A stretch of DNA of 64,000 bases, taken from the IMG/VR virus record IMGVR_UViG_3300047678_000160, positions 1-64,000 of that record. One strand, 5' to 3'. Positions within the stretch are counted from its first letter, which is position 1, and each line of letters opens with the position of its first letter. The notes under the pieces were generated by a model. That model was not told the DNA's origin. It did not search any database and was given only the letters and a program-made list of their open reading frames with translations. The DNA comes from a virus. Shown in pieces: positions 1-64,000 of the stretch. The translations under genes and the position numbers were made by a program.

Positions 1-1988
1 CGGGCGCTCTATTCGGTATCTCTGACAGCTTGAGCGGCTCTTTGTCTTCTATCAATGACGTATCCGGACTTCCTATATTTGAAGTATTCAGCGATGATAA
101 AGTAGTCATGGGTAAATTTGGAACAAACGCTCTTGTTGTAACTGGTTCTCAAACCGGAATTGGAAAAATTCCAGCAAACGGAACTTTGGACGTATCTGGA
201 AGCGCTATAATTAGTGGAAGTTTATTTTTGACCGGTAATGAAACTATAACCGGCTCATTAAATGTTGTAACTTCAATTACATCTTCCGGACAATTTACTT
301 CCATCTTAGCAAATAATACAGCAAATGGTGGGGGTCAAATTTATTTGAATGGAGTTAATGGAAATAGAATAGATTTCAACACCAATGGCGTTGCTGCTCC
401 ATCTTTTACAACAAGAAGTGCAGGAACAAGAATGGTATTCTACCCAGCAATAGGCGCAAGCTCCACAGACTATGCCATTGGTATTGAAGGAAACACATTT
501 TGGCTTTCTGTTCCAGATACTTCCGGTAAAACATTTAAATGGTATGCTGGGACCACCCAGATGATGTCGCTGACCAACACAGGAACACTTAATATTACAG
601 CCGGTGCTACGGCAGCTTCATTGACTTCATCAGCCGCAAATATCACATCAATCACAGGTTCTTCTGTCAGTTTATCTGGAGATGCAAATATTACAGGTTT
701 GATAAGAGGTGGAACATATGTGTCGTCAAATGGCTCGTTTCCTAGAATGGATTTGTGGGGTGGTGACGCAAATCTTCCGGATGTTGGTTATGCTTCTAAT
801 ACAGGCATTCGTTTTAATATATCAAACAACAGATTTGAACATCTCGTTGGTGGAATAATTGCTATGTATATGGGGCCGGGAGGTGTTACTGGTTCATTGT
901 TAGGAACCGCATCCTTTGCTGTTAATGCTCAATCATATTCATCATCATTTAGCACAAGCACAACAGCTACAAGTGCATCATTCACCACAACAGTAAACGC
1001 ATTAAGTGCTTCAGCGGGTGCTGGTCTAACCAATTTAATTTTGTCATCTGGTTCATTCTCAAACAGATTAATTGCTTTGTCGAGCTCCTTTAACAGCACA
1101 CAAATAACAGCATCAATTATATCTGGGTCACAGATTACAGGCTCTCACTTTGGAACTTCTTCGTGGGCGGTGACTGCATCATACGCCTTAGCTTCAGTAT
1201 CCACTCTTCCAGCAAACGTAGTATCAGCATCCCAACAGTTGACAAATGGACAGGGAACTGCGTTTACAATAACTTCAAACGTTACACACGGACAAATTAC
1301 TTCGTCGTTTATAACAGGTTCACAAATAACGGGAGCCTTAAGCGACAATGCTGGAGCAATACGTGCTATTCCTCAAAATTCCCAAACAGCAAATTATACT
1401 CTTGTAATTGGTGATGCTGGTAAGCACATTTCAATAACAACCGGAAGCGTGACGGTTCCTGCTTCGGTGTTTAACCCTGGAGATGTATTTTCTATATTCA
1501 ACAACTCTACCGCGAGTTTGACGATTATCCAGGGAAGTAGCGTTGTAATGAGAACAACGGGAACAAGTGCAACTGGAAGCGTAAGTGTTCCTATGTATGG
1601 TGTAGCTACAGCATTGTGTGTAGCAGCTAACACATTCACGGTTGTAAATACAATTGATACATCAATACTTCTTCAAAATATTCAAAGTGCTGCTTACACG
1701 TTGGTTTTGAGTGATGCTGGAAAACACATTCTTCATCCTAGTGCGGATACAACGGCTAGAGTATTCACTATACCGGCGAATAGTTCTGTCCCATATCCTA
1801 TAGGAACTGTAATAACTTTTGTTAATCAAAGTGGAGCTGGAGTCTTGACAATTTCAATAACTACTGACACTATGCGGCTCGCAAGCTCAGGAACCACAGG
1901 AAACAGAACATTAACACAAAATGGTATAGCCACCGCAATAAAGCTCACTGCTACTGAGTGGCTAATATCTGGAACAGGTCTAACATAA
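1..1988 (+). CDS. Tail fibre / adhesin-like structural protein, 5'-partial
   Basis: The frame is open from the window edge (codons from base 3), so the gene starts upstream; the TTG at 30 is only an internal codon. The product is Ser/Thr/Gly/Ala-rich with many short GSL, GTASFA and GTSSWA-type repeats, typical of beta-rich phage fibre or appendage proteins. The C-terminus holds two tandem copies of a module of about 90-100 residues, each opening with a (T/A)YTLV..DAGKH element (near residues 455 and 555) and ending in a predicted beta-sandwich. I infer a receptor-binding or fibre-tip role in the virion. Three further fibre-type genes follow at spacings of 1-3 nt, forming one cassette. Family recognition is by composition and motif; the receptor is unknown. 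Confidence 0.75.
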   Translation, partial: GALFGISDSLSGSLSSINDVSGLPIFEVFSDDKVVMGKFGTNALVVTGSQTGIGKIPANGTLDVSGSAIISGSLFLTGNETITGSLNVVTSITSSGQFTSILANNTANGGGQIYLNGVNGNRIDFNTNGVAAPSFTTRSAGTRMVFYPAIGASSTDYAIGIEGNTFWLSVPDTSGKTFKWYAGTTQMMSLTNTGTLNITAGATAASLTSSAANITSITGSSVSLSGDANITGLIRGGTYVSSNGSFPRMDLWGGDANLPDVGYASNTGIRFNISNNRFEHLVGGIIAMYMGPGGVTGSLLGTASFAVNAQSYSSSFSTSTTATSASFTTTVNALSASAGAGLTNLILSSGSFSNRLIALSSSFNSTQITASIISGSQITGSHFGTSSWAVTASYALASVSTLPANVVSASQQLTNGQGTAFTITSNVTHGQITSSFITGSQITGALSDNAGAIRAIPQNSQTANYTLVIGDAGKHISITTGSVTVPASVFNPGDVFSIFNNSTASLTIIQGSSVVMRTTGTSATGSVSVPMYGVATALCVAANTFTVVNTIDTSILLQNIQSAAYTLVLSDAGKHILHPSADTTARVFTIPANSSVPYPIGTVITFVNQSGAGVLTISITTDTMRLASSGTTGNRTLTQNGIATAIKLTATEWLISGTGLT

Positions 1989-1989
1989 T

Positions 1990-2664
1990 ATGCCCGCAGT
2001 CCAACAAGCAATGATGGGTATGAATCAAATCTTACCAACGGATTATTCTGGATTAGTAGGTTGGTATAACTATGGAAGCTACAATAGCGGCACCGGTGTT
2101 TGGACTGATAAAAGCGGAAATGGAAATCACGCACAAGCATCCGTTTCAGTATCTCAAGTCAGCGTAAGTGGTAATGGTTCTACGAAATCATTTAATGCTT
2201 TAAGATGTGATTACAATGGTGGAAGCTATGGAAAAATAGTATGGCCAGCCGGCATTGTTCCACCTACTTACACGCTATTTCATGTGTGCCGTTACACTGG
2301 CACATCCAACAATAGAATCATACAGGGTCAACTCCAAAATTGGCTCAGTGGCTTTTGGAGCAATGACCTCAGTAATTTTTATCACAATGGTTGGATAAGT
2401 TCGGTGGGAGGACACGGCACCAACAACAATTGGAGATACACCACCGACCAGAACAACTTGGGTCGCCAAAATGGAACCACATATGGCACGTCTGGGGCTG
2501 GAGCTCCCAGTTACGACGACATTTGCATCAATGATTGGGGCGGAGATTATACCGAAGCATCTGAATGTGATGTTTCAGAAGTAATAGTGTATAATAGGAA
2601 TTTGAGCAGCACAGAATATTTGAAGGTTGAAGAATACCTTCGAAACATTTACGGACTATCATAA
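1990..2664 (+). CDS. Lectin/LamG-like fibre protein
   Basis: A 224-residue protein whose ATG lies 1 nt after the previous stop. It begins with a short Met/Gln-rich segment and then a GLVGWYNYG...[11 protein letters not shown] element, and ends with an [10 protein letters not shown]...EEYLRNIYG element. Both are typical of concanavalin A-like (LamG) domains on phage fibres and baseplate appendages. Many aromatics and Asn/Gly fit a carbohydrate-binding beta-sandwich. Likely a virion-surface sugar-binding accessory to the preceding fibre. It has no catalytic motif that I can recognise. Confidence 0.6.
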
Positions 2665-2665
2665 T

Positions 2666-3163
2666 ATGGGTATTCATCAAATGATGTTGCGTTCGTTTTC
2701 GTTGATTGTTTCTCCGCCAACACCAACGCCTACGCCTACGCCAACTCCTACACCTACGCCAACTCCTACACCTACGCCGACGCCGACGCTGACACCAACA
2801 CCAGAGCCTCCAACCCCGACACCTACGCCGACGCCGACACCTACGCCGGTTCCTGACCCATTGGTCGTCAATACAGATACGGATGATATATTCATTGTGT
2901 GTTATTCTGGAGGAACATTCTGTATGGATACATCGGATTTGATTACAGCAACTGGTTCAGGTGGAACTGGTGGATATTCTTATTCGTGGACAGGACCGTG
3001 TGATAGCCCAACATCAAATGCAACTACGTTTACTGCTGGAATTGTTTGTGGAGACAATTCGACCGATACGATTACTGTGACAGTGACGGATTCTTCAATG
3101 GCTACAGCCAATCACAATCTTACTATTCATTACATCGACAACTATGTTGGAATTTGCGTATAA
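2666..3163 (+). CDS. Fibre protein with Thr-Pro linker and Ig/PKD-like domain
   Basis: I chose the ATG at 2666, immediately after the previous stop, because it gives an N-terminus ([11 protein letters not shown]) resembling that of the neighbouring fibre gene; a longer in-frame start at 2627 would overlap it. The 165-residue product has a long (Thr-Pro)n tract (about residues 17-55) followed by a Cys-containing beta-rich domain of about 100 residues with Ig/PKD-like character. The Thr-Pro tract would act as a stiff extended linker holding the domain off the virion. Function is inferred from architecture and location only. Confidence 0.55.
2728..2852 (+). repeat. Thr-Pro-coding hexanucleotide-type repeat
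   Basis: Degenerate tandem ACNCCN codon pairs encode the Thr-Pro linker of the gene at 2666. Third-position variation (a, t, g) suggests an old, protein-selected repeat, but it is still a plausible site for slippage in length. Confidence 0.7.
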
Positions 3164-3166
3164 TTT

Positions 3167-3457
3167 ATGCCGACCACAAAAGAAATGTTTTTTAATTTAA
3201 CTGGCACCGCAGCTGATGCTTATAAAATGTTGATTGATAGAGGAATTCTATTGACCGACGAAGAAACCATGTATAAGAGAATAGACATTTGTGTTGCATG
3301 TCCCCATTACATAACACAAAACGTAGTTCAAAATAAATGTGAAATTTGTGGATGTGGTATGAAAATGAAAGTTAGAGTTGCTGCTGCTTCATGTCCGATA
3401 AAAAAATGGGATAAGTGGACTCCTCCAACTTCACCAACAACGTCTTCGTTGTTATAA
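3167..3457 (+). CDS. Small Cys-rich (zinc-ribbon-like) phage protein
   Basis: A 96-residue protein. The middle carries a four-or-more-cysteine pattern: CVACPHY, then NKCEICGCGMKMK, then SCPIKKW. This C-x2-C...C-x2-C-x-C...C arrangement is recurrent in small proteins of large myoviruses and would bind zinc. It lies 3 nt downstream of the fibre cassette, so it is probably co-transcribed with it. No enzymatic motif is seen; the exact role is unknown. Confidence 0.6.
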   Translation: MPTTKEMFFNLTGTAADAYKMLIDRGILLTDEETMYKRIDICVACPHYITQNVVQNKCEICGCGMKMKVRVAAASCPIKKWDKWTPPTSPTTSSLL

Positions 3458-3522
3458 TTAATCTGTTTGGCGTTGTTTTGTAATTATAAATCCTATATAT
3501 ACGGAAAGAGATAACACTTATT

Positions 3523-3786
3523 ATGGAAAATACACAACCTGTCAAGTTTGACGAAGCTGAAATGAAAGAAATCGCCTCTATCAGGGATTCCTATACCGAA
3601 GCTTCTACTGTTTTTGGTAATTTATACATTCAACGTTTGCAGTTGGATGAGACTGAGAAAAGTTTGAAAGAAGCTTATTTCTCTCTACAAAAAAGAGAAA
3701 AAGACTTCTTGGATAAAATCGTAGCAAAATATGGAGAAGGAACACTTGACCCAAAAACAGGTGTTTTTACTCCTAATCAAAAATAA
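3523..3786 (+). CDS. Small coiled-coil protein
   Basis: An 87-residue charged protein, mostly helical by composition, with heptad-like spacing in residues 10-70 (for example QRLQLDETEKSLKEAY). No catalytic motif is visible. It precedes a tiny membrane protein and a terminator, closing the fibre operon. Not recognised beyond resemblance to small conserved proteins of T4-like phages. Confidence 0.6.
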   Translation: MENTQPVKFDEAEMKEIASIRDSYTEASTVFGNLYIQRLQLDETEKSLKEAYFSLQKREKDFLDKIVAKYGEGTLDPKTGVFTPNQK

Positions 3787-3795
3787 GGAAACAAT

Positions 3796-3939
3796 ATGAA
3801 TATCGTAGCAATTATCGTCGTTTTAGTCTTGATTGCTGGAGCAGTTTATTACTTCAAGAACAAGTCAAATCCACCATCTGGTGGAAGTGGTTCTTCTGGT
3901 GGAAGCGGCTCTGGTTCAGGCAACACAAATTTGAACTAA
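3796..3939 (+). CDS. 47-residue single-span membrane protein with Gly/Ser tail
   Basis: The ATG is preceded by an AAGGAAA ribosome-binding site. Residues 2-20 form one hydrophobic helix (NIVAIIVVLVLIAGAVYYF), followed by KNK and a Gly/Ser-rich tail. The topology suggests an N-terminal membrane anchor with a flexible positively charged linker. It sits 9 nt after the coiled-coil gene and just before a terminator. Function unknown; a lysis or envelope role is possible but unsupported. Confidence 0.6.
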   Translation: MNIVAIIVVLVLIAGAVYYFKNKSNPPSGGSGSSGGSGSGSGNTNLN

Positions 3940-3961
3940 AATAAATTCAATTTGAGACTAC

Positions 3962-3995
3962 GGGGGGACGATTTTAGTCCCCCCCTATTTTTTTG
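3962..3995 (+). terminator. Rho-independent terminator
   Basis: Perfect 8-bp stem GGGGGGAC/GTCCCCCC with a 7-nt loop, then a T-rich run. It ends the fibre operon ahead of the sheath promoter. Confidence 0.85.
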
Positions 3996-4024
3996 ATATT
4001 TTTGGTGTTTTGAAAAAATAACCC

Positions 4025-4033
4025 ATATTTATA
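4025..4033 (+). promoter_or_regulatory. ATATTTATA promoter-like element (sheath)
   Basis: ATATTTATAG between a terminator and the sheath gene. The same 9-mer recurs before at least nine other genes here, and I interpret it as the -10 element of a phage-specific late promoter. Confidence 0.6.
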
Positions 4034-4077
4034 GATAGACTTTTTATTTCTGACACTCAACAGGAGAAGACAACACT

Positions 4078-7056
4078 ATGGCATTAGAACAAAATGGAAA
4101 ATACTCACCAAGCGAAAACATCGTTTCAGCAGGTGTGTTCACGAGAGAAATCGACCAATCATTTCTTGCTCAAGGAATTGAGCAAATCGGCGGAGTCGTC
4201 GTCGCTCCCTTCCCAAAGGGCCCTGGTTTCTCCCCAACCGTAATTCGCAGCGAAGCTGACCTTACATCTATCTTCGGAAATCCAGACGGAAAACTTTATG
4301 GACCATACACCGCTCAACAATACATTCGCCAACAAGGTGAAGTAACCGTTGTTCGCGTTGGTGGTCTTGCTGGTTACACACAAGAAGCCGCTCTTGTTCT
4401 AACCGCTGTCCCAGGTCAATACACACGTTATTCTGAAAGTGGTTCATTCACTGGTAAGTCTGTTGGCACAGTTGTCAGCCAATCATCCGGTGCATCGTTC
4501 ATCATTTCTGGAACACTAAGTGCTACATTCTCCACCGGCTTGTATGCTGGAAGCACAATCGTTGTCGGAACGTTCCGTGCAAACGTAAGCGCAAGTAACT
4601 ACACCGGTTCAAACTTTGTATCTGGTCTTGTCACATCCGCTGTTCTAACAGGTTCTTCTCTACCACACGTTTCGTCCGATAACTTGGTTGTAAGTGGTTC
4701 TGTCACCATCACCGCTGTTTCGGCATGTGCAAGTGAAGCAAATTGGACAGGTAACATCACCGGTCTATACGGTAATTTCAACACCGCATCCTGGACACCA
4801 GCCGCAATTTCTTCGGAAGACGCATGTGGTAACTTGACCGCTTCCTTGGGAAGCCGTGATGAAGTGGTTCTCGCTGTTCTAGCAAATACCGCTTATGATA
4901 CCGGCCAACTTCTTGACGGTTTCTCTGGTTCAGTATTACTACCAAAGACAGCAAGCTTGGTTGGTTCTGATTATCGCTTGATTCTAAACACCAAGAGTTC
5001 AACCAATGTTACATCAAGTTATGGAACATACGATTTCTCTATCAATGACGACAGTTCTGCATACATTGCAAACGTGTTCGGTAAGGATGCACAAGCAGGT
5101 TATGTTCCAGTTCCAGCAGGCGCTAAGATTAACGCCGCTTACTTGGCATCTCTATTCGATGATAAGCTAAACGCTGTTATGACTCAAATGTTGGCATCCG
5201 GTAGCTGGAAACTTCAAGTTTCTACACGTAATGCCATGACATTCTCTGATGGAATCACTCCTGATGTTGGAACATCTCAATTCGATTTGACCAACGCTTC
5301 TACACCTTGGATTAATTCCCAAGCAGTAGCAAATTGGGCAGGCTCGACAGGCGGAACTGGTTCGTTCCACTACAATTTATTCAAGGTTCACACTTTGAGT
5401 GATGGAACGGATATGAACACAACCTACAAGATTGAAATCGCAAACGTAAAGTCTGCTGGAGCAATCCCTGGTTCTGACTATGGTTCATTCTCTCTAATCG
5501 TTCGTGATTTCAATGACACAGATAAGCGTCCAAACATTCTTGAGAAGTTTGACAATCTTGACTTGAATCCTGATTCTGCAAACTTTGTTGGTCGCCGCAT
5601 CGGTGATACATACAACTACATCGATTATAACGGTAAGATTCTAAGCTTCGGAAGCTACAATAACAAGAGCAAGTTGATTCGTATCGAAACCGCTACGGCT
5701 CCTTGGCCAGTAGATTCGATTCCATTCGGATTCTCACCATACGCTTCGCCAATCGGTGGAGATTATGCTCGCCGTGGTATCCTACCAGCAATGTCATACA
5801 GCAAAGCATCCACTTACCTCCTACAACCAGGTCGTTGGACTTCCGGTGTATTGTTCTCCCCAGCTCCTTCGGACGCTGACGCAGCTCTATCCGCTCTATA
5901 TCCATCCGGTTCATCCGTTGGTTCTGAACGTGACAACAAGCAATACTTCGCTCCAATTCCATTGGGTGCAAGTGCTGCAAGTAACGTTGCATTCGACCTT
6001 GAATCAACCTGTGGAGTTACCCCATTGTATGTTCCTTCTTCTGAAGTAACAAATGTCAAAAAGCGCCGTTTCGTCCTTGGTTTCCAAGGTGGATTCAGTG
6101 GCCAAAGCCCATCTGTTCCTGTTCTTGTTGGTGATGATATTCTTCCAACAAATCAACAAGGTCTTGACTGTTCGACCAATGTAAGCATCGGTTCTTATGG
6201 ATACAAGCACGCAATTGCTGCTCTATCCAACGCTGATGAATATGACTTCAATCTAATCACCACACCTGGTATCAATTACCAAGACCACCCATACGTAACC
6301 AACCTAACGGTTGAGATGTGTGAAAACCGCGGTGATGCGTTCTACATCATGGACATTGCACCAAATCAATTGGCAGGAGCATCTTCGATTCAGAATGTGG
6401 TTGACTTGGCAGGACAATTCGACACGAACTACGCTGCAACTTACTATCCTTGGATTAAGATTGTGGACACCGATTCCAACAAGATTATCTCGGCTCCTCC
6501 TTCCGTCGCAATGATGGCAGTGTTCGCCGCAAACGATAAGGTTGCTGCAGAATGGTTCGCTCCAGCCGGTCTATCCCGTGGTGGAATTCCAGCCGCTGTC
6601 CAAGTAAATGACCGTCTATCACACGCTGACCGTGACGTTCTATACGAAGGAAAGGTTAACCCAATCGCAGCATTCCCAGGCCAAGGTATCGTAGCATGGG
6701 GTAACAAAACCCTACAACGCAACCCATCCGCCCTCGACCGCATCAACGTTCGTCGTTTGATGATTGCATTGAAGAAGTATATCGCTTCATCCTCACGCTT
6801 CTTGGTATTCGAACAAAACGTTTCCGCAACACGTAACCGTTTCTTGAGTATCGTAAATCCTTACTTGGAAAGCGTTCAACAACGTAGTGGTATTTACGCC
6901 TTCAAGGTTGTAATGGATGATTCGAACAACACAAGCGATATGGTTGACCGTGGAATCCTATACGGACAAATCTACATCAAGCCATCCCGCACCGCTGAGT
7001 TCATCGTCTTGGACTTCAATGTTCTCCCAACCGGAGCAGTATTCCCTAACGCCTAA
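4078..7056 (+). CDS. Tail sheath protein (T4 gp18 family)
   Basis: A 992-residue protein with AGGAGA as ribosome-binding site. The N-terminus has the sheath hallmark SAGVFTREID followed by a FGNPDGKLYGPYTAQQYI-type element. The C-terminal third has the family core: YPWIKI near residue 803, PAGLSRGG near 837, NPIAAFPGQGIVAWGNKT near 863, and a final region ending in IKPSRTAEFIVLDFNV. The protein forms the contractile sheath around the tail tube. It is longer than T4 gp18 (659 residues); a Ser/Thr/Gly-rich segment around residues 125-265 looks like an inserted, probably surface-exposed, domain. A terminator follows. Heavy use of optimal-looking codons fits high expression. Confidence 0.95.
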   Translation: MALEQNGKYSPSENIVSAGVFTREIDQSFLAQGIEQIGGVVVAPFPKGPGFSPTVIRSEADLTSIFGNPDGKLYGPYTAQQYIRQQGEVTVVRVGGLAGYTQEAALVLTAVPGQYTRYSESGSFTGKSVGTVVSQSSGASFIISGTLSATFSTGLYAGSTIVVGTFRANVSASNYTGSNFVSGLVTSAVLTGSSLPHVSSDNLVVSGSVTITAVSACASEANWTGNITGLYGNFNTASWTPAAISSEDACGNLTASLGSRDEVVLAVLANTAYDTGQLLDGFSGSVLLPKTASLVGSDYRLILNTKSSTNVTSSYGTYDFSINDDSSAYIANVFGKDAQAGYVPVPAGAKINAAYLASLFDDKLNAVMTQMLASGSWKLQVSTRNAMTFSDGITPDVGTSQFDLTNASTPWINSQAVANWAGSTGGTGSFHYNLFKVHTLSDGTDMNTTYKIEIANVKSAGAIPGSDYGSFSLIVRDFNDTDKRPNILEKFDNLDLNPDSANFVGRRIGDTYNYIDYNGKILSFGSYNNKSKLIRIETATAPWPVDSIPFGFSPYASPIGGDYARRGILPAMSYSKASTYLLQPGRWTSGVLFSPAPSDADAALSALYPSGSSVGSERDNKQYFAPIPLGASAASNVAFDLESTCGVTPLYVPSSEVTNVKKRRFVLGFQGGFSGQSPSVPVLVGDDILPTNQQGLDCSTNVSIGSYGYKHAIAALSNADEYDFNLITTPGINYQDHPYVTNLTVEMCENRGDAFYIMDIAPNQLAGASSIQNVVDLAGQFDTNYAATYYPWIKIVDTDSNKIISAPPSVAMMAVFAANDKVAAEWFAPAGLSRGGIPAAVQVNDRLSHADRDVLYEGKVNPIAAFPGQGIVAWGNKTLQRNPSALDRINVRRLMIALKKYIASSSRFLVFEQNVSATRNRFLSIVNPYLESVQQRSGIYAFKVVMDDSNNTSDMVDRGILYGQIYIKPSRTAEFIVLDFNVLPTGAVFPNA

Positions 7057-7076
7057 AACGTTATAACAATTAACCA

Positions 7077-7107
7077 AAAACACCCTGATATTACTCAGGG
7101 TGTTTTT
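7077..7107 (+). terminator. Rho-independent terminator after sheath gene
   Basis: Stem AAAACACCCTGA/TCAGGGTGTTTT with a 6-nt loop and a T-run. Confidence 0.9.
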
Positions 7108-7117
7108 GTTTACAACG

Positions 7118-7126
7118 ATATTTATA
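7118..7126 (+). promoter_or_regulatory. ATATTTATA promoter-like element
   Basis: Lies 5 nt before the ATG at 7132 and directly downstream of the sheath terminator, so if it is a -10 box the transcript would be essentially leaderless. Confidence 0.55.
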
Positions 7127-7131
7127 CTCAA

Positions 7132-7719
7132 ATGAACGTATTACTACAAGACATATTAAAAGAAATAGAAAATCCGTCCAAGCCAGAAACAGAACAGAAG
7201 ACCCAAATTTATATGGATTTGGATGGAGTTATGGTAGATTTGGAAGGCGGATTTAAGAAAATTACAGGTTACACTGTTAAAGATTTTAAGAACGCTCCTC
7301 AATTTAGAGGCGATGAAAAAGCTGCTAAAAGAAAGTTTTGGCAAACCATTCACGGAACCCCAAACTTTTGGGTAAACTTGGAACCAATGCCAGATGCTTT
7401 GGTTCTTTGGAACTACGTAAAGAGAAAATACACTGACCCTATGCCTGTTGTGTTGAGTGCTGGACAAGGTGCCGATGTTCAAAATGGAAAAACCAAGTGG
7501 GTTCATTCACATTTGGGAAATGATGTTACGGTTTACATTGCACCAGCCGGCTCCAAGAAGCCAGAATTTGTATTGAAGGATGCTAATACTCGCCACATTT
7601 TAATTGATGATACCATTAAGAACATTGAGCTTTGGAACAATCCTGAATTCAATAGATTTGGTATTCTTCACAAAAACGCTGCTGAATCCATACGTCTTCT
7701 TACCGAGTTGGATAAATGA
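7132..7719 (+). CDS. HAD-family phosphatase, 5'(3')-deoxyribonucleotidase-like
   Basis: A 195-residue protein with HAD motif I as YMDLDGVMVD near residues 27-36 (two catalytic Asp), motif II as VVLSAGQ near 104, and the motif IV acidic pair in LIDDTIKN near 163. The layout matches NT5C-type nucleotidases, which dephosphorylate deoxynucleoside monophosphates, but substrate is inferred. The N-terminus (MNVLLQDILKEIENPS) resembles the helical tag found on several other proteins here. The stop overlaps the next ATG (ATGA). Confidence 0.7.
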   Translation: MNVLLQDILKEIENPSKPETEQKTQIYMDLDGVMVDLEGGFKKITGYTVKDFKNAPQFRGDEKAAKRKFWQTIHGTPNFWVNLEPMPDALVLWNYVKRKYTDPMPVVLSAGQGADVQNGKTKWVHSHLGNDVTVYIAPAGSKKPEFVLKDANTRHILIDDTIKNIELWNNPEFNRFGILHKNAAESIRLLTELDK

Positions 7720-8474
7720 AGTATCCTCTTTACAACGATGAGCTCTGTCCCGATTTATGGGACAAAGATGGCGAAAGCTGGAAGATGAAGGCTGACGTTA
7801 GAGAGGCGTTGTTGAAAATTGCGATGGATTTTGTAAACATCGATATGAAAGAGGAAATGAAAATCAAGATGACTCCTGTGGATATTATCTTGATTGGTTC
7901 TTCCACCAATTACAATTGGACTGAATTCTCTGACCTAGATTTGCACATATTGGTTGATTATGATGAACTCAAAGGTGTGGATAGTAAGCACGCCACAATT
8001 CTATTGACTGCCATCAAAATTAATTGGAACAAATACCACAACATTCAAATCAAGGGACATGATGTTGAAATTTATGTTCAAGGAACGGAGCAAGAGGCTG
8101 AATCTATTTCAATCTTCTCTGTTAAAGATGACAAGTGGCTTCAAGCTCCAGAAAAAGAACGTCCTAAATTTAACAAGAAGCTTATCAAGAAAAAACACAC
8201 AAAGTTCAAAGAAGAAATTGATTCAGTATTGAGAAAGCCAGACGATGAAAAAATCAGAAAGATTCTCGGAAAGCTTTATACGTTCCGTCAATCAGGATTG
8301 GATAAGAAAGGTGAGTTCTCGGAAGAAAATCTAGTATTCAAAATTCTTCGTTCCCAAGGATACTTAGATAGACTCAAAGAGGTTGCAATTGAGGTTTACG
8401 ACCAAGAAATGACTCTCAAAGAGCACACAGGCAACTTGAGTCTTAAAGCATTGGTAGATAAAAAGTTTCAATAA
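7716..8474 (+). CDS. Predicted nucleotidyltransferase-fold protein
   Basis: A 252-residue protein translationally coupled to the preceding HAD gene. Residues 59-82 show the Pol-beta/minimal nucleotidyltransferase signature: LIGSSTNYNW followed by the metal-binding SDLDLHILVDY. The C-terminal half is Lys/Glu-rich and helical. The family adds nucleotides to RNA, DNA or protein hydroxyls; the target here is unknown. Pairing with a nucleotidase suggests nucleotide or RNA-end metabolism. Confidence 0.65.
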   Translation: MKYPLYNDELCPDLWDKDGESWKMKADVREALLKIAMDFVNIDMKEEMKIKMTPVDIILIGSSTNYNWTEFSDLDLHILVDYDELKGVDSKHATILLTAIKINWNKYHNIQIKGHDVEIYVQGTEQEAESISIFSVKDDKWLQAPEKERPKFNKKLIKKKHTKFKEEIDSVLRKPDDEKIRKILGKLYTFRQSGLDKKGEFSEENLVFKILRSQGYLDRLKEVAIEVYDQEMTLKEHTGNLSLKALVDKKFQ

Positions 8475-8485
8475 CAAATTGGTTA

Positions 8486-8513
8486 TTGACTTATTTTAGG
8501 TTTACTGTATTGT
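8486..8513 (+). promoter_or_regulatory. Sigma70-like promoter TTGACT-N16-TATTGT
   Basis: A -35 at 8486 and -10 at 8508. The expected start site falls at or within a few nt of the ATG at 8521. Confidence 0.5.
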
Positions 8514-8520
8514 TATACAA

Positions 8521-9267
8521 ATGCCTAAGTTTGACATTAAAAAGACCAAGGATTTGAAATTCGCTCGTTTTGGAGGATTGTCTTCGGTTAACCAAGAAGG
8601 TTATAGAAACAAAAACAGAGGATTTCACACTCCGCCTGCTTCAAGAGGATTTTATTCTTTCGTCTGGCCTATCTATGAAAAATTCCTCCTAGGAGGAAGT
8701 TGGACAGCATGGCCTTGGAAACTTGGCTCCAAATTCAAATATGTCAGAGACGAAAATGGTCAGTTGGTTACGGAACAACATCCACAATATGAAAAATTCA
8801 GTCAATCGACCAAAGTTTTTTCAGTCCCAACAAAAAATTGGAACAAAAATCAAGACTCCGTGATTGATTGGTTTGAAATGAATGATAAAACAGAAGAAGA
8901 AGTAAGAGCTTCTGATGAAGCCGCCAAATTGGATTGGGAAACAAATCACAAAGATGAGCCAAAATGGCTTCTAGCACAAATGCCAAAGCCAAAAATCTTC
9001 GTTCACAGAGGACCTCTATGGCACCATTTGGGAGAATACATAAAGCCTCACCAAATCATTGCCCAAAAAGGTAGTTGGTCAAAATCTTCAATCGAAGATT
9101 ACAGATGTGCGTTGGAGAAAATCATGCACGAATGTCGCAGAAATGCAATGGGAGAATTTAGCGGAGGCTTTAAGGTAAAAGACCCAATGCTGTTTCTTCC
9201 TTCAGCCAAGAATCCATTCTACTTCAGCGGGAAAGACCACCTAGAAGTCTTTATAGAGAAGGTTTGA
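8521..9267 (+). CDS. Conserved phage protein of unknown function
   Basis: A 248-residue protein, rich in Lys, Trp and Phe, with a basic N-terminus (MPKFDIKKTKDLKFARFGG) and an acidic middle. It has no membrane segment, P-loop or metal motif that I can see. It is the last + strand gene before convergent minus-strand genes; its stop is only 2 nt from the end of the HAD gene on the other strand. Not recognised. Confidence 0.6.
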   Translation: MPKFDIKKTKDLKFARFGGLSSVNQEGYRNKNRGFHTPPASRGFYSFVWPIYEKFLLGGSWTAWPWKLGSKFKYVRDENGQLVTEQHPQYEKFSQSTKVFSVPTKNWNKNQDSVIDWFEMNDKTEEEVRASDEAAKLDWETNHKDEPKWLLAQMPKPKIFVHRGPLWHHLGEYIKPHQIIAQKGSWSKSSIEDYRCALEKIMHECRRNAMGEFSGGFKVKDPMLFLPSAKNPFYFSGKDHLEVFIEKV

Positions 9268-9269
9268 CG

Positions 9270-9704
9270 TTACTTAGTGTCCCATTCACCAAGGCGACGA
9301 AATTCGCTCTCAATCAGAGCCCAATCCGTCTTACCTTCAAAACCAGCCTTGTCATCAAGGAGAATATTGAAGTAGAGCTTCTTACTAAAGTCACATAGCT
9401 CGGTGTTTGGACACTCTGGATTGACGTTTACATAACGAAACTCAATTCCATTGTCTTCCATCTTCTTCATTATAGCAGCGACGGAATCATCATGTGAAGA
9501 AGTCCAAAGAATTAAAACAATGTCCTTGCGATAAGAAAACTGGCGGAGAACGTCAACAGCCCCGGGAAAGAACTCAGCTCCAATGTTAAACTTATTGAAT
9601 TTTCCTTCAATTACAACGTCATGAAGGTCAACGCAAATGTAAATTCTGTCCCAATTGCGGTTTTTCTTGTCTCTAAAAGTTCTTTCGATGTTGAATAGGT
9701 TCAT
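9270..9704 (-). CDS. HAD-like hydrolase
   Basis: A 144-residue protein. Motif I appears as ICVDLHDVVIEG (residues 22-33), motif II as LILWTSSHDD near 64, and the C-terminal acidic motif as ILLDDKAGF near 113. His replaces the usual residue between the two catalytic Asp (D-x-H-D). Related small HAD proteins are common in T4-like phages and may act on nucleotides or nucleic acid 3'-phosphates; substrate not shown. It has its own promoter at 9726-9753. Confidence 0.65.
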   Translation of the reverse strand: MNLFNIERTFRDKKNRNWDRIYICVDLHDVVIEGKFNKFNIGAEFFPGAVDVLRQFSYRKDIVLILWTSSHDDSVAAIMKKMEDNGIEFRYVNVNPECPNTELCDFSKKLYFNILLDDKAGFEGKTDWALIESEFRRLGEWDTK

Positions 9705-9725
9705 GGTGTTCTTGTTTGTAAGATA

Positions 9726-9753
9726 ACTATACTCGACCAGCTACCTATGTCAA
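9726..9753 (-). promoter_or_regulatory. Sigma70-like promoter TTGACA-N16-TATAGT (minus strand)
   Basis: Perfect -35 (9748-9753 on the minus strand) and TATAGT at 9726-9731, driving the HAD gene starting at 9704. Confidence 0.7.
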
Positions 9754-9825
9754 TTTTGTAAGTTGTTATACAGAATGATGTAGTAATCGTAATAAAAATG
9801 AGCTAACCGCTGTAAGTTTTACTTA

Positions 9826-10172
9826 TCAAGCTTTCTTGGTGAAAGTAAAATTGGCATCGTAAGTCTCGTTGTAACCCGGTTTATCGTAAACCACTTTCCA
9901 ACCAGCCTCTTCGTAAATAGCCTCAAAATTCAGCCAACCTTTGGCATAAACTTCACTCTGAAAGTAAGCCTTATCCAATGGGAGGTCATCATGCTCCAGT
10001 TTGGCGCACTTAATTTTAAATGCCCGGTCGATAACCTCTTGTTGTTTGAACCATGCAGAATTCCGACAAAATTTTTCTGCGACGAGTTCATTTACCGCTT
10101 GTAAAATTTCATTGGGATAAAGAAATTTTTCTTTTCTCCAACCTCACTTGGTTTGATAGGTTTGATTTTCAT
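9826..10172 (-). pseudogene. Small conserved phage protein, frame broken in an A-rich tract
   Basis: From ATG 10172 the frame reads MKIKPIKPSEVGEKK and stops soon after. One base back (-1), the frame continues from ...KFLYPNEILQAVNEL for about 100 residues to a stop at 9826, ending AGWKVVYDKPGYNETYDAN then FTFTKKA. The C-terminal reading is strongly protein-like and resembles a small protein family common in large phages. The break is at AAAAGAAAAA (10126-10135 on + strand as T runs), where one base is missing. The ATG overlaps the upstream stop (ATGA), so the gene is coupled to 10169-10600. Either a sequencing deletion, decay, or a -1 frameshift; the slippery heptamer is imperfect. Confidence 0.65.
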
Positions 10173-10600
10173 TTTTTGTTTGCCTCCATTAATTTGAGTG
10201 ACGCTAAAAGTTGGTCAGCTTTAGATTGAAGCTCTCCATCGCTGATAGAAACTAGGTCATACAATTCGTTCAGCTTTCTTGGAAGTTGGCCGAGAACGTG
10301 GTTATATCCTTTTGAGGCCATTTCTGACCCTTTCAAAAGACCCTTTGGTTTTCTGCTCTCATACTTGGTGAGAAAAAGCTCATAAACGCATTCAACAACG
10401 TCTCCATTTAATTCGGAGATTTCTTTGGCCGATTTGCCAACGAATTCGGGTGAATAAGTGACAACCGAAACATATTCGTGTAATTTTCCGGTTTTTCTGA
10501 CGCCATACCAAACATAAGGGATAACAGTTCCCAAATCGGTTTTTTGGTCAGCCTCAGTGAAACCGAGAGAGGTCAACAGGTCGATAAATTCATTTCTCAT
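10169..10600 (-). CDS. Hypothetical protein
   Basis: A 143-residue, soluble, mixed alpha/beta-looking protein with no recognisable motif. A TTGACA-N16-TATTAT promoter ends 11 nt before its ATG. The stop overlaps the ATG of the frame-broken gene downstream. Not recognised. Confidence 0.6.
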   Translation of the reverse strand: MRNEFIDLLTSLGFTEADQKTDLGTVIPYVWYGVRKTGKLHEYVSVVTYSPEFVGKSAKEISELNGDVVECVYELFLTKYESRKPKGLLKGSEMASKGYNHVLGQLPRKLNELYDLVSISDGELQSKADQLLASLKLMEANKK

Positions 10601-10610
10601 GACTCTTTTT

Positions 10611-10638
10611 ATAATAGAGTCGGAAATATCAATGTCAA
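10611..10638 (-). promoter_or_regulatory. Sigma70-like promoter TTGACA-N16-TATTAT (minus strand)
   Basis: A -35 at 10633-10638 and -10 at 10611-10616. The -10 sits inside a GACTCT...AGAGTC inverted repeat (10601-10621) abutting the ATG at 10600, so start site and start codon nearly coincide and a repressor or structure could act there. Confidence 0.6.
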
Positions 10639-10718
10639 TCTTTTAAACCAGCTGATGCAACTTGTTGTTGGTAATCAGTTTGTATAGTCTATCAAATAGT
10701 GCATCAATCATAGTGTTG

Positions 10719-10727
10719 TATAAATAT
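10719..10727 (-). promoter_or_regulatory. ATATTTATA element, minus orientation
   Basis: The only copy of the recurring 9-mer oriented to the minus strand, in the gap upstream of the 10600 operon. Confidence 0.4.
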
Positions 10728-10738
10728 TAATGGGTTTC

Positions 10739-11818
10739 TTAAAGCTTAGATAAAACTTGTTCAATTCTATCAATAATTGGGTCAGAAATGTCAAAATTAA
10801 CGTCAATTTTTGGTTTACAATAACACGTAACCTGTTGAATATCAAATAGGTTATGAGATTGATTATAGTTGTTTAAAGCATTGACTATGTGAGGATAGCA
10901 CTTCTTACAAGAGTGAGCCCTTATGGCTTGGATGCCGTCAACGCCGGTTATACACGAAACTGCCACTCTACAGTTGGTGTTTGGAGTCAACGTGTGTATC
11001 TCTTCAACAGCACGAAGCAGTTCCCACAGGGTAGGTGGGAAATAGAGGTTGTTTTGGTGAAGAACATCAACCAATGTGTGTTTTGAAATACGCATTGGAC
11101 ATATTATAGGATTGTCCACTCCAATCTTGTGCAATTCAGACACGCCTTTCGATAAATCGACAATAGATTCGTTGACGGTTAAGAAGGCTGGTTTGAACAT
11201 TAAAAATACTTGGGGGATGTAGCCGAATTCTTTTAACAACTCAATTGATTTCAAAAAAGCCTTTTTGGTGCAAGTTGAATTGATTGCATACTCTCTAACC
11301 GTATCGTCCCATGATTGGAGCCCAATGGCCACCTGAACGATTTTGTCTCCCATTAGTTCTTTTGCACTTTGAAGCTTTTCTCTTGTGATAAATTGTGGAA
11401 GAGTTTCGACTATCAGATATTTGTAAGGAGATTGAGCCATCTTACGATATATGTAGCGTCTGAGGTCTTCTGAAATTTCTTTATCTGCGAAAAAATTTCC
11501 GTTATGATAGAGAGTTAAAACATCCAATCCCTCTGCGTTAACAAAAGCTCCATCAATTTGATTTTTTAGATTCTGCTCTGTCACTTCAACATCATCCGGA
11601 ACAGATTCATCTGGCAAAGGACACATGGTGCAAGTCGATACACAACATCCATGCGCCGTCAGAACAACTCGTCGTCTTTTGAGAGCCCCCTTACCGTCAA
11701 CAATAACATCTTCAAGAGTAGATTGTGGAACATCGACCGAATCGCCATAATCGTATTCGTTCTTTCGTAGGTTTCTGACCAGTCTGGTCAGGTGTGACTT
11801 TAGGTTAGATGAATTCAT
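10739..11818 (-). CDS. Radical SAM enzyme, RaSEA/Elp3-like
   Basis: A 359-residue protein from ATG 11818 (a start at 11860 would add 14 residues and deepen the overlap with the upstream gene). The [4Fe-4S] cluster motif is C59-x3-C63-x2-C66 within HGCCVSTCTMCPLPDES. Downstream elements, including VLTLYHNGNFF, YLIVETLPQFITREKL, QVAIGLQSWDDTVRE, VFLMFKPAFLT and LYFPPTLWELLRAVEEI, run in the same order as in the archaeal RaSEA (TIGR01210-type) family that acts with ArcS in archaeosine synthesis. Extra C-terminal Cys pairs (SCKKCYP, CYC) could hold a second metal. Last gene of the NAD-related operon. Substrate in a phage is unknown; tRNA, DNA or a nucleotide are all possible. Confidence 0.75.
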   Translation of the reverse strand: MNSSNLKSHLTRLVRNLRKNEYDYGDSVDVPQSTLEDVIVDGKGALKRRRVVLTAHGCCVSTCTMCPLPDESVPDDVEVTEQNLKNQIDGAFVNAEGLDVLTLYHNGNFFADKEISEDLRRYIYRKMAQSPYKYLIVETLPQFITREKLQSAKELMGDKIVQVAIGLQSWDDTVREYAINSTCTKKAFLKSIELLKEFGYIPQVFLMFKPAFLTVNESIVDLSKGVSELHKIGVDNPIICPMRISKHTLVDVLHQNNLYFPPTLWELLRAVEEIHTLTPNTNCRVAVSCITGVDGIQAIRAHSCKKCYPHIVNALNNYNQSHNLFDIQQVTCYCKPKIDVNFDISDPIIDRIEQVLSKL

Positions 11819-12413
11819 AGTGAATATTTTTGACCGATTCCTTATAAACGGATGATTCAATTATTTTGAGACACTTTAATTCGTTTTCTCTAAACTGAGA
11901 GTCAATGATTGAAACAACCGAATCGGAATAAATTGGAGCGTCGTCAAATTTATCCATCCACACCGGGTCGAATTGAAACAGCCCCAGGCGGCTCAATTGC
12001 CACGCCGCAGTTAGAAGACAGCATTTGTAGTGTGTATTTCCCGTTTCGCTATATTCACTCTTTAAGGCAATCTTCAATCCGTCATAATTCAAAAACGTTA
12101 CTTTTCGAGTGCTTCTGTCAAATGACTCTACGGATAAATATTCCGGAGGAATTGCTTGAAGCAGCTTTTCAGCATTTTTCGTCAAAGAAGATTCATAGAC
12201 TACCATTGAAATTTTTACACTGTGAGTCAATTCAAGAATCTTCACAAAATCTTCCAAACGAATGTCCCATTTTTCTGAATTGTAATCATCTAACATAATA
12301 GACAATGTATCTCCGTCTTTCACTATTTCCTTCATACGAAGAATGGAGCGGTGGTGAATTTCCGACAAACGCTCATCCGCATAAACGTGAGCAACTTCGA
12401 TATTACGAGGCAT
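11805..12413 (-). CDS. Unknown protein coupled to radical SAM gene
   Basis: A 202-residue protein, mixed alpha/beta, with no motif I recognise. It contains a small Cys pair (KCCLLTAAWQL) in the second half. Its ATG overlaps the end of the NadD-PRT fusion gene by 11 nt, and its end overlaps the radical SAM start, so all three are translated together. This makes it a candidate partner or adaptor of that enzyme. Confidence 0.6.
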   Translation of the reverse strand: MPRNIEVAHVYADERLSEIHHRSILRMKEIVKDGDTLSIMLDDYNSEKWDIRLEDFVKILELTHSVKISMVVYESSLTKNAEKLLQAIPPEYLSVESFDRSTRKVTFLNYDGLKIALKSEYSETGNTHYKCCLLTAAWQLSRLGLFQFDPVWMDKFDDAPIYSDSVVSIIDSQFRENELKCLKIIESSVYKESVKNIHYEFI

Positions 12414-13791
12414 AAGACCTCCCCAATAAATCCATGTGACAAGTTAATATTGGCGCCAAAGCGGTTTCTTCGGAAGAACCAACAGCTTTCATTAACTTGA
12501 TAAATCCTCCAAACATATTCTTCAATTGAATATTTGGGGACACTTCTCTATAATATTCTACGTTGGCTCTGTAGATTTCATATGAAGCCACTCTCTCTTC
12601 ATTTAATTTCGCTCGTGATGACAAACTGACGTATGGCAAACAATACGGAGCCTTGGCGATGGTTCCATCAAACAATCTTACAGTTAGACCAGATTGATAA
12701 CTTCCAATGAGGAAATCTCTCATATCAACAACGTCGTATATCTTTTCACCAGTTTGGTTGAACAACAATATGACTTCCGTTATGTTTATACCTCTCTTAC
12801 TTAAAAGTGATTTGATTCTTCGAATTGTTTCCCCTGTGGCAGAGTCGTCTTCCACCAAAACGTAATCTCCTTTTGGAATTCTCTTGATTTGGGTTAAGAT
12901 GGATTCTTTAGAACGTGAAATCAATTTTTTGGAGCGCAGCTGGCCATCACAAACATCAAATAACCTTGTCAGCTCAATGTCGTGATTACCTTTAAAATGG
13001 ACATCGAGGCTGATACATTTTCTTCCGTTGAGTTTCTTTCTGGCCTTTTCTATTTGTTCTGCGGCATCTTGAATTTCAACACATACATTTTCAGGAACAC
13101 GTTCCTGAATTAATTTTTGTATTGTTTTTGTGAATCTATCCAAAGCTTCTGTCTTTGGAACTAAAAATTCCAAATCATTGCGAATGATATATTTTGACTT
13201 TTCTTGTATAGGCTTCTCTTTCACCAATTTTCGAATATCAGTAGATTGTTTATTTAGATGCTCTCCACCTTTAACGTAAACAACGTTTTGAAACTGTATG
13301 TCTTTATCAGATTCAAATGAATCTTTGGCGATTCCTCTTTCCACACAAACACCAATATTTTCTTCGGTGAGCATCATGCTGAAATAAGACTTATCTGAGC
13401 CATACACGTAAGCGATTGTTGTTTTGTAAGGAAGTTGTCCTTTGATTCTTTTTATTACCTTGGTAAAGAACTGGTCAACGTCATAATAAACGCTTGTCTT
13501 ATCTATCATAAGCCAGTCAATATTCTCTACGATTTTCTCGCACGCAGAAATTCTATCTGCGTCGGATATGTATGAATCAATTGATTTTTCTTTTAAATAA
13601 ACTCGATTGTCAGGTGACATGTAGCCGCCGATGACTTCTCGACCAGATTCTTCCAATTTTTTCTTGGCCAAAATCATCATTTCTACGTGACCTTCGTGAA
13701 TCGGTGCAAACGCGCCCGTAGACAACAAAACAACTGGATAATCAGTTGTTGGTTGAGATAATTTATTTGTTGGTAAAACCAATTCGTTCAT
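12403..13791 (-). CDS. Fusion of NadD-like nucleotidyltransferase and type I phosphoribosyltransferase
   Basis: A 462-residue protein from ATG 13791, chosen because it overlaps the nadE stop as ATGA. The N-terminal domain (about 18-195) has the adenylyltransferase signature STGAFAPIHEGH at 24-35, and STDIRKL near 183 in the position of the ISxTxxR motif. The C-terminal domain (about 235-400) has the PRPP-binding loop VLVEDDSATGET at 311-322, diagnostic of type I phosphoribosyltransferases. The first domain would adenylate a mononucleotide such as NaMN; the second would join a base to PRPP. The combination in one chain, next to NadE and NAMPT, suggests an NAD or NAD-like nucleotide pathway. 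The base used is unknown. Confidence 0.75.
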   Translation of the reverse strand: MNELVLPTNKLSQPTTDYPVVLLSTGAFAPIHEGHVEMMILAKKKLEESGREVIGGYMSPDNRVYLKEKSIDSYISDADRISACEKIVENIDWLMIDKTSVYYDVDQFFTKVIKRIKGQLPYKTTIAYVYGSDKSYFSMMLTEENIGVCVERGIAKDSFESDKDIQFQNVVYVKGGEHLNKQSTDIRKLVKEKPIQEKSKYIIRNDLEFLVPKTEALDRFTKTIQKLIQERVPENVCVEIQDAAEQIEKARKKLNGRKCISLDVHFKGNHDIELTRLFDVCDGQLRSKKLISRSKESILTQIKRIPKGDYVLVEDDSATGETIRRIKSLLSKRGINITEVILLFNQTGEKIYDVVDMRDFLIGSYQSGLTVRLFDGTIAKAPYCLPYVSLSSRAKLNEERVASYEIYRANVEYYREVSPNIQLKNMFGGFIKLMKAVGSSEETALAPILTCHMDLLGRSYAS

Positions 13792-14789
13792 CGTAACTTT
13801 TCCAACAACTTCTTTAAAAATGGAGTCGGAGCTCCCCATTTACCGGGAACTTTGTTCGTAATTACGTCCAAATGAACCGCAGGCGACCCAGATAGATATT
13901 TGTGAAGATTATACTTGTGAAGGTTTTCGAGATTCGCAGAGTATTTTTCAAAATAATTTCTTCCTTCTTCATCCAACGTATCTAAAAACCTCAGTTGATT
14001 GGATTTATTATAAGATAGATAGGTCAAATAGAGTTCCACAAAATCATACGGAGCACCAAATACATCAACATCAATTCGACCATCATACATGTCTCCCGTT
14101 GGAGCAGTATTCAGAATAGCGTCTGGAATTTCCATTTTGGAAGAAATTTCATAGACTTCACTTTTATGTAAGTCTGAAATAAGCTGAACATCAACCATTC
14201 CATCGCTTGCCTTTCCAACATATCCGAGATAAGCTCCTTCGTCCTTGTTAGTGGTTCCACAAATTATGGATGGTGTTCCTTCTTGGGACAGTAGGCTAGC
14301 GATATAATAGAGGGTTGGAGTCCTTGTGTAAGGAACCAACTGTCCCTCGGCCCATTTTTCACCAACAATTCCGATGCCCGAATCAACTGATTTTTTGATG
14401 GATTCGACCGATTTTTTGACATTGATAATGATGGGGGCCAGACCAAATTTGGCACACACCAGTTTACCTCTATCCGTCGCGTCTTGTTGGCCGGTAACTC
14501 CTTTAGAAGATAAATCCGGTAAAAGAACCGGAACAATCTTTTTGATAGGACTGTTAGGCCACTTTGAAGCGCGGTGAACTATTCCAAGAACAGCCGCGGA
14601 GTCAATCCCTCCACTCACCGCGACAATACAGGCGGAGAGCTTGAAATGTCTCATGTATTCATTTAACAAGCTACATTTTCGGTCAAGATATTGAGTCGAT
14701 TTGAAATGCCTGTCACTCCTCATGGAACACAGTTGGAGCCAAAGCATTTCTCCCAACTCAAGGTCGGAAAAGGAATTGTAAACTTTCAT
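13788..14789 (-). CDS. nadE: NAD+ synthetase
   Basis: A 333-residue N-type ATP pyrophosphatase. The P-loop is VAVSGGIDSAAV (SGGIDS at 59-64). Family elements include SIICGTTNKDEGAYLGYVGK, DVQLISDLHKSEVYEI and the acidic segment DGRIDVDVFGAPYDF. It converts deamido-NAD to NAD using ATP and ammonia; no glutaminase domain is fused. Both ends overlap neighbours by 4 nt (ATGA), so it is translationally coupled in the NAD operon. Preiss-Handler-type synthesis would need a NaMN adenylyltransferase, plausibly the next gene. Confidence 0.85.
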   Translation of the reverse strand: MKVYNSFSDLELGEMLWLQLCSMRSDRHFKSTQYLDRKCSLLNEYMRHFKLSACIVAVSGGIDSAAVLGIVHRASKWPNSPIKKIVPVLLPDLSSKGVTGQQDATDRGKLVCAKFGLAPIIINVKKSVESIKKSVDSGIGIVGEKWAEGQLVPYTRTPTLYYIASLLSQEGTPSIICGTTNKDEGAYLGYVGKASDGMVDVQLISDLHKSEVYEISSKMEIPDAILNTAPTGDMYDGRIDVDVFGAPYDFVELYLTYLSYNKSNQLRFLDTLDEEGRNYFEKYSANLENLHKYNLHKYLSGSPAVHLDVITNKVPGKWGAPTPFLKKLLEKLR

Positions 14790-14998
14790 CGGTCAGGCCA
14801 AGGCTCGTAAGTAGCTTGATGAAATTCCTGAGCCGCCCTACGAATTGCGTCGTCGGAATAGGCTCGTTCATCATCACTCATGGGCTTATCGTCCCAGACG
14901 CGGGTGTTGCTACGGATAACTTCGTTGAATTTTTGTGCAGCAACCTTTCGCGTGTGAGAACGAAAGGCTCCAGCATCTTCTTCTGAACTTCTGCTCAT
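14786..14998 (-). CDS. Small charged protein
   Basis: A 70-residue, Arg/Asp/Glu-rich protein, probably helical. ATGA overlaps at both ends place it firmly in the NAD operon. No motif recognised. Confidence 0.55.
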   Translation of the reverse strand: MSRSSEEDAGAFRSHTRKVAAQKFNEVIRSNTRVWDDKPMSDDERAYSDDAIRRAAQEFHQATYEPWPDR

Positions 14999-15294
14999 TG
15001 GAATATAGGGGTTGTTTTAAAGCCGGTTGGCTTTGTTTCTGAATGTGAAGTGCTTTGTGTTAGACCACAGACCGAGCACGTTCTCTGCCAACGGTCTTCC
15101 GTTCTAGCCGAGACGTAGCATGGGCCTCTCCAATCAACTCCCATTGTTCCGGGCTCATCGCCTGGAATAGTGTAAGACGGATGGTAAATGTGATTCGCCA
15201 CAATTTCACTCCATTTGTGTTGGCAACGGCTCTGCTCCTCTTTCAAGGAGCGGAGCTCGTCGTCTAACTTGTTAATTTTGAGTTGTGTGTTCAC
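14995..15294 (-). CDS. Small protein with coiled coil and Cys/His cluster
   Basis: A 99-residue protein starting with GTG (overlapping the NAMPT stop as GTGA). Residues 5-25 are coiled-coil-like; C24/H26 and the later TCSVCG form a possible zinc site. The function is unknown; conserved coupling with NAMPT and NadE suggests a role in the same process. Confidence 0.55.
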   Translation of the reverse strand: MNTQLKINKLDDELRSLKEEQSRCQHKWSEIVANHIYHPSYTIPGDEPGTMGVDWRGPCYVSARTEDRWQRTCSVCGLTQSTSHSETKPTGFKTTPIFQ

Positions 15295-16682
15295 AGCTTT
15301 GCGTTTTCACGAATTTCAGAGAAATTCTGGTCGCGGAGAAGAAGTCCGTTTTCATAGACAACTTCGAGCTGGTCGATGAGGTCTTCGAGATTCAAGCTCG
15401 AAATGGTCTTATATTCCTCGCCAACTTTGACGAGGGCCAAGCGACCACGCTTAGAAGCCTTGCTCTTTTCCTTTGGGTTCTTGAAAATATCAACCCAAGC
15501 TCCATTCTGCTTCTGAGCGCAGCACTTGAAAGCGAAGCGCTGGGTGTCGCGGTTGACCTTCTGTAGAAGGCCGCCGCCCATACCAAAGACCATGTTCTCA
15601 GCCGACCAGCCGTTCACCATGAGCATCCCGAGGATACCACGGATTCCGTCAATGTCGATACCATCACCCCACAGAAGGCGAACCTTTGGGTTGAGAACAC
15701 GATAGCCCTTGCTGTTCTTGGTGTAACCAAATTTCTTACCGAGAATATCGATGAGCTTGATGGTCACTTCCTCAGGGTCGCCCGAATCGGGACGAACAAC
15801 GAATACACCATCGCGGGCCAGAATGGCTTCACGGTGAACCTCACCGAGATACTTACTAACATGGCGCTCGTCGTCATAACTGTCACAAACGACCGAGAGA
15901 ATGCCCGTAGGATACTGTTCAAGCAGCTGGCCAATTACGTCACACTCACCATCAGGGCCACGAGCGGTCATGATGGAGTGTTCTGTAGCAGGAACGCTGT
16001 AAGCGAGTCCTTCCAAAGAAGCGTTGTAATAATTAACCGCGTCAATCATGGCCTGAATTGTGTCAGTTCCCATGAAATTTACCAAGTGAGCATTGCCACC
16101 GGCACCAGCCGATTCAACGCTCGACACGCCACGATAACCAAAGTCATGAAGCATGAAGTTGATGCCACCCGGATTGTCCGAGGTGCGGTCAAGATAATGC
16201 TTGAAAATTTTCTTGGTTTCACGGCTCAGAGTGGCAACCGTCGAAGGATACCAAACGTGGGTCAGAAGGTCTTCGAGGTGGCCGACAAGAAAGGCCGTCT
16301 TTGGGCCGCCCAAATTTTCAATGGTCATAAGAACATTGCTAACCGGAACAACGGAACCTTCACGAACTGCCTTGATGCGAACCGGCAGAACTCCACCGAA
16401 TTCACTCAAGATATATTCCCAACCAGCGCGGTTGAAAATCTTGTCGTTGGCCATGTGAACTTTGGAAAGAAGAGCAGCCTCTTCAATTTTTTCGCGGGTC
16501 ACGACATGGCCGACCAGATACTTCTTCAAGATACGCTGTAATCCGAAGAAAACAGTGGTATCGAAGCGAGCACCCTTGCGGGACTCAAAATAAGAGAGAA
16601 TAATCTCAACCCCGTTCACCTGCATATTGTGGTGGCCGAGCTTGTAGCTATCCGTCATTAAACAAATGTTATATTCATTCAT
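15291..16682 (-). CDS. nampt: Nicotinamide phosphoribosyltransferase
   Basis: I chose ATG 16682 (MNEYNICLMTDSYKLGHH), which aligns with the usual NAMPT start; a TTG at 16715 would add 11 residues and run into the upstream gene. The 463-residue product is full length. Key family elements: SYFESRKGARF near 30, the catalytic His in PATEHSIMT at about 235, VVRPDSGDP near 295 for PRPP/nicotinamide binding, and FGMGGGLLQKVNRDTQ near the C-terminus. It makes NMN from nicotinamide and PRPP. With the adjacent NMN adenylyltransferase it completes the two-step NAD salvage route described in phages as NARP2, which rebuilds NAD after NAD-depleting defences. Confidence 0.93.
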   Translation of the reverse strand: MNEYNICLMTDSYKLGHHNMQVNGVEIILSYFESRKGARFDTTVFFGLQRILKKYLVGHVVTREKIEEAALLSKVHMANDKIFNRAGWEYILSEFGGVLPVRIKAVREGSVVPVSNVLMTIENLGGPKTAFLVGHLEDLLTHVWYPSTVATLSRETKKIFKHYLDRTSDNPGGINFMLHDFGYRGVSSVESAGAGGNAHLVNFMGTDTIQAMIDAVNYYNASLEGLAYSVPATEHSIMTARGPDGECDVIGQLLEQYPTGILSVVCDSYDDERHVSKYLGEVHREAILARDGVFVVRPDSGDPEEVTIKLIDILGKKFGYTKNSKGYRVLNPKVRLLWGDGIDIDGIRGILGMLMVNGWSAENMVFGMGGGLLQKVNRDTQRFAFKCCAQKQNGAWVDIFKNPKEKSKASKRGRLALVKVGEEYKTISSLNLEDLIDQLEVVYENGLLLRDQNFSEIRENAKL

Positions 16683-16707
16683 GGTATTATTGGTTTTCAG
16701 CTTATCA

Positions 16708-17661
16708 TTAAACAACCGAAATTTTATAGTGCTTCTTTAGGTAGGCACCTAACAGCTTGAACAAAGGACGATGTTCAGGAACAATGTCCTCGATGGTCAG
16801 TTCATCCTCAAGATTGAACCAACGGACTTCTGCAATATCATCAGCAGCCTTAGCCGGGCCACTATGTTCGCTGGTGAGAGCGAGGTAAAGATGAGTGATG
16901 ATTTTGTCAGTCTCATTACGATAGCGCCAGTCGTCAATTTTCTTGCTGCCAACGTATTCGATGGTAGTAGGATTGGCATTTACGCCAGTCTCCTCCTCAA
17001 GTTCACGGACAGCCGCATCTTCGTAGGAGTCGTCGGTAGGATTTACAAACCCACCAACGAAACGATAAAGGTCTTCGTCCGACTTACGAGCCAGAAGAAT
17101 TTCCTTCTCTTCGACGTTTAGAACAGCAACGTCAACGGTGGCAATAGCCGCCGGATAACGCTGGTGCGTTCCCCAAATGACTCCCATACGAAAGTTTGGA
17201 TTCGACTGGGGAGCCTTAGCAACGTCCTTACGGATTTCGGTGCCAGAAATGTAACGAGTCGATACAAGCTCCCGGGTCGGAAATCCGCCCTTGTAGTGAG
17301 GAATGAACGAGTCACGGCTTCCATAAAGGACAGCCTTTTCACCAGGAGAAAGAAGGTCACGGATGTTGGAATCCAACGCCTTCGACCATTCAATGTCAGA
17401 AGCCTGGTCTTTTACATATCCAATGGTCAGATTCGGATATTTGTCGTGGGGGAAAGCCTCAAGCAGCATCTGCTTGCGGGGCTGAAAATCGAGGGGATTA
17501 TTAATCGTTCCCTTGACCGGCGATAGACCTAAGAAGATAAACACCTTCGGGTGGTCTTTTAAAACCGTCTCAATCAGTTCGATGTGAGCGGTGGTTGGGG
17601 TCGGCACCTGAAAACGGGCGACTACGACACCTACGTTGTAACTTTCTTTCTTGAGTTCCAT
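16708..17661 (-). CDS. nadM: Bifunctional NMN adenylyltransferase / Nudix hydrolase
   Basis: A 317-residue protein. The N-terminal domain (1-165) has VVVARFQVPTPTTAHIELI near 12-30 (the GRFQPxHxGH nucleotidyltransferase motif, with His to Thr/Ala changes toward the end) and ISGTEIR at 138-144. The C-terminal domain (170-317) has a Nudix box around 203-226, with AVRELEEETGV as its core; the first Glu position is Asp. It should form NAD from NMN and ATP, and the Nudix part probably hydrolyses ADP-ribose-type compounds. It is first of the NAD operon, 25 nt upstream of NAMPT. Confidence 0.9.
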   Translation of the reverse strand: MELKKESYNVGVVVARFQVPTPTTAHIELIETVLKDHPKVFIFLGLSPVKGTINNPLDFQPRKQMLLEAFPHDKYPNLTIGYVKDQASDIEWSKALDSNIRDLLSPGEKAVLYGSRDSFIPHYKGGFPTRELVSTRYISGTEIRKDVAKAPQSNPNFRMGVIWGTHQRYPAAIATVDVAVLNVEEKEILLARKSDEDLYRFVGGFVNPTDDSYEDAAVRELEEETGVNANPTTIEYVGSKKIDDWRYRNETDKIITHLYLALTSEHSGPAKAADDIAEVRWFNLEDELTIEDIVPEHRPLFKLLGAYLKKHYKISVV

Positions 17662-17727
17662 AACTTTTAACTGGAGTTGATTGTTTTATAAGTGGTTCCA
17701 TCAATAACGAACCTCTTACGACTATAA

Positions 17728-18004
17728 CTATGACCGAAAATTTATCCCCGTCTGCAACCAGCGGTGAGGAATTTGAACCTGCTTGACTGCCACTTTCTTC
17801 TGATTGTAATAATCAGCAGAATTGAGCATTGCTTGGCTTTCCTTATTCTCACCTTGAAGGGGAATAACGAACATTGTCTCATTGGCGTCAGCACCAACGA
17901 GCAGCTTTGGCTCGACAGGCTTAATACAGCCGGTCAGAGAGAGAGAGAGAGAGGGCGATAACGCCCACGAGGATAACGAGGAATGAACGAGTCACTGTTT
18001 TCAT
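17728..18004 (-). pseudogene. Small lipoprotein gene, out of frame at a (CT)9 tract
   Basis: ATG 18004 opens a signal peptide (MKTVTRSFLVILVGVIALSL). The coding strand then has nine CT units, after which the lipobox frame (LTGC) continues for about 65 residues, with ETMFVIPLQGENKESQA and VKQVQIPHRWLQTG, to a TAG at 17728. With nine units the two frames do not join; seven or ten units would give an intact LSLTGC lipobox. The mature part resembles the start of SPFH/band-7-type lipoproteins of large phages but stops early, so it may also be truncated. Adjacent to another small membrane protein gene. Confidence 0.6.
17936..17953. repeat. (AG)9/(CT)9 dinucleotide tract in lipoprotein signal sequence
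   Basis: Nine perfect AG units on the + strand, located exactly where frame must be kept between signal peptide and lipobox. A typical simple-sequence contingency arrangement. Confidence 0.85.
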
Positions 18005-18008
18005 AAAA

Positions 18009-18272
18009 TTAGTTTTGAGTGTTAGAAGAAAGAGCCTTGCGAACGTCCGAATAGAACATCACAACGGCTAACGTGAGAATAGTCAGTCCCAGCCAAGGTG
18101 TGGCGACGACATGGTTTACGGCATTTTGCCCGACGAACGCAGCGTCTCCACCATTAACGGTAGCAACTGCGGCTTTGTTTTTTGCAAGAACCGCAACGGG
18201 CTCCGCAAGATAAGTGTTCAAGAATGACAAAATTGCCACAATGACCACGAACGATACGATTTTTAACTTCAT
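18009..18272 (-). CDS. Small membrane protein with two hydrophobic segments
   Basis: An 87-residue protein. Residues 4-22 are a hydrophobic signal or anchor (IVSFVVIVAILSFLNTY) and residues 57-76 a second span (TPWLGLTILTLAVVMFY). The middle is Ala/Val-rich. It is immediately upstream (4 nt) of the phase-variable lipoprotein gene. Possible envelope, superinfection-exclusion or lysis role; unproven. Confidence 0.55.
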   Translation of the reverse strand: MKLKIVSFVVIVAILSFLNTYLAEPVAVLAKNKAAVATVNGGDAAFVGQNAVNHVVATPWLGLTILTLAVVMFYSDVRKALSSNTQN

Positions 18273-18286
18273 ATTGGTTTATATTG

Positions 18287-18306
18287 GACTTATTATGAAA
18301 TAAGTC
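18287..18306 (-). other. Perfect inverted repeat GACTTATT-4-AATAAGTC
   Basis: An 8-bp perfect stem with 4-nt loop in the gap between two minus-strand envelope-protein genes. No T-run follows on the minus strand, so a protein-binding site or mRNA-end hairpin is as likely as a terminator. Confidence 0.4.
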
Positions 18307-18353
18307 ATTGTCTTTTGAATTACAATGTCGTAAGTCGTTTATATCGACAAACC

Positions 18354-18572
18354 TCAATCTATCTTTTCTTTTCGTTCGAGATGGCCGTCCACGTAAGTAT
18401 AAAGCCAATAATGACCGTTTTCATAGTAAGTGTAAGAGGAAATCTTTACAAATCTGTCTTTGGCTTTGTCCATAACACTGACCGTTGTTCTTGAAAGTAA
18501 ATAAGAACGTTCGTGTGATGCACATCCACCTAGAATTAAAACTAAACAAATCAGATAATATTTAAATTTCAT
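18354..18572 (-). CDS. Small lipoprotein
   Basis: A 72-residue protein with signal peptide MKFKYYLICLVLILGGC; the LGGC lipobox predicts lipidation at Cys17, leaving a mature chain of about 56 residues rich in Tyr, Ser and Lys. Located 2 nt after the MazG-like gene. Small phage lipoproteins often block superinfection or act as outer spanins; nothing here discriminates between these. Confidence 0.6.
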   Translation of the reverse strand: MKFKYYLICLVLILGGCASHERSYLLSRTTVSVMDKAKDRFVKISSYTYYENGHYWLYTYVDGHLERKEKID

Positions 18573-18574
18573 AA

Positions 18575-18820
18575 TTATCGTCTAGTTCCATCTTTAAAAG
18601 CACTTTTTGTGCTCTCCATCATTTTCAATAAATCGGTCAAAGGAATATTCCATTTTTTGTTAGAGTAAGCCTCAATAGCTCCAATCATATCAGCCAACTC
18701 ACAAAGTTGGAGAATAGGACTTTCTTGTTCAATGGCATCTTCCAGCTCTTGAAACTCTTCACGTATTTTGGAAAATTCCCCAAGAGTTCCTTTCTGAATT
18801 GGTTTTTGGTGATAGCTCAT
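18575..18820 (-). CDS. MazG-like / all-alpha NTP pyrophosphohydrolase-like protein
   Basis: An 81-residue all-helical protein. The conserved pattern EEFQELEDA (acidic metal ligands), CELADMIGAIEAY and a C-terminal TKSAFKDGTRR match the short phage branch of the MazG/PRA-PH superfamily, which hydrolyses nucleoside triphosphates. At 81 residues it is a minimal single-domain form. Confidence 0.65.
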   Translation of the reverse strand: MSYHQKPIQKGTLGEFSKIREEFQELEDAIEQESPILQLCELADMIGAIEAYSNKKWNIPLTDLLKMMESTKSAFKDGTRR

Positions 18821-18821
18821 A

Positions 18822-18908
18822 TTAACGTTTGATTAATTCATCAATGACTTCGTAAATTTCTTTTTCAAATTCTTTACTCGAACAAGTATCGACTATTTTG
18901 ATTTCCAT
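18822..18908 (-). CDS. 28-residue putative small protein
   Basis: ATG 18908 to TAA 18822, reading MEIKIVDTCSSKEFEKEIYE and then VIDELIKR. It is 1 nt from the MazG-like start and in the same operon. The sequence resembles the start of short DUF1737-like phage proteins but is very short; it may be a fragment. Confidence 0.35.
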   Translation of the reverse strand: MEIKIVDTCSSKEFEKEIYEVIDELIKR

Positions 18909-18933
18909 AATTATTTACAGTAAGTTTCTATCT

Positions 18934-19122
18934 TCATGGGAGATTTGGGAATTCTGCGTTTCTTTTTTTGGCTAAAGCTCTTACTCTAGCGTATTCTTCA
19001 CCGTAATAATCTTCGGTGCTTTGTTCTACAACTAATTTTACATTGGTGCCAGACAAAGAGCGGTAGAGTTGAATTCTACCGCTCGATGTATAAGAAACAA
19101 AGTATTTAGAATGAGATTTCAT
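18934..19122 (-). CDS. Small hypothetical protein
   Basis: A 62-residue basic protein (many Lys, Arg, Tyr). Its start overlaps the last 17 nt of the RNA ligase gene, indicating co-translation. No motif recognised. Confidence 0.5.
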   Translation of the reverse strand: MKSHSKYFVSYTSSGRIQLYRSLSGTNVKLVVEQSTEDYYGEEYARVRALAKKRNAEFPNLP

Positions 19123-20122
19123 TGTTTAAAAACCAAGTTCTAGCAGCTTTGGTGATTTCTCCCTGAGCTTTCTTGAGGTCGATGCCAGACGCCTTGGCGG
19201 TATCTGCTTCTTCCTTTTCAATGTCGGTGGTAATCCACTTAATGAAATGGCCGAGAGAAGAGCGGTCGGTTTTATGACCAGCTTCACGAAGTTTGTCGAT
19301 TCCTTGACGGCAGCGATTTTCGGTCACGGTCTTTTCCGCAAATTCTCTCTGAGAAGCGACAAGCTCCACATCAACTGCGGCCAGGGTGTTCACCTTGGTC
19401 GCAGAATGTAGCTCGCCCTTGACCTTGAAGTAAAATTCAGGGCTTTCCCAGCCGGGAGTGACACATTTCCAAACAATCCCCTCTCCAACACCTTCAGCTC
19501 CATGAGCTTTAGCGACAGGGCAGGATTGTTCAACCTTGATGGTCAGTTCCACAAGCTTGTTACGAGCAATTTCAGGTGTGTTAAAATCGATGGATAGAGT
19601 TTCGTTTTGATAATCGTAAATGTTGTAAATACTTTCCTTCGGAGAACGAACCTTGGCCACAGCAGCTTTGTCAAGCCACTGTCCACCAACTTGAACGCCG
19701 AAGACCACAAATCTCTTTGGGAGTTTTGCAATAGCGACGTTTGGTTGAATGTTTCCTCCACACCATTCACCAAAGATGACTACAATTGCACTGTTGAAAC
19801 CGATTGCAGCTTCGTGAGTTAGAAAGTTGATAGCGTCAAGCTTATCATGAAAATGACGAGCGAATCCAGCGTTATCTTTCTCAACAGTAATGACGTTCTC
19901 ACGACTTTGAAACCAAATTTCTCCGGTCTGTAAATCCTTACAGATAGCTGCGTTGGTTCCGTGAAGTTTCACCGTTCCCTCATAAGTGAGGGTCGGAAGC
20001 GTTTTGGTATGGTCGTAAATTGGGTCGCCGTTCGTATCAACGCCGGCGTGTCGAGCCGCACAAGTTACCTTGTGAATGGCATTACGGTATTGCTCAATGG
20101 ATGGATATGGAATGTGTTTCAT
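19106..20122 (-). CDS. RNA ligase, T4 Rnl2 family
   Basis: A 338-residue protein. I chose ATG 20122 because GAGGAAAG lies just upstream; the TTG at 20137 overlaps that site. Nucleotidyltransferase motifs: I, KLHGTNAAI with nucleophile K52; IIIa, FGEWCGG 117-123; IV, EGIVWK 214-219; V, FKVKGE 232-237. Rnl2-type ligases seal 3'-OH/5'-phosphate nicks in RNA via AMP intermediates. With the kinase-like protein at 62183 and the HAD proteins it could form an RNA repair set against tRNA-cleaving defences. It heads the minus-strand block, driven by the promoter at 20137. Confidence 0.85.
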   Translation of the reverse strand: MKHIPYPSIEQYRNAIHKVTCAARHAGVDTNGDPIYDHTKTLPTLTYEGTVKLHGTNAAICKDLQTGEIWFQSRENVITVEKDNAGFARHFHDKLDAINFLTHEAAIGFNSAIVVIFGEWCGGNIQPNVAIAKLPKRFVVFGVQVGGQWLDKAAVAKVRSPKESIYNIYDYQNETLSIDFNTPEIARNKLVELTIKVEQSCPVAKAHGAEGVGEGIVWKCVTPGWESPEFYFKVKGELHSATKVNTLAAVDVELVASQREFAEKTVTENRCRQGIDKLREAGHKTDRSSLGHFIKWITTDIEKEEADTAKASGIDLKKAQGEITKAARTWFLNNEISF

Positions 20123-20136
20123 AGATACTTTCCTCA

Positions 20137-20164
20137 ATCATCCTCATTTTTATCAAAATGTCAA
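20137..20164 (-). promoter_or_regulatory. Sigma70-like promoter TTGACA-N16-GATGAT (minus strand)
   Basis: Perfect -35 at 20159-20164; weak -10 at 20137-20142, just upstream of the RNA ligase start. Confidence 0.5.
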
Positions 20165-20299
20165 CTTCTTACTCACCCGAAAACTCTAAATAGCGTGATT
20201 AAATCATCTTACGTTTTCTATTTATTGTAGATAGAGGATTGACCTTATTATAGTTTTGGACTTTTTCTTAAACAATCGGCGGTTTTTTATCAAAGGACT

Positions 20300-20308
20300 A
20301 TATTTATA
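20300..20308 (+). promoter_or_regulatory. ATATTTATA promoter-like element (tail tube)
   Basis: ATATTTATAG in the divergent gap, 37 nt before the tail tube ATG; same position class as in front of the sheath gene. Confidence 0.6.
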
Positions 20309-20345
20309 GATAACAAATCTTCCAACAATCTAAGGAACAACCAAC

Positions 20346-20834
20346 ATGGCAGAACTACTCGACAACCAAGAAATCTTCTTTACCGCATGGGAACCAAAGG
20401 TGCAGAACCGTTTCATCATGTATATCGATGGAATTCCAGCATACATGATTAAGGCCGCAGGTCGTCCTTCATTGAACAACAATCCAATTACGCTTGACCA
20501 TATCAATTTGAAGCGTAAAATCAAGGGTAAGTCTGAATGGCAAGACCTTGAAATCACACTTTATGACCCAGTTGTTCCTTCTGCTGCTCAAGCAGTTATG
20601 GAATGGGTTCGTTTGGCTCACGAATCAGTTACCGGACGCAATGGTTACGCAGACTTCTACAAGAAGGATGTTACAATCAACGTTCTCGGTCCTGTTGGTG
20701 ACAAGGTTGAAGAGTGGACATTGAAGGGCGCGTTCCCAGCATCAGTCAATTTCAATTCTTTGGATTGGGCTACATCTGACGCTCTAATGACGAACGTTAC
20801 ATTGGCCTACGATTACGCTATTCTACAGTATTAA
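20346..20834 (+). CDS. Tail tube protein (T4 gp19 family)
   Basis: A 162-residue protein with the size and pattern of gp19: an N-terminal segment followed by NRFIMYIDGIPAYMI, then beta-rich LEITLYDPVVPSAAQAVMEW and a central RNGYADFYKKDVTINVLGP region, ending in VTLAYDYAILQY. It stacks as hexameric rings inside the sheath. AAGGAACAA lies upstream of the ATG. A strong terminator follows, so it is expressed as a single gene, as expected for a high-copy virion protein. Confidence 0.92.
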   Translation: MAELLDNQEIFFTAWEPKVQNRFIMYIDGIPAYMIKAAGRPSLNNNPITLDHINLKRKIKGKSEWQDLEITLYDPVVPSAAQAVMEWVRLAHESVTGRNGYADFYKKDVTINVLGPVGDKVEEWTLKGAFPASVNFNSLDWATSDALMTNVTLAYDYAILQY

Positions 20835-20848
20835 GATTTGTTCAAATC

Positions 20849-20876
20849 ATCCCCTACGAGAGTCGGGGATTTTTTG
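20849..20876 (+). terminator. Rho-independent terminator after tail tube gene
   Basis: ATCCCC/GGGGAT stem with a 10-nt loop region, then a T-run. Confidence 0.8.
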
Positions 20877-20891
20877 TGCCCTTCCATATGT

Positions 20892-21101
20892 ATGATTATG
20901 GACGAACGTGAGGCAAAACGATTGATAGAGAAATGGAGTGTAGTTTTAAATGCCACAAGTTCCTCTTCACCAAATTGTATTATTATAGAATCCCAAGAAA
21001 AAGAGTTGATTATTGAAGAAGTAGAGATTCCAAAAAAACTCATACCGTTAGCAAATAAATTGGCGAAAGCATTGGACAAAAGAAGACTTGACATTTTATA
21101 A
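20892..21101 (+). CDS. Small hypothetical protein
   Basis: A 69-residue protein from ATG 20892 (ATG 20898 also possible; an upstream in-frame start lies in the terminator and is rejected). It is helical and charged, with a Ser-rich turn in the middle. It lies 21 nt upstream of the release factor gene and may be its operon partner. Not recognised. Confidence 0.5.
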   Translation: MIMDEREAKRLIEKWSVVLNATSSSSPNCIIIESQEKELIIEEVEIPKKLIPLANKLAKALDKRRLDIL

Positions 21102-21122
21102 AAGTTCGAACACCATCATTCT

Positions 21123-21867
21123 ATGAAAACTAGCAACATACACACAGACCGTATCAACGCGGGCAACCCATCGGGAGGCTCTTTTAGCGTTTGGGGGAGT
21201 CTTTGAGGCTCGTGGTGTTCTTGTTGAAGTAATTTCAGGAGAAGGTGGAGACGATTCTAAGTTGTTCGCTGAACAACTTTTTACAGCCTATTTGGCTTAC
21301 ATGGATAGAAATGGTCTTGAGGCTGAATTGGAAGAAACTGGGCCGACCAAGTATAGTTTCGTGTGTGAAGATTTAAAGGCAGAATCTCTGTTTGAAGGAG
21401 AATCTGGATGTCACTGTGTTCAACGTATTCCAAAGAACGACAGAGGAGGGCGCAAACACACTTCTTATGTAGCTGTAGTTGTTACTAGACTTCACTCTCA
21501 AAATACAGACATGAAAGAAACTGACTTGGAAGAGTCGTTTCAGAGAGGACATGGTAATGGTGGACAACACCAAAACAAAACCTCTAGTGCTGTTCGATTA
21601 AAGCACAAGCCAAGTGGACTTGATGTATTCATAAATGGACGAAGCCAACAGAGCAATAGACGAATTGCTCGCATTTGTTTGGCCGGCAAATTGTCTGAAC
21701 TTGTAAAGAATGGTAAAAGTCAATCGACCTTCGCCGGGGCTGGCCGAGGTGATAAAATAAGAACTTACAATTTAGCTGACCATAGAATTACCGACCACCA
21801 AACGGGAGCGAAGTGTCATATGCCGGATTCCATTATGAAATCGGGAAGGTTTGAATTACTCAAGTAA
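21123..21867 (+). CDS. Class I peptide chain release factor with in-frame TGA and +1 frameshift site
   Basis: Frame 0 from ATG 21123 gives 27 codons ending ...SFSVWGSL, then TGA at 21204. Skipping one base (T21204) enters the frame that encodes EARGVLVEVISGEGGDDSKL and on to the stop at 21867, for 247 residues. Domain 2 looks RF1-like (GESGCHCVQRIPKNDRGGRK), with PKN (about 103-105) where RF1 has PxT and RF2 has SPF. The catalytic GGQ is in GHGNGGQHQNKTSS (about 146-148). Domain 1, used for RF3 interaction, is missing, so it is shorter than host factors. The frameshift mimics prfB autoregulation: a shortage of UGA release raises synthesis. A T-run error (TTT for TT) is the alternative. Confidence 0.8.
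21193..21207 (+). promoter_or_regulatory. prfB-type +1 recoding site
   Basis: GGGGG, then AGT, then CTT TGA G. The purine SD-like run sits 3 nt before CTT as in bacterial prfB, and the preceding peptide ends GSL as in Bacillus RF2. Located at codons 24-28, close to the site after 24-25 codons in host prfB genes. Confidence 0.75.
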
Positions 21868-21872
21868 TTTTT

Positions 21873-21902
21873 GTATTTATAGATTTCAACTTATATTTAT
21901 AG
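21873..21902 (+). promoter_or_regulatory. Two TATTTATAG elements in tandem
   Basis: GTATTTATAG at 21873 and ATATTTATAG at 21893. The second ends 5 nt before ATG 21908. Confidence 0.55.
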
Positions 21903-21907
21903 GTGAC

Positions 21908-22594
21908 ATGAATAAGGCCTATCTAAGAAAATTGATTTGTGAAATTGTTGAGGAATCTCTTCCAAAAAGAGAGACGCTTCCACCAGACATTTTAGACCTT
22001 CTTGAAGATTTGAAACAGAAGATGTGGAAGCGAGGAATTCCTTCGGCACATCAAGAAGCAATCTTGGCAAGCTTATCTCATTCATTGTTGAAAGGTGGTT
22101 GGAAGAAATCACTACAACAAGAATGTGACCCATGTGGATGTGGCGACCCAACTGATAATCACGTAGATGAATTGGGTGGAATGGTTACTGGATTGAAAAA
22201 TCAAGTTCATGAAAGAAAAACAGCTCCACTTGAATCCGAAGAAATTTTCTCTATTCATGGAATCGATGGGTTTGACATTAACGTTTTGACCGAATTTAGT
22301 ATCTATCATGGAACTGGCGCGGCGGACGACCCAACGGAGGTCATTATCAATTCCATCGTATCACAAAATGATTTCATGGAAGCTGATTTGACCAATCCGA
22401 CCGCAGAAGAAACTAAGGTCATTCAAGCAGTTAAATTGGGAGTAAAATTACTCAATCCATCGGTTAAAGAAGGAATTTTGGTTCCAACGGGCACGGACAT
22501 GATTCTTCTCAACAAGAAAATGAGAAACTATCTACAAACCGATATTCACGCTCTCCAAGAATCTCTATACGAGAAATACGCTAGATACCATTAA
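21908..22594 (+). CDS. Tagged protein of unknown function (possible internal head/virion protein)
   Basis: A 228-residue protein. ATG 21908 is chosen because it follows the TATTTATAG element and a GGTGAC sequence; an earlier in-frame start lies inside the preceding gene. The N-terminus (MNKAYLRKLICEIVEESL) is one of the recurring amphipathic tags of this window. A CDPCGCGDP cluster lies near residue 79. The rest is acidic mixed alpha/beta. Function unknown. Confidence 0.6.
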   Translation: MNKAYLRKLICEIVEESLPKRETLPPDILDLLEDLKQKMWKRGIPSAHQEAILASLSHSLLKGGWKKSLQQECDPCGCGDPTDNHVDELGGMVTGLKNQVHERKTAPLESEEIFSIHGIDGFDINVLTEFSIYHGTGAADDPTEVIINSIVSQNDFMEADLTNPTAEETKVIQAVKLGVKLLNPSVKEGILVPTGTDMILLNKKMRNYLQTDIHALQESLYEKYARYH

Positions 22595-22595
22595 C

Positions 22596-22850
22596 ATGAA
22601 AAAGCAGAATTCTTCCAATTCAAAAACATTTTGGATGATATTCTCTCTACTGTTAACCATCGGTATTTGTTTTGAGGCTCAGAAAATGGCCAAACTATCA
22701 GAAGAATCTTTGAGATATGAATATGATAATATTCAATTATCCTCTGATTTTAGTCGAGCATATGCTGATGTATTGTTTAAAAACTATCTTCTTACCGAAG
22801 AAATATTAAGATTGGACGCGGTGACAAAGAAACAAAGAAGACCCTTTTGA
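22596..22850 (+). CDS. Small single-span membrane protein
   Basis: An 84-residue protein: basic N-terminus, one hydrophobic span at 12-28 (FWMIFSLLLTIGICFEA), then a charged helical tail. N-in topology by the positive-inside rule. It sits 1 nt after the previous stop. Role unknown. Confidence 0.55.
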   Translation: MKKQNSSNSKTFWMIFSLLLTIGICFEAQKMAKLSEESLRYEYDNIQLSSDFSRAYADVLFKNYLLTEEILRLDAVTKKQRRPF

Positions 22851-22851
22851 T

Positions 22852-23037
22852 ATGAAAGTAAGAACTCCAGATGATATATGTGTAGATTATCTCGAATTGT
22901 ATAGGGATGACCAATATCAACAGTTGAGTGAATTGTTAAAAAAAGAGCCTCCGTCTATCATTGCGACTTTTTGTTACTATGTGGTCAAATACGAGGGTAT
23001 CCATCACCTCGATTTCATACGCAAATTGATTCAGTAA
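22852..23037 (+). CDS. Small hypothetical protein
   Basis: A 61-residue helical protein, 1 nt after the previous gene, in the same short operon. No motif recognised. Confidence 0.5.
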   Translation: MKVRTPDDICVDYLELYRDDQYQQLSELLKKEPPSIIATFCYYVVKYEGIHHLDFIRKLIQ

Positions 23038-23061
23038 TTCAACGTATTGTAGTATTTTTCT

Positions 23062-23071
23062 ATATTTATAG
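23062..23071 (+). promoter_or_regulatory. ATATTTATAG promoter-like element
   Basis: 15 nt before ATG 23087; start of the tagged-protein operon. Confidence 0.55.
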
Positions 23072-23086
23072 AAAACCTCTCAATCT

Positions 23087-23536
23087 ATGGATTCTACGTC
23101 ACGCGCCAAAAACAAAAATTTCTTGAAAGAAATTATCCTCGAATGTGTAAAAGAAGTATTTGCTGAGAGTATTAAGCCAGCAGATGAACAGGATATTCGT
23201 GGCGTATTGGGATTTCCATTTGATAAATACATTGTTCCGCTCAGCATCAAGGTTGATGACCACGACGCAGCAGGTAAGCAGAAGGCTGATTACACTTATA
23301 GTTGGAAATTAAGAATTCCTGTCGATGACCCAGAACTGTTATCAAATCTAACAGAAGACCAAGAAACATTTGAGGAAAAATTAATCGAAACAATCACAGA
23401 AAAACTTCGTTCGCCAGCATCTCTTCCCGGCGGACAGTTTACCACAGGATTTGCTGAGGTTGAGAAGAGAGAGACAATCCGTGGAGTAAAACTTTTATTG
23501 GTCAAAGTAGAAATGACCGTAGGATGGAACATATGA
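23087..23536 (+). CDS. Tagged protein, unknown function
   Basis: A 149-residue protein. Residues 10-27 (NFLKEIILECVKEVFAES) carry the recurring helical tag. The remaining 120 residues look beta-rich, with a dimer-like DPELLSNLTEDQETFEEKL helix. Stop overlaps the next ATG. Possibly a virion-internal or baseplate-associated protein; not recognised. Confidence 0.55.
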   Translation: MDSTSRAKNKNFLKEIILECVKEVFAESIKPADEQDIRGVLGFPFDKYIVPLSIKVDDHDAAGKQKADYTYSWKLRIPVDDPELLSNLTEDQETFEEKLIETITEKLRSPASLPGGQFTTGFAEVEKRETIRGVKLLLVKVEMTVGWNI

Positions 23537-24135
23537 AAAAATCAGAACTAAAAGAAGTAATCAAGACTGTTTTGATTCGTAAATTGAATGAAGTGGCTGA
23601 TGTTGTTGATATGAAAGGAAACAAGGTCAAGCCAGAACAATATGGTTTGGTTATTGATAAAAATTCAGACGACCCGATTGTTCAAGTTGTTGGCTACGGT
23701 AAGATGAAATATTCCAATTTGAAATCCGCTATCGAACAGACGGTGGATGTGGTTAAGAAGGAAATAAAGGCAAAGAATTACGACAACGCATTGCATTATA
23801 CAGACCCAAAGGGTATATTGATTTTAATGATGAAGGCTGCACAAGAAATTGAGGGAGAACTTGCCGATGGAGTTAATGAGGTTATGGGCCAAAGTATTTC
23901 TCCTGATGCGGTTGCAGACGCTTTAAGTTCCAGCACACAAAACAATCCAGCAGACCAAAAGAAAGTGATGGATTTGGAAAAACAAAAAAATGATTTACAA
24001 AGCAAATTAGACATTACCAAAGGTCAAATGTCTAAGGCTTTGACACCATATCAAAGAAAGATAAAGCAAGATGAGGAAAAGCTCGGTAGAATTAACCAAG
24101 ACCTACAAAGATTACAAAGAAAAACCCATGAATAA
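23533..24135 (+). CDS. Tagged coiled-coil protein
   Basis: A 200-residue protein from ATG 23533 (ATGA overlap; an ATG at 23524 is 3 codons earlier). It starts MKKSELKEVIKTVLIRKLNE, the tag. Residues 140-200 form a long Lys/Gln/Glu-rich coiled coil. Function unknown; scaffold or internal protein is plausible. Confidence 0.6.
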   Translation: MKKSELKEVIKTVLIRKLNEVADVVDMKGNKVKPEQYGLVIDKNSDDPIVQVVGYGKMKYSNLKSAIEQTVDVVKKEIKAKNYDNALHYTDPKGILILMMKAAQEIEGELADGVNEVMGQSISPDAVADALSSSTQNNPADQKKVMDLEKQKNDLQSKLDITKGQMSKALTPYQRKIKQDEEKLGRINQDLQRLQRKTHE

Positions 24136-25420
24136 ATCAGAATTGATAAAACTAATAAAAGAAGTCTTCGCTGAATGTGATACTTCTCACTCACCAGTGA
24201 AACAGGATGACGACACAATTCATGAAGCAAAAGGACTGTCTGGAATGAAAAAAGCTTCTGAAAAGCTCGACAATACTCAAATGGGAGCCACCGATAAAAC
24301 CATCACTTCAACATCCGAACCAAAGGAAAAAGAAGAAGGAAAGAAACTTCCAGTTGTAAAGAAACCTGCTCAACCAAAATTGGTTAAAGAAATGGTTATG
24401 AACATTATTCGTGAAGTGGTTGACGAATATCGAACCAAAGGAGCATTGGGTTCAAAAAATCCAAATCGCACCGCAGCTGTCAAAGCTACCGGAAAGAATT
24501 ATAAGGCAAAGGGAATGTCCGGCATGGGCCGCCCAAAATCAATCAATACATCGGGGCCAGCAGGACTCGAAATCTCCATGTCATTGAACGGAACACCTTG
24601 GCTTCTTGATTATGATTTTCTAAACAACCCTTGGCCATCAGCTAAAAGGTTCTTAGAAACTGACATTATGGCTGAGCTTCCAAATGAAGAGGCCTTGAAA
24701 GGAAAGATTAGCGATGAAGTTTATCAAGTAATTGAAAAAGCTAAAGAAGATGACTTGGATGGAAATCTAAATGATACCAACAACAAAATCACGTTGTATT
24801 ACGATACACCTTCTCATCAACTTCGTGCAAAACGTGTAAGCGACAAAGATTCATTGAAGGAAGTTGGAGCAACCAAGAATGTAAATCAAGAAATTGAAAA
24901 ATTACTGAAACAAGGAAAGAAAGTATTTTCCGCTGCTATTGGAAGAGTTGGTGAAGTTGATGCCGTTGAACAAAACAACGTTTACATCAAACTTAGAAGA
25001 GGCCGTAGAGGAGTCACAAGCTTTAACAGCGGTGACGCGGTGGTTATTAATCCAAGACCAGATGGAACTTATGTAATTGTTAATACCGGCGCAAGCGGAA
25101 AGTCCGGTTCTCAAACATTGGGACAAGCCGTAAAGGAAGATTCCTTTAATAACATGCCAGCTGGCTTGAAGTCTTTCAGCATAGCATTTAAGACAAAATT
25201 TACCTCAGCTAAAGTTAATAAGGAAAACACTCACAAGATTACATCGTTCATTGCAAAATCAAAGGAAACTCTTCCCGATGAAATCAATTCTTGGTTAGAA
25301 GCGTTTACGAAGAAGGCAAAGGTTCAAGACCCATCAATAACCTTTACTTTAATTCCAGGAACTCTACAGGTGTTCTCAGACCGTCCAGCCAAAACTGGAG
25401 AAGTAACGAGTAATCCATAA
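24128..25420 (+). CDS. Large tagged protein, unknown function
   Basis: A 430-residue protein from ATG 24128 (overlapping the previous stop; an in-frame start at 24071 would overlap more). It carries two copies of the tag: residues 1-16 (MNKSELIKLIKEVFAE) and about 90-108 (LVKEMVMNIIREVVDEY). Between them is a Lys/Glu/Pro-rich spacer. The C-terminal 270 residues look folded, with a basic KLRRGRRG segment. A terminator follows. Virion or pre-head role inferred from the tag and location next to tail genes. Confidence 0.6.
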   Translation: MNKSELIKLIKEVFAECDTSHSPVKQDDDTIHEAKGLSGMKKASEKLDNTQMGATDKTITSTSEPKEKEEGKKLPVVKKPAQPKLVKEMVMNIIREVVDEYRTKGALGSKNPNRTAAVKATGKNYKAKGMSGMGRPKSINTSGPAGLEISMSLNGTPWLLDYDFLNNPWPSAKRFLETDIMAELPNEEALKGKISDEVYQVIEKAKEDDLDGNLNDTNNKITLYYDTPSHQLRAKRVSDKDSLKEVGATKNVNQEIEKLLKQGKKVFSAAIGRVGEVDAVEQNNVYIKLRRGRRGVTSFNSGDAVVINPRPDGTYVIVNTGASGKSGSQTLGQAVKEDSFNNMPAGLKSFSIAFKTKFTSAKVNKENTHKITSFIAKSKETLPDEINSWLEAFTKKAKVQDPSITFTLIPGTLQVFSDRPAKTGEVTSNP

Positions 25421-25446
25421 TGTCCCCGAATCAGTTATAACAAATT

Positions 25447-25477
25447 AAGGGTCGATTAAACACCGACCCTTTTTTTA
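25447..25477 (+). terminator. Rho-independent terminator
   Basis: AGGGTCG/CGACCCT stem with a 9-nt loop, then seven or more T. Confidence 0.9.
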
Positions 25478-25541
25478 TGCCTAAATTTCTCAAAAATCTT
25501 TTCTTTGTTTACTATATATACGAAACAACAGTTTATAAATT

Positions 25542-26360
25542 ATGGAAATTCCTATTACAAAACCGGCTCAAACATTGGTAGCCTCCGACGCCCCTGTAAA
25601 GGCGTCGTTTCCAACAGAACAGATTGACCTTCCTTCGGACGGACATTTTTACTCAGAAGGTTCCCCATTATCATCTGGCCGCATTGAATTGAAGTATATG
25701 ACGGCAAAGGAAGAAGATATTTTAACAAGTCAAAACTTGATTAAAAAGGGAGTTGTTCTCGATGAATTGTTGAAGGCATTGATTGTAAATCCATTAATCA
25801 AATTGGACGATATTCTTATTGGAGATAAGAACGCAATTTTTGTGGCAGCTCGTAGATTGGCTTATGGAAACAGCTATCCGGTCAAAATAAAATGTGAAGA
25901 GTGTGGAGAAGATAGTGAAGTTCAAATCGACCTATCCACCCTAACAAATAAAGAATTTGATTTCACTAAATATTCAAAGGGACAGAATCAGTTTGATTTC
26001 CAACTTCCTTTCTCCAAGAGAAACGTTGTTTATAAGCTTCTAACTCACCGTGATGAACAAGCAATTGATGCTGAATTAAAGGCAATTTCAAAAATCAATA
26101 AGGGACTTGGTTCTACACCTGAAATGACAACTCGTTTAAAATACATGTTGTTATCTGTCGATGGTAAGGATGATAGAGGCTTCATTAAGAAATTTGTTGA
26201 TACTGAACTAACTTCAAGAGATTCTCTTGAGCTTCGTAATCACATCAAGGGAAATAACCCTGACATGGACATGACATTTGATTTCGTGTGTCCAAAGTGC
26301 GGTCACCCCGCAAGGATGGCAATGCCATTGGGTGTTGATTTCTTTTGGCCTTCAAAGTGA
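25542..26360 (+). CDS. Baseplate hub protein, T4 gp26-like
   Basis: A 272-residue protein with IDLPSDGHFYSEGSPLSSG near 28-46 and YMTAKEEDILTSQNLIKKGV near 52-71, followed by LIGDKNAIFVAARRLAYG. These are hallmarks of the gp26-type hub family of T4-like phages. A CEECG pair (about 117) and CPKCG (about 251) suggest a zinc site. It acts in baseplate hub assembly. A T4-like small protein gene follows, overlapping its 3' end. Confidence 0.75.
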   Translation: MEIPITKPAQTLVASDAPVKASFPTEQIDLPSDGHFYSEGSPLSSGRIELKYMTAKEEDILTSQNLIKKGVVLDELLKALIVNPLIKLDDILIGDKNAIFVAARRLAYGNSYPVKIKCEECGEDSEVQIDLSTLTNKEFDFTKYSKGQNQFDFQLPFSKRNVVYKLLTHRDEQAIDAELKAISKINKGLGSTPEMTTRLKYMLLSVDGKDDRGFIKKFVDTELTSRDSLELRNHIKGNNPDMDMTFDFVCPKCGHPARMAMPLGVDFFWPSK

Positions 26361-26577
26361 TTATAGGATAGCGTTACACGAAGAGATATTCAATCTCTGT
26401 TATTATGGAAATGGTGGCTTTACACAATCAGAAGTGTATGCCTTGCCTGTTCATCAAAGAAGATTCTATTTGAGAAAACTGATGGCTGTTAAGGAGGGAG
26501 AGGCTAAGCAAAATGAAGCCGCTTCCAAACAGAACAGTAATTCTCCATCGATAGTTCGTGGACCCGGCAGAAAATAA
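26332..26577 (+). CDS. Small baseplate-assembly-like protein downstream of gp26, start uncertain
   Basis: The frame contains a conserved-looking core (LHEEIFNLCYYGNGGFTQSE and VYALPVHQRRFYLRKL) and a Ser/Gln-rich tail. No ATG precedes the core, so initiation must be at GTG 26332, TTG 26335 or a non-standard codon inside the gp26-like gene. Similar small proteins follow gp26 homologues in many T4-like phages. About 81 residues if GTG is used. Confidence 0.5.
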   Translation: MLISFGLQSDYRIALHEEIFNLCYYGNGGFTQSEVYALPVHQRRFYLRKLMAVKEGEAKQNEAASKQNSNSPSIVRGPGRK

Positions 26578-26587
26578 GGCCTAAACG

Positions 26588-26596
26588 ATATTTATA
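26588..26596 (+). promoter_or_regulatory. ATATTTATA promoter-like element (tape measure)
   Basis: 24 nt before ATG 26621. Confidence 0.55.
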
Positions 26597-26620
26597 TTTG
26601 CACCGATATAAATCGTATAT

Positions 26621-29203
26621 ATGGCTGATAAAAGCGACCAATTTGAACCACCAGACTTCTCAAGAATTCTATCCTCTCAGTTAAATGAGGCAGTTGGAGA
26701 TGCGTTGGGCACGTTTTCTACCGATTTAGCCAAGAAAATTACCAACGTTGCTAAGAACTTCGGTGCCAAGCTTGGTGATTCAGCACGAACCGTTGAAGAG
26801 GATATTGCCAATCGTAGTCAATACCACGCAATGAGGTTTGCTGATTCTTTGTTCAAATGGATTAATAAGATTCCAGGTGGAGACATTTTATATTCTGCTT
26901 TGGGTATTGGCAGTATCAAAAAGCAAATGACCGACAATCTGCAACCTCATATTCAAAGATTTTTAAAGGGGGGCTCTACAAGCGTTCTCGAATTTGCTAA
27001 AATATCAACCAGAGTTTTGGGAGGAATTGGCAAAGTTGTAATGAATGTTTTAAAGAGTCCGATTTTTTGGATATCGACCGTCAAAAGATTTGTTGAAATG
27101 GCCGTCGAAAGATTTGTTGAGTTGGATGCTGCGGCAGGAGAATTCAGAAAAGTAACAGGATTGATAATTCCGCAGATGCAGTCAATTGCTTTTTCTGCTC
27201 GTAAAATAAATGTAGAACTGTCATCTTATGGAGTCACATTAAAGGACGCGTATGACTCAGCGGTTGCTCTCGTTACAGTATTTCAAACAGCACAATTGGT
27301 CACTACTTCAATGATGAGAAGTATAGCTCAAATGTCCAATAATTTGGGCACCGCGGTCGAAGATTCTGCTAGACTGTTTCAATTATTTACAGGTTTGTCA
27401 AAACAAACTGGAGCAGTGGTAGATAATTTGATTGGTTCAACAGTGGCCTTTGCTAATTTGGCTGGAGTTCCTGTTTCTCAAGTTTTTAAAGATATTGCTG
27501 GTGCTTCATCTGAAACTTTGATTTTCTTGGGTAAATCACCTATTCAGTTGATGAGAACTACTGTTGAGGCTCGTCGTTTGGGAACAACCATTGAATCCAT
27601 GTCTAAATCAGCTAGAGGATTCTTGAACTTTCAAGATTCCATCAATTCTGAAATGGAAGCGTCTGCTTTGTTAGGTAAATCGGTCAATTTTCAATTGTCT
27701 CGTCAATTGGCGTTTGAAGGAGATATTGAAGGTTCAAGAAAAGCGGCGTTGAAACAGATAAAGGAAATTGGAGACTTTTCTAAGTTAAACGTATATCAAC
27801 AAGAAGCACTGTCCAAAGCCTCTGGTATGGAGGTTGGCGAAATCATCAAGATGACAGCACAAGAAAAGATGTTGGCTGCGGTTCGAGCTTCTGGAAATAA
27901 AAAGGACATTGAAGCTCTAAATGCTTATGAGAAAGCAAATCAAAAGCTAAGAAAGGGAGATGGACAAGATTTAGCTACACAAGGTAAGAAATTGATAGCA
28001 GACAGAAACCGCCAGACCCAAATGGAAAATCTTGGAAATGCTTTGAAATCCATATGGACGAGTTTATCAGATGCTCTTGAACCAATTGTTGCTATTTTAA
28101 TTCCGGTTATCATTTCTTTAGCAAAGGGAATGGCCGTTGTATTTCAAATTGTTGGAAAGATTATATCCGCCATCGTCCATCCTATTTATTCGATTAGAGA
28201 TGGAATGAATGGAATTGAAGATTCGGCAGCCAGAGCTATATTGGTTTTATCACTATTTTCATCTCCTATTTCAGCGGCTGTAAAAGCTATTTCTCTTTTT
28301 GCTGGAAGAATTTCCGTAGTGGCTATGACTTCCAAATCATTGATGACAATAGTTGGTAAAATATTCACCGTTATAGATAAATTGCTGACACCTGTTAAAA
28401 TGTTTGTGTCGTTGATTAAAAATCTATTCTCCGTATTTTCTACAGTTGCTGGTAAAATTTCTTTTATTGGAAAAATATTGGCTCCGATTTCCAAAGTGTT
28501 TGGATTTATATTTGGAACGGGATTAAAATTTGTAGGCATATTTGTAAAAGCAATTCCTATCATTGGATGGATTGTTACCGGAATCCAACTTATTTATTCT
28601 CTTTGGAAGAACTTTTCAGCCTTAATGGATTCCAGCGAATGGGCCAATGGAAGTATTGGAGATAAAATCGTTCTCGGACTACAAGCCGTTGGAGGAGCTT
28701 TATATGATGTTTTGGTCGCTCCATTTGTCGCTGTATGGAATTGGTTAAAATCCACATTCTTTGGTAATTCTCCATCTGAGTTGGGTCTTTCAATAGTCAA
28801 GGGTATTTCCTCTGTTGGTGATATGATTTTTGGCTTTATGACCTCTCCATTTACAAGAGCTTGGGAATTTGTAAAAAAACTACCATTGGTAGGAAAATTA
28901 TTTGGAGCCGCTGGGGATGCTGCTTCTAAGATGGGCGGAGAAATCTCAGCCAAAGTTGAGGCAGCTACATCGACGGTTGTTGAAATAAAGAATCTCGATG
29001 AGTTGAAACAAGTCATTGACCAATTGACTGCAGCGGTAGTTAAGTTGGGTTCATCACCTACAGCTGTCATAAGCAAGTCTGGAAACAGCGGTAACGATGC
29101 ACTTGCTGTTAAAGTGGATGAACTTATCAACCTTCTAAAGAATGGAGCAATTGGAGTTTATTTGGATGGCCGTTTGGTATCAAAAACACTGGCAAATTCT
29201 TAA
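26621..29203 (+). CDS. Tail tape measure protein
   Basis: An 860-residue protein with the expected pattern: long helical N-terminal half (1-490), then several hydrophobic segments between about 485 and 680 (for example PIVAILIPVIISLAKGMAVV), and a C-terminal coiled coil ending in an IGVYLDGRLVSKTLANS element common in phage tail tape proteins. It sets tail length and is extruded during DNA injection. Position between the hub protein and baseplate genes supports this. It has no peptidoglycan hydrolase motif that I can see. Confidence 0.8.
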   Translation: MADKSDQFEPPDFSRILSSQLNEAVGDALGTFSTDLAKKITNVAKNFGAKLGDSARTVEEDIANRSQYHAMRFADSLFKWINKIPGGDILYSALGIGSIKKQMTDNLQPHIQRFLKGGSTSVLEFAKISTRVLGGIGKVVMNVLKSPIFWISTVKRFVEMAVERFVELDAAAGEFRKVTGLIIPQMQSIAFSARKINVELSSYGVTLKDAYDSAVALVTVFQTAQLVTTSMMRSIAQMSNNLGTAVEDSARLFQLFTGLSKQTGAVVDNLIGSTVAFANLAGVPVSQVFKDIAGASSETLIFLGKSPIQLMRTTVEARRLGTTIESMSKSARGFLNFQDSINSEMEASALLGKSVNFQLSRQLAFEGDIEGSRKAALKQIKEIGDFSKLNVYQQEALSKASGMEVGEIIKMTAQEKMLAAVRASGNKKDIEALNAYEKANQKLRKGDGQDLATQGKKLIADRNRQTQMENLGNALKSIWTSLSDALEPIVAILIPVIISLAKGMAVVFQIVGKIISAIVHPIYSIRDGMNGIEDSAARAILVLSLFSSPISAAVKAISLFAGRISVVAMTSKSLMTIVGKIFTVIDKLLTPVKMFVSLIKNLFSVFSTVAGKISFIGKILAPISKVFGFIFGTGLKFVGIFVKAIPIIGWIVTGIQLIYSLWKNFSALMDSSEWANGSIGDKIVLGLQAVGGALYDVLVAPFVAVWNWLKSTFFGNSPSELGLSIVKGISSVGDMIFGFMTSPFTRAWEFVKKLPLVGKLFGAAGDAASKMGGEISAKVEAATSTVVEIKNLDELKQVIDQLTAAVVKLGSSPTAVISKSGNSGNDALAVKVDELINLLKNGAIGVYLDGRLVSKTLANS

Positions 29204-29215
29204 TCTTTTGTATAT

Positions 29216-31420
29216 ATGATTCCTACATCAAATTCTCAAATAAATGGATTGGTTCCTATTCGTCGTATGACGGTAGAAGACAACATTTCTTTGGACAAGA
29301 GATTCAACGAAGCTTCAAAAACTCTTTATTCGAAGTTCTCTCCTTACGATTCATCGAAGGGCGGACCTTCTCTTGGTTCAAAACAGCCGTATGTTTGGAC
29401 GGGCTTAAATGACTCCAATTTCAAGAAGTATATTAAGCAGTATGATAATACTACTTTTCCAGAAGGTTCGACGGTCCATGATGCCATTCGTATCACCAAA
29501 TTTATGGGAAGTGGAACGGGAATTATTTTCTCAGGAATTCAATTTTCTTTACAAGGCCAAAACGCTTTCAATGAAACTCGCGTATGGAATCCTCTCAGCA
29601 TCTTAAAATCTACAGTTCGTAAAGGTTTGTTTGGTTTGGCTGATAGGCCAACTCGACATATAGAATCGTCCGGCGGAGGTTTGTTTAGCACAATTCTTGA
29701 TGGATTCTTGAGCACCGTTGGTATTCAAAGTAAGGCAATTCTCACAAAATCAGCTCCAAGTGGAACGGCGACAAAGGGATTGGAAGCTCTTTCAATCGAA
29801 GCAAAAAGCGGAGGCGGATGGGCGGCTAAGGGTTTGACAAGATACGAAACTTCCGTAAGCGGTCGTGAAAGATTTGTTCAAAAGTTTCCTTCAAATGGAA
29901 CCAACAAAAGCGGTCAAAAAACCGTATCCAGTTTTCTCGGAGCAATTGGAAAGTCTATTATTTCTAAGGTGGCTGGTGGACTGTTGAACACCAAAGGAAA
30001 TACAGCTGATTGGGAATACAAAGTAGAATATTCCAATACGGCTGATGTTTATGAAGGATTCAGGCTCGACCGTGGCGGATTGATGAAGTATAAGGTCAAG
30101 GGAGCCGAATATACAGTAATCGAAATTCACAAGTATGCTCCTGCAATTGACAAGACTACATGGTATTTTGGTCCGGATAGATTTGCTGGTGATGTTTCTT
30201 CTCAACTAGAAGAAATGACAGCAAAGCTCCAATCGGAGTCATTTGACGTAACAGTAAATGTTGATGGTAAAAAATTGGGCCTCCCACCACAACAAGGTGG
30301 ATTGGTCACAAAGACTGCGACAGATAAAATCCTGGGAGATACAACTTTAAACAGAATCAATAATGCGGTTATTACTTGGAATCTGTTAAATGAATCATAC
30401 ACAAAAATTGATAAAAAGTTTTATACAAACGGATATAAGACGTATAGACAGTTGAGAGACTCACTACCATTTGAATACGAAAACAGTCTTGATAAAAATC
30501 AAAAACTCCAAAGTAGCAAGGGAAAGAAATTTGGTGGAGCAAATCAAGCCGATGAATATAACAAGTTAAAGCCAATTCGTTCTGAGGGTGTTCCTGATGA
30601 ATTGAAGGACGAAGCACATGTTGGTTCTAGGGATTCAATCTATTTTTACTTCTTTGATTTGGTCAATAGTGTTTACATACCATTTAGGGCAACCATAACC
30701 GGCCTCAACGAAAACACAAGCGTCGATTGGGAAGACTTTCAATACATTGGTAGGTCGGATAAACTCTACATGTATAAAGGGTTCACCCGTGAAATCAACT
30801 TTGCCTTCACGGTTTATGCCAATAGCGTATCGGAGCTGGAGCCGATGTGGAGCCGCATTAATTATCTTTCAGGATTAACTCGCCCAGCAAAATATACAAA
30901 CGACAATGTTAAAGACGGAATGGGACAGTTCATGTATCCTCCACTTGTTACATTTAGAATTGGCGATTTATTCGTAGACCAACCAGCCGTTATCAGAAGT
31001 TTTGGTATGACTGTTCCTGATGATGCTCCGTGGGAGCTGTCGAACAGTGGAATGGTTTATAGTTACAACAACGGAAAAATAACAGCTAAGTCTGGAACAA
31101 ACGTCGCACAACTTCCAATGAAAGTCGATTTGACTCTATCTATGGCTTTGTTAGAAAAAGAACGTTCACAAACACAAGGATTGAGATATTTTGATAGAAA
31201 CATGAAAGGCTTTGGAAACGGAGCTCCAGAGCCATCTGCCAATGAAAAAGATAAACCTCGAAGAGAAGCCGAATACGCTGCTTTGAAGAATTCATTTGCC
31301 TCACCCACACCAGTAACCGCTACACCAACGGGATTATCTAATATTGACTTTTCTTCAAATAAAGATGAGATTGCAGCTACAAATGCTTCTTTACTAGATT
31401 CATTTGCTCCAAGAGGATAA
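29216..31420 (+). CDS. Large baseplate / tail-tube-initiation protein
   Basis: A 734-residue protein. The C-terminal third has structural-protein features: FYFFDLVNSVYIPFRATITG, NTSVDWEDFQYIGRSDKLY, and MYPPLVTFRIGDLFVDQPAVI followed by VPDDAPWELSN. Such segments occur in baseplate/tube-cap proteins of large myophages (gp48/gp54-like by position). The N-terminal half contains Gly/Ser-rich loops. It is 12 nt after the tape measure gene and 3 nt before the LysM-like gene. Baseplate assignment is fair; the exact T4 counterpart is uncertain. Confidence 0.6.
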   Translation: MIPTSNSQINGLVPIRRMTVEDNISLDKRFNEASKTLYSKFSPYDSSKGGPSLGSKQPYVWTGLNDSNFKKYIKQYDNTTFPEGSTVHDAIRITKFMGSGTGIIFSGIQFSLQGQNAFNETRVWNPLSILKSTVRKGLFGLADRPTRHIESSGGGLFSTILDGFLSTVGIQSKAILTKSAPSGTATKGLEALSIEAKSGGGWAAKGLTRYETSVSGRERFVQKFPSNGTNKSGQKTVSSFLGAIGKSIISKVAGGLLNTKGNTADWEYKVEYSNTADVYEGFRLDRGGLMKYKVKGAEYTVIEIHKYAPAIDKTTWYFGPDRFAGDVSSQLEEMTAKLQSESFDVTVNVDGKKLGLPPQQGGLVTKTATDKILGDTTLNRINNAVITWNLLNESYTKIDKKFYTNGYKTYRQLRDSLPFEYENSLDKNQKLQSSKGKKFGGANQADEYNKLKPIRSEGVPDELKDEAHVGSRDSIYFYFFDLVNSVYIPFRATITGLNENTSVDWEDFQYIGRSDKLYMYKGFTREINFAFTVYANSVSELEPMWSRINYLSGLTRPAKYTNDNVKDGMGQFMYPPLVTFRIGDLFVDQPAVIRSFGMTVPDDAPWELSNSGMVYSYNNGKITAKSGTNVAQLPMKVDLTLSMALLEKERSQTQGLRYFDRNMKGFGNGAPEPSANEKDKPRREAEYAALKNSFASPTPVTATPTGLSNIDFSSNKDEIAATNASLLDSFAPRG

Positions 31421-31423
31421 TTT

Positions 31424-31720
31424 ATGAATCGCTATCAATCAAATCCAATCAATAATCGTTTCGATGGTAAGAGAGTTATGACCACAACAACATATCCTCC
31501 AATACCAATTTCAAGCACCGACATTTATATCATTGCTAACGCGGGCGATTATCTCGATTCATTGGCATTGAAATATTATTCAGACACTTCATATTGGTGG
31601 ATAATCGCTCAGGCAAATGGATTGAAAGCAACTTTAAAAGCTCCAGTTGGTATGCAATTGAGAATCCCTCTCGACGTTCAATCCATTCTTTCCCGATTTA
31701 ATTCAATAAACAGCGTATAA
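31424..31720 (+). CDS. Baseplate wedge protein, gp53/LysM-like
   Basis: A 98-residue protein. Residues 35-86 form a LysM-like unit: IANAGDYLDSLALKYYSDTS, YWWIIAQANGLK, and a closing MQLRIPLD. This single-LysM arrangement is characteristic of gp53-type wedge subunits, which close the baseplate ring. Neighbours on both sides are baseplate genes. Confidence 0.8.
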   Translation: MNRYQSNPINNRFDGKRVMTTTTYPPIPISSTDIYIIANAGDYLDSLALKYYSDTSYWWIIAQANGLKATLKAPVGMQLRIPLDVQSILSRFNSINSV

Positions 31721-31721
31721 A

Positions 31722-34082
31722 ATGGCTGACGCATTAAAGTTTACACCTTGGGGATTGAAGCCAGTCTCTCCTTACATTGAGAAGGAGTTAAAGACTAGAG
31801 CGGCATCTTACGGTATGTCAATTCCTCCTGGCGGAGAATATGATTCCTCCAAAGCAAACGGACCAAAAACAGCTTGGATTCGTGTGTGTTCAAATGCCGT
31901 TGTTCCAAAGGATAGAAGCAAGATGTTTTCTACCAACAGAACAAGCAATGTTGATTGTTTTCAGGGATTTGTTTTGGATGTCGTCGATGGATTTAAAGAC
32001 ACATACGGACTTGGAGATGGCAAAGAAACCATTCTCGGAAGAACTCCCGATGGTAAGGGGAAACACGTTCTGTATAATGGTGAGGGTTCTACATTCCCTC
32101 ACAGACCAAGTCCGGGTGTAACATCTATAGAAGGTGAATTTTACGGTGCTGGCGCGGGATTCAATGGACTTTGTAGAAAAGTAACTATTCATTGGAGAGC
32201 AAACTCTCTCGACCAATTGAATTATCTTTTACCATATTTCTTGAGTCCACAAGTGTCTGTCGTAATTGAATGGGGTTGGAACCATTATAATGAGCCCGGC
32301 TCACTCATTGATTTAACAGATTTGGGCGTTTGTGCTGATTCGGAAAAGGGTATTGAGGGTAGCGGTCTAAGAGGATTGTTTACCAACAGTCAGTTAATCT
32401 ATAAAAGAATCGAAAAATCTCAAGGAAATTACGATTGTCACATTGGTAAAATATTTGATTATTCAATCACGTTGAATTCTCAGGGTGGGTTTGATTGCAC
32501 GACCGTTGTTGTTAATGCTGCCTTTTTGGCCGAAGGAATGTCTACGTTAAACCAAACTATCAAATCTTCATCTACTGGAAAATTGTTAATGAATTTTAAT
32601 GAGTTCATTGGAAAAGAATTCAACAACATTGGAAGAGCGTCAAAGAACATCACTGACCCTGAATTAAAAGCCATCTTGAGTCATCCTGAAATGGTGTTTT
32701 CGACTCGCCCTTATATTAAAAAGGGTGATGATGTTGAAGATGGAACTTGGATTCGCATGGAACTCTTGGTAATGATTTTGAACAAATATTTTTCAATAAC
32801 TTTACCATCCGAAGGAGATTCAAAAACTAAGATATTGGAACTCGACATTAAAGATGTTAAAATTTGTGCTCACCCATTTTTAAAATCCACCGATAGAGCT
32901 GTATTGGTTCCAAACGTGTTTGCTCCAAAGATATTTTCATTTGGAACTCAAGACCAAGCGACGAACAAGGGAACCACGATAGGAGAAGTTAAGTCTACTT
33001 TAGAAGGATTGGGAACACCATCCACAGTAAATACGGAATATCCAGATTTACTGTCCAAATTATCAAAAGAAGCTAAGCTTGGCCAATCCCAACTATCGTT
33101 GAGATTCGATGACTTGAATAAGATTATCAATCATCACGTTGGGAATGCCGACCACGCGTTTCCTCAATTACGTTCGGAAACGGATTGTGGAAAAGCTGGT
33201 TATTGGGGTTATTTAAAAGATTTGTATGTCTCGGTTAACTTGGTAAAAGAAGTAGTTGAATCCAATGATAATGCAGTTAAGATAATTGAAACCATTTTGA
33301 ACAGAATGTCATCAGCGTGTGCCAACATCTGGAAGTTCAGAATTGCTCCATTTGATACCGCACAAAATAACAAAATTACTGTTCACGATGAGAATTATTT
33401 TCAATTCAATACTTCTAAAGCTGCTGATACTCTGCCGGTGTTCAAAATTGGGTCAGTTCAATCTGCCCACTTTACAGAGATTGGAATGAACATTCAGATG
33501 AAACAAGAAATGGCTGCGCAGTCTATTCTTGGTCAGTCTGCTCACAACTACCGTTCTCCAAAAAACTCGAAGCCAGGAGAAACAGATACAAGTGTTGATG
33601 TTCAAAGTAGCTTATTTTTATACACTGATAGAATGTTTGATACTGGCCACATCGCTACTACACAACCTTCCAACAACGATATTGAATCAGAAAATAAAGA
33701 GGCCACATACAATCGTGGTTCTGTAAAGGACTTTTTAACGGTTAAGGAAAAAGGTATAACATATTTCTTGACAGAAAAAGACCCCGAATTGATGAAGTCT
33801 CTCGTCAAAACAAAGGTTTCTAGTGGAGTTGGTTCTACAGAAGCGACCTATCTTACTTCCCCAATTATGCCAGGAACAGAAATCACTCTTTCCACACAAG
33901 GTATCGGTGGATTTAGATTCTTGGATATGTTCACCCTCGAAGGAGTTCCTGAACCATATTCTCGCCGCCGAGCCGTATGGCAAATCGAATCGGTAAAAGG
34001 AATTGTAGAAAACAATTCGTGGAAGACGGTAATAACAGCCAAAGTCAGACCAATAACAATATTGGAGGATGTTAATCAATGA
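31722..34082 (+). CDS. Large baseplate structural protein
   Basis: A 786-residue protein, 1 nt after the gp53-like gene. Motifs include YFLSPQVSVVIEWGWNHYN, GKIFDYSITLNSQGGFDCTT and a C-terminal DMFTLEGVPEPYSRRRAVWQ element. The overall beta-rich character and the context imply a baseplate hub or wedge component. It cannot be matched to a T4 gene from sequence inspection. Confidence 0.6.
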   Translation: MADALKFTPWGLKPVSPYIEKELKTRAASYGMSIPPGGEYDSSKANGPKTAWIRVCSNAVVPKDRSKMFSTNRTSNVDCFQGFVLDVVDGFKDTYGLGDGKETILGRTPDGKGKHVLYNGEGSTFPHRPSPGVTSIEGEFYGAGAGFNGLCRKVTIHWRANSLDQLNYLLPYFLSPQVSVVIEWGWNHYNEPGSLIDLTDLGVCADSEKGIEGSGLRGLFTNSQLIYKRIEKSQGNYDCHIGKIFDYSITLNSQGGFDCTTVVVNAAFLAEGMSTLNQTIKSSSTGKLLMNFNEFIGKEFNNIGRASKNITDPELKAILSHPEMVFSTRPYIKKGDDVEDGTWIRMELLVMILNKYFSITLPSEGDSKTKILELDIKDVKICAHPFLKSTDRAVLVPNVFAPKIFSFGTQDQATNKGTTIGEVKSTLEGLGTPSTVNTEYPDLLSKLSKEAKLGQSQLSLRFDDLNKIINHHVGNADHAFPQLRSETDCGKAGYWGYLKDLYVSVNLVKEVVESNDNAVKIIETILNRMSSACANIWKFRIAPFDTAQNNKITVHDENYFQFNTSKAADTLPVFKIGSVQSAHFTEIGMNIQMKQEMAAQSILGQSAHNYRSPKNSKPGETDTSVDVQSSLFLYTDRMFDTGHIATTQPSNNDIESENKEATYNRGSVKDFLTVKEKGITYFLTEKDPELMKSLVKTKVSSGVGSTEATYLTSPIMPGTEITLSTQGIGGFRFLDMFTLEGVPEPYSRRRAVWQIESVKGIVENNSWKTVITAKVRPITILEDVNQ

Positions 34083-34468
34083 TTACAAACAACAATTTAA
34101 TCAAAGAATATGGTCAATTCAATATTTCTCTGAATAGAAATTCAGTGCCTCCTGTTTTTAAGCCGGCTCCGGTTGATGAAGATTACAAAAAAGGATATAT
34201 CGAAAGATATTTCATTGTTAAACATAGCGACAAGTCCGGCCATGAGATTGACCCAAGCGCTTCTGAGGATGTGGATACATTTATTTATTCCATTGTTAAA
34301 ATTGTTTGGAGAATCAAAGGTAAAAAACACTTTACTAAAGTTGGAACGGTGATTGAAGATTACGGAGTATCGGAACAAAATCTTAGTCAAATAAACAATG
34401 TAAAAATTGATACAGGAATTTCACTTTCCCCGTTTTTGAAAAATCCACTAGAATTCTGGAAAAGTTAA
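34079..34468 (+). CDS. Small virion-associated protein
   Basis: A 129-residue protein whose ATG overlaps the previous stop (ATGA). It has a proline-bearing N-terminus (NSVPPVFKPAPVDEDYKKG) followed by a compact beta-rich region. It closes the baseplate operon before a separate promoter. Probably structural; not recognised. Confidence 0.5.
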   Translation: MITNNNLIKEYGQFNISLNRNSVPPVFKPAPVDEDYKKGYIERYFIVKHSDKSGHEIDPSASEDVDTFIYSIVKIVWRIKGKKHFTKVGTVIEDYGVSEQNLSQINNVKIDTGISLSPFLKNPLEFWKS

Positions 34469-34472
34469 GAAG

Positions 34473-34500
34473 TTGACAACGAATCTATGAGTGTTATAGT
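34473..34500 (+). promoter_or_regulatory. Sigma70-like promoter TTGACA-N16-TATAGT
   Basis: Perfect -35 and near-perfect -10 ahead of the polymerase gene. The -10 ends 9 nt before the ATG, so the leader is at most a few nt. Confidence 0.7.
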
Positions 34501-34508
34501 CTCATGGT

Positions 34509-35882
34509 ATGGTTATTGTCGAAAATCAATCGGATTTCAACGAATTCTTATCTAAGTTACGCATTGATAACTGCGTTATAGATGTTGTTCTTTCGGATAC
34601 AAGAAAGCACGCGTTAAATAATAAACCGTCACTTATTATCACCATTTTTCCAAAGCAGGGCGACCTGTGGATAGTTCCAATCTCTCATAATGAAGGAGTT
34701 ACGATTCCAGAAGCATTGGTTAAAGTGAAAGAAAGTCTGAAAATGAGTCTTGGTAAAAAGTGCGTTTTTGACAAGAAAATGATGGTTGAGACTTTTGGCG
34801 GAGATGTTGGTTTTGTAGATTTAAATATTATCAAATATTTGGATACAGGCTCTTATGAGGCATTGGATGAAGTGACCAATAACGCTCAAAATTTCGTTAC
34901 AATAAATTTTAAAAGATTGAGTGAATTGAATCGAGCCGTTCCAATTTACAAACATTGTGAGATATTTCTTCAAAAATATTCACGATTTGTTATTCCTCCC
35001 AATGATGGTTCATTGGATTCAAGTTTTGAATTCATAAACAATGTTGCTCTAGCAAGATTTTCCGAACTGGAAGCGATTGGCATGGCCGTCGATGAAGAAA
35101 AATTCTTGCTTCAATTCGGTGAAGAACAACAATCCAACATAAAAAATGGGCTGGTGTTTACTCAATACAATTTATTTACTTCCACCGGACGCCCAAGTAA
35201 TCGATTTGGTGGAATCAACTTCGCAGCTTTGAACAAGAAAGATGGTTCTCGAACTCCATTTGTTTCACGTTATGGTGATGACGGTATGCTTATAATGGTC
35301 GATTATAGTGCCTTTCACCCGCGCCTCATTTCAAATCTAATTAATTATGATTTGGCATTGGATACGAATCCATACGAATATTTAGCTCGTTATTTCTTCA
35401 AAACAAACACTCCTAACAAAGAAGAAATTGCTTTGTCCAAGGGATACACTTTTCAACAGTTATACGGAACCATTCAAAAGCAATACGCTCACATTCCATA
35501 TTATAAAAAGGTTCAAGAATACATTGACCACCGATGGCGTTATTTTGAAGAGAATGGGTTCGTTGAAACGCCTGTTTATTTTAGAAAAATCAAAAGATGT
35601 CACATTGATGACCCGAGCCCAAACAAGCTTTTCAACTACATTTTACAGGCCTATGAAACGGAAGTTGGTGTATTAGCTTTAGGAAGGATTCTAGACCATT
35701 TAAAGAGTCGCTTGACTCAACCAGTTCTCTATACCTACGACAGTCTTTTATTCGATGCACATCGTTCAGATGGTCAGGAAACCATACGCCAAATTAGAGA
35801 TATTATGATTGATAATCAGTTTCCGGTGAAGATTTTTGCTGGAAAAGATTATAACGATATGCGGAAGATAGAAATCGACTGA
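34509..35882 (+). CDS. Family A DNA polymerase, palm/fingers part without exonuclease
   Basis: A 457-residue protein. Elements typical of Pol I: TSTGRPSNRFGGINFAALN (224-242), motif A as MVDYSAFHPRLISNL (263-277), motif B-like KGYTFQQLYGTI (311-322) and motif C as LYTYDSLLFD (407-416), where the usual HD is replaced by YD. The N-terminal 200 residues show no clear DEDD 3'-5' exonuclease motifs. It is about half the size of a complete Pol I, suggesting a split polymerase with exonuclease encoded elsewhere or absent. Confidence 0.75.
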   Translation: MVIVENQSDFNEFLSKLRIDNCVIDVVLSDTRKHALNNKPSLIITIFPKQGDLWIVPISHNEGVTIPEALVKVKESLKMSLGKKCVFDKKMMVETFGGDVGFVDLNIIKYLDTGSYEALDEVTNNAQNFVTINFKRLSELNRAVPIYKHCEIFLQKYSRFVIPPNDGSLDSSFEFINNVALARFSELEAIGMAVDEEKFLLQFGEEQQSNIKNGLVFTQYNLFTSTGRPSNRFGGINFAALNKKDGSRTPFVSRYGDDGMLIMVDYSAFHPRLISNLINYDLALDTNPYEYLARYFFKTNTPNKEEIALSKGYTFQQLYGTIQKQYAHIPYYKKVQEYIDHRWRYFEENGFVETPVYFRKIKRCHIDDPSPNKLFNYILQAYETEVGVLALGRILDHLKSRLTQPVLYTYDSLLFDAHRSDGQETIRQIRDIMIDNQFPVKIFAGKDYNDMRKIEID

Positions 35883-35891
35883 TATTTATAG
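35882..35891 (+). promoter_or_regulatory. ATATTTATAG promoter-like element
   Basis: Begins at the last base of the polymerase stop and lies 48 nt before ATG 35940. Confidence 0.5.
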
Positions 35892-35939
35892 TCAAGGATA
35901 TTCCTATACAGTTTTTGTATATATGACTATTTATTATCA

Positions 35940-37130
35940 ATGTTAATCGATTCTAGCAAAATTTTTCTTGAGTGGGCAATGCATTCCGAAGACGGTCTTG
36001 CCCTTGGAATTACACCCGAAAATATTTCCGTGTTAAAGAGAGTGTTGAAGGAGCATGGTGCCGATGACCAGATGGCAAACGATTTTGTCAGCGATGTCAT
36101 CAACAACGGAGAATTCACGGAAGCTAAGAAAGAGCCAGCTCAACGTGATTTGACAGACATGTTTGTGAACATGGAAGTTGTAAAGGGATTGAAAAAAGTC
36201 TATATTGACCCACTGAAATCTGTTCTCGAAAAGCATCCAGAATTTGCCGCTCTTTACGATAAGGCTCCTTCTCTTGAACAAGCTGTCTCTCTTTACAACA
36301 ACCCTCAATATTCTAAAGCAGTTGAGGATATTAACAAGGGAATCGCTGACAGAACCCTTGGGCCAGGAGAAGTTGCTTTGGTGTTTTTGACCAAAGGATG
36401 TAAGTCTGGAGGACAGAAGACCGGCGACTTGATTCTATCCAATGGAAAGGTTGTTGATGTTAAAGCGTGGGATTCCACAAAAACATTGAGAATTGAATAC
36501 AATTCCATCAAAAATTTTAAAGGATTGAAGTTTCAAAAGGCCCTAACAGAATTAGCAACATTTATCAGAACAGAGAAAGAATCTGTTGATATTTTACTTT
36601 CGTTGATTAACGACGATACATTCGGGGTCCGCCCAGCGACTGCTAGAGAAAAGGGTTATACCACCAGCTTCTTAAATGAACTCAATACAGAAGAAATGGG
36701 TTCGTCTGTTTTCAATGGACTTGAATTGATTGGAAAAAGATTGAAGAAGATTCCAGCAAATAAAGTATCTGACTTTGTTGAGTTGAATGTAAATGGAGAA
36801 AAAATGTTGGTATCGGTAAAGAATGGTAAGGAGCTATTGGCTCAGTTGAAAAGAAGCCCTTCGGAACAACGTTACAACCTAACATTGGCACCGATTGACG
36901 ATAAAGCTTCTCAAATCATTATTCCAATGTTGAAGAAATTACAATATTTTGCCGAAGAAATTTCTCTCAAAACAATCAACGAAGAAATTTTAAACAGTCT
37001 TCACTACGATGGTATCGTGGTGGTCGATTCTTTTGGAAAGAACGCACTTTTAATTCCAAAAGACAAAATGAAGAATCATTTAAAATTCACTCGCTTGTCA
37101 AAGGGCGTAAAACTTGAGGTTATATTATGA
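35940..37130 (+). CDS. Unknown protein with possible PD-(D/E)XK nuclease core
   Basis: A 396-residue protein. Residues about 140-185 read GPGEVALVFLTKG, then GDLILSNGKVVDVKAW: an Asp, a beta hairpin and D-x-K, resembling the restriction-endonuclease-like fold. The N-terminus (MLIDSSKIFLEWAM) has tag-like character. The C-terminal half is helical, ending in a beta-rich IVVVDSFGKNALLIPKDKM segment. The nuclease idea is tentative. It is translationally coupled to the next gene. Confidence 0.5.
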   Translation: MLIDSSKIFLEWAMHSEDGLALGITPENISVLKRVLKEHGADDQMANDFVSDVINNGEFTEAKKEPAQRDLTDMFVNMEVVKGLKKVYIDPLKSVLEKHPEFAALYDKAPSLEQAVSLYNNPQYSKAVEDINKGIADRTLGPGEVALVFLTKGCKSGGQKTGDLILSNGKVVDVKAWDSTKTLRIEYNSIKNFKGLKFQKALTELATFIRTEKESVDILLSLINDDTFGVRPATAREKGYTTSFLNELNTEEMGSSVFNGLELIGKRLKKIPANKVSDFVELNVNGEKMLVSVKNGKELLAQLKRSPSEQRYNLTLAPIDDKASQIIIPMLKKLQYFAEEISLKTINEEILNSLHYDGIVVVDSFGKNALLIPKDKMKNHLKFTRLSKGVKLEVIL

Positions 37131-38017
37131 GTCACATAAACGATTTTATCAAAAACATTCTACTTGAATCAGCATTGGATAACCGTATCGAAAACGGTAT
37201 TCTTGAAGTAAACAACCCAGAACACTTGATGGTGTTGGCTGACCATCTCTTTGAACATGGACTCACTGAGGAATTCGTCACTGAGGTAGTGAATAATTTA
37301 ACCCTCCGCGATGGTAAATATCCAGATAGACAAGCTTACAACAAAAATGGATGGTTGGTAACATTTCCATCTCCAGATTACAGAAATGCTGCTATCAAGA
37401 AAGGAACTCACTATACATCTGACCCTACACATGGTAAGGGCGGAATGCATCTTTACTATAAGAGTAAGGGAAAGCAAGCTCGACAAGCTCAACAAGCTGC
37501 CTCTCAAGTTCAGCCAGGCCAACAGCCACCAGCTCAACCTGGTCAACCAGCGCCCGCTGCGGAGCCAGCCCCAGTAGCTCCAATATCGCCAGCGCCTCAA
37601 GCAGAAACTCCCCCAGCTGCGACTCCAGCACCTCAGGAAGCTCCTTCGGCTCAATCTCAAAAAGCTCCAGATTCTTCTGGAGAAAAATCTTCTCTCCCTG
37701 CAGCGGGTGATGAAAAAGCTCCACCGACCCCATCTGCCGCGGCGGATGGTGAGACTCCAAAAGCCTCAGATGGTTCCGCCCAATCAGTTACACCGCCTAC
37801 CCAAACGCCAGCACCTGCTACAGGCCCTTCTATAGTTGAATTGAGTAAGAAATTTGCCGCATCAAAGAATTGGCAATCCACTCCTTATGGAGATTGGAAC
37901 GGAACAACAGGCGAAAAGGTCGCTGTTTCTGGTTACGATGGCCAGGTTGTTCCTGTAAATCATCCGGACAGAGAATCTCTTGCCGGTTTCATCGAGCGTA
38001 ATAAGCCTCAAGCATAA
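37127..38017 (+). CDS. Tagged protein with long Pro/Ala/Gln-rich linker
   Basis: A 296-residue protein (ATGA overlap with the previous gene). It has a tag-like N-terminus (MSHINDFIKNILLESALDN), a small folded domain to about 110 ending HGKGGMHLYYKSKGK, a 110-residue Pro/Ala/Ser-rich linker, then a 65-residue C-terminal domain. The architecture suggests a flexible tether between two binding modules. Function unknown. Confidence 0.55.
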   Translation: MSHINDFIKNILLESALDNRIENGILEVNNPEHLMVLADHLFEHGLTEEFVTEVVNNLTLRDGKYPDRQAYNKNGWLVTFPSPDYRNAAIKKGTHYTSDPTHGKGGMHLYYKSKGKQARQAQQAASQVQPGQQPPAQPGQPAPAAEPAPVAPISPAPQAETPPAATPAPQEAPSAQSQKAPDSSGEKSSLPAAGDEKAPPTPSAAADGETPKASDGSAQSVTPPTQTPAPATGPSIVELSKKFAASKNWQSTPYGDWNGTTGEKVAVSGYDGQVVPVNHPDRESLAGFIERNKPQA

Positions 38018-38409
38018 TGGAGGCTTATTCTCAACTACTCTGCACATTTTCTACCCTGGAAAATTATTCCAAGGATATTGATTCTATTGCGCAATCGTAT
38101 AAGATTTTCAATAATTCCGTATTTGTTTTACAAAACGTAGAAGATAGAGCCGAAGTTTTTCTCACCTACAATGTGGAAAAACAATCCAATCTGAGGCACT
38201 TTAAAACTATTTCAGTTCATCGTAAGAAAGATTACAACGTAATTTATTCCATCAACGCATTGAATAAATTGATAGCAAGCGAAGCCGGAGAAGCTGGTGC
38301 GAATCGCCAAGTAGATTGGACGAAGTATAAGAACAGTATTATCATAAGTTGTGAGGAAGAATTGAAGATTATCCACACAAAATTGTTGACAATTTATCGC
38401 CTAAAATAA
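38017..38409 (+). CDS. Hypothetical protein
   Basis: A 130-residue protein; its ATG overlaps the previous TAA. Mixed alpha/beta without a known motif. It is the last gene before the replication module. Confidence 0.5.
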   Translation: MEAYSQLLCTFSTLENYSKDIDSIAQSYKIFNNSVFVLQNVEDRAEVFLTYNVEKQSNLRHFKTISVHRKKDYNVIYSINALNKLIASEAGEAGANRQVDWTKYKNSIIISCEEELKIIHTKLLTIYRLK

Positions 38410-38439
38410 GGCGATTTCTGAGCTGAAATGATACTTATT

Positions 38440-38513
38440 TGTGTGCGGTTAATGCACACATTTAACGATTGATAACTTATTACAGATTGACAAATGCGCG
38501 TTAACCACACACA
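38440..38513. repeat. Nested inverted repeats upstream of ssDNA-binding protein gene
   Basis: TGTGTGC(7 nt)GCACACA at 38440-38460, and TTAACCACACACA at 38501-38513, which is nearly the reverse complement of TGTGTGCGGTTAA in the first arm. A TTGACA (38487-38492) with CACAAT 17 nt downstream lies between, so the repeats flank or overlap a promoter. Confidence 0.55.
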
Positions 38514-38584
38514 ATACACAAATTCTAATTGAACTATGTTCACTTAGTAAATTAACCAATAACAAATAAACAAAAGATAAAATT

Positions 38585-39415
38585 ATGGCACTAGATATGT
38601 CGAAAGTAAAGAGTCGCCTTGAGGCACTCAAGACCACAAATGGAAAGTCAGCCCACTTGTGGAAACCAACGGGAAAGAGCGTAATTCGCATTGTCCCTTA
38701 TAAGCATAACCCAGAGAATCCGTTCATCGAACTTCTCTTTCACTACGGAGTAAACAACAAGACTTATCTAAGTCCTTCCTCCTTCAACCGTCCGGACCCA
38801 ATCGTTGAGTTCGCTAACAAGTTGAAGAAGAGTGGCGACAAAGAGAGCTGGAAAGAAGGTCGCAAGCTTGAACCAAAGATGCGCACTTACGTTCCTATCC
38901 TTGTTCGTGGTGAGGAAGACCAAGGTGTTAAGTTTTGGGGTATGGGTAAGACGGTGTATCAAGAAATTCTTGCTATCATCGCTGACCCTGATTACGGTGA
39001 TATTACCGACCCAAAGACGGGACGCGACATTCTTGTCGAGTTCAAGACAGCTGAAGAGACGGGAAAGAGCTTCCCTGAGACTTCTATTCGTGTAAAGCCA
39101 AATCAGACTCCTGCATTTGACGTTACCAACAAGTCTGTTTTGGATAAGTTCAAGGACCAAAAGAACATTTTGGACTTGTTCCCTGAACTGAGCTACGATG
39201 AATTGGCTAAGGTCATGGACGCATGGCTCAACGCTCCTGAGAGCGAGGAAGCCCCTGTTGCTGGAGTTGAAACTCCTGCCGTTGACGACGACGCTGAAGT
39301 AGAGGCTCCTAAGGCCGCTGTTAAGAGCCCTGTCGCAGCATCTGGTAAGAAAGTCTCCGCTACAACTACAGACGTAGCAAAGGACTTTGACGACTTGTTC
39401 TCGGACAAGAAGTAA
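38585..39415 (+). CDS. Single-stranded DNA-binding protein, T4 gp32-like
   Basis: A 276-residue protein. The N-terminal segment MALDMSKVKSRLEALK and the following KSVIRIVPYKHNPENPF element match gp32-type proteins of T4-like phages. The core contains FWGMGKTVYQEIL and KTGRDILVEFKTAEETGKS. The C-terminus is an Ala/Glu/Asp-rich linker ending DFDDLFSDKK, the acidic tail that recruits replication proteins. It coats ssDNA during replication and recombination. Followed by recA, exonuclease and helicase, as expected. Confidence 0.88.
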   Translation: MALDMSKVKSRLEALKTTNGKSAHLWKPTGKSVIRIVPYKHNPENPFIELLFHYGVNNKTYLSPSSFNRPDPIVEFANKLKKSGDKESWKEGRKLEPKMRTYVPILVRGEEDQGVKFWGMGKTVYQEILAIIADPDYGDITDPKTGRDILVEFKTAEETGKSFPETSIRVKPNQTPAFDVTNKSVLDKFKDQKNILDLFPELSYDELAKVMDAWLNAPESEEAPVAGVETPAVDDDAEVEAPKAAVKSPVAASGKKVSATTTDVAKDFDDLFSDKK

Positions 39416-39418
39416 TTT

Positions 39419-39479
39419 GGGTTAGTAACCCTTTAACCGGCGAGCGGGCGCTGAATAGCAGCGCCCGCTTACCTAACCC
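39419..39479 (+). other. Structured intergenic element between gp32-like and recA-like genes
   Basis: A perfect 11-bp stem (39443-39453 with 39459-39469, 5-nt loop AATAG) enclosed by GGGTTAG (39419-39425)/CTAACCC (39473-39479). No T-run follows. The outer arm ends 9 nt before the recA-like ATG, where no Shine-Dalgarno sequence is seen. Confidence 0.7.
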
Positions 39480-39488
39480 TATACAATC

Positions 39489-40724
39489 ATGGCAGAGAAA
39501 AAGAAAAGAATTGAGCATGAAGTTGCTCCAGTTGGCGACGATTTGGCCAACAGTTTAGCAGAAACGCTAAACGCAAATAATAAAGACAATGGCAAGGTTG
39601 CGTTCTTCCTTAGTGATTCGGAAGACCCTTCAAAGATTACCGATTGGATTTCCACCGGTGAACATCAACTTGACATTGCTATTTCAAATCGTCCTAATGG
39701 TGGTTTGCCCGCTGGGCGTATCACTGAGCTAACCGGCTTGGAAGCATCGGGAAAGAGTTTGGTGGCCGCTCACTTGTTAGCAGACACACAGAAGAAGGGT
39801 GGAGTTGCTGTATTCATTGATACTGAATACGCTGTTTCGCCTGAGTTTCTCACTGCAATCGGTGTAGATGTTAGTAAGATGCTTTACATCAACGTTAATA
39901 CCGTTGAAGATATTTTCGATAATATCGAAGCTATCGTTGCAAAAGTTCGTCAGTCTAATAAAAATCGTCTCGTTACGATTGTTGTGGATTCGATGGCTGC
40001 AGCAAGCACTAAGAAAGAAATGGCATCAGACCACGGTGCTGATGGATACGCTACCGGAAAAGCCATTGCTATCAGTAAGGCAATGCGTAAAATCACTGAA
40101 CTTGTTGCTCGTCAGAGAATTTGTTTGGTGTTCACAAATCAACTTCGTCAGAAGATTGGTTTCGTTGGATTCGGCGACCCTTGGACGACAAGTGGTGGTA
40201 AGGCTCTCGCCTTCCACGCTTCCGTTCGTATTCGTCTAAAATCCACGGGAGGCATCAAGGTCGGTGACACGCCAATTGGTATCAAGACCAAGGCTGTTGT
40301 CATTAAGAATCGTATGGGCCCACCGCTTCGCGGCTGTGAGTTCAATATTTTCTTCGACCGCGGTATTGATAGTTACGGAAGCTGGCTCGAGACACTTATC
40401 GAGAATAAGGTCGTAACCAATGCTAAAAAAGTTAAAGAAGACAAGACAGCCAAGAAAACCAAGAAGCAGTTGGAAGAAGATGTGGAAACCGATAAAAAGG
40501 CCAAGTCTCTTCAAATTCTATTGCCGAAGGGAGAAGGCGTCGAACCAGAACAAGTGTTGTTTGAGAAGAAAGACTTCCCAACCTTGTTGAATTCGCGTGA
40601 GGATGTAAGGGAATATCTTTACAATCAGCTCTGCGAAGTGTGCATCATGAAATACAAGTCTCCGAATTCAACACTCGAAGATGATGTAGAGGTAGATGCT
40701 GGTCAGGAAGGTCTCGACGAATAA
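39489..40724 (+). CDS. uvsX: RecA/UvsX-like recombinase
   Basis: A 411-residue protein. Walker A is GLEASGKS (83-90 region), followed by VFIDTEYAVSPEFL. Walker B is VTIVVDSMAAAS. The DNA-binding loop L2 region contains RICLVFTNQLRQKIGF and DPWTTSGGKAL. It promotes strand exchange in recombination-dependent replication. A Lys-rich stretch (about 310-340) and an acidic C-terminus extend beyond the core. A hairpin with T-run follows. Confidence 0.9.
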   Translation: MAEKKKRIEHEVAPVGDDLANSLAETLNANNKDNGKVAFFLSDSEDPSKITDWISTGEHQLDIAISNRPNGGLPAGRITELTGLEASGKSLVAAHLLADTQKKGGVAVFIDTEYAVSPEFLTAIGVDVSKMLYINVNTVEDIFDNIEAIVAKVRQSNKNRLVTIVVDSMAAASTKKEMASDHGADGYATGKAIAISKAMRKITELVARQRICLVFTNQLRQKIGFVGFGDPWTTSGGKALAFHASVRIRLKSTGGIKVGDTPIGIKTKAVVIKNRMGPPLRGCEFNIFFDRGIDSYGSWLETLIENKVVTNAKKVKEDKTAKKTKKQLEEDVETDKKAKSLQILLPKGEGVEPEQVLFEKKDFPTLLNSREDVREYLYNQLCEVCIMKYKSPNSTLEDDVEVDAGQEGLDE

Positions 40725-40732
40725 ATCATTGT

Positions 40733-40765
40733 TGTGTGAAGTGAAATACCTTCACACAGCTTTTA
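40733..40765 (+). terminator. Hairpin terminator after recA-like gene
   Basis: TGTGTGAAG/CTTCACACA stem with an 8-nt loop followed by TTTT; T-run is short, so termination may be partial. Confidence 0.65.
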
Positions 40766-40768
40766 TAC

Positions 40769-40891
40769 ATGAATATAAAAACAGCAATTCAAGCGGCGAA
40801 GTTAGTTAGAAGATATTGCCAACATTGCGCTTATAAACAAAACAAATCACTCTACCAAGCGTATTGTGAAAAACACGGAATGAAAGTATGA
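40769..40891 (+). CDS. 40-residue basic Cys/His-containing protein
   Basis: ATG 40769 to TGA 40889-40891, overlapping the exonuclease ATG as ATGA. The sequence starts MNIKTAIQAAKLVRRYCQHC; it has three Cys and two His, which could bind a metal. The coupling to the exonuclease gene supports it being real. Confidence 0.5.
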   Translation: MNIKTAIQAAKLVRRYCQHCAYKQNKSLYQAYCEKHGMKV

Positions 40892-41949
40892 ACAAAGCAC
40901 TTTACACTTCCATCTTCTCTCAAATTAAGAAAGAACACGATGAAGCTGGTCCAGTTTTGGCAAAGACAAGAGATAGCGACGTTTTAATTGTTGACGGAAC
41001 CAACAATTTTATCAGAGTTTGGTCAGTTGTTCCTACTTTAACCGACAATGGAGAACATTGTGGAGGTATTTCGGGTTTTCTAACCACAGTGGGCCACGCT
41101 GTCAAGCTATTGAAGCCAACAAGAGTTATCATCGTATTTGATGGTAAAGGTGGGAGTGCTAGACGCAGAAAGTTATATCCAGACTATAAGAACAAAAGCG
41201 CTGTTACAATGCGAATCAACAGGGCTTATGAAGAGATGAGTAATCCAGAAGATGAAAGAAAAGCGATGATGCACCAAATGGCAACACTCGCAAATGACTT
41301 TTTAACATGTCTGCCTGTGACAGTGATGGCTGTAGATAACATCGAGGCTGATGATGCTATTGCTTATCTAGCTACTACAGTATTCAACAAGCCAGAAAAT
41401 CGTGTCACTATTATGAGTGCAGATAGAGACTTTCTTCAACTTGTGAACGATAGAGTTACAGTGTGGAGTCCTATCAAGAAGAAAGTATATAGCACAATGG
41501 ATGTTGTGAATCAATACACCATTCATCCCACGAATTTCGTCTATTATAGAATGTTGGAGGGGGATACCTCAGATAACATCCCAGGTATTTATGGAATTAA
41601 ATTGAAGACCGCTATCAAGAGATTTCCGATGCTCACCGAATCAACAGAAACAAGTGTCGAAAAGATTCTCGAATTCGCTAAAGACAAAATCAATGAATCA
41701 AAGGTTTATGCAACGGTTGTGAATAACTCTGACGTTGTTGTAAGAAATCATATGTTGATGCAGTTAAAGAATCCTGATTTTTCTCCTTCTCTTCAAATGC
41801 AAATTTCAGACGCATCGGAAAAGGTAAATGATTTCAACAAATTTCATTTTATTCAAAAGTTAACTCAACATGGCATGCACAGTGCAATTCCAAATTATCA
41901 CCTGTGGCTACAGGAAGTTTTCTATCCTCTTTCTTGTTATACCAAATAA
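40888..41949 (+). CDS. 5'-3' exonuclease, T4 RNase H / FEN family
   Basis: A 353-residue protein. The FEN acidic signature is clear: VLIVDGTNNFIRVW (29-42), VIIVFDGKGGSARRR (87-101), NIEADDAIAYLA (139-150), VTIMSADRDFLQL (160-172) and the helix-hairpin-helix GDTSDNIPGIYGIKLK (226-241). It removes RNA primers and flaps from the lagging strand. Located between recA-like and helicase genes. Confidence 0.88.
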   Translation: MNKALYTSIFSQIKKEHDEAGPVLAKTRDSDVLIVDGTNNFIRVWSVVPTLTDNGEHCGGISGFLTTVGHAVKLLKPTRVIIVFDGKGGSARRRKLYPDYKNKSAVTMRINRAYEEMSNPEDERKAMMHQMATLANDFLTCLPVTVMAVDNIEADDAIAYLATTVFNKPENRVTIMSADRDFLQLVNDRVTVWSPIKKKVYSTMDVVNQYTIHPTNFVYYRMLEGDTSDNIPGIYGIKLKTAIKRFPMLTESTETSVEKILEFAKDKINESKVYATVVNNSDVVVRNHMLMQLKNPDFSPSLQMQISDASEKVNDFNKFHFIQKLTQHGMHSAIPNYHLWLQEVFYPLSCYTK

Positions 41950-42005
41950 CACTAATTATCAATTGACCTATAGACAAATTAACCTAAGATAAACACTTAT
42001 CAATT

Positions 42006-43412
42006 ATGGCACCAGTAATCATAGACAACCTACATAAGTTTGGACTTGAGTTCCAATCTAAAATCATAGCAGGCATTTTAAGCGACCAAACATTTCTCGA
42101 AAGAATTTTGGATATTGTGGAAATTGCTGCGTTTGAAAACGAAGCTCATCAGTGGATTCTTAAAGAAACAATTTCTTATTATCACGAATACAAAGCTGTT
42201 CCTACAATGCAAGTATTCAAGATTCGTATTGACACCATTCACAATGAAATGTTGAAGCAAATGGTTATCGAAAGTCTTCGTTCAGTTTTTCTAAGATTGA
42301 CTGACGCTGACCTTGATTTTGTTCGTGAACAGTTTCTTGAATTTTGTAAGAACCAAAAGCTCAAGGGAGCCATCTATGATTCAGTTGACCTTATTAAATC
42401 AGGTGAATATGAACGTGTAAAACAACTTGTGGACGAAGCCATGAAGGCTGGTATGGAGAGGAATCTTGGCCACAACTATCATATTGAAATTGAGAAGCGT
42501 ATGAGTGAAATGTCACGTAAGACTATTACAACCGGCTGGGATGTTGTTGATTCTCTTATTGACGGAGGCCTTGGGCCGGGAGAACTTGGAGTCATTGTGG
42601 CTCCAGCGGGTATTGGTAAATCTTGGTTACTGGCAAGCCTCGGTGCCTCAGCAATGAAAGCAAAGAAGAACGTTATTCATTACACTCTAGAATTAAATGA
42701 AAACTACGTTGGTCTTCGTTATGATTGTTGTTTTACGGGAATTCAATTCCAAGATATTAAGAATCACGTTGAAGACGTTAAAACAAAACTCGAAACAATT
42801 CCTGGCAAATTGTTCGTTAAATATTTTCCAATCAAGACGGTCAGCGCTCAATCCTTAAAGTTCCACTTTGAGAGAGTCGCAATGTTGGAAGGAGTTCGTC
42901 CAGATGTTATTGTTGTGGACTATGCTGACATTCTTCGTCCAATTGAGAAAGATAAGAACAGTAACAGCTACTCAGAAGCAGGTGGTATCTATGAAGAACT
43001 TCGTATGGTCGCCGGCGAATTGGGTGTTCCTCTGTGGACAGCCTCACAAACCAATCGTGGTGGAGCAAATGAAGATGTAGTTCAAGCTCATAACATTGCC
43101 GATTCTTATAGAAAGATTATGACCGCTGATTTTGTTATGTCTGTATCGCGTAATATGCAAGACAAAGCAAATAACACCGCTCGTATGCACATTATCAAAA
43201 ACCGTTTTGGTCCTGATGGTATCACTTTATATTCCAAGATGGATGCTGGTAACGGAGATATACGTATATTCGATGAGAAGTCCGCTGAATCAGCAAATAT
43301 CAAATCTATTATGGATGAGAGTGATGAAGAGGAAAATGATGTCAAGAAACAACTTAGCTCAAAATGGCGCGGTTATCGCAGCGATGCTGTTGGAAATAAT
43401 AGCGGAAATTAA
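42006..43412 (+). CDS. Replicative DNA helicase, DnaB/gp41-like
   Basis: A 468-residue protein. N-terminal helical domain (1-165) as in DnaB. RecA-type core: TGWDVVDSLIDGGLGPGELG, Walker A VAPAGIGKSW (198-207), Walker B as DVIVVDYADILRP near 300, and the sensor-type WTASQTNRGG near 340. A hexameric 5'-3' helicase for fork unwinding. No primase domain is fused. Confidence 0.88.
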   Translation: MAPVIIDNLHKFGLEFQSKIIAGILSDQTFLERILDIVEIAAFENEAHQWILKETISYYHEYKAVPTMQVFKIRIDTIHNEMLKQMVIESLRSVFLRLTDADLDFVREQFLEFCKNQKLKGAIYDSVDLIKSGEYERVKQLVDEAMKAGMERNLGHNYHIEIEKRMSEMSRKTITTGWDVVDSLIDGGLGPGELGVIVAPAGIGKSWLLASLGASAMKAKKNVIHYTLELNENYVGLRYDCCFTGIQFQDIKNHVEDVKTKLETIPGKLFVKYFPIKTVSAQSLKFHFERVAMLEGVRPDVIVVDYADILRPIEKDKNSNSYSEAGGIYEELRMVAGELGVPLWTASQTNRGGANEDVVQAHNIADSYRKIMTADFVMSVSRNMQDKANNTARMHIIKNRFGPDGITLYSKMDAGNGDIRIFDEKSAESANIKSIMDESDEEENDVKKQLSSKWRGYRSDAVGNNSGN

Positions 43413-43519
43413 TATTTTCAAAACTACTTATGGCTAGCGGAATGTATGTGGAAATATTTTTTAATCACTACTTATCCTCCCAGCCGATTAATCGTTAATC
43501 TTAAAAATTTATAAAAGAC

Positions 43520-45757
43520 ATGATACAATATAAGACACTTGAAGAGGGAATGCCAACAGCAGTTGCAGAACGAACAATTTTACGAAAGGTTTCGGAAATT
43601 TCTCGCGAAACTTGGGAAGATGTTTCAAAGCGTGTAGCGCTTGGAAACGCTTTACTTTGTCCAAAAAGTGAAAACGTAGAAAAAGAACGCGGACTGCTAG
43701 AAGAGAAGATTGGAAAAGGTATCATTCTTATGAGTGGTCGTCACCTGCAACATGGTGATAAAGACCAACCAAAAAGAAATATGGAGGTTTTTACAAACTG
43801 TGCTACCAGCCCAACAAGTTTCTTATTGTTCTATCTTCTATTGAATGGTTCTGGAGTAGGACGTGCTTATGACAATGACCTTGTTTTGGTAAATTGGGAT
43901 TATGCTCCCAATTTAAGATGTGTTTTATCAGACACCCATCCAGATTTTGATTGGTCACGCCACGAATCAATCCGTGATGCCAAGCACAAATATGGAACTG
44001 GTAGAAATGTCATGTGGCACGAAGTTGAAGACAGCCGTGAAGGTTGGGCAAAAGCTTTGGAACTATGGGAAAATGCTGCATTTGAAAAGATTCACAATGA
44101 TAAACTTCTTGTATTAGATTTCTCAAAGATTCGTCCAAAGGGTTCTCCAATCGGCGGGATGCAAAGTCGTCCAGCTAGCGGCCCAAGAGAACTAATGGAT
44201 GCATTTGAAAAGAGTGCAAAGTTAAAGGGTGCGGGTTTGCTTCCTTGGCAACAAGCCATATACGTTGACCATTATTTTGCAGAATGTGTGTTGGTCGGTG
44301 GCGCTCGTAGAGCAGCTCGTATGGCAACTAAGTCTTGGAGAGACAAAAACGTTCTCGACTTCGTTACAATTAAACGACCATTGGAACTTTTGGGAAAGAC
44401 GCCAGAAGAAATTTTGGAAATCAAAGAAAAGTCCAATCCACAAGGATTCTTATGGTCTTCAAATAATTCAGTAACGGTTGATGCCGATTTCTGGGCATAT
44501 GTAAATGATAAAAAGAATGATAACAAGGAACTAAAAGACCACGCTAAGAAAGTCTTTGAGGCCGTGTGTCAAGCATCTTACTTCGATGGAACTGGAGAGC
44601 CAGGCCTCATTAACGTTGACCGTTTGGTTCAAAAGGATGATGGATACAAAGAACTTCTTGCTGGAACATATGTTGGTAGCAAGAAGTTCCAAGTCAATGA
44701 GGATACTCAGTTATATCTGGCAAAAATTGCTAGAAAGGCCCGTAACAAACAATATACTCAAATCACAAATCCTTGTGGTGAGATTTCTTTGACCACCGTT
44801 GGTGGATTCTGTGTCATCGCTGACATTGTTCCGTTCCACGCTGATACCCTCGACGAAGCGGAAGACGGTTTTCGAATCGCTACTCGTGCTCTCATTAGAG
44901 TTAATTTGATGGACTCCATCTACAATAAGGAAGTTAAGAGAACAAATCGTATTGGTGTTGGTATGACGGGTGTTCACGAATTTGCTTGGAAATTCTTTAA
45001 ACTTGGATTTAGAGATTTGTTGGACGAACAGAAGTCTAAAAATTTCTGGTTAACACTGGCCCGATTCAACCGCGCTGTTCATGATGAGGCTGTAAAATAT
45101 TCCAAAGAGCTTGGTGTTTCGGTTCCTCACACAATGACCACTCAAAAGCCAAGTGGAACCATTTCTAAATTGTTCCTATTGACGGAAGGATGGCATTTAC
45201 CATCAATGAGAGAGTTTTTACGCTGGGTTCAATTCAGAACGGATGACCCTCTTGTAAAGGATTATCAAAAGAGAGGATACCCAATCAGAGAATTGAAAAC
45301 CTATTCAGGAACAACCATTGTAGGATTTCCGACTTCTCCAACTATAACTCGTCTCGGTATGGGAAACAAACTTGTTACGGCCGCTGAAGCAACTCCGGAA
45401 GAACAGTATCAGTGGCTCATGCTTGGTGAAAAGTATTGGATTCATGGAACAGATGACAAGGGAAAACTGGTTTCTGAACAATATGGAAATCAAATCAGCT
45501 ATACCTTGAAATATACTCCGAAAGATGTGTCTTACGAAAATTTCCGAAGCATGATGAAGCAATATCAATCCCAGATTGCATGTTGCTCGGTTATGCCACA
45601 GACAAGCACAACGGCATATGAATATCAACCAGAACAGCCAGTTACACATACAGAGTATGATGAAATCGTTTCTAAAATAACCAAAACAAAAGAAGACGTT
45701 GATTTTGCTCACGTTGATTGTGCGGCTGGAGCTTGTCCAATTGATTTCAAAAAATAA
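43520..45757 (+). CDS. nrdJ: Adenosylcobalamin-dependent (class II) ribonucleotide reductase
   Basis: A 745-residue single-chain enzyme. NCATSPTSFLLFYLLLNGSG (near 92) holds a substrate-site Cys; NPCGEISL (near 418) carries the thiyl-radical Cys context; the C-terminal CAAGACPIDFKK supplies the redox-active Cys pair. The length and C-terminus fit monomeric RTPR-type class II enzymes. No small-subunit (NrdB) gene is adjacent, consistent with use of host B12 coenzyme. It makes deoxynucleotides for phage DNA. A ferredoxin-like gene lies just downstream. Confidence 0.85.
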   Translation: MIQYKTLEEGMPTAVAERTILRKVSEISRETWEDVSKRVALGNALLCPKSENVEKERGLLEEKIGKGIILMSGRHLQHGDKDQPKRNMEVFTNCATSPTSFLLFYLLLNGSGVGRAYDNDLVLVNWDYAPNLRCVLSDTHPDFDWSRHESIRDAKHKYGTGRNVMWHEVEDSREGWAKALELWENAAFEKIHNDKLLVLDFSKIRPKGSPIGGMQSRPASGPRELMDAFEKSAKLKGAGLLPWQQAIYVDHYFAECVLVGGARRAARMATKSWRDKNVLDFVTIKRPLELLGKTPEEILEIKEKSNPQGFLWSSNNSVTVDADFWAYVNDKKNDNKELKDHAKKVFEAVCQASYFDGTGEPGLINVDRLVQKDDGYKELLAGTYVGSKKFQVNEDTQLYLAKIARKARNKQYTQITNPCGEISLTTVGGFCVIADIVPFHADTLDEAEDGFRIATRALIRVNLMDSIYNKEVKRTNRIGVGMTGVHEFAWKFFKLGFRDLLDEQKSKNFWLTLARFNRAVHDEAVKYSKELGVSVPHTMTTQKPSGTISKLFLLTEGWHLPSMREFLRWVQFRTDDPLVKDYQKRGYPIRELKTYSGTTIVGFPTSPTITRLGMGNKLVTAAEATPEEQYQWLMLGEKYWIHGTDDKGKLVSEQYGNQISYTLKYTPKDVSYENFRSMMKQYQSQIACCSVMPQTSTTAYEYQPEQPVTHTEYDEIVSKITKTKEDVDFAHVDCAAGACPIDFKK

Positions 45758-45927
45758 TGGTCAGAATTGTTAAACCAAAGTTTACAATCGAAGAGATTGA
45801 CTCCCTAATAAGAGTCAATCTTTCTCTTTTACAAGACCTTGATGAATGGGAACATATACAGTCGAATAAAAGAAGTATTGACGCCTTACTTGAAGATAGA
45901 TTTTATTTAATGAATGAAGGAACATAA
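45757..45927 (+). CDS. 56-residue hypothetical protein
   Basis: ATG 45757 overlaps the reductase TAA (taATG). Charged and helical (IEEIDSLIRVNLSLLQDLDE). It overlaps the ferredoxin-like gene by 14 nt, forming a coupled trio with the reductase. No function recognised. Confidence 0.55.
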   Translation: MVRIVKPKFTIEEIDSLIRVNLSLLQDLDEWEHIQSNKRSIDALLEDRFYLMNEGT

Positions 45928-46093
45928 AGCCACACATTGTATCTGTTTCCACAAGTCTTTTGAGGAAATAAAACAAATTGCCAAAGACCGTAGGCTTACA
46001 AATACAAAGCAAGTTGTCTTGGCAACTAAGTGTGGCACTAAATGCAAAATGTGCCTTCCTTATATCCGTAGGATGATGAATTGTGGTATTTGA
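45914..46093 (+). CDS. BFD-like [2Fe-2S] ferredoxin
   Basis: A 59-residue protein. It shows C9-x-C11 (HCICFHKSFEEIKQIA) and C44-x2-C47 (CGTKCKMCLPYIRRM), the four-Cys spacing and helical context of bacterioferritin-associated ferredoxin (BFD-like) domains. An extra Cys at 40 and another near the end are present. It would bind a [2Fe-2S] cluster and transfer electrons. Coupling to the class II reductase suggests a role in its re-reduction or in iron handling; this is inference. Confidence 0.7.
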   Translation: MKEHKATHCICFHKSFEEIKQIAKDRRLTNTKQVVLATKCGTKCKMCLPYIRRMMNCGI

Positions 46094-46235
46094 ACTTATA
46101 AAACTAGACCATCTCGACGTTTATGGTTATTATGACCAGGACGGCAATCGCTATGTTTTTTTAAGTGAACGTGAGATGCGAGCATTTCTCGACAAAAGTA
46201 TATTGACATTTTTGTTAACCTGTCGTAATCTATGA
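46083..46235 (+). CDS. 50-residue putative protein, GTG start
   Basis: GTG 46083 to TGA 46233. Reads as plausible protein (LDVYGYYDQDGNRYVFLSER), overlapping the ferredoxin gene by 11 nt. The last codons coincide with the promoter of the next gene. Moderate-to-low support. Confidence 0.4.
   Translation: MVFELIKLDHLDVYGYYDQDGNRYVFLSEREMRAFLDKSILTFLLTCRNL
46203..46231 (+). promoter_or_regulatory. Sigma70-like promoter TTGACA-N17-TAATCT
   Basis: Perfect -35; -10 ends 10 nt before ATG 46241. Confidence 0.65.
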
Positions 46236-46240
46236 GTTGA

Positions 46241-47041
46241 ATGAGCGATTCTTTCATAGACACATCCAAAATCTCTCTTAGAGAAATTAACCAACACATT
46301 GCCAAAGACATTATAGTGAGAAATCATTATAGTCATAAATGGAGCTTGTGTTCAGTAGCATTGGGTGTCTTTTACAAGAACGGTGTAGATAAAGACAGTT
46401 TCTTCGACAACGATGATGAAAAGCTCATCGGTTGTATAATCTACGGAAATCCGGTCGGTCGCTCCGCTGCAGCCTCAATCTCTGAGACATTGAAGATTGA
46501 TGAAGTGTATGAATTGGTTCGCCTTTGGATTGCTGATATTCCAAATGGAAAGAACATGGAAAGTTATTGCATTTCTCAATCGTTTCATTGGTTGAGAAAG
46601 AATAAGCCAAAAATCAAGGCTTTATTGAGTTATGCTGACAATGAGGCCGGTCACACGGGCATTATCTATCAAAGCACCAATTGGCTCTATCAAGGAAATT
46701 CTCAGTTAGCGTTGATGCCAAACTACAGCCTTTCGTTGACTGGGCCAGAAGAAGGGTATCAATGGATTCACAGTAGAACCGTTTCAGAACGTTGGGGGAG
46801 CCATAATGTTGAACATTTGAAAAAAACCATTGGTAAAACATTTTGGTTAAAGAAAGAGTCTTCAAAACATCGCTATATCTATGTTCTATCCAAGGGTAAA
46901 GAACGTCAGAAAATTTTAGATAATCTCAAACACAAAACATTTCCTTATCCAAAAGAAGATGTTCACGCAGACGAAATACGCGAGGTGTTTGTTAATCCAG
47001 AAGACTATACACCAAACTCAACCAATTCATTTTTTGTATGA
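46241..47041 (+). CDS. Mom-like GNAT-fold protein (putative DNA adenine modification)
   Basis: A 266-residue protein. Residues 25-165 carry the Mom/acyltransferase pattern: IIVRNHYSHKWSLCSVALGV, then KLIGCIIYGNPVGRSAAA, then VYELVRLWIADIPNGKNMES and ALLSYADNEAGHTGIIYQST. In phage Mu, Mom converts adenines in DNA to a carbamoylmethyl form that resists restriction. Coupled (ATGA) to a methyltransferase gene. The assignment to Mom rather than another GNAT family is by motif order only. Confidence 0.6.
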   Translation: MSDSFIDTSKISLREINQHIAKDIIVRNHYSHKWSLCSVALGVFYKNGVDKDSFFDNDDEKLIGCIIYGNPVGRSAAASISETLKIDEVYELVRLWIADIPNGKNMESYCISQSFHWLRKNKPKIKALLSYADNEAGHTGIIYQSTNWLYQGNSQLALMPNYSLSLTGPEEGYQWIHSRTVSERWGSHNVEHLKKTIGKTFWLKKESSKHRYIYVLSKGKERQKILDNLKHKTFPYPKEDVHADEIREVFVNPEDYTPNSTNSFFV

Positions 47042-47628
47042 ACCACTTTTTCGATGTAGGCGCTAATATAGGTCAAACTTTTGACAAGTATCTTTTAAAA
47101 ACCAACGAATATGACGGACACAAGATATGGTGCTTTGAACCGTCTCCAAGAAATATGGGTGCTCTGGTCGAAAATGCCAAGAAAGTAACCGGCTGGCCGC
47201 ATGGCGAAATTCACAATTTTGAAGTAGTTGTTTGTCCTTATGGTCTTTGGGATAAGGCGGGAAGCTTCTTTTTTTATGAAAAAAAGGATGCACTAGACCC
47301 ACAAGGAAGAGAAAATGGTGAAGGAGATTCGTTTATTGAGTCATTTTTAACCAACAACTCAGCAGGGTATAGAATCAACGCTGTAACCGTTTCTGCTTCA
47401 GCCTTTATCTTGGCTAACACTTTGCCAGAAGATTCAATTACAATCAAGCTAGATTGTGAGGGCGGTGAGTTTGGTATCCTCGAAGATTTACTCAAATCAC
47501 CGGAGGCTTTGAAGAGGGTCAAAAAGTTTATTGTGGAATGGCATACAACCAATGAATTCTATAAAAAAGAGGCATTGGTCAGTGAATATTTGAAGTTGGG
47601 CTACACATTGGAAGATTGGCCGTTTTAA
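47038..47628 (+). CDS. FkbM-like SAM-dependent methyltransferase
   Basis: A 196-residue Rossmann-type methyltransferase. Motif I is FFDVGANIGQTFDKY (4-18) and the FkbM hallmark KLDCEGGEFGILEDLL is near 139-154. FkbM enzymes O-methylate sugars or small molecules. The overlap with the Mom-like gene suggests a joint modification pathway, substrate unknown. Confidence 0.75.
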   Translation: MNHFFDVGANIGQTFDKYLLKTNEYDGHKIWCFEPSPRNMGALVENAKKVTGWPHGEIHNFEVVVCPYGLWDKAGSFFFYEKKDALDPQGRENGEGDSFIESFLTNNSAGYRINAVTVSASAFILANTLPEDSITIKLDCEGGEFGILEDLLKSPEALKRVKKFIVEWHTTNEFYKKEALVSEYLKLGYTLEDWPF

Positions 47629-47651
47629 TTGACGTTTTCTGCTACTTTGAA

Positions 47652-47661
47652 CTATTTATAT
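47652..47661 (+). promoter_or_regulatory. CTATTTATAT promoter-like element
   Basis: Variant of the recurring element, 25 nt before ATG 47687. Confidence 0.45.
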
Positions 47662-47686
47662 ACAACCCAACCCGTATATAAATAAT

Positions 47687-48529
47687 ATGAACCGTGACCA
47701 GCTAAAATCTCGTATCAAAGAGTTAGTCTTAAAAGAAGTTTCCAGAAACAAAGCGTCCGTCATCACCGAAGCTGATGGTAAGAGACAGGCTTTGAAAGAG
47801 GTCATTCGTAAGCTCGTTCTTCAGGAAATTACACGTAATGAGTTCGGAACTCCTGACGTTTCCACTGATGACGAAGGTGTTAAAGTCATTGAAAAAGTAT
47901 TGGGTAAAGGGGCCGATGCTAAGAAGGTTGCCGGTTCTTCTAAAACCATTGGAGTTACCCCATCTCACACCGTTGAGCTATACAAACAAAGTAACGGTTG
48001 TTATGATGTTATTTCCGTAACAAATGGTGAAGACCGCAAGATTGCCAAGAATTTAAAATTGGAAGATGTTGGAGAGTTCTTGAAGAAGCACGCTGCTGAT
48101 TCGGAGAAGACATATCAACAGAAGGCTTATGACAAATCCAAAAAAGGATTTGGAATTGAAAAGAAAGAAGATAAGAAGAAAGACGAATCTGATAAGATGG
48201 AAGATGTCAAAGAAAAGACCCAAACCGATATTTCTGACAAGACAGATGTTAAGGCTGAAGAGAAGGGTGAAAAAGATTTGGCTCCGGTTGATGATGATTT
48301 GTCAGCACAAATGGGTGGAGAACTTGTTGACAAGATTGAAAGAATCATGGACAAGGTGTTGAAGAGTAAGACCAAGGCAGAAACAAAAACCGCTTATTTG
48401 AAGACAGACAAAGACATGGAAAGCACTGATAAGTTGGCTGTGAAGTTAGACGGAACAAACGCTATTAAAGGTGCTAAGTCTAAAGAGAAGATTACTCCAA
48501 AAGTTAAGGCAGTAGATTCAAAGAAGTGA
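47687..48529 (+). CDS. Tagged Lys/Glu-rich protein with duplicated tag
   Basis: A 280-residue protein with two tandem tag copies: MNRDQLKSRIKELVLKEVSR (1-20) and ALKEVIRKLVLQEITRN (36-52). A short folded region follows (about 65-130), then a highly charged Lys/Asp/Glu tail. It resembles internal or scaffold-type virion proteins in composition. Stop overlaps the next GTG start. Confidence 0.6.
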   Translation: MNRDQLKSRIKELVLKEVSRNKASVITEADGKRQALKEVIRKLVLQEITRNEFGTPDVSTDDEGVKVIEKVLGKGADAKKVAGSSKTIGVTPSHTVELYKQSNGCYDVISVTNGEDRKIAKNLKLEDVGEFLKKHAADSEKTYQQKAYDKSKKGFGIEKKEDKKKDESDKMEDVKEKTQTDISDKTDVKAEEKGEKDLAPVDDDLSAQMGGELVDKIERIMDKVLKSKTKAETKTAYLKTDKDMESTDKLAVKLDGTNAIKGAKSKEKITPKVKAVDSKK

Positions 48530-48921
48530 AAAAATCGGAGCTAAAGTCTCTTATTTTGGAAGTGGTTTCAGAAATATACGGAAATCAGAAGCTCGATGAT
48601 ATTGATATTATCAAGGGTGAGACAATCATTTCGGTCAATCCCAAAGAATATTCTAACGAAGTTTACTTGAATTGTGCAAGTGGAAATGTCTACGAGGTAT
48701 TCGCCTACCCAGACGATAACGCAACGGCGGAAATTTCAGTAGTGAATTTGGATAAAATAATTGGAAAGCCCATCGTTTTTGCTCAACACTCCGACAAAGA
48801 TTCTTATGGCGTTACTTTGATAATGAAAGCGGGTGACGGCAGCATTGGTGAAATTTTGATTAGTTGTGACCATAACGGATATTACGGATTTGAGTATGGT
48901 GTTACCAAAAGAGGTTCGTAG
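48526..48921 (+). CDS. Tagged small protein with TAG stop
   Basis: A 131-residue protein starting with GTG that overlaps the preceding TGA. It opens with the tag (MKKSELKSLILEVVSEIYGN), followed by a beta-rich domain of about 110 residues. It is one of very few genes in the window to end in TAG, 64 nt upstream of the amber-reading tRNA gene. Confidence 0.6.
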   Translation: MKKSELKSLILEVVSEIYGNQKLDDIDIIKGETIISVNPKEYSNEVYLNCASGNVYEVFAYPDDNATAEISVVNLDKIIGKPIVFAQHSDKDSYGVTLIMKAGDGSIGEILISCDHNGYYGFEYGVTKRGS

Positions 48922-48985
48922 ACCGCAAGAAAATTCTTGACATTTGATAAAAAAGACTACATCGTTGGTCTATTAAATCAATTTC

Positions 48986-49059
48986 GCGTTTGTAGCTCAA
49001 TGGCTGAGCAGTCGTCTCTAAAACGATGGATGTGGGTTCGAGTCCCATCTGACGCACCA
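48986..49059 (+). tRNA. tRNA with anticodon CUA (amber suppressor)
   Basis: 74 nt including encoded CCA. Acceptor GCGTTTG/CTGACGC (one T-T mismatch, one G-U), D-stem GCTC/GAGC, anticodon stem GTCGT/ACGAT closing a 7-nt loop CTCTAAA, T-stem GTGGG/CCCAT with loop TTCGAGT. U33 is present and positions 34-36 read CTA, so it should decode UAG. The D-loop is one nt short. Amino acid identity is not deducible by eye. TTGACA lies at 48937, but with only a weak -10. Confidence 0.85.
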
Positions 49060-49066
49060 CTTTCTA

Positions 49067-49264
49067 ATGAAGCATAAAGCAACAATCTCAATCGCCACTC
49101 CGGAGACGGACGCCTTACTCTCCAAAGAGTATGGGGAAAAAGGACATGAGGCGAAGCTTGCTGGTAAGACAAGGGAAGATTGCCCTTATTCCGGCGGCAA
49201 GGTAAGAGATTGGTGGTTAGAAGGTTTTGATGGTATTTCTATGAACACAAATACAAATAGTTAG
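49067..49264 (+). CDS. Ribosome modulation factor-like protein
   Basis: A 65-residue protein, 7 nt after the tRNA. Residues about 26-53 (GHEAKLAGKTREDCPY and RDWWLEGF) match the RMF core G-x2-A-x3-G-x4-CPY...W-L-x-G-[WF]. RMF binds ribosomes and promotes inactive dimers. A phage copy beside a tRNA could tune host translation. It ends in TAG, and a second in-frame TAG lies at 49277. Confidence 0.65.
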   Translation: MKHKATISIATPETDALLSKEYGEKGHEAKLAGKTREDCPYSGGKVRDWWLEGFDGISMNTNTNS

Positions 49265-49312
49265 GTTCCAGATACATAGGCTAAGGTAGATACTACCCTT
49301 AGACGTGTTATA

Positions 49313-49336
49313 GTTGAAAATATTTTCAACTTTTTT
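49313..49336 (+). terminator. Rho-independent terminator
   Basis: Perfect 18-nt palindrome GTTGAAAATATTTTCAAC followed by six T. Confidence 0.85.
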
Positions 49337-49369
49337 GCGTTTTCTATTTTCTATTCTATACTCATTGGT

Positions 49370-49525
49370 ATGGGAAGAAAATCACTAAATAAGACACACG
49401 AACAAATACTTGAAGAAAATCGTATTCGTTCTGCAAAATATTATTTGCTTCATAAAGAAGAAATAAACAAAAAGACAATGGATAGGTATAACAAGAGAAA
49501 GAAGTTGTCTCTTGAAAATCGCTGA
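49370..49525 (+). CDS. Small basic protein preceding GIY-YIG nuclease
   Basis: A 51-residue Lys/Arg/Asn-rich helical protein (MGRKSLNKTHEQILEENRIR...), ending 1 nt before the nuclease ATG. Such short basic reading frames often precede homing endonuclease genes and may be a detached DNA-binding part. Confidence 0.5.
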   Translation: MGRKSLNKTHEQILEENRIRSAKYYLLHKEEINKKTMDRYNKRKKLSLENR

Positions 49526-49526
49526 T

Positions 49527-50227
49527 ATGAATGTGTATTACGCATATCTCTTGAAGCGGCCCGACGGAACTCCGTTTTATGTTGGAAAAGGAAAAGGTAG
49601 AAGATGTTATGCACACCCAAAACCTTGGCATCTAAAAAAGGATGAAAACAGATATAAAGTTCATATCATAGAAAAAATCCGTCGTGAGGGCCAAGAACCT
49701 ATCATTGAAATACTACAAAATAATCTATCTGAGGAAGACGCTTTTGTGCTTGAAATCCAACAAATAAAACTTTATGGAAGAACTATAAATGGCGGATTGT
49801 TATGCAATATGTCCGTCGGCGGTGAGGGACAATCCGGATTTCACCACAGCGAAGAAACTAAAAGAAAACTTGCTATTATAAGCAAAGAAAATAATGGATT
49901 TGTCGGAAAGAAACACAACGAAGAAACTCTAAAATAATAGGTGATGTAAATAGAGGAAAAGTTCTTGACGATGGGTGGAGAAAGAAACTTAGTGATGCCA
50001 CTAAAGGCAGACCTAAGAGTGAGGAGCATAAGCTAAAAATAAAAAGCGCCCATCTAAATAGAGAAATACCAACGGAACAAAGACAGAGAATGGTAGATAT
50101 GAATAAATCAAGAATCGGAAAATCTCTGAGCAAGGAGCACGGAGAGAAACTCAGCAAGGCTACAAAGGGCGTTTCAAGAGGACCGATGAAGCCAGAAACT
50201 AAAGAAAAATACGACTTGCCAGAATAA
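49527..50227 (+). pseudogene. GIY-YIG homing endonuclease, frame broken after residue 136
   Basis: ATG 49527 begins MNVYYAYLLKRPDG, then PFYVGKGKGRRCYAHPK: the GIY-YIG core as YAY...FYVGKG with the catalytic Arg. The first frame ends at 49937 after GKKHNEETLK. A -1 shift at the A-run (49931-49934) continues with IIGDVNRGKVLDDGW, KLSDATKGRPKSEEHKLKI and a further KLSKATKG motif to 50227. These are NUMOD3-type DNA-binding repeats, so the full enzyme would be about 233 residues. Inserted between the tRNA/RMF and Pth2 genes; likely a mobile homing gene, inactive or shortened as sequenced. Confidence 0.7.
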
Positions 50228-50240
50228 AAACATACAAAAT

Positions 50241-50618
50241 ATGAACACAGAAAAAATGTAGGACACTACACTAAGAATATACACGCTTTTACGCACTGAC
50301 CTAAATATGGGATGTGGTAAAAGTTGTAGTCAGGCGGGCCACGCTGCCCTCGGAACATTTTTACAGGCCCCAAAGGATTTACAAGACGCCTACCACAAAG
50401 ACGGAATTGGAACGAAGGTATGCTTAGCATGCCCCAATCTATCACAGCTTCAAACGGCATACGAAACTGCCGTTTCATTGGGTTTACCAGCCGATTACAT
50501 CGTTGATTCGGGCTGCCCCGATTTCTTTGGTGGTCAACCCACTCCCACAGCCGTTGGCATTGGTCCTATTACGCGTGCTCAGGCCAAGTTCTTAAAGAAG
50601 TTTCAACTCCTCAAGTAA
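50241..50618 (+). CDS. pth2: Peptidyl-tRNA hydrolase Pth2 with in-frame TAG at codon 7
   Basis: From ATG 50241 the frame reads MNTEKM, TAG (50259), DTTLRIYTLLRTDLNMGCGK and on to TAA 50618, 125 residues. RIYTLLRTDLNMGCGK and SCSQAGHAAL match the conserved Pth2 first strand and lysine loop (R-x-D-L-x-M-x-x-GK...HA). DSGCPDFFGGQPTPTAVGIGP matches its second motif. Without readthrough the only start is ATG 50307, which deletes the first strand. No ATG, GTG or TTG lies in between, and single A-run indels do not restore the frame. Pth2 frees tRNAs from peptidyl-tRNA. The amber-reading tRNA 1.2 kb upstream could supply codon 7. Confidence 0.75.
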
Positions 50619-50619
50619 T

Positions 50620-51069
50620 ATGCAAACTATAGTAGAACTAACCCAAATCGTGAACGAAGGTGAGAGTGCCCAAGATTCACTCAATTCAATCGCGGAGTCA
50701 ATCTACGATTTTTATATGGCTGAGATTGAGCGTCAAAAGAAGGAATTGGAAATACAATATCCTTGGTTTGACGAACAGATTTCAGAACTGGAGCGTTGTA
50801 ATTCTGGCTTTCATAAGTATCGATTCTCCGGAAACGACCTTATGCTCATTGGTCGGGATTACTTCCGAGGTGAAACCAACACAGAATATGATTCGCTTCC
50901 TATTGGCGTCTTTATTGACGACCAAGATAAGCGTCATCAATTAATCAAGGATTTTGTCTCTTCTAAGTTCAATGCAATTCACGCACGAATGAAGAAGAAA
51001 CAAGAACAAGAAAATGAACAAGAGCGTCAGCAATATGAGGCTCTCAAAGAAAAGTTTGAAACAAAATGA
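50620..51069 (+). CDS. Hypothetical protein with coiled-coil tail
   Basis: A 149-residue protein, 1 nt after Pth2. Helical N-terminus, a central SGNDLMLIGRDYFRG element, and a charged tail ending ERQQYEALKEKFETK. The tail is shared with the next gene, suggesting duplication. Function unknown. Confidence 0.5.
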   Translation: MQTIVELTQIVNEGESAQDSLNSIAESIYDFYMAEIERQKKELEIQYPWFDEQISELERCNSGFHKYRFSGNDLMLIGRDYFRGETNTEYDSLPIGVFIDDQDKRHQLIKDFVSSKFNAIHARMKKKQEQENEQERQQYEALKEKFETK

Positions 51070-51548
51070 ACTATACACTCATACTATACAAGTCAGATGG
51101 ATGCAACACCTGTCGGGGTTGTGTCATGGAACAGTGGGGAAGTGATTTCTCACTTGATATGAACGTCAGCGAAGACGAAGCTATTGAAAGAATTTCCAAT
51201 GCTTTTACTTCTCCATCTGAAGGCGGCTCTTACGAAGCAAATCTAATTTCTGTCCGTAATAGCGAGCAAGTCAAGCATCAGTTTGACCAATACAGTAGCT
51301 CAAGTTGGAAACAAGAAGTTGGTGGAGTTTCCACTTGGGGAACTGGAGATTATTGGGAAGACATTGATGAAAAAGAAGGAAAGAGACTCAACGACCTTAT
51401 CAGAAAAAAGGTCAATGAAATCACAGAAAACAAACGTCTAGCCGAAGAAAAGGCCAAGACAGAACAGAAAGATAAAGAAGCAAAAGCGAAAGAAACTTAT
51501 GAGCGCCAACAACTGGAAGCTCTCAAACAAAAATACGAAATCAAATAA
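51066..51548 (+). CDS. Hypothetical protein with duplicated coiled-coil tail
   Basis: A 160-residue protein, ATGA overlap with the previous gene. Cys-rich start (YKSDGCNTCRGCVMEQWG) that could bind a metal, and a tail ending ERQQLEALKQKYEIK, nearly the same as the preceding gene. Function unknown. Confidence 0.5.
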   Translation: MNYTLILYKSDGCNTCRGCVMEQWGSDFSLDMNVSEDEAIERISNAFTSPSEGGSYEANLISVRNSEQVKHQFDQYSSSSWKQEVGGVSTWGTGDYWEDIDEKEGKRLNDLIRKKVNEITENKRLAEEKAKTEQKDKEAKAKETYERQQLEALKQKYEIK

Positions 51549-51552
51549 AGTT

Positions 51553-51987
51553 ATGAAAAACCTGGTATACAAAAACTACAATACATTCAACGAAGAGTTA
51601 CTAAAGCTTGCGGAGACGCATTCTAAGGCTCTCACGTTTATCACTCGGGATGAGTATCTTATCTGGGTCAAACAATGGAAGGAGGACTATAAGACTGTCC
51701 TTCAGCTCCACACCATTGAGAAATTCACCCGTCGTCGAGACCGTTCTACTCTTCAAGAGAAGATTGACCGCTTTCAGAAGATTTTGGACAAAATTCCGAA
51801 TCTTTCCGATGAGCAGAAGGCTCGTATCGAAGTTCTCAAGAAGGAATTTTTATCCCTTTGGGGTTTGAATTCCTACACATACTGCTCACATTATCTTCTC
51901 TGGCACATGTATGTTGTCAGAAAGGCCGGGAAGATTCGTGCCGGGCAGCAACGTGAACTAAGAATCAATCCGCCGATTACGGCTTAA
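51553..51987 (+). CDS. Hypothetical protein
   Basis: A 144-residue basic helical protein. ATG 51553 is preferred because an earlier in-frame start would overlap the previous gene by about 50 nt. The last part (YTYCSHYLLWHMYVVRKAGK) is aromatic-rich. Not recognised. Confidence 0.5.
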   Translation: MKNLVYKNYNTFNEELLKLAETHSKALTFITRDEYLIWVKQWKEDYKTVLQLHTIEKFTRRRDRSTLQEKIDRFQKILDKIPNLSDEQKARIEVLKKEFLSLWGLNSYTYCSHYLLWHMYVVRKAGKIRAGQQRELRINPPITA

Positions 51988-51991
51988 TCAT

Positions 51992-52021
51992 AAACCCCAC
52001 ATTAACAGTGTGGGGTTTTTC
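51992..52021. terminator. Bidirectional terminator between convergent genes
   Basis: AAACCCCACA/TGTGGGGTTT stem with A-run and T-run on both sides; serves both the + and - strand genes. Confidence 0.85.
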
Positions 52022-52022
52022 T

Positions 52023-52504
52023 TTAGAATCTGACCCTGTAATAATCGTCCCAAACAGTTTTGGTCAATCCAAAATCAACTAGAACCAGCTTTGGAAGACC
52101 GTCTCTCAAAACTTCTCCATAGGTGGATACTCTACCCATGTCTCCAACCGGAGGAAAGTCATAATCGGCTATAAGGGAAGTCAAATCAATAACAAACTCA
52201 TTATTTTCAATATCAGAGAGTGGAGTATTTTCCATAGACCAGGGCAAAGAAATTCGACTTGTTTTTCGTTCTCTGTATCTTAGATATGCTTCTAATCCTG
52301 TATGTGATATTCCGGCTAGTTCTTTAAATCTCTTTGGCCCGATTTTTTTGCCAATTCCATTTCTACCCAAAAATCGTTTCTATCGGTGTCGAAAACTCGA
52401 GCTACAATATCATAATTTTGAATGTAAGCTTCCGCTTCTACAGAATTCTGTGCCAAACCTTTTTTATTCTTTGCAATCTTGATTACTTTTTGGTTATCAA
52501 TCAT
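52023..52504 (-). CDS. Protein-kinase-fold-like phage protein with -1 frameshift at A7
   Basis: The first frame starts at ATG 52504: MIDNQKVIKIAKNKKGLAQN...FWVEMELAKK, then reaches a TAG at 52316. At the coding-strand sequence GCA AAA AAA T (T-run 52343-52349 on +), a -1 shift continues as IGPKRFKELAGISHTG to 52023, ending VLVDFGLTKTVWDDYY. VIKIAKN (lysine), the E-M-E-L hinge and DFG form a minimal kinase-like core of about 160 residues. A_AAA_AAA is a perfect slippery heptamer, so programmed frameshifting is possible; a missing A is the simpler alternative. Confidence 0.6.
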
Positions 52505-52638
52505 GAATACCGTTCGGCCGCTCCCTGCTGCAATTTTTGAAGTCTTTCCGCTGCATAACGATACTTTCCTGCGAATGAGATTATTTTCTGAAATTCATCT
52601 TTGATAAAATTAGTCGGATAATCTTCTTTCAAATTCAT
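52501..52638 (-). CDS. 45-residue helical protein
   Basis: ATG 52638 to TGA 52501, overlapping the kinase-like start as ATGA. Reads MNLKEDYPTNFIKDEFQKII... and ends QKLQQGAAERYS; amphipathic helix. First gene of the two-gene minus operon. Confidence 0.5.
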   Translation of the reverse strand: MNLKEDYPTNFIKDEFQKIISFAGKYRYAAERLQKLQQGAAERYS

Positions 52639-52716
52639 AAAAAACTCTTTGTAATTAGACACTTGTATAAGTAGTTATTGATAGAAATAAACTAACCACT
52701 TGACATTTTATAGATA

Positions 52717-53682
52717 ATGAGTAGCGTTGAAAATATGAGTAAACCCAAGCGTTTGTTATCTGATTACAAAGATGTTGCGGAAGCGGTCAAGAATTGTTAT
52801 TCTTACAAGCCGGACAAGCTTATCGTCAGTGAATTGAAGTGGAAGTATATGATACGTAGTGCTTTACGAGGCAAAAACATTCTTCTTCTTGGGCCAACTG
52901 GTGCTGGTAAGACGCTTATGGCTCAATCTTCTGTCGAAGCTCTTTCCAAAGAAGACAAGTATTTTTACATCAACATGGGTGCTACCCAAGACCCGAGAGC
53001 CGCTTTGATTGGCAACACTCATTTTAAAAAGACGGATGGAACATTTTTTGACGAAAGCCCGTTTGTTCGTGCTATTAGAACTCCGGGAACCATTGTTCTT
53101 CTTGACGAAATTTCCCGCGGACATCCCGATGCTTGGAATATTTTGATTACGGTTTTGGATGAACTTCAACGTTATCTTCGCTTAGACGAAAAAGAAGGAA
53201 GTGAAACTGTTAAAGTGGCGGAGGGTGTCACTTTCATTGCTACGGCAAACATTGGTAATGAATACACCGCTACTCGTGTCATGGATAGAGCCTTACTTGA
53301 CCGTTTTCAGGTCAAAATTGAAGTTGATACTCTGACAAAAGACCAAGAAGTAGTTCTTCTTAAATCGAGATTTCCCACCATTGACGACAACGTTCTTTCT
53401 TCGATTGCCAATATCGCAGCCGATTCTCGTAAATTGGAAACCGACACCAAGTTAACCAAATCGATTTCTACCAGAGCAACAGTAGAAATGGCCGGATTGA
53501 GTGTGGATGGATTTACCCTCCATGAGATTGTCTCCGCGGTTATCTATCCGGATTATTCTCCGGATGGTGGAGTTGACAGTGAACGAACCATGATGAAGCA
53601 ATTGGTTCAAAAATACGTTCCAAATAATAACAATTCTCCGTTGTTTGGTTCTTCCAGCAACAATAAGCAACCTCCTTTCTAA
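52717..53682 (+). CDS. MoxR/CobS-type AAA+ ATPase
   Basis: A 321-residue protein. Walker A is LLLGPTGAGKTLMAQ (57-71), Walker B TIVLLDEISRGHPDAW (123-138), sensor 1 FIATANIGNEY and the arginine finger region RALLDRFQVKIEV. MoxR ATPases act with a VWA-domain partner in protein remodelling or metal-cofactor insertion; that partner is the next gene (overlap taATG). Confidence 0.82.
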   Translation: MSSVENMSKPKRLLSDYKDVAEAVKNCYSYKPDKLIVSELKWKYMIRSALRGKNILLLGPTGAGKTLMAQSSVEALSKEDKYFYINMGATQDPRAALIGNTHFKKTDGTFFDESPFVRAIRTPGTIVLLDEISRGHPDAWNILITVLDELQRYLRLDEKEGSETVKVAEGVTFIATANIGNEYTATRVMDRALLDRFQVKIEVDTLTKDQEVVLLKSRFPTIDDNVLSSIANIAADSRKLETDTKLTKSISTRATVEMAGLSVDGFTLHEIVSAVIYPDYSPDGGVDSERTMMKQLVQKYVPNNNNSPLFGSSSNNKQPPF

Positions 53683-55724
53683 TGAAGAAAGACCTAGCAG
53701 AGCATTCAAAGTTTTGGCTTGGAGAAGGCTTTGACGAAGCAAATATTAACCAGATGGATTTATACCGTCTGGCTTCCTTCCGTCGCTCTATTTCAAACTT
53801 CGTAACAATTTTAACCGGAGAAACTATTCCGGTAAAATTCACCGAAAAGGCCGACTCATTTACCGATGGTAAGACGGTTCACATTGGCGGAGAAATCACC
53901 AAAGGTCAATTTGACTCCACAGTTGGTTTGGCTCTCCATGAAGGTTCGCATGTTATCAAATCAGATTTCGATTTGGTTAAAAATCTTTGGGGAACCATTC
54001 CAAATAGACTTTATGCGGCGGGGAAGGATAAACTATCTAAGAATAGTATTGCCAACTTGACAAAGGTGATGCATAACTATGTCGAAGACAAGTATATTGA
54101 TGCGTGGGCTTTCAAAGCAGCTCCCGGCTATAGAGGATATTATCGTGCGCTGTATGACAAATATTTCAATGATGATAAGATTACTCTCGCACTTCTTTCC
54201 AAATCATATAGGAAGAAGACGCTAAAGAATTATAGCTTTAGAGTTATTAACATTACCAATCCTAACTCTCCATTGGATGCTCTTCCGGGATTAAGAAAAA
54301 TTCACGAGCTCCTCAATTTGGACAACATTCTTCGTTTAGAGACTCCACCGGAAAGACTGGAGCTTGCCTATGATATTGTAGAAATCATATTGACAGAGGT
54401 TCTTAAAGAAGAAGAGAAGCCGAAAACCAAGAAAGGTCAAAACCAAGAAGCTCAATCCAGCGGAGACGATTGTGGAGAACAGTCTGGAGAAAAAAACGAG
54501 CAACCATCCGACGAGCAGCCTGAGACTGGCGATTCAAAGGAAGAATCAAAAGAAGAACCGAACATAGATGATGTTCTCGGAGGTTCTACTGGAGACGAGG
54601 ATGAAAAATCCGAGCCTACTTCCGTTGATGGTGAAGCTGAGGAGCCCACTGAGGAATTATCAGAAAAACAGATTGAGCAGATTGAAAAGGCCATCGAACA
54701 ACAAGAAAATTTTACTAATCGTGAGTTAAAGAAGTCTGGCTTAAGCGAAGCTCTCATTAAGAGGTTGGATGTTATTGAAAAGAGCTCGACTCAGATTGTG
54801 GAAGTTGGCGGAGAAGAGGGAGTGCCTAAAGTTGAGTGCGTTCTCGTCAATAAGATGGATAAGTCTATCATGGAAGACGAATCCTTTCCATTCTGCTCCA
54901 AGTTATCGGTCAGTAAGAATCTACATCAAGATGCAGTTGTAGCTGGCGTGGCTCTTGGAACACTTTTAGGCAGGCGCCTACAGATTCGTAACGATTCCAA
55001 AACCACCAAGTTTTCAAGATTGCCGAGAGGTAAAATAGAAAAGAGACTCTTGGCGGAACTTGGATACGGGTCTTCTCAAATCTTTTACCAATCTTCCGTT
55101 GACCAATATAAGAAAGCTCACGTGCATATATCAGTTGATGCTTCTGGGTCTATGGCACGCAAATGGAAAAAGACATTAACCACAGTAGTTGCTCTGGCCA
55201 AAGCCGCTTCTATGGTTAGAAACTTGGGTGTTACCATTACCTTTAGAGCCGGCTCGGGTGTTTTATCTACCACTCCATACATTGTGGTTGCTTACGATTC
55301 TCGCCACGACTCATTTTCAAAGGTCACTCAATTGTTTCCGGCGCTTATTCCAGATGGGTCAACTCCAGAGGGATTGACTTTTCAAGCAATTCTCGGATTG
55401 ATTCCCAAGTCCGGGCCTGACTTTGATAGTTTCTTTGTAAATCTATCCGATGGTGTTCCTGAATTTAGTGAGGGGTATCATGGAGCAACTGCTCAAAACC
55501 ATACCAAGTTGCAGGTTGAAAAAATGCGTGCTGCGGGAATAACCGTGATAAGTTATTTCTTAGAAGCTGTTGAAGATAAACGAGATATAAAACTCACAGA
55601 ATTTCGTGGGAACAGTATGATTGCTTTCAAAAAAATGTATGGAAGAGACGCCTTATTCATTGATGTTGATAACGTTAAGGAGATAGCTCATTCCATGAAT
55701 AAAAAGTTTCTTGAGAAGAATTAA
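53682..55724 (+). CDS. VWA-domain partner protein with metallopeptidase-like motif (CobT-like)
   Basis: A 680-residue protein. N-terminal HEGSH at 86-90 within VGLALHEGSHVIKSDFDL resembles HExxH-type zinc sites. Residues about 245-345 are a Glu/Asp/Ser/Pro-rich linker. The C-terminal VWA domain has the MIDAS motif DASGSM near 487 and a later LSDGVPEF. Such proteins form chelatase-like pairs with MoxR/CobS ATPases. Whether this serves cobalamin synthesis (relevant to the class II reductase) or protein remodelling is open. Confidence 0.75.
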   Translation: MKKDLAEHSKFWLGEGFDEANINQMDLYRLASFRRSISNFVTILTGETIPVKFTEKADSFTDGKTVHIGGEITKGQFDSTVGLALHEGSHVIKSDFDLVKNLWGTIPNRLYAAGKDKLSKNSIANLTKVMHNYVEDKYIDAWAFKAAPGYRGYYRALYDKYFNDDKITLALLSKSYRKKTLKNYSFRVINITNPNSPLDALPGLRKIHELLNLDNILRLETPPERLELAYDIVEIILTEVLKEEEKPKTKKGQNQEAQSSGDDCGEQSGEKNEQPSDEQPETGDSKEESKEEPNIDDVLGGSTGDEDEKSEPTSVDGEAEEPTEELSEKQIEQIEKAIEQQENFTNRELKKSGLSEALIKRLDVIEKSSTQIVEVGGEEGVPKVECVLVNKMDKSIMEDESFPFCSKLSVSKNLHQDAVVAGVALGTLLGRRLQIRNDSKTTKFSRLPRGKIEKRLLAELGYGSSQIFYQSSVDQYKKAHVHISVDASGSMARKWKKTLTTVVALAKAASMVRNLGVTITFRAGSGVLSTTPYIVVAYDSRHDSFSKVTQLFPALIPDGSTPEGLTFQAILGLIPKSGPDFDSFFVNLSDGVPEFSEGYHGATAQNHTKLQVEKMRAAGITVISYFLEAVEDKRDIKLTEFRGNSMIAFKKMYGRDALFIDVDNVKEIAHSMNKKFLEKN

Positions 55725-55781
55725 AATAAGGTTTGACATTTTATAAACAAAATATACTCTCATATTTGAAACTAATAACTT

Positions 55782-57980
55782 ATGATTATCGCAGATACTG
55801 TCTCGTCTCCGGTGGCCACCAACGTTGGTGCGGCTCCGTCCAAGTTCAAGATTAAAGCGAGTGCGAAGGCGTTCAAGATTTTGAGCGGCTTCTACTCTGA
55901 CCCCGTTCTCGCTATTCCGCGTGAATTGGGCGCCAACGCGTGGGACAGCCACGTATCGGCTGGCAAGACTGACAAAATGTTTGAGGTTCATGCTCCGAAC
56001 ACGCTTGAGCCGTGGTTTTCAATTCGTGACTTTGGCACTGGCCTCTCTGCTGAGGCGATTGACCAAATTTACACGACCTACTTTGAGAGCACAAAGACCG
56101 GCGACAATGATTCCGATGGCTGTATGGGTCTTGGTTCCAAGACCCCTTTCAATTATACCGAGAATTTTTCGGTGACTTCGTGGTTCAATGGTAAGAAGTT
56201 TGTTTACAACTGCTTCATTGATGAGAGGGGCTCTCCGAATATTCTTCCCTTTGGTGTGGAAAATTCGACCGAACCGAATGGTGTGGAAGTAAAATTTGCG
56301 GTCAAATCGGCCGATATTTCGACCTTCGTTGACAAGATTCGTCAGGCTTACGCTCCGTTCCGCTACAAGCCGACCATCACTGGCGCTACCATCACGTATC
56401 CTACTATCAAGTATACCTTTAAGGGCACTGATTGGGCGATTCGTGAGTATGAGAATGGATACAGTTACGGTGCCAAGTCGTTTGCCTTCATGGGCAACTA
56501 TTCGTATCCTATCAACGTCGATGCTCTGTTTAGCTCCGATGCTCGTTACAACAACGACAAGGTTTACACCAAGGTTTCGCATATTCTCCAATACGCTTCC
56601 ACTGAGCTTTATTTCAACATCGGCGACCTTGAGGTTGCTCCTAACAAGGAACAGCTTCAATACGACGCTGATGAAAAGACTCAAAAGGCCATCATCGCGG
56701 CTGCTGTAAAGGCTTATGACGAACTACTTGAGCTCGTTCAGAAGTCCATTGACAAGCCGACCTCGATTTGGAATGCGATGGAGCTTTACGCCAAGTATAA
56801 CAGCTACGACAGCAAGTATTACAACTTCAATCGTATCATCGGCTCTATTCCGATTCGCTATAACAAGAAAGACATTTCCTCCAAGGATGTTCGTTCTGAT
56901 GATGTTCATGAGGAATCTGGTTTGAACAAGGGCGTGGTCACTGACCCGCGTGATTCAAGGAAGCAATTTGCTGACAAATACGGTCATTTTGCTGTGGAGC
57001 AGTATGAGTATCGCCTCAGCAATGGTCAACTCCGCAAGCGTTACACAAACACCTATACCGCTGGTGGCCCGTCTGGTTCTCTGTTTTTCTATACGAACGA
57101 CACCAAGTTCCGCCGCGCCCGCGTCCGCCATTATCTGACGACCAACTACTCTGGAAAGAACTTTCCGACGATTCACATCATCTTCGACCATTCCAAGAAG
57201 GGTGAAGTTTTTGAGGCTCATCGTAAGTATCTTGGTTTGGATAATGCTCAAGTGTTGCACATTGAGTCACTTCCGAAACCTCCTCGCACTCCTCGCAATC
57301 CTTCGACGGCGAAGACCGACGAAATTCCTGAGTTTATTCTCGACAGCAACTATTGGTCGCGTAATTCTTTCACCGCTGAGGCGAAGGGCACATATTATTA
57401 CATCGACTTCATTTATTCCGCTGCCTATTACAAGACCAATCAAATTGGATTTGATACTGTCTCTGGAATTCTTTCCTATGGTGTGAAAGAGAAGATTCTG
57501 TCCAAGACCAAGACTCGTATTTTTGGTATCAACAAGCGTAACGCTTATATGCTCAAGACCGGAACGTGGATTAACGTCCTCGACCTCGTTCTTGACCACG
57601 CCAAAAAGAACAAGGAATCTCTTGAACATCAGCTCTACCTCCAAGATACGTATCAGCCGCTGTGTCAGAGCCATAACAATCTTCGTTATAAAATTCAACG
57701 TTCCAGCTTTACCACAAAGCTCGACAATAAGGACACGAAGAAGCTGTTTGAATCCTTTGACAACGCCTTTGCCACGCAGAACACTGATTCTGTGTTGGTT
57801 GGGGTGGCTCGTTTCATGGGTTTGAAGGGTAAGAAGCTCTCCACCTTTGACGACAGCCTTCTGGATACTGTCAAGACCATTCAGACGAAATACATGGGTC
57901 TTTTCGACATGGTTGACACTTATTCCATTGATACGACGAAATTTGCAAAGATTGTGAATTTCATTGATAAAAACAGTTGA
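55782..57980 (+). CDS. rIIA: rIIA-like protein (GHKL ATPase)
   Basis: A 732-residue protein. GHKL motifs: AIPRELGANAWDSHV (N-box, about 44-58), IRDFGTGLSAEAIDQI (G1, 77-92) and DGCMGLGSKTPFNYTENFSV (G2, 109-128). Sequence and the adjacent rIIB-like gene identify it as rIIA. In T4 rIIA/rIIB modulate lysis and exclusion by lambda Rex. Long open frames on the antisense strand here are artefacts of codon bias. Confidence 0.88.
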   Translation: MIIADTVSSPVATNVGAAPSKFKIKASAKAFKILSGFYSDPVLAIPRELGANAWDSHVSAGKTDKMFEVHAPNTLEPWFSIRDFGTGLSAEAIDQIYTTYFESTKTGDNDSDGCMGLGSKTPFNYTENFSVTSWFNGKKFVYNCFIDERGSPNILPFGVENSTEPNGVEVKFAVKSADISTFVDKIRQAYAPFRYKPTITGATITYPTIKYTFKGTDWAIREYENGYSYGAKSFAFMGNYSYPINVDALFSSDARYNNDKVYTKVSHILQYASTELYFNIGDLEVAPNKEQLQYDADEKTQKAIIAAAVKAYDELLELVQKSIDKPTSIWNAMELYAKYNSYDSKYYNFNRIIGSIPIRYNKKDISSKDVRSDDVHEESGLNKGVVTDPRDSRKQFADKYGHFAVEQYEYRLSNGQLRKRYTNTYTAGGPSGSLFFYTNDTKFRRARVRHYLTTNYSGKNFPTIHIIFDHSKKGEVFEAHRKYLGLDNAQVLHIESLPKPPRTPRNPSTAKTDEIPEFILDSNYWSRNSFTAEAKGTYYYIDFIYSAAYYKTNQIGFDTVSGILSYGVKEKILSKTKTRIFGINKRNAYMLKTGTWINVLDLVLDHAKKNKESLEHQLYLQDTYQPLCQSHNNLRYKIQRSSFTTKLDNKDTKKLFESFDNAFATQNTDSVLVGVARFMGLKGKKLSTFDDSLLDTVKTIQTKYMGLFDMVDTYSIDTTKFAKIVNFIDKNS

Positions 57981-58005
57981 CATAATTTGTTAAGTCACAT
58001 ACTAT
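57977..58005 (+). promoter_or_regulatory. Sigma70-like promoter TTGACA-N17-TACTAT
   Basis: Overlaps the rIIA stop and precedes the rIIB-like gene by 23 nt. Confidence 0.6.
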
Positions 58006-58028
58006 AAGAACAGTTAAAAAATAACTAT

Positions 58029-59231
58029 ATGAGCAAAACCACCCAATACGTTCCCCATGTCATCAAGGCAAAAGGAAGCATCACCATGTATCTCAACGGT
58101 GAGAGCATGACAGTTGAAATCGACCATCCCAATTATTCTAAGATTGTGGATGCACTCAAGTCTGGCACCTACGACAAACTCGACCAACTGGTCAACATTT
58201 CTCGCGCTGTGACCAGCTATGGACAAGGCAAGATTGACGTTAAGAACGGAGAAGTTTTTTACGCCGGCAAGCCGCTTCACAGCACTCTCACAAATCGCAT
58301 TCTCGCTATGATGAATGAGGGCTTCCAAGTGAAGCACATGCTTCTCTTCTTGGAGAATCTCATGTCCAATCCTTCATTCCGCGCAGTGAATGAGACTTAC
58401 ACGTTCCTTGAGAACCACGGTCTTCCTATCACTGAGGATGGTTGTTTCCTCGCCTACAAGGCGGTTCGCAACAACTACACCGATATGCGCACGGGCACTT
58501 TCGACAACCATGTTGGCAAGTCGCCTTCGATGCCTCGCAATCAAGTCGATGAAGACTATGAGCAGGACTGCTCCAGCGGTCTGCACGTTGGTTCTCTTGG
58601 CTATGTCATTGACTTCGGACATTTTTCAAAGGGTGCCGCTGTTAGTGAGGATGGTAATCGTTTGCTCATCGTCAAGGTCAATCCTCGTGACGTTGTGAGC
58701 GTTCCTAAATACGCTTCCCACACCAAGATGCGTGTCGCAACCTATACGGTTGTGGACGAAATCAAGGACATTGTTAAGGAGCTCGATAAGGTGGTTTATA
58801 CCTCCGATGCGAAGGTGCTCGCTCCTGACCGTAAGGATGATGATTTCACCGCGTCCCAAAAGCCAGAAGTGGTTGATGCTGATGTGGAGAATGAATTTTA
58901 TCTCCAAGGTTTTGACGCCGGCGACAACGATAATATCAATGGTGACGAATATGGTTACTCCCGCGACTATGACCGTAAGGGAAATTATCTCAAGGGTTAC
59001 AACGATGGCTACAACAGCCGTGACGCATCGATTCCGTTTCCAGACGACCACAGCGATTGCGCTGGGTGTGAAACGGCGGTAAGTGACGCTGACCGTGAAT
59101 ACGCCGATGGTCTTTCTCTCGGTGAGGATGACTTCAACAATGGCTTCGAATACCAAGAGAATCTCAGCGCTTACGCGTCTGAAAGTTTTAAGGATGGCTA
59201 CCGTGACGGTTTTAACGGCGTCGTCCAATAA
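58029..59231 (+). CDS. rIIB: rIIB-like protein with C-terminal Gly/Tyr repeats
   Basis: A 400-residue protein. Conserved rIIB elements: NPSFRAVNETYTFLENHGL, PITEDGCFLAYKAV, DMRTGTFDN, CSSGLHVGSLGYV and VNPRDVVSVPKYASHTKMR. The region beyond about 285 is an acidic extension with repeated GxDxGxxxN/GYxxGYxxGYN and FKDGYRDGFNG units. It probably acts with rIIA at the membrane or in host takeover. Confidence 0.88.
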   Translation: MSKTTQYVPHVIKAKGSITMYLNGESMTVEIDHPNYSKIVDALKSGTYDKLDQLVNISRAVTSYGQGKIDVKNGEVFYAGKPLHSTLTNRILAMMNEGFQVKHMLLFLENLMSNPSFRAVNETYTFLENHGLPITEDGCFLAYKAVRNNYTDMRTGTFDNHVGKSPSMPRNQVDEDYEQDCSSGLHVGSLGYVIDFGHFSKGAAVSEDGNRLLIVKVNPRDVVSVPKYASHTKMRVATYTVVDEIKDIVKELDKVVYTSDAKVLAPDRKDDDFTASQKPEVVDADVENEFYLQGFDAGDNDNINGDEYGYSRDYDRKGNYLKGYNDGYNSRDASIPFPDDHSDCAGCETAVSDADREYADGLSLGEDDFNNGFEYQENLSAYASESFKDGYRDGFNGVVQ

Positions 59232-59254
59232 CAAATAACAAATAAAAACAAATT

Positions 59255-59620
59255 ATGGCAACTAAACGTAATAATACATTAATTGACTGGCCAGCAACCG
59301 GTCACTTCACAATTGAAGACCTTCAACAGAAGTATCCTTCGATGGTCAACATCACCCTTCGTTTTCGTGTAAAGAAAGCTCTCGACGCAAATGAAATCAC
59401 CGCAATTGGTAAAATCAAGCCGGCTATTGGCCGACCAAAGCTTGTCTTTGTCAAGGGCCTTGCAACAAAGGAAGCTATTGAAACCGCTCTCAAGAGCGGT
59501 GTTCTCCCCCTCGAAAACAAGTCCGTTGTCTCTACCGCTGACGTTAAGACAGAAAAGAAGGTTGCTAAGACCTCACCGGCTCCTACGGTTGACGCAAAGC
59601 CAATCCACGCAACAGTCTAA
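59255..59620 (+). CDS. Winged-helix-like small DNA-binding protein
   Basis: A 121-residue protein. Residues 17-65 (FTIEDLQQKYPSMVNITLRF, then RVKKALDANEITAIG, KPAIGRPKLVFV) look like a winged helix-turn-helix with a basic wing. The tail is Ala/Lys/Pro-rich. It could regulate transcription. Strong terminator downstream. Confidence 0.55.
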   Translation: MATKRNNTLIDWPATGHFTIEDLQQKYPSMVNITLRFRVKKALDANEITAIGKIKPAIGRPKLVFVKGLATKEAIETALKSGVLPLENKSVVSTADVKTEKKVAKTSPAPTVDAKPIHATV

Positions 59621-59644
59621 TCAAGATTGATGCTTTTCATAAGG

Positions 59645-59673
59645 GCCGGTGATAAATAATATCACCGGCTTTT
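59645..59673 (+). terminator. Rho-independent terminator
   Basis: Perfect GCCGGTGATA/TATCACCGGC stem, 5-nt loop, T4 run leading directly into the next promoter element. Confidence 0.85.
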
Positions 59674-59682
59674 ATATTTATA
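59674..59682 (+). promoter_or_regulatory. ATATTTATA promoter-like element
   Basis: Only 3 nt separate it from ATG 59686; cannot yield a normal leader if it is a -10 box. Confidence 0.55.
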
Positions 59683-59685
59683 GAC

Positions 59686-59982
59686 ATGAGGCCACCGCCA
59701 TATCCAAAGAAAATCGAGTTTACCGAAAGACTTTTCTTTCATTATAAGCTCGATGCCAGCACGTATTCTTTGTTTGATTCTTCCATGAGCACACCTATTG
59801 CTTATGGGCCAATAAATTTTGTGGCGGCGACCATCAAAAATCTTCCTGCCAAATCAACAATTTTTTATTTTGAATTGGACAACAGAGAAGGATGGAAGAT
59901 GAAAAAGGTTTACAAACCAAGCGCAGAAACTGCTCAAACAGCGGATGCCAAAAATAAAGTGGAGAAGAAGAAAGATGAATGA
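59686..59982 (+). CDS. Small hypothetical protein
   Basis: A 98-residue protein: a beta-rich N-terminal 75 residues and an Ala/Lys/Glu tail. It overlaps the next gene by 8 nt. No motif recognised. Confidence 0.5.
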   Translation: MRPPPYPKKIEFTERLFFHYKLDASTYSLFDSSMSTPIAYGPINFVAATIKNLPAKSTIFYFELDNREGWKMKKVYKPSAETAQTADAKNKVEKKKDE

Positions 59983-60184
59983 AATTGAAATTTCCTTAGC
60001 AGTTTCAGCAGAAATGGACTCAATGGGAGAAATTTTCAACGATAGAGAAATCGTTGACATGAAGAATGAATCTGACGGAGAACAGATGCTCATTTATGGA
60101 ATTGCTGACGATGGCGTAATCATTCCATTTTTTAAAACCATGAGCAAGGTAAACTCTGACAATGACTTACCAAGTATTGTTTGA
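59975..60184 (+). CDS. Small acidic protein
   Basis: A 69-residue protein from ATG 59975 (an earlier in-frame ATG at 59945 would overlap deeper). Acidic, MNEIEISLAVSAEMDSMGEI start. Unknown. Confidence 0.45.
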   Translation: MNEIEISLAVSAEMDSMGEIFNDREIVDMKNESDGEQMLIYGIADDGVIIPFFKTMSKVNSDNDLPSIV

Positions 60185-60223
60185 GTATTGACATTTGATA
60201 GTTTTATCTATTTGATAGTCTAT

Positions 60224-60451
60224 ATGTTAAAGGAATTCCTTACGGTTTTTTACGCTTGGTCTGGAGCTGTTCAATGTGTTTTTGTTCTTGTTATAGCGAT
60301 GTTTCTGACAGCTATTGTAAACAAGATTTTAGACATTTTCAATTCAGTCTTTGCGAGCCTCCCAATTTTATTTCACGGATGGCCGAAAAATTCAAGCCCA
60401 GAAGTAGATGATGATGACGAAGACAAAAAAGAAATTGAAACCCAACTCTAA
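60224..60451 (+). CDS. Small membrane protein
   Basis: A 75-residue protein; ATG 60224 chosen because the upstream in-frame region is a TTGACA promoter-like sequence (60188). Residues 8-32 form one long hydrophobic span (AWSGAVQCVFVLVIAMFLTA); the C-terminus is acidic. It might be a holin or envelope protein, without proof. Confidence 0.5.
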   Translation: MLKEFLTVFYAWSGAVQCVFVLVIAMFLTAIVNKILDIFNSVFASLPILFHGWPKNSSPEVDDDDEDKKEIETQL

Positions 60452-60455
60452 GAAA

Positions 60456-61646
60456 ATGAGCAAATCTGCTGATGTTTTTTTTGAAACTTCTACCTTCGAT
60501 TACGAAGCAGAGAAGCAAGCGTTCAAAGACCACATGGACAAGTTGAAAGACATGTCTGTGGAAGAAAGCGTATTTTACAAAAAGTGGATGGAAATCAAAA
60601 ATTACCGCGACTTCATGCCGAAGTCCGAAGAAGTAAAGGCCAAAATTTGGCGTCCATCGGATATTAACAACAAAGAACAGACGCTTCAAGAAATTCGTGA
60701 TTTGAAGCCACGCATTTTCTATGTTGAACCAACCAATAAGACACACATGGCAGACTGGCTCATGATTCGTGTATTCTGTCACACGATGGCGTATGAACAA
60801 ACGCCTGGCCGTTTTATTCGATTCCTCGTCATTGACGATAATTCTCAAAAATATCTTGGAGCAGTATCCATTAGTAATGACGTAATGGCATTGACCTGCC
60901 GAGACAATTACATTGGTTGGACAAGCGAAAATCGCATCAAGGACAAGAGATTGATTCACTCAGCTATCGGTAGCTGTATCATGGGAACTCAACCATTTGG
61001 ATATAATTTCCTCGGCGGAAAGCTGGTTGCTTCTTTGATTCTTTCTCAATATGTCCGCGACACTTGGAAGCGTGTTGTTGGAAAAACTCTTGTTGGTATG
61101 ACCACTACGAGCCTTTATGGCCCAAATTCCATGTATTGTGGTATTCCTTACTGGCATGGTTGTGGTTGTTCCGCCGGAAAAATTTCCATCAAGCCTGACG
61201 ATTCTCATTATGAGACTTGGCATAAGTATATTAAAGAAAATCGTGCCGATGAATATGAGCGCAAGACGGTCAAGAAAGATTCGGCAAATGGCCCGGTGAC
61301 CGGAGTAAAGCAAAGAATTTTGGAAATTATCTTCCGTGAATTGGGTATCTCAGCGTCCAAATATAACCACGGATTTGAACGAGGCGTCTATTATGCTCCA
61401 TTTTACGACAATACCAAGGATTTCCTATGTAATCGTCTAACGGACGAAGCACAGTTGAAGCTATCCAAGCGATTTGAGAAGGATTCGACAGGTATCATCG
61501 AATGGTGGAGAGAAAAGGCATTGAAGCGTTATTCCAAACTTCACGATGAAGGTCGCATCAAGGGTGATATTCTTTATTATAACAAAATGATTGATATGTC
61601 TTACACCAAGGCAAAAAAAGAATTCTTTGGTGAAGTTGGTCGATAA
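60456..61646 (+). CDS. DUF4338 / DruA-like protein
   Basis: A 396-residue protein from ATG 60456 (the frame opens earlier but overlaps the membrane protein gene). Residues about 110-220 contain YLGAVSISNDVMALTCRDNY, IGWTSENRIKDKRLIH, QPFGYNFLGGKLVASLILS and VGMTTTSLYGPNSMYCG. This order matches the DUF4338 family, which includes DruA of the Druantia anti-phage system. In phages its role is unknown; nucleic-acid processing or inter-phage competition are possibilities. Confidence 0.6.
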   Translation: MSKSADVFFETSTFDYEAEKQAFKDHMDKLKDMSVEESVFYKKWMEIKNYRDFMPKSEEVKAKIWRPSDINNKEQTLQEIRDLKPRIFYVEPTNKTHMADWLMIRVFCHTMAYEQTPGRFIRFLVIDDNSQKYLGAVSISNDVMALTCRDNYIGWTSENRIKDKRLIHSAIGSCIMGTQPFGYNFLGGKLVASLILSQYVRDTWKRVVGKTLVGMTTTSLYGPNSMYCGIPYWHGCGCSAGKISIKPDDSHYETWHKYIKENRADEYERKTVKKDSANGPVTGVKQRILEIIFRELGISASKYNHGFERGVYYAPFYDNTKDFLCNRLTDEAQLKLSKRFEKDSTGIIEWWREKALKRYSKLHDEGRIKGDILYYNKMIDMSYTKAKKEFFGEVGR

Positions 61647-61659
61647 ATATACTTTTTAT

Positions 61660-61882
61660 ATGAATAAATACAAATGCACAAATTGCGGGCGAGAAGAGTC
61701 GTCTTATTCTGCTCCATTGAGCTGTTTTGGTTGTAACAAGAGCTCGTTTTCGGAGCAAAGTGACATTGGAACCATTGGGTTTCGGTATTGACCCTACCTG
61801 CGGAAGCATCGAGCCTTCAATTAAGCTTGGCAATGGATTGGGACTCGGATTCGACGGTCATATTACATTCAATCTATTTTGA
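61660..61882 (+). pseudogene. Small zinc-ribbon protein, frame broken near residue 40
   Basis: ATG 61660 gives MNKYKCTNCGREESS and CFGCNKSSF (two C-x2-C), then a stop at 61791. Reading one base later, the sequence continues as GFGIDPTCGSIEPSIKLGN and GLGLGFDGHITFNLF to 61882. One extra base in GGGTTT (61777-61782) separates the two. The full protein would be about 73 residues. Either sequencing error or recent decay. Confidence 0.5.
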
Positions 61883-61898
61883 TAACGCCTGTTGACCT

Positions 61899-61907
61899 AT
61901 ATTTATA
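61899..61907 (+). promoter_or_regulatory. ATATTTATA promoter-like element
   Basis: Three nt before ATG 61911. Confidence 0.55.
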
Positions 61908-61910
61908 GGA

Positions 61911-62183
61911 ATGGACGTATTTTATGTTTCTTATCCTGTAAGTGGTTCACCAGAAGGGTTGATAACTGCCAATGCTGGCGCTTTATTTTTGGCTGCTGGA
62001 AGTTATAACAAAATTAATTATAGTGGAACTGGTTCTTGGATTGACATAACATATAAAGCACGTAGAATTCCAAGTAGCCGTGAAATTCCAAACGAATTTG
62101 GCGGAACCTATATCTACACAAAAACAACAAACGGAACAAACACAGGTTGGAAATTTTTGACCTCAGGCAGTTTCTTTTTCTAA
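61911..62183 (+). CDS. Small beta-rich hypothetical protein
   Basis: A 90-residue Gly/Ser/Thr/Tyr-rich protein with alternating hydrophobic pattern, like small virion decoration or adhesin domains. Its stop overlaps the kinase ATG. Not recognised. Confidence 0.5.
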   Translation: MDVFYVSYPVSGSPEGLITANAGALFLAAGSYNKINYSGTGSWIDITYKARRIPSSREIPNEFGGTYIYTKTTNGTNTGWKFLTSGSFFF

Positions 62184-62629
62184 TGCAACCAGAATTATTC
62201 ATCATGGTCGGTATCAGTGGTTCAGGCAAAAGCACATTTGCTAATGGACTGAAAACATCCAAGAGTGCTACCATTGTTAGCACTGACGATATTCGTGAGG
62301 AATTGTTTGGTGATGCCGGCGTCCAAGCGGACGGTGGAAGAGTGTTTGGAATTGCTCGTAAGAGAGTTCACGATTTATTAGCTCAGGGAAAGAACGCGGT
62401 TATTGATGCGACCAGTTTGAACGCTAAAGACCGCCGCACTTGGGTTGAGATTGGAAAGGCAAACAACGCTAAAATTACGGCGTATGTTGTGAATCCATCT
62501 ATTGAAAAGGCGAAATTACAAAATCAAAAGAGAACTAGAAAAGTTCCGGATTTCGTCATTGACCGCCAGTTTGCTAAATTTAAAATGCCTTCAGCTTCGG
62601 AAGGCATTGACGTAGTTGTTTCTGTCTAA
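62183..62629 (+). CDS. Polynucleotide 5'-kinase-like P-loop protein
   Basis: A 148-residue protein from ATG 62183 (taATG overlap). P-loop MVGISGSGKSTFANGL, STDDIREELFGD in the position of the T4 Pnkp substrate motif, AVIDATSLNAKDRRTW, and a lid with QNQKRTRKVPDFVIDRQ. This order matches the kinase domain of T4 Pnkp without its phosphatase domain. It may phosphorylate RNA 5' ends for repair by the Rnl2-type ligase. Confidence 0.7.
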   Translation: MQPELFIMVGISGSGKSTFANGLKTSKSATIVSTDDIREELFGDAGVQADGGRVFGIARKRVHDLLAQGKNAVIDATSLNAKDRRTWVEIGKANNAKITAYVVNPSIEKAKLQNQKRTRKVPDFVIDRQFAKFKMPSASEGIDVVVSV

Positions 62630-62641
62630 TCTTATTATAGG

Positions 62642-62670
62642 TTGACAGCGTGGTTGAGTTGGCATATCCT
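62642..62670 (+). promoter_or_regulatory. Sigma70-like promoter TTGACA-N17-TATCCT
   Basis: Perfect -35; -10 ends 10 nt before ATG 62681. Confidence 0.65.
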
Positions 62671-62680
62671 ATAGAGGATT

Positions 62681-64000
62681 ATGAATGTATTCGATTTTTC
62701 GGAAGAGAAAGATTCTACCAAGGCATACCCATACAAAGTATTGGTCTATCCAAATATAACATGGGCCAAGGACTTGAATAAAGATAGCTATGTAGTTGTT
62801 ATAAACAACATCATAACCAACCTAGAAAAAGTTAGAAAGGATATTCACTGGACTCTTTTGCTGCCAGAGAAACTTCCAATGTTCAATAGAGACAACATTG
62901 AACAGATAATTTATTCTCTCCCAACGTATCCAAATCAGATGCGTGCGCACTTTAACACAGATGAATTTCTGAAAGCAATTGACTGGAAGAATACCGATTT
63001 TGATTTGGTTTATAGCCACTTGCCAGAACACACTCTCCAAATCAAAAACGTATTATACAATACGACCAATTTGAAACCCAACTTCATCGGTTACAGTCAT
63101 TGGACGGAATTTCCAGAAGTGACGGGTTATCCAATGACCTTACGCTCTCACAATCTTCTTGGATTGATGGAAATGGATGTTTGTGGTATCAATACCGAAG
63201 CACAAAAACAGCTTCTATTGAAACATAGCACAGAATTCAGTAAAGGCTCAGTTGAGAGAATCGACAAGGTTGTGGTTCCTCAATATCTCGGATGGGAAGT
63301 TCCCGATTACCAAGAATTATCTCGAAAGGGAAAAACGATTGTGTTCAACCATCGTCCAAATGAATATAAGAGTTATCCTTGGTTTTTGGCTCAAATGGAT
63401 AAATTATGGGCCGAGCGACAAGACTTTAGAGTTTGGGTTCCTCTTGCGGAAACTCCTGATAGAGAATACATCGATGTTGGGCTAAATAAAACACGTTACG
63501 AATACTTGAGTCATTTGAGTTCATGCACCGTTGGTGTTTGTGGAAGACAGAAGTATGCAGGTTGGAGTGTCAGTGCTACAGACGGAATGAGTGTTGGAGT
63601 TCCTTATGTTTTTGCTGACGAAGATTATTATCGTGAACTGGCTGGAAAGGCCGGGCTTTATTACAAGGATGATGAAGGATTTTTGATGTGTGTAAAAACC
63701 ATATTGGACAATCCCCATTTGAGATTGAAGTATTCGGAAGAATCTCTCGACAAATTCAAAGCATCAATGTGGGACAGCGCTATCAAACCTTTTAACGAAA
63801 TGTTCCAAGATGCATTCGACAAACTTCCCAAACTTTCAGAAAAAACCGAAAGTTATCAAAAAATTGTTGACTATATTAAGTTGAACAAGAGTGTATCAAA
63901 GAAAGATATTCTTGAATACATGGGTTGGGGAGTCAGAATCGCTTTTACTTCATATCGTAACATGCTTCGTAATGAAGAGGGTATCATCTTTACCAAGAAT
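62681..64000 (+). CDS. Glycosyltransferase-like protein, 3'-partial
   Basis: The frame is open to the window end (440 codons). Elements such as PYKVLVYPNITWAKDLNKDS, LPTYPNQMRAHFNTDEFL, YSHLPEHTLQIKN, TIVFNHRPNEYKSYPWFL and GWSVSATDGMSVGVPYVFAD match a GT-B-type glycosyltransferase family common in large myoviruses. The segment VSKKDILEYMGWGVRIAFTS near the end looks like a helix-turn-helix. It may glycosylate phage DNA or virion or host surface sugars; the acceptor is unknown. Confidence 0.65.
   Translation, partial: MNVFDFSEEKDSTKAYPYKVLVYPNITWAKDLNKDSYVVVINNIITNLEKVRKDIHWTLLLPEKLPMFNRDNIEQIIYSLPTYPNQMRAHFNTDEFLKAIDWKNTDFDLVYSHLPEHTLQIKNVLYNTTNLKPNFIGYSHWTEFPEVTGYPMTLRSHNLLGLMEMDVCGINTEAQKQLLLKHSTEFSKGSVERIDKVVVPQYLGWEVPDYQELSRKGKTIVFNHRPNEYKSYPWFLAQMDKLWAERQDFRVWVPLAETPDREYIDVGLNKTRYEYLSHLSSCTVGVCGRQKYAGWSVSATDGMSVGVPYVFADEDYYRELAGKAGLYYKDDEGFLMCVKTILDNPHLRLKYSEESLDKFKASMWDSAIKPFNEMFQDAFDKLPKLSEKTESYQKIVDYIKLNKSVSKKDILEYMGWGVRIAFTSYRNMLRNEEGIIFTKN

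What the first reader, a model, noticed from the sequence alone, without database searches (positions are those of the whole stretch)
12403..13791. NadD-like domain fused to a type I phosphoribosyltransferase
One chain carries both a mononucleotide adenylyltransferase signature and a PRPP-binding loop (VLVEDDSATGET). Known nicotinate and nicotinamide phosphoribosyltransferases are of a different fold (type II). This fusion could turn a free base and PRPP directly into a dinucleotide, so its base may not be nicotinamide.
Basis: partly seen in the sequence, partly recalled or inferred. Interest (0 to 1): 0.72.

Follow-up and report, generated by a model that had tools for sequence, protein, structure and literature searches.

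The report
NMNAT–phosphoribosyltransferase fusion in NAD-type cassette
This phage gene joins an NAD-making adenylyltransferase to a new, divergent type I phosphoribosyltransferase, and it belongs to a small mobile set of genes (NAD synthetase, the fusion, and an iron-dependent oxygenase or radical enzyme) shared by phages, plasmids and unrelated bacteria, which looks like an undescribed route to NAD or to an NAD-like molecule.

Summary
The ORF at 12403-13791/13839 (- strand) encodes an NMNAT/NadD domain (predicted fold, Z 20 to NMN/NaMN adenylyltransferases) fused to a confidently modelled C-terminal domain. That domain has a PRPP loop, and its best structural neighbours are type I PRTases, though weakly (Z at most 7.1). 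The two domains are also fused in huge phages, Clostridia, candidate-phyla bacteria, Myxococcota and plasmids. The gene overlaps a NadE-like NAD synthetase by 4 bp and is followed by an orphan gene (u202) and a RaSEA-like radical SAM gene. In 28 loci where the NadE and the fusion co-occur, exactly one oxidative enzyme family is also present: 2OG-Fe(II) oxygenase (21), RaSEA-like (4) or MoaA-like radical SAM (3). NrtR-type NAD regulators flank three loci. Most sampled hosts also have ordinary NAD genes, so the cassette is usually accessory. Best reading: a carboxylate base plus PRPP is made into a mononucleotide, then a dinucleotide, then amidated by NadE, with an oxidative step. The base, and whether the product is plain NAD, are unknown. 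I found no description in the papers searched. The neighbouring NAMPT/NadM pair resembles known phage NAD salvage.

The parts
12403..13791 (-). NMNAT/NadD-type adenylyltransferase fused to a divergent type I PRTase domain (ATG at 13791 overlaps the NadE stop by 4 bp; a longer in-frame start exists at 13839)
13203..13746 (-). NMNAT/NadD domain, about residues 32-212: GAFAPIHEGH motif at residue 42, STDIR motif at residue 199
12406..13203 (-). PRTase domain, about residues 213-478: PRPP loop VLVEDDSATGET at 327-338, family motif RDFxxG...APYxLPYVSLSSRA
13788..14789 (-). NadE-like NAD synthetase (cassette clade, NadE*), 333 aa, P-loop SGGIDSA
   Evidence: PF02540 94.8 bits vs 21; 48-58% identical to cassette NadE of Clostridia and CPR; tree
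11805..12413 (-). u202: orphan 202-aa protein overlapping the fusion by 11 bp; homologues in huge phages with the fusion and directly after it on a Paenibacillus plasmid
10739..11860 (-). RaSEA-like radical SAM protein, CxxxCxxC; likely ATG start at 11818, overlapping u202
   Evidence: Radical_SAM 44.3 bits vs 29.5; TIGR01210 165 bits vs cut-off 212
15291..16715 (-). NAMPT/NadV, separate upstream operon; a distinct nicotinamide salvage route
   Evidence: NAPRTase 152.7 bits, NAMPT_N 109 bits; phrog_448 E 2.9e-154
16708..17661 (-). NadM-type adenylyltransferase plus Nudix
   Evidence: NUDIX 72.7 bits; phrog_395 cytidyltransferase E 9e-14
14995..15294 (-). 99-aa Cys-containing ORF of unknown role between NAMPT and NadE

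Best explanation
The protein is a two-domain enzyme: an N-terminal NMN/NaMN-type adenylyltransferase and a C-terminal divergent type I phosphoribosyltransferase. It is one part of a mobile cassette consisting of a dedicated NadE-like synthetase (NadE*), this fusion, and one oxidative enzyme. Inferred mechanism: (1) the PRTase joins a carboxylate-bearing base, probably nicotinate or a relative, to PRPP; (2) the NMNAT domain adenylylates the mononucleotide to a nicotinate-adenine-dinucleotide-like product; (3) NadE* activates and amidates the carboxylate; (4) a 2OG-Fe(II) oxygenase or radical SAM enzyme carries out an oxidative C-H or C-N step on the base or dinucleotide. The product is NAD or an NAD-like dinucleotide. 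In phages this would add to, or diversify, the NAD pool during infection beside NAMPT/NadM salvage. Shown: domains, folds, operon overlaps, co-conservation, exchange of the oxidative enzymes. Inferred: all substrates, step order and the biological role.
For: Domains and folds: NMNAT fold Z 20.3; PRTase model pLDDT 93.6 with type I PRTases as best neighbours; Foldseek against viral models picks the standalone ME3 phage protein encoded just upstream of that phage's NAD synthetase (E 1.7e-7, TM 0.58/0.71). Family: full-length relatives in phages and bacteria and on Variovorax, Leptospira, Streptomyces and Paenibacillus plasmids. Order nadE, 2OG-Fe(II) oxygenase, fusion in plasmids and Myxococcota; NadE*, oxygenase and fusion in a single chain in Paraliomyxa and two more myxococcal genomes, which argues for sequential reactions. 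All 28 complete loci carry exactly one oxidative family; the RaSEA-like type appears at two separate places in the NadE* tree, so the enzymes look interchangeable. NAD link: NrtR-type regulators (NrtR_WHD 96.8 and 33.3 bits vs 27) at L102 and L096, and a relative at L014. The window NadE* groups with cassette NadE (0.92-0.96) and away from the ordinary NadE.
Against: No activity shown. PRTase structural matches are weak (Z at most 7.1) and the sequence is below the Pfam cut-off. The window copy lacks the DPWE stretch most relatives keep in the NMNAT domain, so its base specificity or activity may differ. Mutual exclusivity of oxidative enzymes was scored only within the DNA held, except for the window virus, whose record was scanned for the oxygenase. 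The 28 loci include related groups (five huge phages, three Clostridia). Two of them, phages X1 and V45v66, join on architecture, motifs and context, not on a significant profile match (hhalign probability 5.6%).
Confidence: 0.5

Rival explanations
1. Plain Preiss-Handler route with a non-orthologous nicotinate PRTase: nicotinate to NaMN to NaAD to NAD, and the oxidative enzyme only supplies the base or does an unrelated job. The product is ordinary NAD.
For: NMNAT plus NadE plus NrtR regulators is the standard NaMN-to-NAD set. In the Curtissbacteria genome the fusion is the only NadD-like hit, NadE* the only NAD synthetase found, and no NAPRT or NadC was found.
Against: Most sampled hosts also carry an ordinary NAD synthetase, and several a separate NadD and/or NAPRT/NadC. 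An oxidative enzyme is kept in every complete cassette, although plain NAD synthesis from nicotinate needs none. The G005 genome may be incomplete.
Confidence: 0.25
2. A nucleotide natural product or signalling molecule, like the nucleoside-like metabolite proposed for PRTases of the Ter stress systems; NAD-family enzymes are reused and the product is not a redox cofactor.
For: Acinetobacter phage ME3 carries the standalone PRTase, a 2OG oxygenase and NadE beside Ter genes and a macro-domain gene, in a phage already noted for Ter PRTases (PMC7824862). Amino-acid racemases or LysA-like PLP enzymes accompany some cassettes. Plasmid location is common.
Against: NrtR regulators and the NMNAT/NadE pair point to NAD chemistry. 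No transporter or resistance gene is consistently present in the loci read.
Confidence: 0.15
3. The PRTase domain is catalytically dead or regulatory (a PRPP or nucleotide sensor, as in PyrR-like proteins), so the fusion is simply a regulated NadD.
For: Divergent from known PRTases; the acidic pair of the loop is altered (D-S-D) in the X1/V45v66 branch.
Against: The acidic pair, G and T of the PRPP loop and many other polar residues are invariant in the 14 core sequences, and phage ME3 keeps the domain standalone beside NadE and an oxygenase.
Confidence: 0.08

Closest known systems
Phage NAD+ salvage: NadV/NAMPT plus NadM-Nudix (described for jumbo phages, PMC7824862 and PMC9503650; the NARP2 label is from own knowledge)
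   Same: PRPP-dependent mononucleotide formation followed by adenylylation; both genes are present at 15291-17661 in this virus.
   Different: That pair uses a type II PRTase and nicotinamide and needs no NadE or oxidative enzyme. The fusion uses a type I-like PRTase in the same chain as the NMNAT and travels with NadE* and an oxidative enzyme.
Preiss-Handler pathway (PncB, NadD, NadE)
   Same: Order PRTase, NaMN adenylyltransferase, NAD synthetase; similar NMNAT and NadE families.
   Different: PncB is a type II PRTase and the steps are separate proteins; no oxygenase or radical SAM step; usually absent from mobile cassettes.
Ter-system and polyvalent-protein PRTases (PMC5512222; Anantharaman et al. 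2012, cited there, not read)
   Same: Divergent PRTases in phage and plasmid conflict settings, proposed to make a nucleotide metabolite; ME3 carries both.
   Different: No NMNAT-PRTase fusion or NadE partnership was found in the text searched there.
RaSEA of archaeosine synthesis (PMC11298593)
   Same: Window radical SAM matches TIGR01210 along its length; RaSEA acts in a complex after a partner has joined lysine to the base.
   Different: Below the family cut-off, with a different genomic partner; no ArcS seen beside it.

Membership tests
NMN/NaMN adenylyltransferase (NadD/NMNAT) | GxFxPxHxGH nucleotidyltransferase signature and STxxR-type motif | tested here: met
   GAFAPIHEGH at 42, STDIR at 199
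NMN/NaMN adenylyltransferase (NadD/NMNAT) | NMNAT fold | tested here: met
   Z 20.3, rmsd 2.6 over 180-182 residues to 9rpm/9rpk; Foldseek E 4.4e-9
NMN/NaMN adenylyltransferase (NadD/NMNAT) | Score above the TIGR00482 equivalog cut-off (112 bits) | tested here: not met
   Relatives L013 and L101 score 46-47 bits, the others in genomes 38.5-64 bits: a divergent subfamily. The window protein itself was not scanned against it.
NMN/NaMN adenylyltransferase (NadD/NMNAT) | Adenylylates NMN or NaMN | not testable with these tools
   Needs an enzyme assay
Type I phosphoribosyltransferase | PRPP loop with acidic pair followed by small residues and Gly/Thr | tested here: met
   YVLVEDDSATGET, 11 of 13 positions; invariant DD...G.T in 14 sequences
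Type I phosphoribosyltransferase | Type I PRTase fold | tested here: inconclusive
   Nearest structural neighbours are almost all type I PRTases but Z at most 7.1, residues 1-163 of the domain; plain Foldseek against PDB gave APRT only at rank 9, E 0.024
Type I phosphoribosyltransferase | Pfam Pribosyltran cut-off | tested here: not met
   12.1 bits vs 26.3
Type II NAPRT/NAMPT | PF04095/NAMPT_N domains | tested here: not met
   No hit in the fusion; the neighbouring NAMPT scores 152.7 bits in the same call
NAD synthetase NadE (upstream gene) | PF02540 domain above cut-off, SGGxDS P-loop | tested here: met
   94.8 bits vs 21; SGGIDSA
RaSEA (downstream radical SAM gene) | TIGR01210 cut-off 212 bits | tested here: not met
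   165.3 bits window, 194.1 L017, 195.8 L096, 167.3 L112
RaSEA (downstream radical SAM gene) | CxxxCxxC cluster motif | tested here: met
   CVSTCTMC at residue 73
Known phage NAD salvage (NAMPT plus NadM) | Both genes present in the virus | tested here: met
   15291-16715 and 16708-17661; counter-defence function not tested

The most novel reading that the evidence does not exclude
The cassette makes a chemically modified, NAD-like dinucleotide (an alternative cofactor or signal) through a type I PRTase-NMNAT fusion, a dedicated amidating NadE, and an oxidative step done interchangeably by 2OG-Fe(II) oxygenases or radical SAM enzymes. Phages and plasmids may carry it because the product escapes NAD-degrading immunity.
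Probability: 0.3. Interest if true: 0.92.

Novelty: new variant of a known kind. Interest (0 to 1): 0.72.

Why it matters
Known NAD PRTases (NAPRT, NAMPT, QPRT) are type II; a type I-like PRTase fused to an NMNAT and tied to NadE would be a new solution to pyridine nucleotide synthesis. The co-conserved oxidative step suggests chemistry beyond plain NAD. The cassette is small, sits on plasmids of culturable bacteria (Variovorax, Streptomyces), and can be tested directly. If it yields NAD or an NAD analogue during phage infection, it bears on how phages survive NAD-depleting immunity.

Tried and rejected
Direct searches for the fusion in isolate phages and a first single-sequence viral scan found nothing; a PRTase-domain query and then a two-sequence alignment opened the family. 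An alignment of X1/V45v66 found no viral relatives, and their C-terminal halves match the core PRTase profile only weakly. I considered the fusion as the host's sole NAD route: it fits one incomplete candidate-phyla genome, not the others. G476, near-complete in one contig, has NAPRT, NadC and a second NAD synthetase, although the fusion is its only NadD-like hit. Foldseek's top PDB rows for the PRTase domain are flavodiiron proteins with TM 0.15 and 13 A rmsd: discarded as spurious. PADLOC has no model for fusion, NadE*, u202 or the radical SAM protein; the oxygenase hits only a generic 2OG 'Cas-associated' model. No 2OG oxygenase was found anywhere in the 95.7 kb virus record (E up to 10, which supports the exchange). 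A PRPP-synthetase-like (NARP1-type ADPR-PP) reading was considered because PRPP synthetases also appear among the structural neighbours, but only one of their two domains is matched and the classic PRTase loop is present. An idea not pursued: that NadE* joins an amino acid to the base and the oxidative enzyme cleaves it, by analogy with ArcS/RaSEA; there is no direct evidence. Literature searches found no report of the fusion or cassette, but the library lacks most subscription papers, including the 2024 Nature paper on phage NAD reconstitution.

Full report
Observation. The ORF is real, intact and on the - strand, ending at 12403. The start at 13791 overlaps the stop of the upstream gene by 4 bp (ATGA); a longer start at 13839 is also possible. 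The N-terminal half is an NMN/NaMN adenylyltransferase: Pfam 28.3 bits over a cut-off of 21, phmmer E 1.9e-9 to 9rpk, and a fold match of Z 20.3 over 180-182 residues. The full-length model has pLDDT 84.4, pTM 0.82.

The C-terminal half carries YVLVEDDSATGET. By itself this motif is only suggestive (18 of 2000 shuffles reach the same score). Modelled alone from 14 relatives, the domain is very confident (pLDDT 93.6, pTM 0.89). Its nearest solved folds are nearly all type I PRTases, PRT-related proteins and PRPP synthetases, at Z up to 7.1 over residues 1-163 of the domain. It is therefore best called a divergent type I PRTase core with a roughly 100-residue C-terminal extension. Standalone relatives occur in candidate-phyla bacteria (hhalign 98.7%) and in Acinetobacter phage ME3 (Foldseek E 1.7e-7, TM 0.58/0.71).

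The fusion is a family. Starting from the PRTase domain and then an alignment, full-length relatives came from huge-phage contigs of 182-465 kb, three Clostridia, Peregrinibacteria, Curtissbacteria and two Myxococcota; further hits came from more Myxococcota and another candidate-phyla genome. Plasmids of Variovorax, Leptospira, Streptomyces and Paenibacillus also carry it, annotated as hypothetical proteins. Identity to the window protein is 27-39%. Most members have an extra N-terminal stretch that looks J-domain-like by eye; the window copy lacks it.

Operon in the window. NadE (13788-14789), fusion, u202 (11805-12413) and a RaSEA-like radical SAM gene (10739-11860) overlap one another in sequence. 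About 200 bp upstream lies a second group: NadM-Nudix, NAMPT and a 99-aa ORF. So this virus carries both a nicotinamide salvage pair of a kind known from jumbo phages (PMC7824862, PMC9503650) and the new cassette.

Partner enzymes. The cassette NadE (NadE*) is 39-58% identical to the window's among the core loci, against 27% for the ordinary NadE encoded in the same Clostridia locus L014, and forms a clade away from it. In Paraliomyxa and two other myxococcal genomes NadE*, a 2OG-Fe(II) oxygenase, the NMNAT and the PRTase are one polypeptide; in Peregrinibacteria NadE* and the oxygenase are fused. Scoring every locus where NadE* and the fusion co-occur, 28 of 28 carry exactly one oxidative family in the DNA held: 21 with a 2OG oxygenase, 4 with a RaSEA-like radical SAM protein, 3 with a MoaA-like radical SAM protein. 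The five huge phages have NadE* and the oxygenase roughly 10-15 kb from the fusion on the same contig. The window virus has no 2OG oxygenase in its 95.7 kb. The RaSEA-like type appears at two separate places in the NadE* tree, one holding the window and candidate-phyla sequences and one holding L112 (placed outside with support 0.97). This suggests the families replace one another, so the pathway contains an oxidative step that plain NAD synthesis from nicotinate does not need. Independence is limited, since the huge phages and the Clostridia each form one clade, and phages X1 and V45v66 join on architecture, motifs and context only.

NAD connection. NrtR-type regulators (NrtR_WHD 96.8 and 33.3 bits over 27) sit beside the Leptospira plasmid and G476 cassettes, and a relative lies near the L014 cassette. 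Racemases accompany three cassettes and a LysA-like PLP enzyme two.

Housekeeping or accessory? Most sampled host genomes also encode an ordinary NAD synthetase, and several a separate NadD and/or NAPRT/NadC. The Curtissbacteria genome is the exception: fusion and NadE* are the only NadD-like and NAD synthetase hits, and no NAPRT or NadC was found, in a draft genome.

Interpretation. What is shown: domains, predicted folds, gene overlaps, co-conservation, fusions in one chain, and exchange of oxidative enzymes. What is inferred: the PRTase charges a carboxylate base with PRPP, the NMNAT adenylylates it, NadE* amidates it, and the oxidative enzyme modifies the base or dinucleotide. The product is NAD or a relative. 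The window NMNAT has lost the DPWE stretch kept by most relatives, so its own specificity may differ.

Novelty. No held paper describes the fusion or the cassette, but many subscription papers are absent from the library, so novelty is stated with that limit.

Noticed in passing
48986-49059 +: ARAGORN calls a tRNA with anticodon CTA ('tRNA-Pyl'), the only tRNA in the window; a candidate amber-suppressor tRNA.
   Followed up: no
11805-12413 -; L007-L012; L104:13283-13912: u202 is an orphan protein without Pfam hit, conserved in the window virus, the huge phages with the fusion, and directly after the fusion on a Paenibacillus plasmid.
   Followed up: partly
virus record G000 86866-87357 and 89820-90314 (outside the window): By sequence reading, a macro-domain-like ORF and a NADAR/YbiA-like ORF, both plausible ADP-ribose handlers, in the same virus.
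   Followed up: no
14995-15294 -: 99-aa Cys/His-containing ORF, starting in a 4-bp overlap with the NAMPT stop; no family match.
   Followed up: no
L105, L106: NadD-like ORF paired with a phosphotransferase gene on Gordonia and Mycolicibacterium plasmids, without NadE or the PRTase domain seen.
   Followed up: no
L098, L099, L100: Standalone PRTase relatives in candidate-phyla bacteria, with GNAT, LOG-like, sugar-kinase-like or HAD-like ORFs nearby.
   Followed up: partly
19109-20137 -: ORF reading like an RNA ligase (TVKLHGTNAAICKDLQ) near the cassette.
   Followed up: no

What the first reader, a model, noticed from the sequence alone, without database searches (positions are those of the whole stretch)
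21123..21867. Release factor gene with a bacterial prfB-type +1 frameshift signal
27 codons after the ATG comes CTT TGA, preceded by GGGGG three nt upstream, and the release factor continues in the +1 frame. The codon position, SD-like run, spacing and even the GSL peptide match the host RF2 autoregulation site. Yet the protein lacks domain 1 and looks RF1-like, with PKN in the codon-recognition tripeptide. A phage release factor that senses UGA-termination capacity would be a new control circuit.
Basis: partly seen in the sequence, partly recalled or inferred. Interest (0 to 1): 0.9.

Follow-up and report, generated by a model that had tools for sequence, protein, structure and literature searches.

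The report
Phage release factor gated by frameshift
This virus of bacteria seems to make its own protein for ending translation only when the ribosome slips past an early stop codon, and over a hundred relatives of the gene, mostly in large phages, nearly all need such a slip or a read-through, apparently so that the factor is made when stop codons are being read slowly.

Summary
ATG 21123 opens 27 codons ending GGGGG-AGT-CTT-TGA; a release factor (RF) lacking domain 1 continues in the +1 frame to TAA 21867, with no ATG, GTG or TTG in that frame before 21262. A relative (77% identical, six contigs) and one at 62-63% keep the site, although synonymous positions are near saturation.

I collected 113 distinct relatives, mostly from phage contigs of up to 735 kb. 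85 need +1 slippage, at 92 sites: 91 have CTT before the stop, against 1.6% of ordinary gene ends. Gating stops are UGA (65), UAG (23) and UAA (4), at several positions, in tandem in seven genes. Another 24 have in-frame stops (apparent read-through; UGA in 23). Only four are continuous.

The proteins are RF1-like (Gln185, mostly PPT; PKN here). A survey of bacterial prfB found no UAG site, and an RF1 counterpart was reported unknown.

Best reading: a termination-capacity sensor that makes phage RF when stop decoding is slow, built like prfB but extended to all three stops. Slippage, sensing and codon specificity are inferred. Whether the UGA-gated loop closes on its own RF1-like product is open.

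The parts
21123..21206 (+). Zero-frame leader ORF: ATG, 27 codons, in-frame UGA
   Evidence: same architecture in L002 (77%) and L043
21160..21182 (+). Leader block CGGGCAACCCATCGGGAGGCTCT, identical in window and L002; role unknown
   Evidence: third-position identity downstream at conserved codons is only 45%
21193..21197 (+). GGGGG, SD-like stimulator, three bases before CTT
   Evidence: family sites show raised anti-SD pairing
21201..21204 (+). CTT_T slippery sequence (tRNA-Leu shifts from CUU to UUU)
   Evidence: 91 of 92 family frameshift sites are CTT; 14 of 854 ordinary gene ends
21204..21206 (+). UGA gating stop, followed by G (usually C in the family)
21205..21867 (+). Release factor coding frame (+1): PCRF domain without domain 1, then RF-1 domain; TAA at 21865-21867
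21430..21438 (+). PKN, codon-recognition tripeptide at the RF1 PAT position
21559..21567 (+). GGQ catalytic motif
   Evidence: GGQ in all 113 relatives, which were selected for it

Best explanation
This is a phage-encoded, RF1-like, domain-1-less class I release factor whose synthesis is gated by +1 programmed ribosomal frameshifting. A ribosome translates 27 codons and meets UGA with peptidyl-tRNA-Leu on CUU in the P site. If termination is fast, a dead-end peptide is released. If stop decoding is slow, GGGGG pairs with the 3' end of 16S rRNA, tRNA-Leu re-pairs on UUU, and translation continues in the +1 frame to full-length RF. The gene is thus a sensor and effector that adds release factor when termination capacity is short, for example under heavy phage translation or loss of host factors. 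Across large phages the same logic has been built repeatedly with UGA, UAG or UAA, sometimes as two gates in series, and in another subset apparently as in-frame UGA read-through. Shown here: sequence anatomy, conservation, recurrence, RF1-like family. Inferred: that slippage happens, that it responds to termination capacity, that the product releases peptides. Open: whether the product reads the UGA that gates it.
For: Exact cassette with the release factor in the +1 frame only. Site kept in the 77% and 62-63% relatives while third positions are near saturation. 85 of 113 distinct relatives need +1 shifts; 91 of 92 sites are CTT_T, versus 1.6% CTT at ordinary gene ends; consensus CGGAGGTGT-CTT-TGA-C; +4 C in 70%. 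Sites at many positions and with all three stops; UAG gating changes at least 7 times on supported branches, so the gate itself looks selected. Each of 44 virus records plus LR756511 has exactly one RF-1-domain gene, often near tRNA genes. GGQ and RF1-type Gln185 kept.
Against: No experimental data. The product looks RF1-like, so a UGA gate would respond to host RF2 rather than to its own product. +4 is G here, not the preferred C. Four relatives have no gate (L029, L136, L188, L205), so it is dispensable in some phages. The window's own leader ATG lacks an SD (data), although most genes of this phage do too.
Confidence: 0.77

Rival explanations
1. True autoregulation: the phage factor itself terminates at its gating stop and so limits its own synthesis, as bacterial RF2 does. 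For UGA gates this needs a product that reads UGA (relaxed or omnipotent specificity, perhaps allowed by PKN or PPT and the loss of domain 1).
For: Gating stops switch often among UGA, UAG and UAA while the protein stays alike, as expected if one product handles several stops. PKN in the window and PPN in relatives depart from PxT; His197 is Gln in 47 of 113. For UAG gates an RF1-like product gives direct autoregulation.
Against: Gln185 and PxT are RF1-type. Gating stop shows no visible association with tripeptide or residue 197.
Confidence: 0.35
2. Ribosome-rescue factor of the PrfH type: the domain-1-less protein frees ribosomes damaged or stalled during infection or host defence; stalling at stops on damaged ribosomes raises frameshifting and switches it on.
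For: PrfH also lacks domain 1 (PMC6514570) and appears among the fold matches, weakly. An RNA ligase gene lies just upstream on the other strand (19106-20137).
Against: Scores far below the PrfH model cut-off (56 against 167 bits) and closer to RF1 (152 and 141 bits). Stop-codon recognition residues are retained. Damage to the 16S 3' region would be expected to weaken SD-driven frameshifting (inference).
Confidence: 0.12
3. The +1 frame is reached by initiation at a non-standard or internal start, and CTTTGA is incidental.
For: The +1 frame is open back to 21127 and holds ATT 21232 and TTG 21262; some relatives have in-frame GTG or TTG codons near the PCRF start.
Against: No ATG, GTG or TTG before 21262, inside the conserved domain. 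In 60 family sites the conserved domain itself is split across two frames, so a downstream start would lose it.
Confidence: 0.04
4. Assembly or sequencing error, or a decaying pseudogene.
For: Metagenome records; the window's own species is one record.
Against: Six contigs of the relative are identical at the site. The 1-base offset recurs at CTT_T in 85 distinct genes with intact GGQ. Third positions have diverged while 77% of residues are kept.
Confidence: 0.01

Closest known systems
Bacterial prfB (RF2) autoregulatory +1 frameshift (AGGGGG-UAU-CUU-UGA-C)
   Same: SD-like run, 3-base spacer, CUU_U slip site, early in-frame stop, weak +4 context, release factor in the +1 frame; window leader of 27 codons against 25 in E. 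coli
   Different: Product is RF1-like and lacks domain 1; gene is viral; relatives use UAG and UAA, tandem gates and sites inside the PCRF domain. PMC12421855 found no UAG in prfB motifs and no programmed shift in prfA; PMC5009743 calls the UAG/RF1 counterpart unknown (that passage concerns in-frame read-through)
Mimivirus/Megavirus class I release factor with frameshift plus read-through (PMC3521657)
   Same: Virus-encoded release factor interrupted by recoded stops, sometimes two
   Different: Eukaryotic/archaeal-type RF in a virus of amoebae; unrelated protein family; recoding verified experimentally there
PrfH (peptide chain release factor H)
   Same: Bacterial-type class I RF without domain 1, GGQ
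   Different: PrfH lacks normal stop recognition and pairs with RtcB (PMC1586002, PMC6514570); this family keeps RF1-type recognition and fails the PrfH cut-off
Release factors reported in huge phages (PMC7162821) and RF2 of Lak phage
   Same: Phage-encoded RF1/RF2 homologues; some relatives here lie in large uncultured-phage records (LR7565xx)
   Different: The word frameshift does not occur in that paper. The Lak-A2 gene is full length, RF2-like and continuous

Membership tests
prfB-type +1 programmed frameshift cassette | SD-like run three bases before CTT_T, then in-frame stop, ORF continuing in +1 | tested here: met
   family consensus
prfB-type +1 programmed frameshift cassette | Gating stop is UGA | tested here: met
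   UGA in the window; not met by 27 of 92 family sites, which are UAG or UAA
prfB-type +1 programmed frameshift cassette | C after the stop | tested here: not met
   G in the window; C at 64 of 92 family sites
prfB-type +1 programmed frameshift cassette | Frameshifting rises when the cognate release factor is scarce | not testable with these tools
   Needs reporter assay
RF2 (prfB) protein | SPF recognition motif and NCBIfam prfB cut-off | tested here: not met
   PKN; 119 bits against 370
RF1 (prfA) protein | Four domains with N-terminal domain 1; NCBIfam prfA cut-off | tested here: not met
   Domain 1 absent; 152 and 141 bits against 400 and 423, though best-scoring
RF1 (prfA) protein | Gln185, PxT, His197, Thr198 (E. 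coli numbering) | tested here: inconclusive
   Window Q, PKN, H, T; family Q 109/113, Thr190 97/113
Class I bacterial release factor superfamily | PCRF and RF-1 domains with GGQ | tested here: met
PrfH | NCBIfam release_prfH cut-off | tested here: not met
   56 bits against 166.65
PrfH | Operon with RtcB | tested here: inconclusive
   No RtcB among the ten nearby window proteins scanned with Pfam; relatives not scanned

The most novel reading that the evidence does not exclude
Large phages have evolved, many times over, a generalised termination-capacity sensor: release factor genes gated by their own premature stops in every form (UGA, UAG, UAA, two gates in series, +1 slippage or in-frame UGA read-through). 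They would include the missing RF1 counterpart of RF2 autoregulation, and possibly factors that read all three stops.
Probability: 0.6. Interest if true: 0.93.

Novelty: new variant of a known kind. Interest (0 to 1): 0.87.

Why it matters
RF2 frameshifting is the textbook case of a gene that measures its own product, and it was thought confined to bacterial prfB with UGA. Finding the same device in about three quarters of the collected members of a phage release factor family, with UAG and UAA and in tandem, suggests that control of termination capacity is under strong, repeated selection in phages. It supplies a candidate for the missing UAG/RF1 case and many natural variants of a classic frameshift site for testing. 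It also means that these genes are probably truncated or missed in standard annotation.

Tried and rejected
Assembly error or pseudogene: rejected by six contigs of a relative and by family conservation. Global stop reassignment as the cause of the in-frame-stop class: ORFs are about as long under code 11 as under code 4 in the AT-rich members, most flanks use TGA as an ordinary stop, and the RF genes keep TGG for other Trp; some members have no TGA stop in their flank, and L121 (in-frame TAG) may be code 15, so it is not excluded for every member. RNA structure at the window site: none significant. A blind motif scan CGGAGGKGTCTTTAGC gave 31 hits, 6 of them RF genes including 4 not seen before; the rest are mainly a few repeated sequences, so the motif alone is not specific. 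Many INPHARED hits named Listeria, Staphylococcus or faecal phage look like host RF contamination and were not used. The 'RF1' of Pseudomonas phage PHB09 is a 158-aa protein with a GGM in place of GGQ and no codon-recognition domain, a different protein. No visible link of gating stop with tripeptide or residue 197. One alignment call failed on a wrong frame.

Full report
Observation. The window belongs to a 95,728-base virus record. It carries T4-like tail tube gp19 and baseplate proteins, a tail sheath, DnaB, ribonucleotide reductase and rIIA, so it is a myovirus-like phage. The release factor gene begins at ATG 21123. After 27 codons the ribosome meets CTT TGA, with GGGGG three bases before CTT; the conserved protein continues one base further on, from 21205 to TAA 21867. 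The +1 frame is open back to 21127 but has no usual start codon before TTG 21262, inside the conserved domain. GGGGGNNNCTTTGA occurs once in the window and 0.01 times in shuffles.

The protein. Pfam finds PCRF from mid-profile (position 80 of 194) and RF-1, i.e. the release factor without domain 1. By sequence the nearest solved structures are RF1 proteins. An AlphaFold model from 24 family members (pLDDT 86) matches RF1 and RF2 structures, with TM about 0.8 (by query length) for the compact forms. It fails the cut-offs of the RF1, RF2 and PrfH models. GGQ is intact. At E. coli RF1 positions 185, 188-190, 197 and 198 the window has Q, PKN, H, T; the family mostly has Q, PPT, H or Q, T. The recognition surface is therefore RF1-like, and UAA/UAG specificity is the default expectation (established knowledge of PxT). 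Over the aligned columns the window is about equally far from E. coli RF1 and RF2 (0.28 each); all 113 relatives are listed as nearer to RF1, the window by a hair.

Close relatives. Six IMG/VR contigs carry a 77-78% identical protein. All have ATG, a leader, GGGGGTCACTTTGAC and the same +1 continuation. L043, 62-63% identical, has CTGGAGTCGCTTTGAC at the same place. Between window and L002, third-position identity at codons with conserved amino acids is only 45%, yet GGGGG, CTTTGA and a 23-base leader block are unchanged.

Family. Profile searches plus INPHARED hits gave 113 distinct genes after removing duplicates. For each I traced ribosome paths from start codons, allowing +1 shifts or read-through at stops, and scored the products with a family HMM. 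After review (L002, L027 and L112 reassigned by hand), 85 genes need +1 shifts (59 single UGA including one GTT site, 17 single UAG, 2 single UAA, 7 tandem), 24 have in-frame stops (23 UGA, 1 UAG), and 4 are continuous. The scoring favoured CTT sites. A rerun without that preference, ATG starts only, still gave 75 single-site CTT genes, the losses being mainly leader and tandem sites, which the HMM cannot score. In the in-domain class the start is fixed by homology, so the stop that the ribosome reaches is not a free choice.

Sites. The 92 frameshift sites have a consensus near CGGAGGTGT-CTT-TGA-C. 91 have CTT, the other GTT; +4 is C in 70%; pairing to the anti-SD averages 5.3 contiguous pairs against 3.6 in random windows. 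Ordinary genes in the same loci end in CTT plus stop in 14 of 854 cases; the binomial p is near 1e-161, which ignores shared ancestry. Gating stops are UGA 65, UAG 23, UAA 4. 32 sites lie in leaders and 60 inside the PCRF domain, 54 of these at the column of E. coli RF1 Trp144 and the others at 132, 136, 149 and 162. Tandem cases are L030 and L119 (UGA, UGA), L035 and L032 (UAG, UAG), L008 (UAA, UGA), L027 (UAG, UGA) and L110 (UAA, UAG).

In-frame stop class. Eight of the in-frame UGAs fall on the Trp144 column, so read-through by tRNA-Trp would restore the residue found in E. coli RF1; others fall on several further columns. Most of these contigs use TGA as an ordinary stop, and the RF genes keep TGG elsewhere. 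This evidence is weaker than for the frameshift class, and special hosts or partial reassignment remain possible for some members.

Phage origin. In 44 virus records and LR756511 there is exactly one RF-1-domain gene each, so these are not stray host prfA or prfB. A large-terminase domain was found in 11 of 49 records searched, two of them below the curated cut-off. RF genes often lie in tRNA arrays; L040 has a tmRNA and 20 tRNAs. In the tree the phage proteins are separated from E. coli RF1 and RF2 (SH-aLRT 97); single UAG gating needs about 16 changes, at least 7 forced by well-supported branches. Only two E. coli references were used, so the origin within RF1 diversity is not resolved.

Mechanism. 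By analogy with prfB (PMC5009743, PMC12421855), slow termination at the gating stop gives time for SD/anti-SD pairing and re-pairing of tRNA-Leu on UUU. Shown here: anatomy and conservation. Inferred: slippage, its dependence on termination capacity, release activity. Frequent exchange among UGA, UAG and UAA suggests selection for gating by a stop as such. UAG gates with an RF1-like product would be direct autoregulation; UGA gates would sense host RF2 unless the product also reads UGA. Loss of domain 1 suggests independence from RF3 (inference from the known role of domain 1).

Known and new. PMC12421855 surveyed 12,753 genomes (8,164 with the shift), found no UAG in the prfB motif and no programmed shift in prfA. 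PMC5009743 states that no early in-frame UGA read-through is known for RF2 genes and that the UAG/RF1 counterpart is unknown. PMC10885494 notes that all CUU-stop +1 cases in RECODE are prfB. Release factors in huge phages were reported without mention of frameshifting (PMC7162821). Mimivirus eRF1 is the conceptual precedent (PMC3521657). The literature search covered only the open PMC subset, so prior description elsewhere cannot be excluded. I file this as a new variant of a known kind.

Host note. The window's genes show no SD enrichment, which resembles Bacteroidota; prfB frameshifting persists in Bacteroidia that ignore SDs at initiation (PMC8710568), so an SD-like stimulator here is not a contradiction. 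The host itself was not identified.

Noticed in passing
window 48986-49059 (+): tRNA gene with anticodon CTA (amber suppressor type; ARAGORN calls it Pyl). TAG ends only 1 of 63 ORFs in the window. L110, whose RF gate includes UAG, also has a CTA tRNA.
   Followed up: partly
window 21160-21182 (+): 23-base leader block identical to L002 although third positions downstream are near saturation; no significant RNA structure. Possibly dual-frame or nascent-peptide constraint.
   Followed up: partly
window, genes of 120 aa or more: No SD motif before start codons: best match only 3 bases or fewer for 41 of 51 genes, no more than in random sequence. Suggests a Bacteroidota-like host.
   Followed up: partly
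window 19106-20137 (-): RNA ligase gene (PF09414) close to the release factor; possibly RNA repair.
   Followed up: no
L009-L012, L139, L208: RF genes with one or two in-frame UGAs in contigs that do not look globally recoded: candidate programmed UGA read-through.
   Followed up: partly
L040 854-1236: Phage-encoded tmRNA next to a recoded release factor and 20 tRNAs.
   Followed up: no
L041 and L044: Possible PrfH-like proteins on viral contigs, a separate domain-1-less release factor type, continuous in one frame.
   Followed up: no
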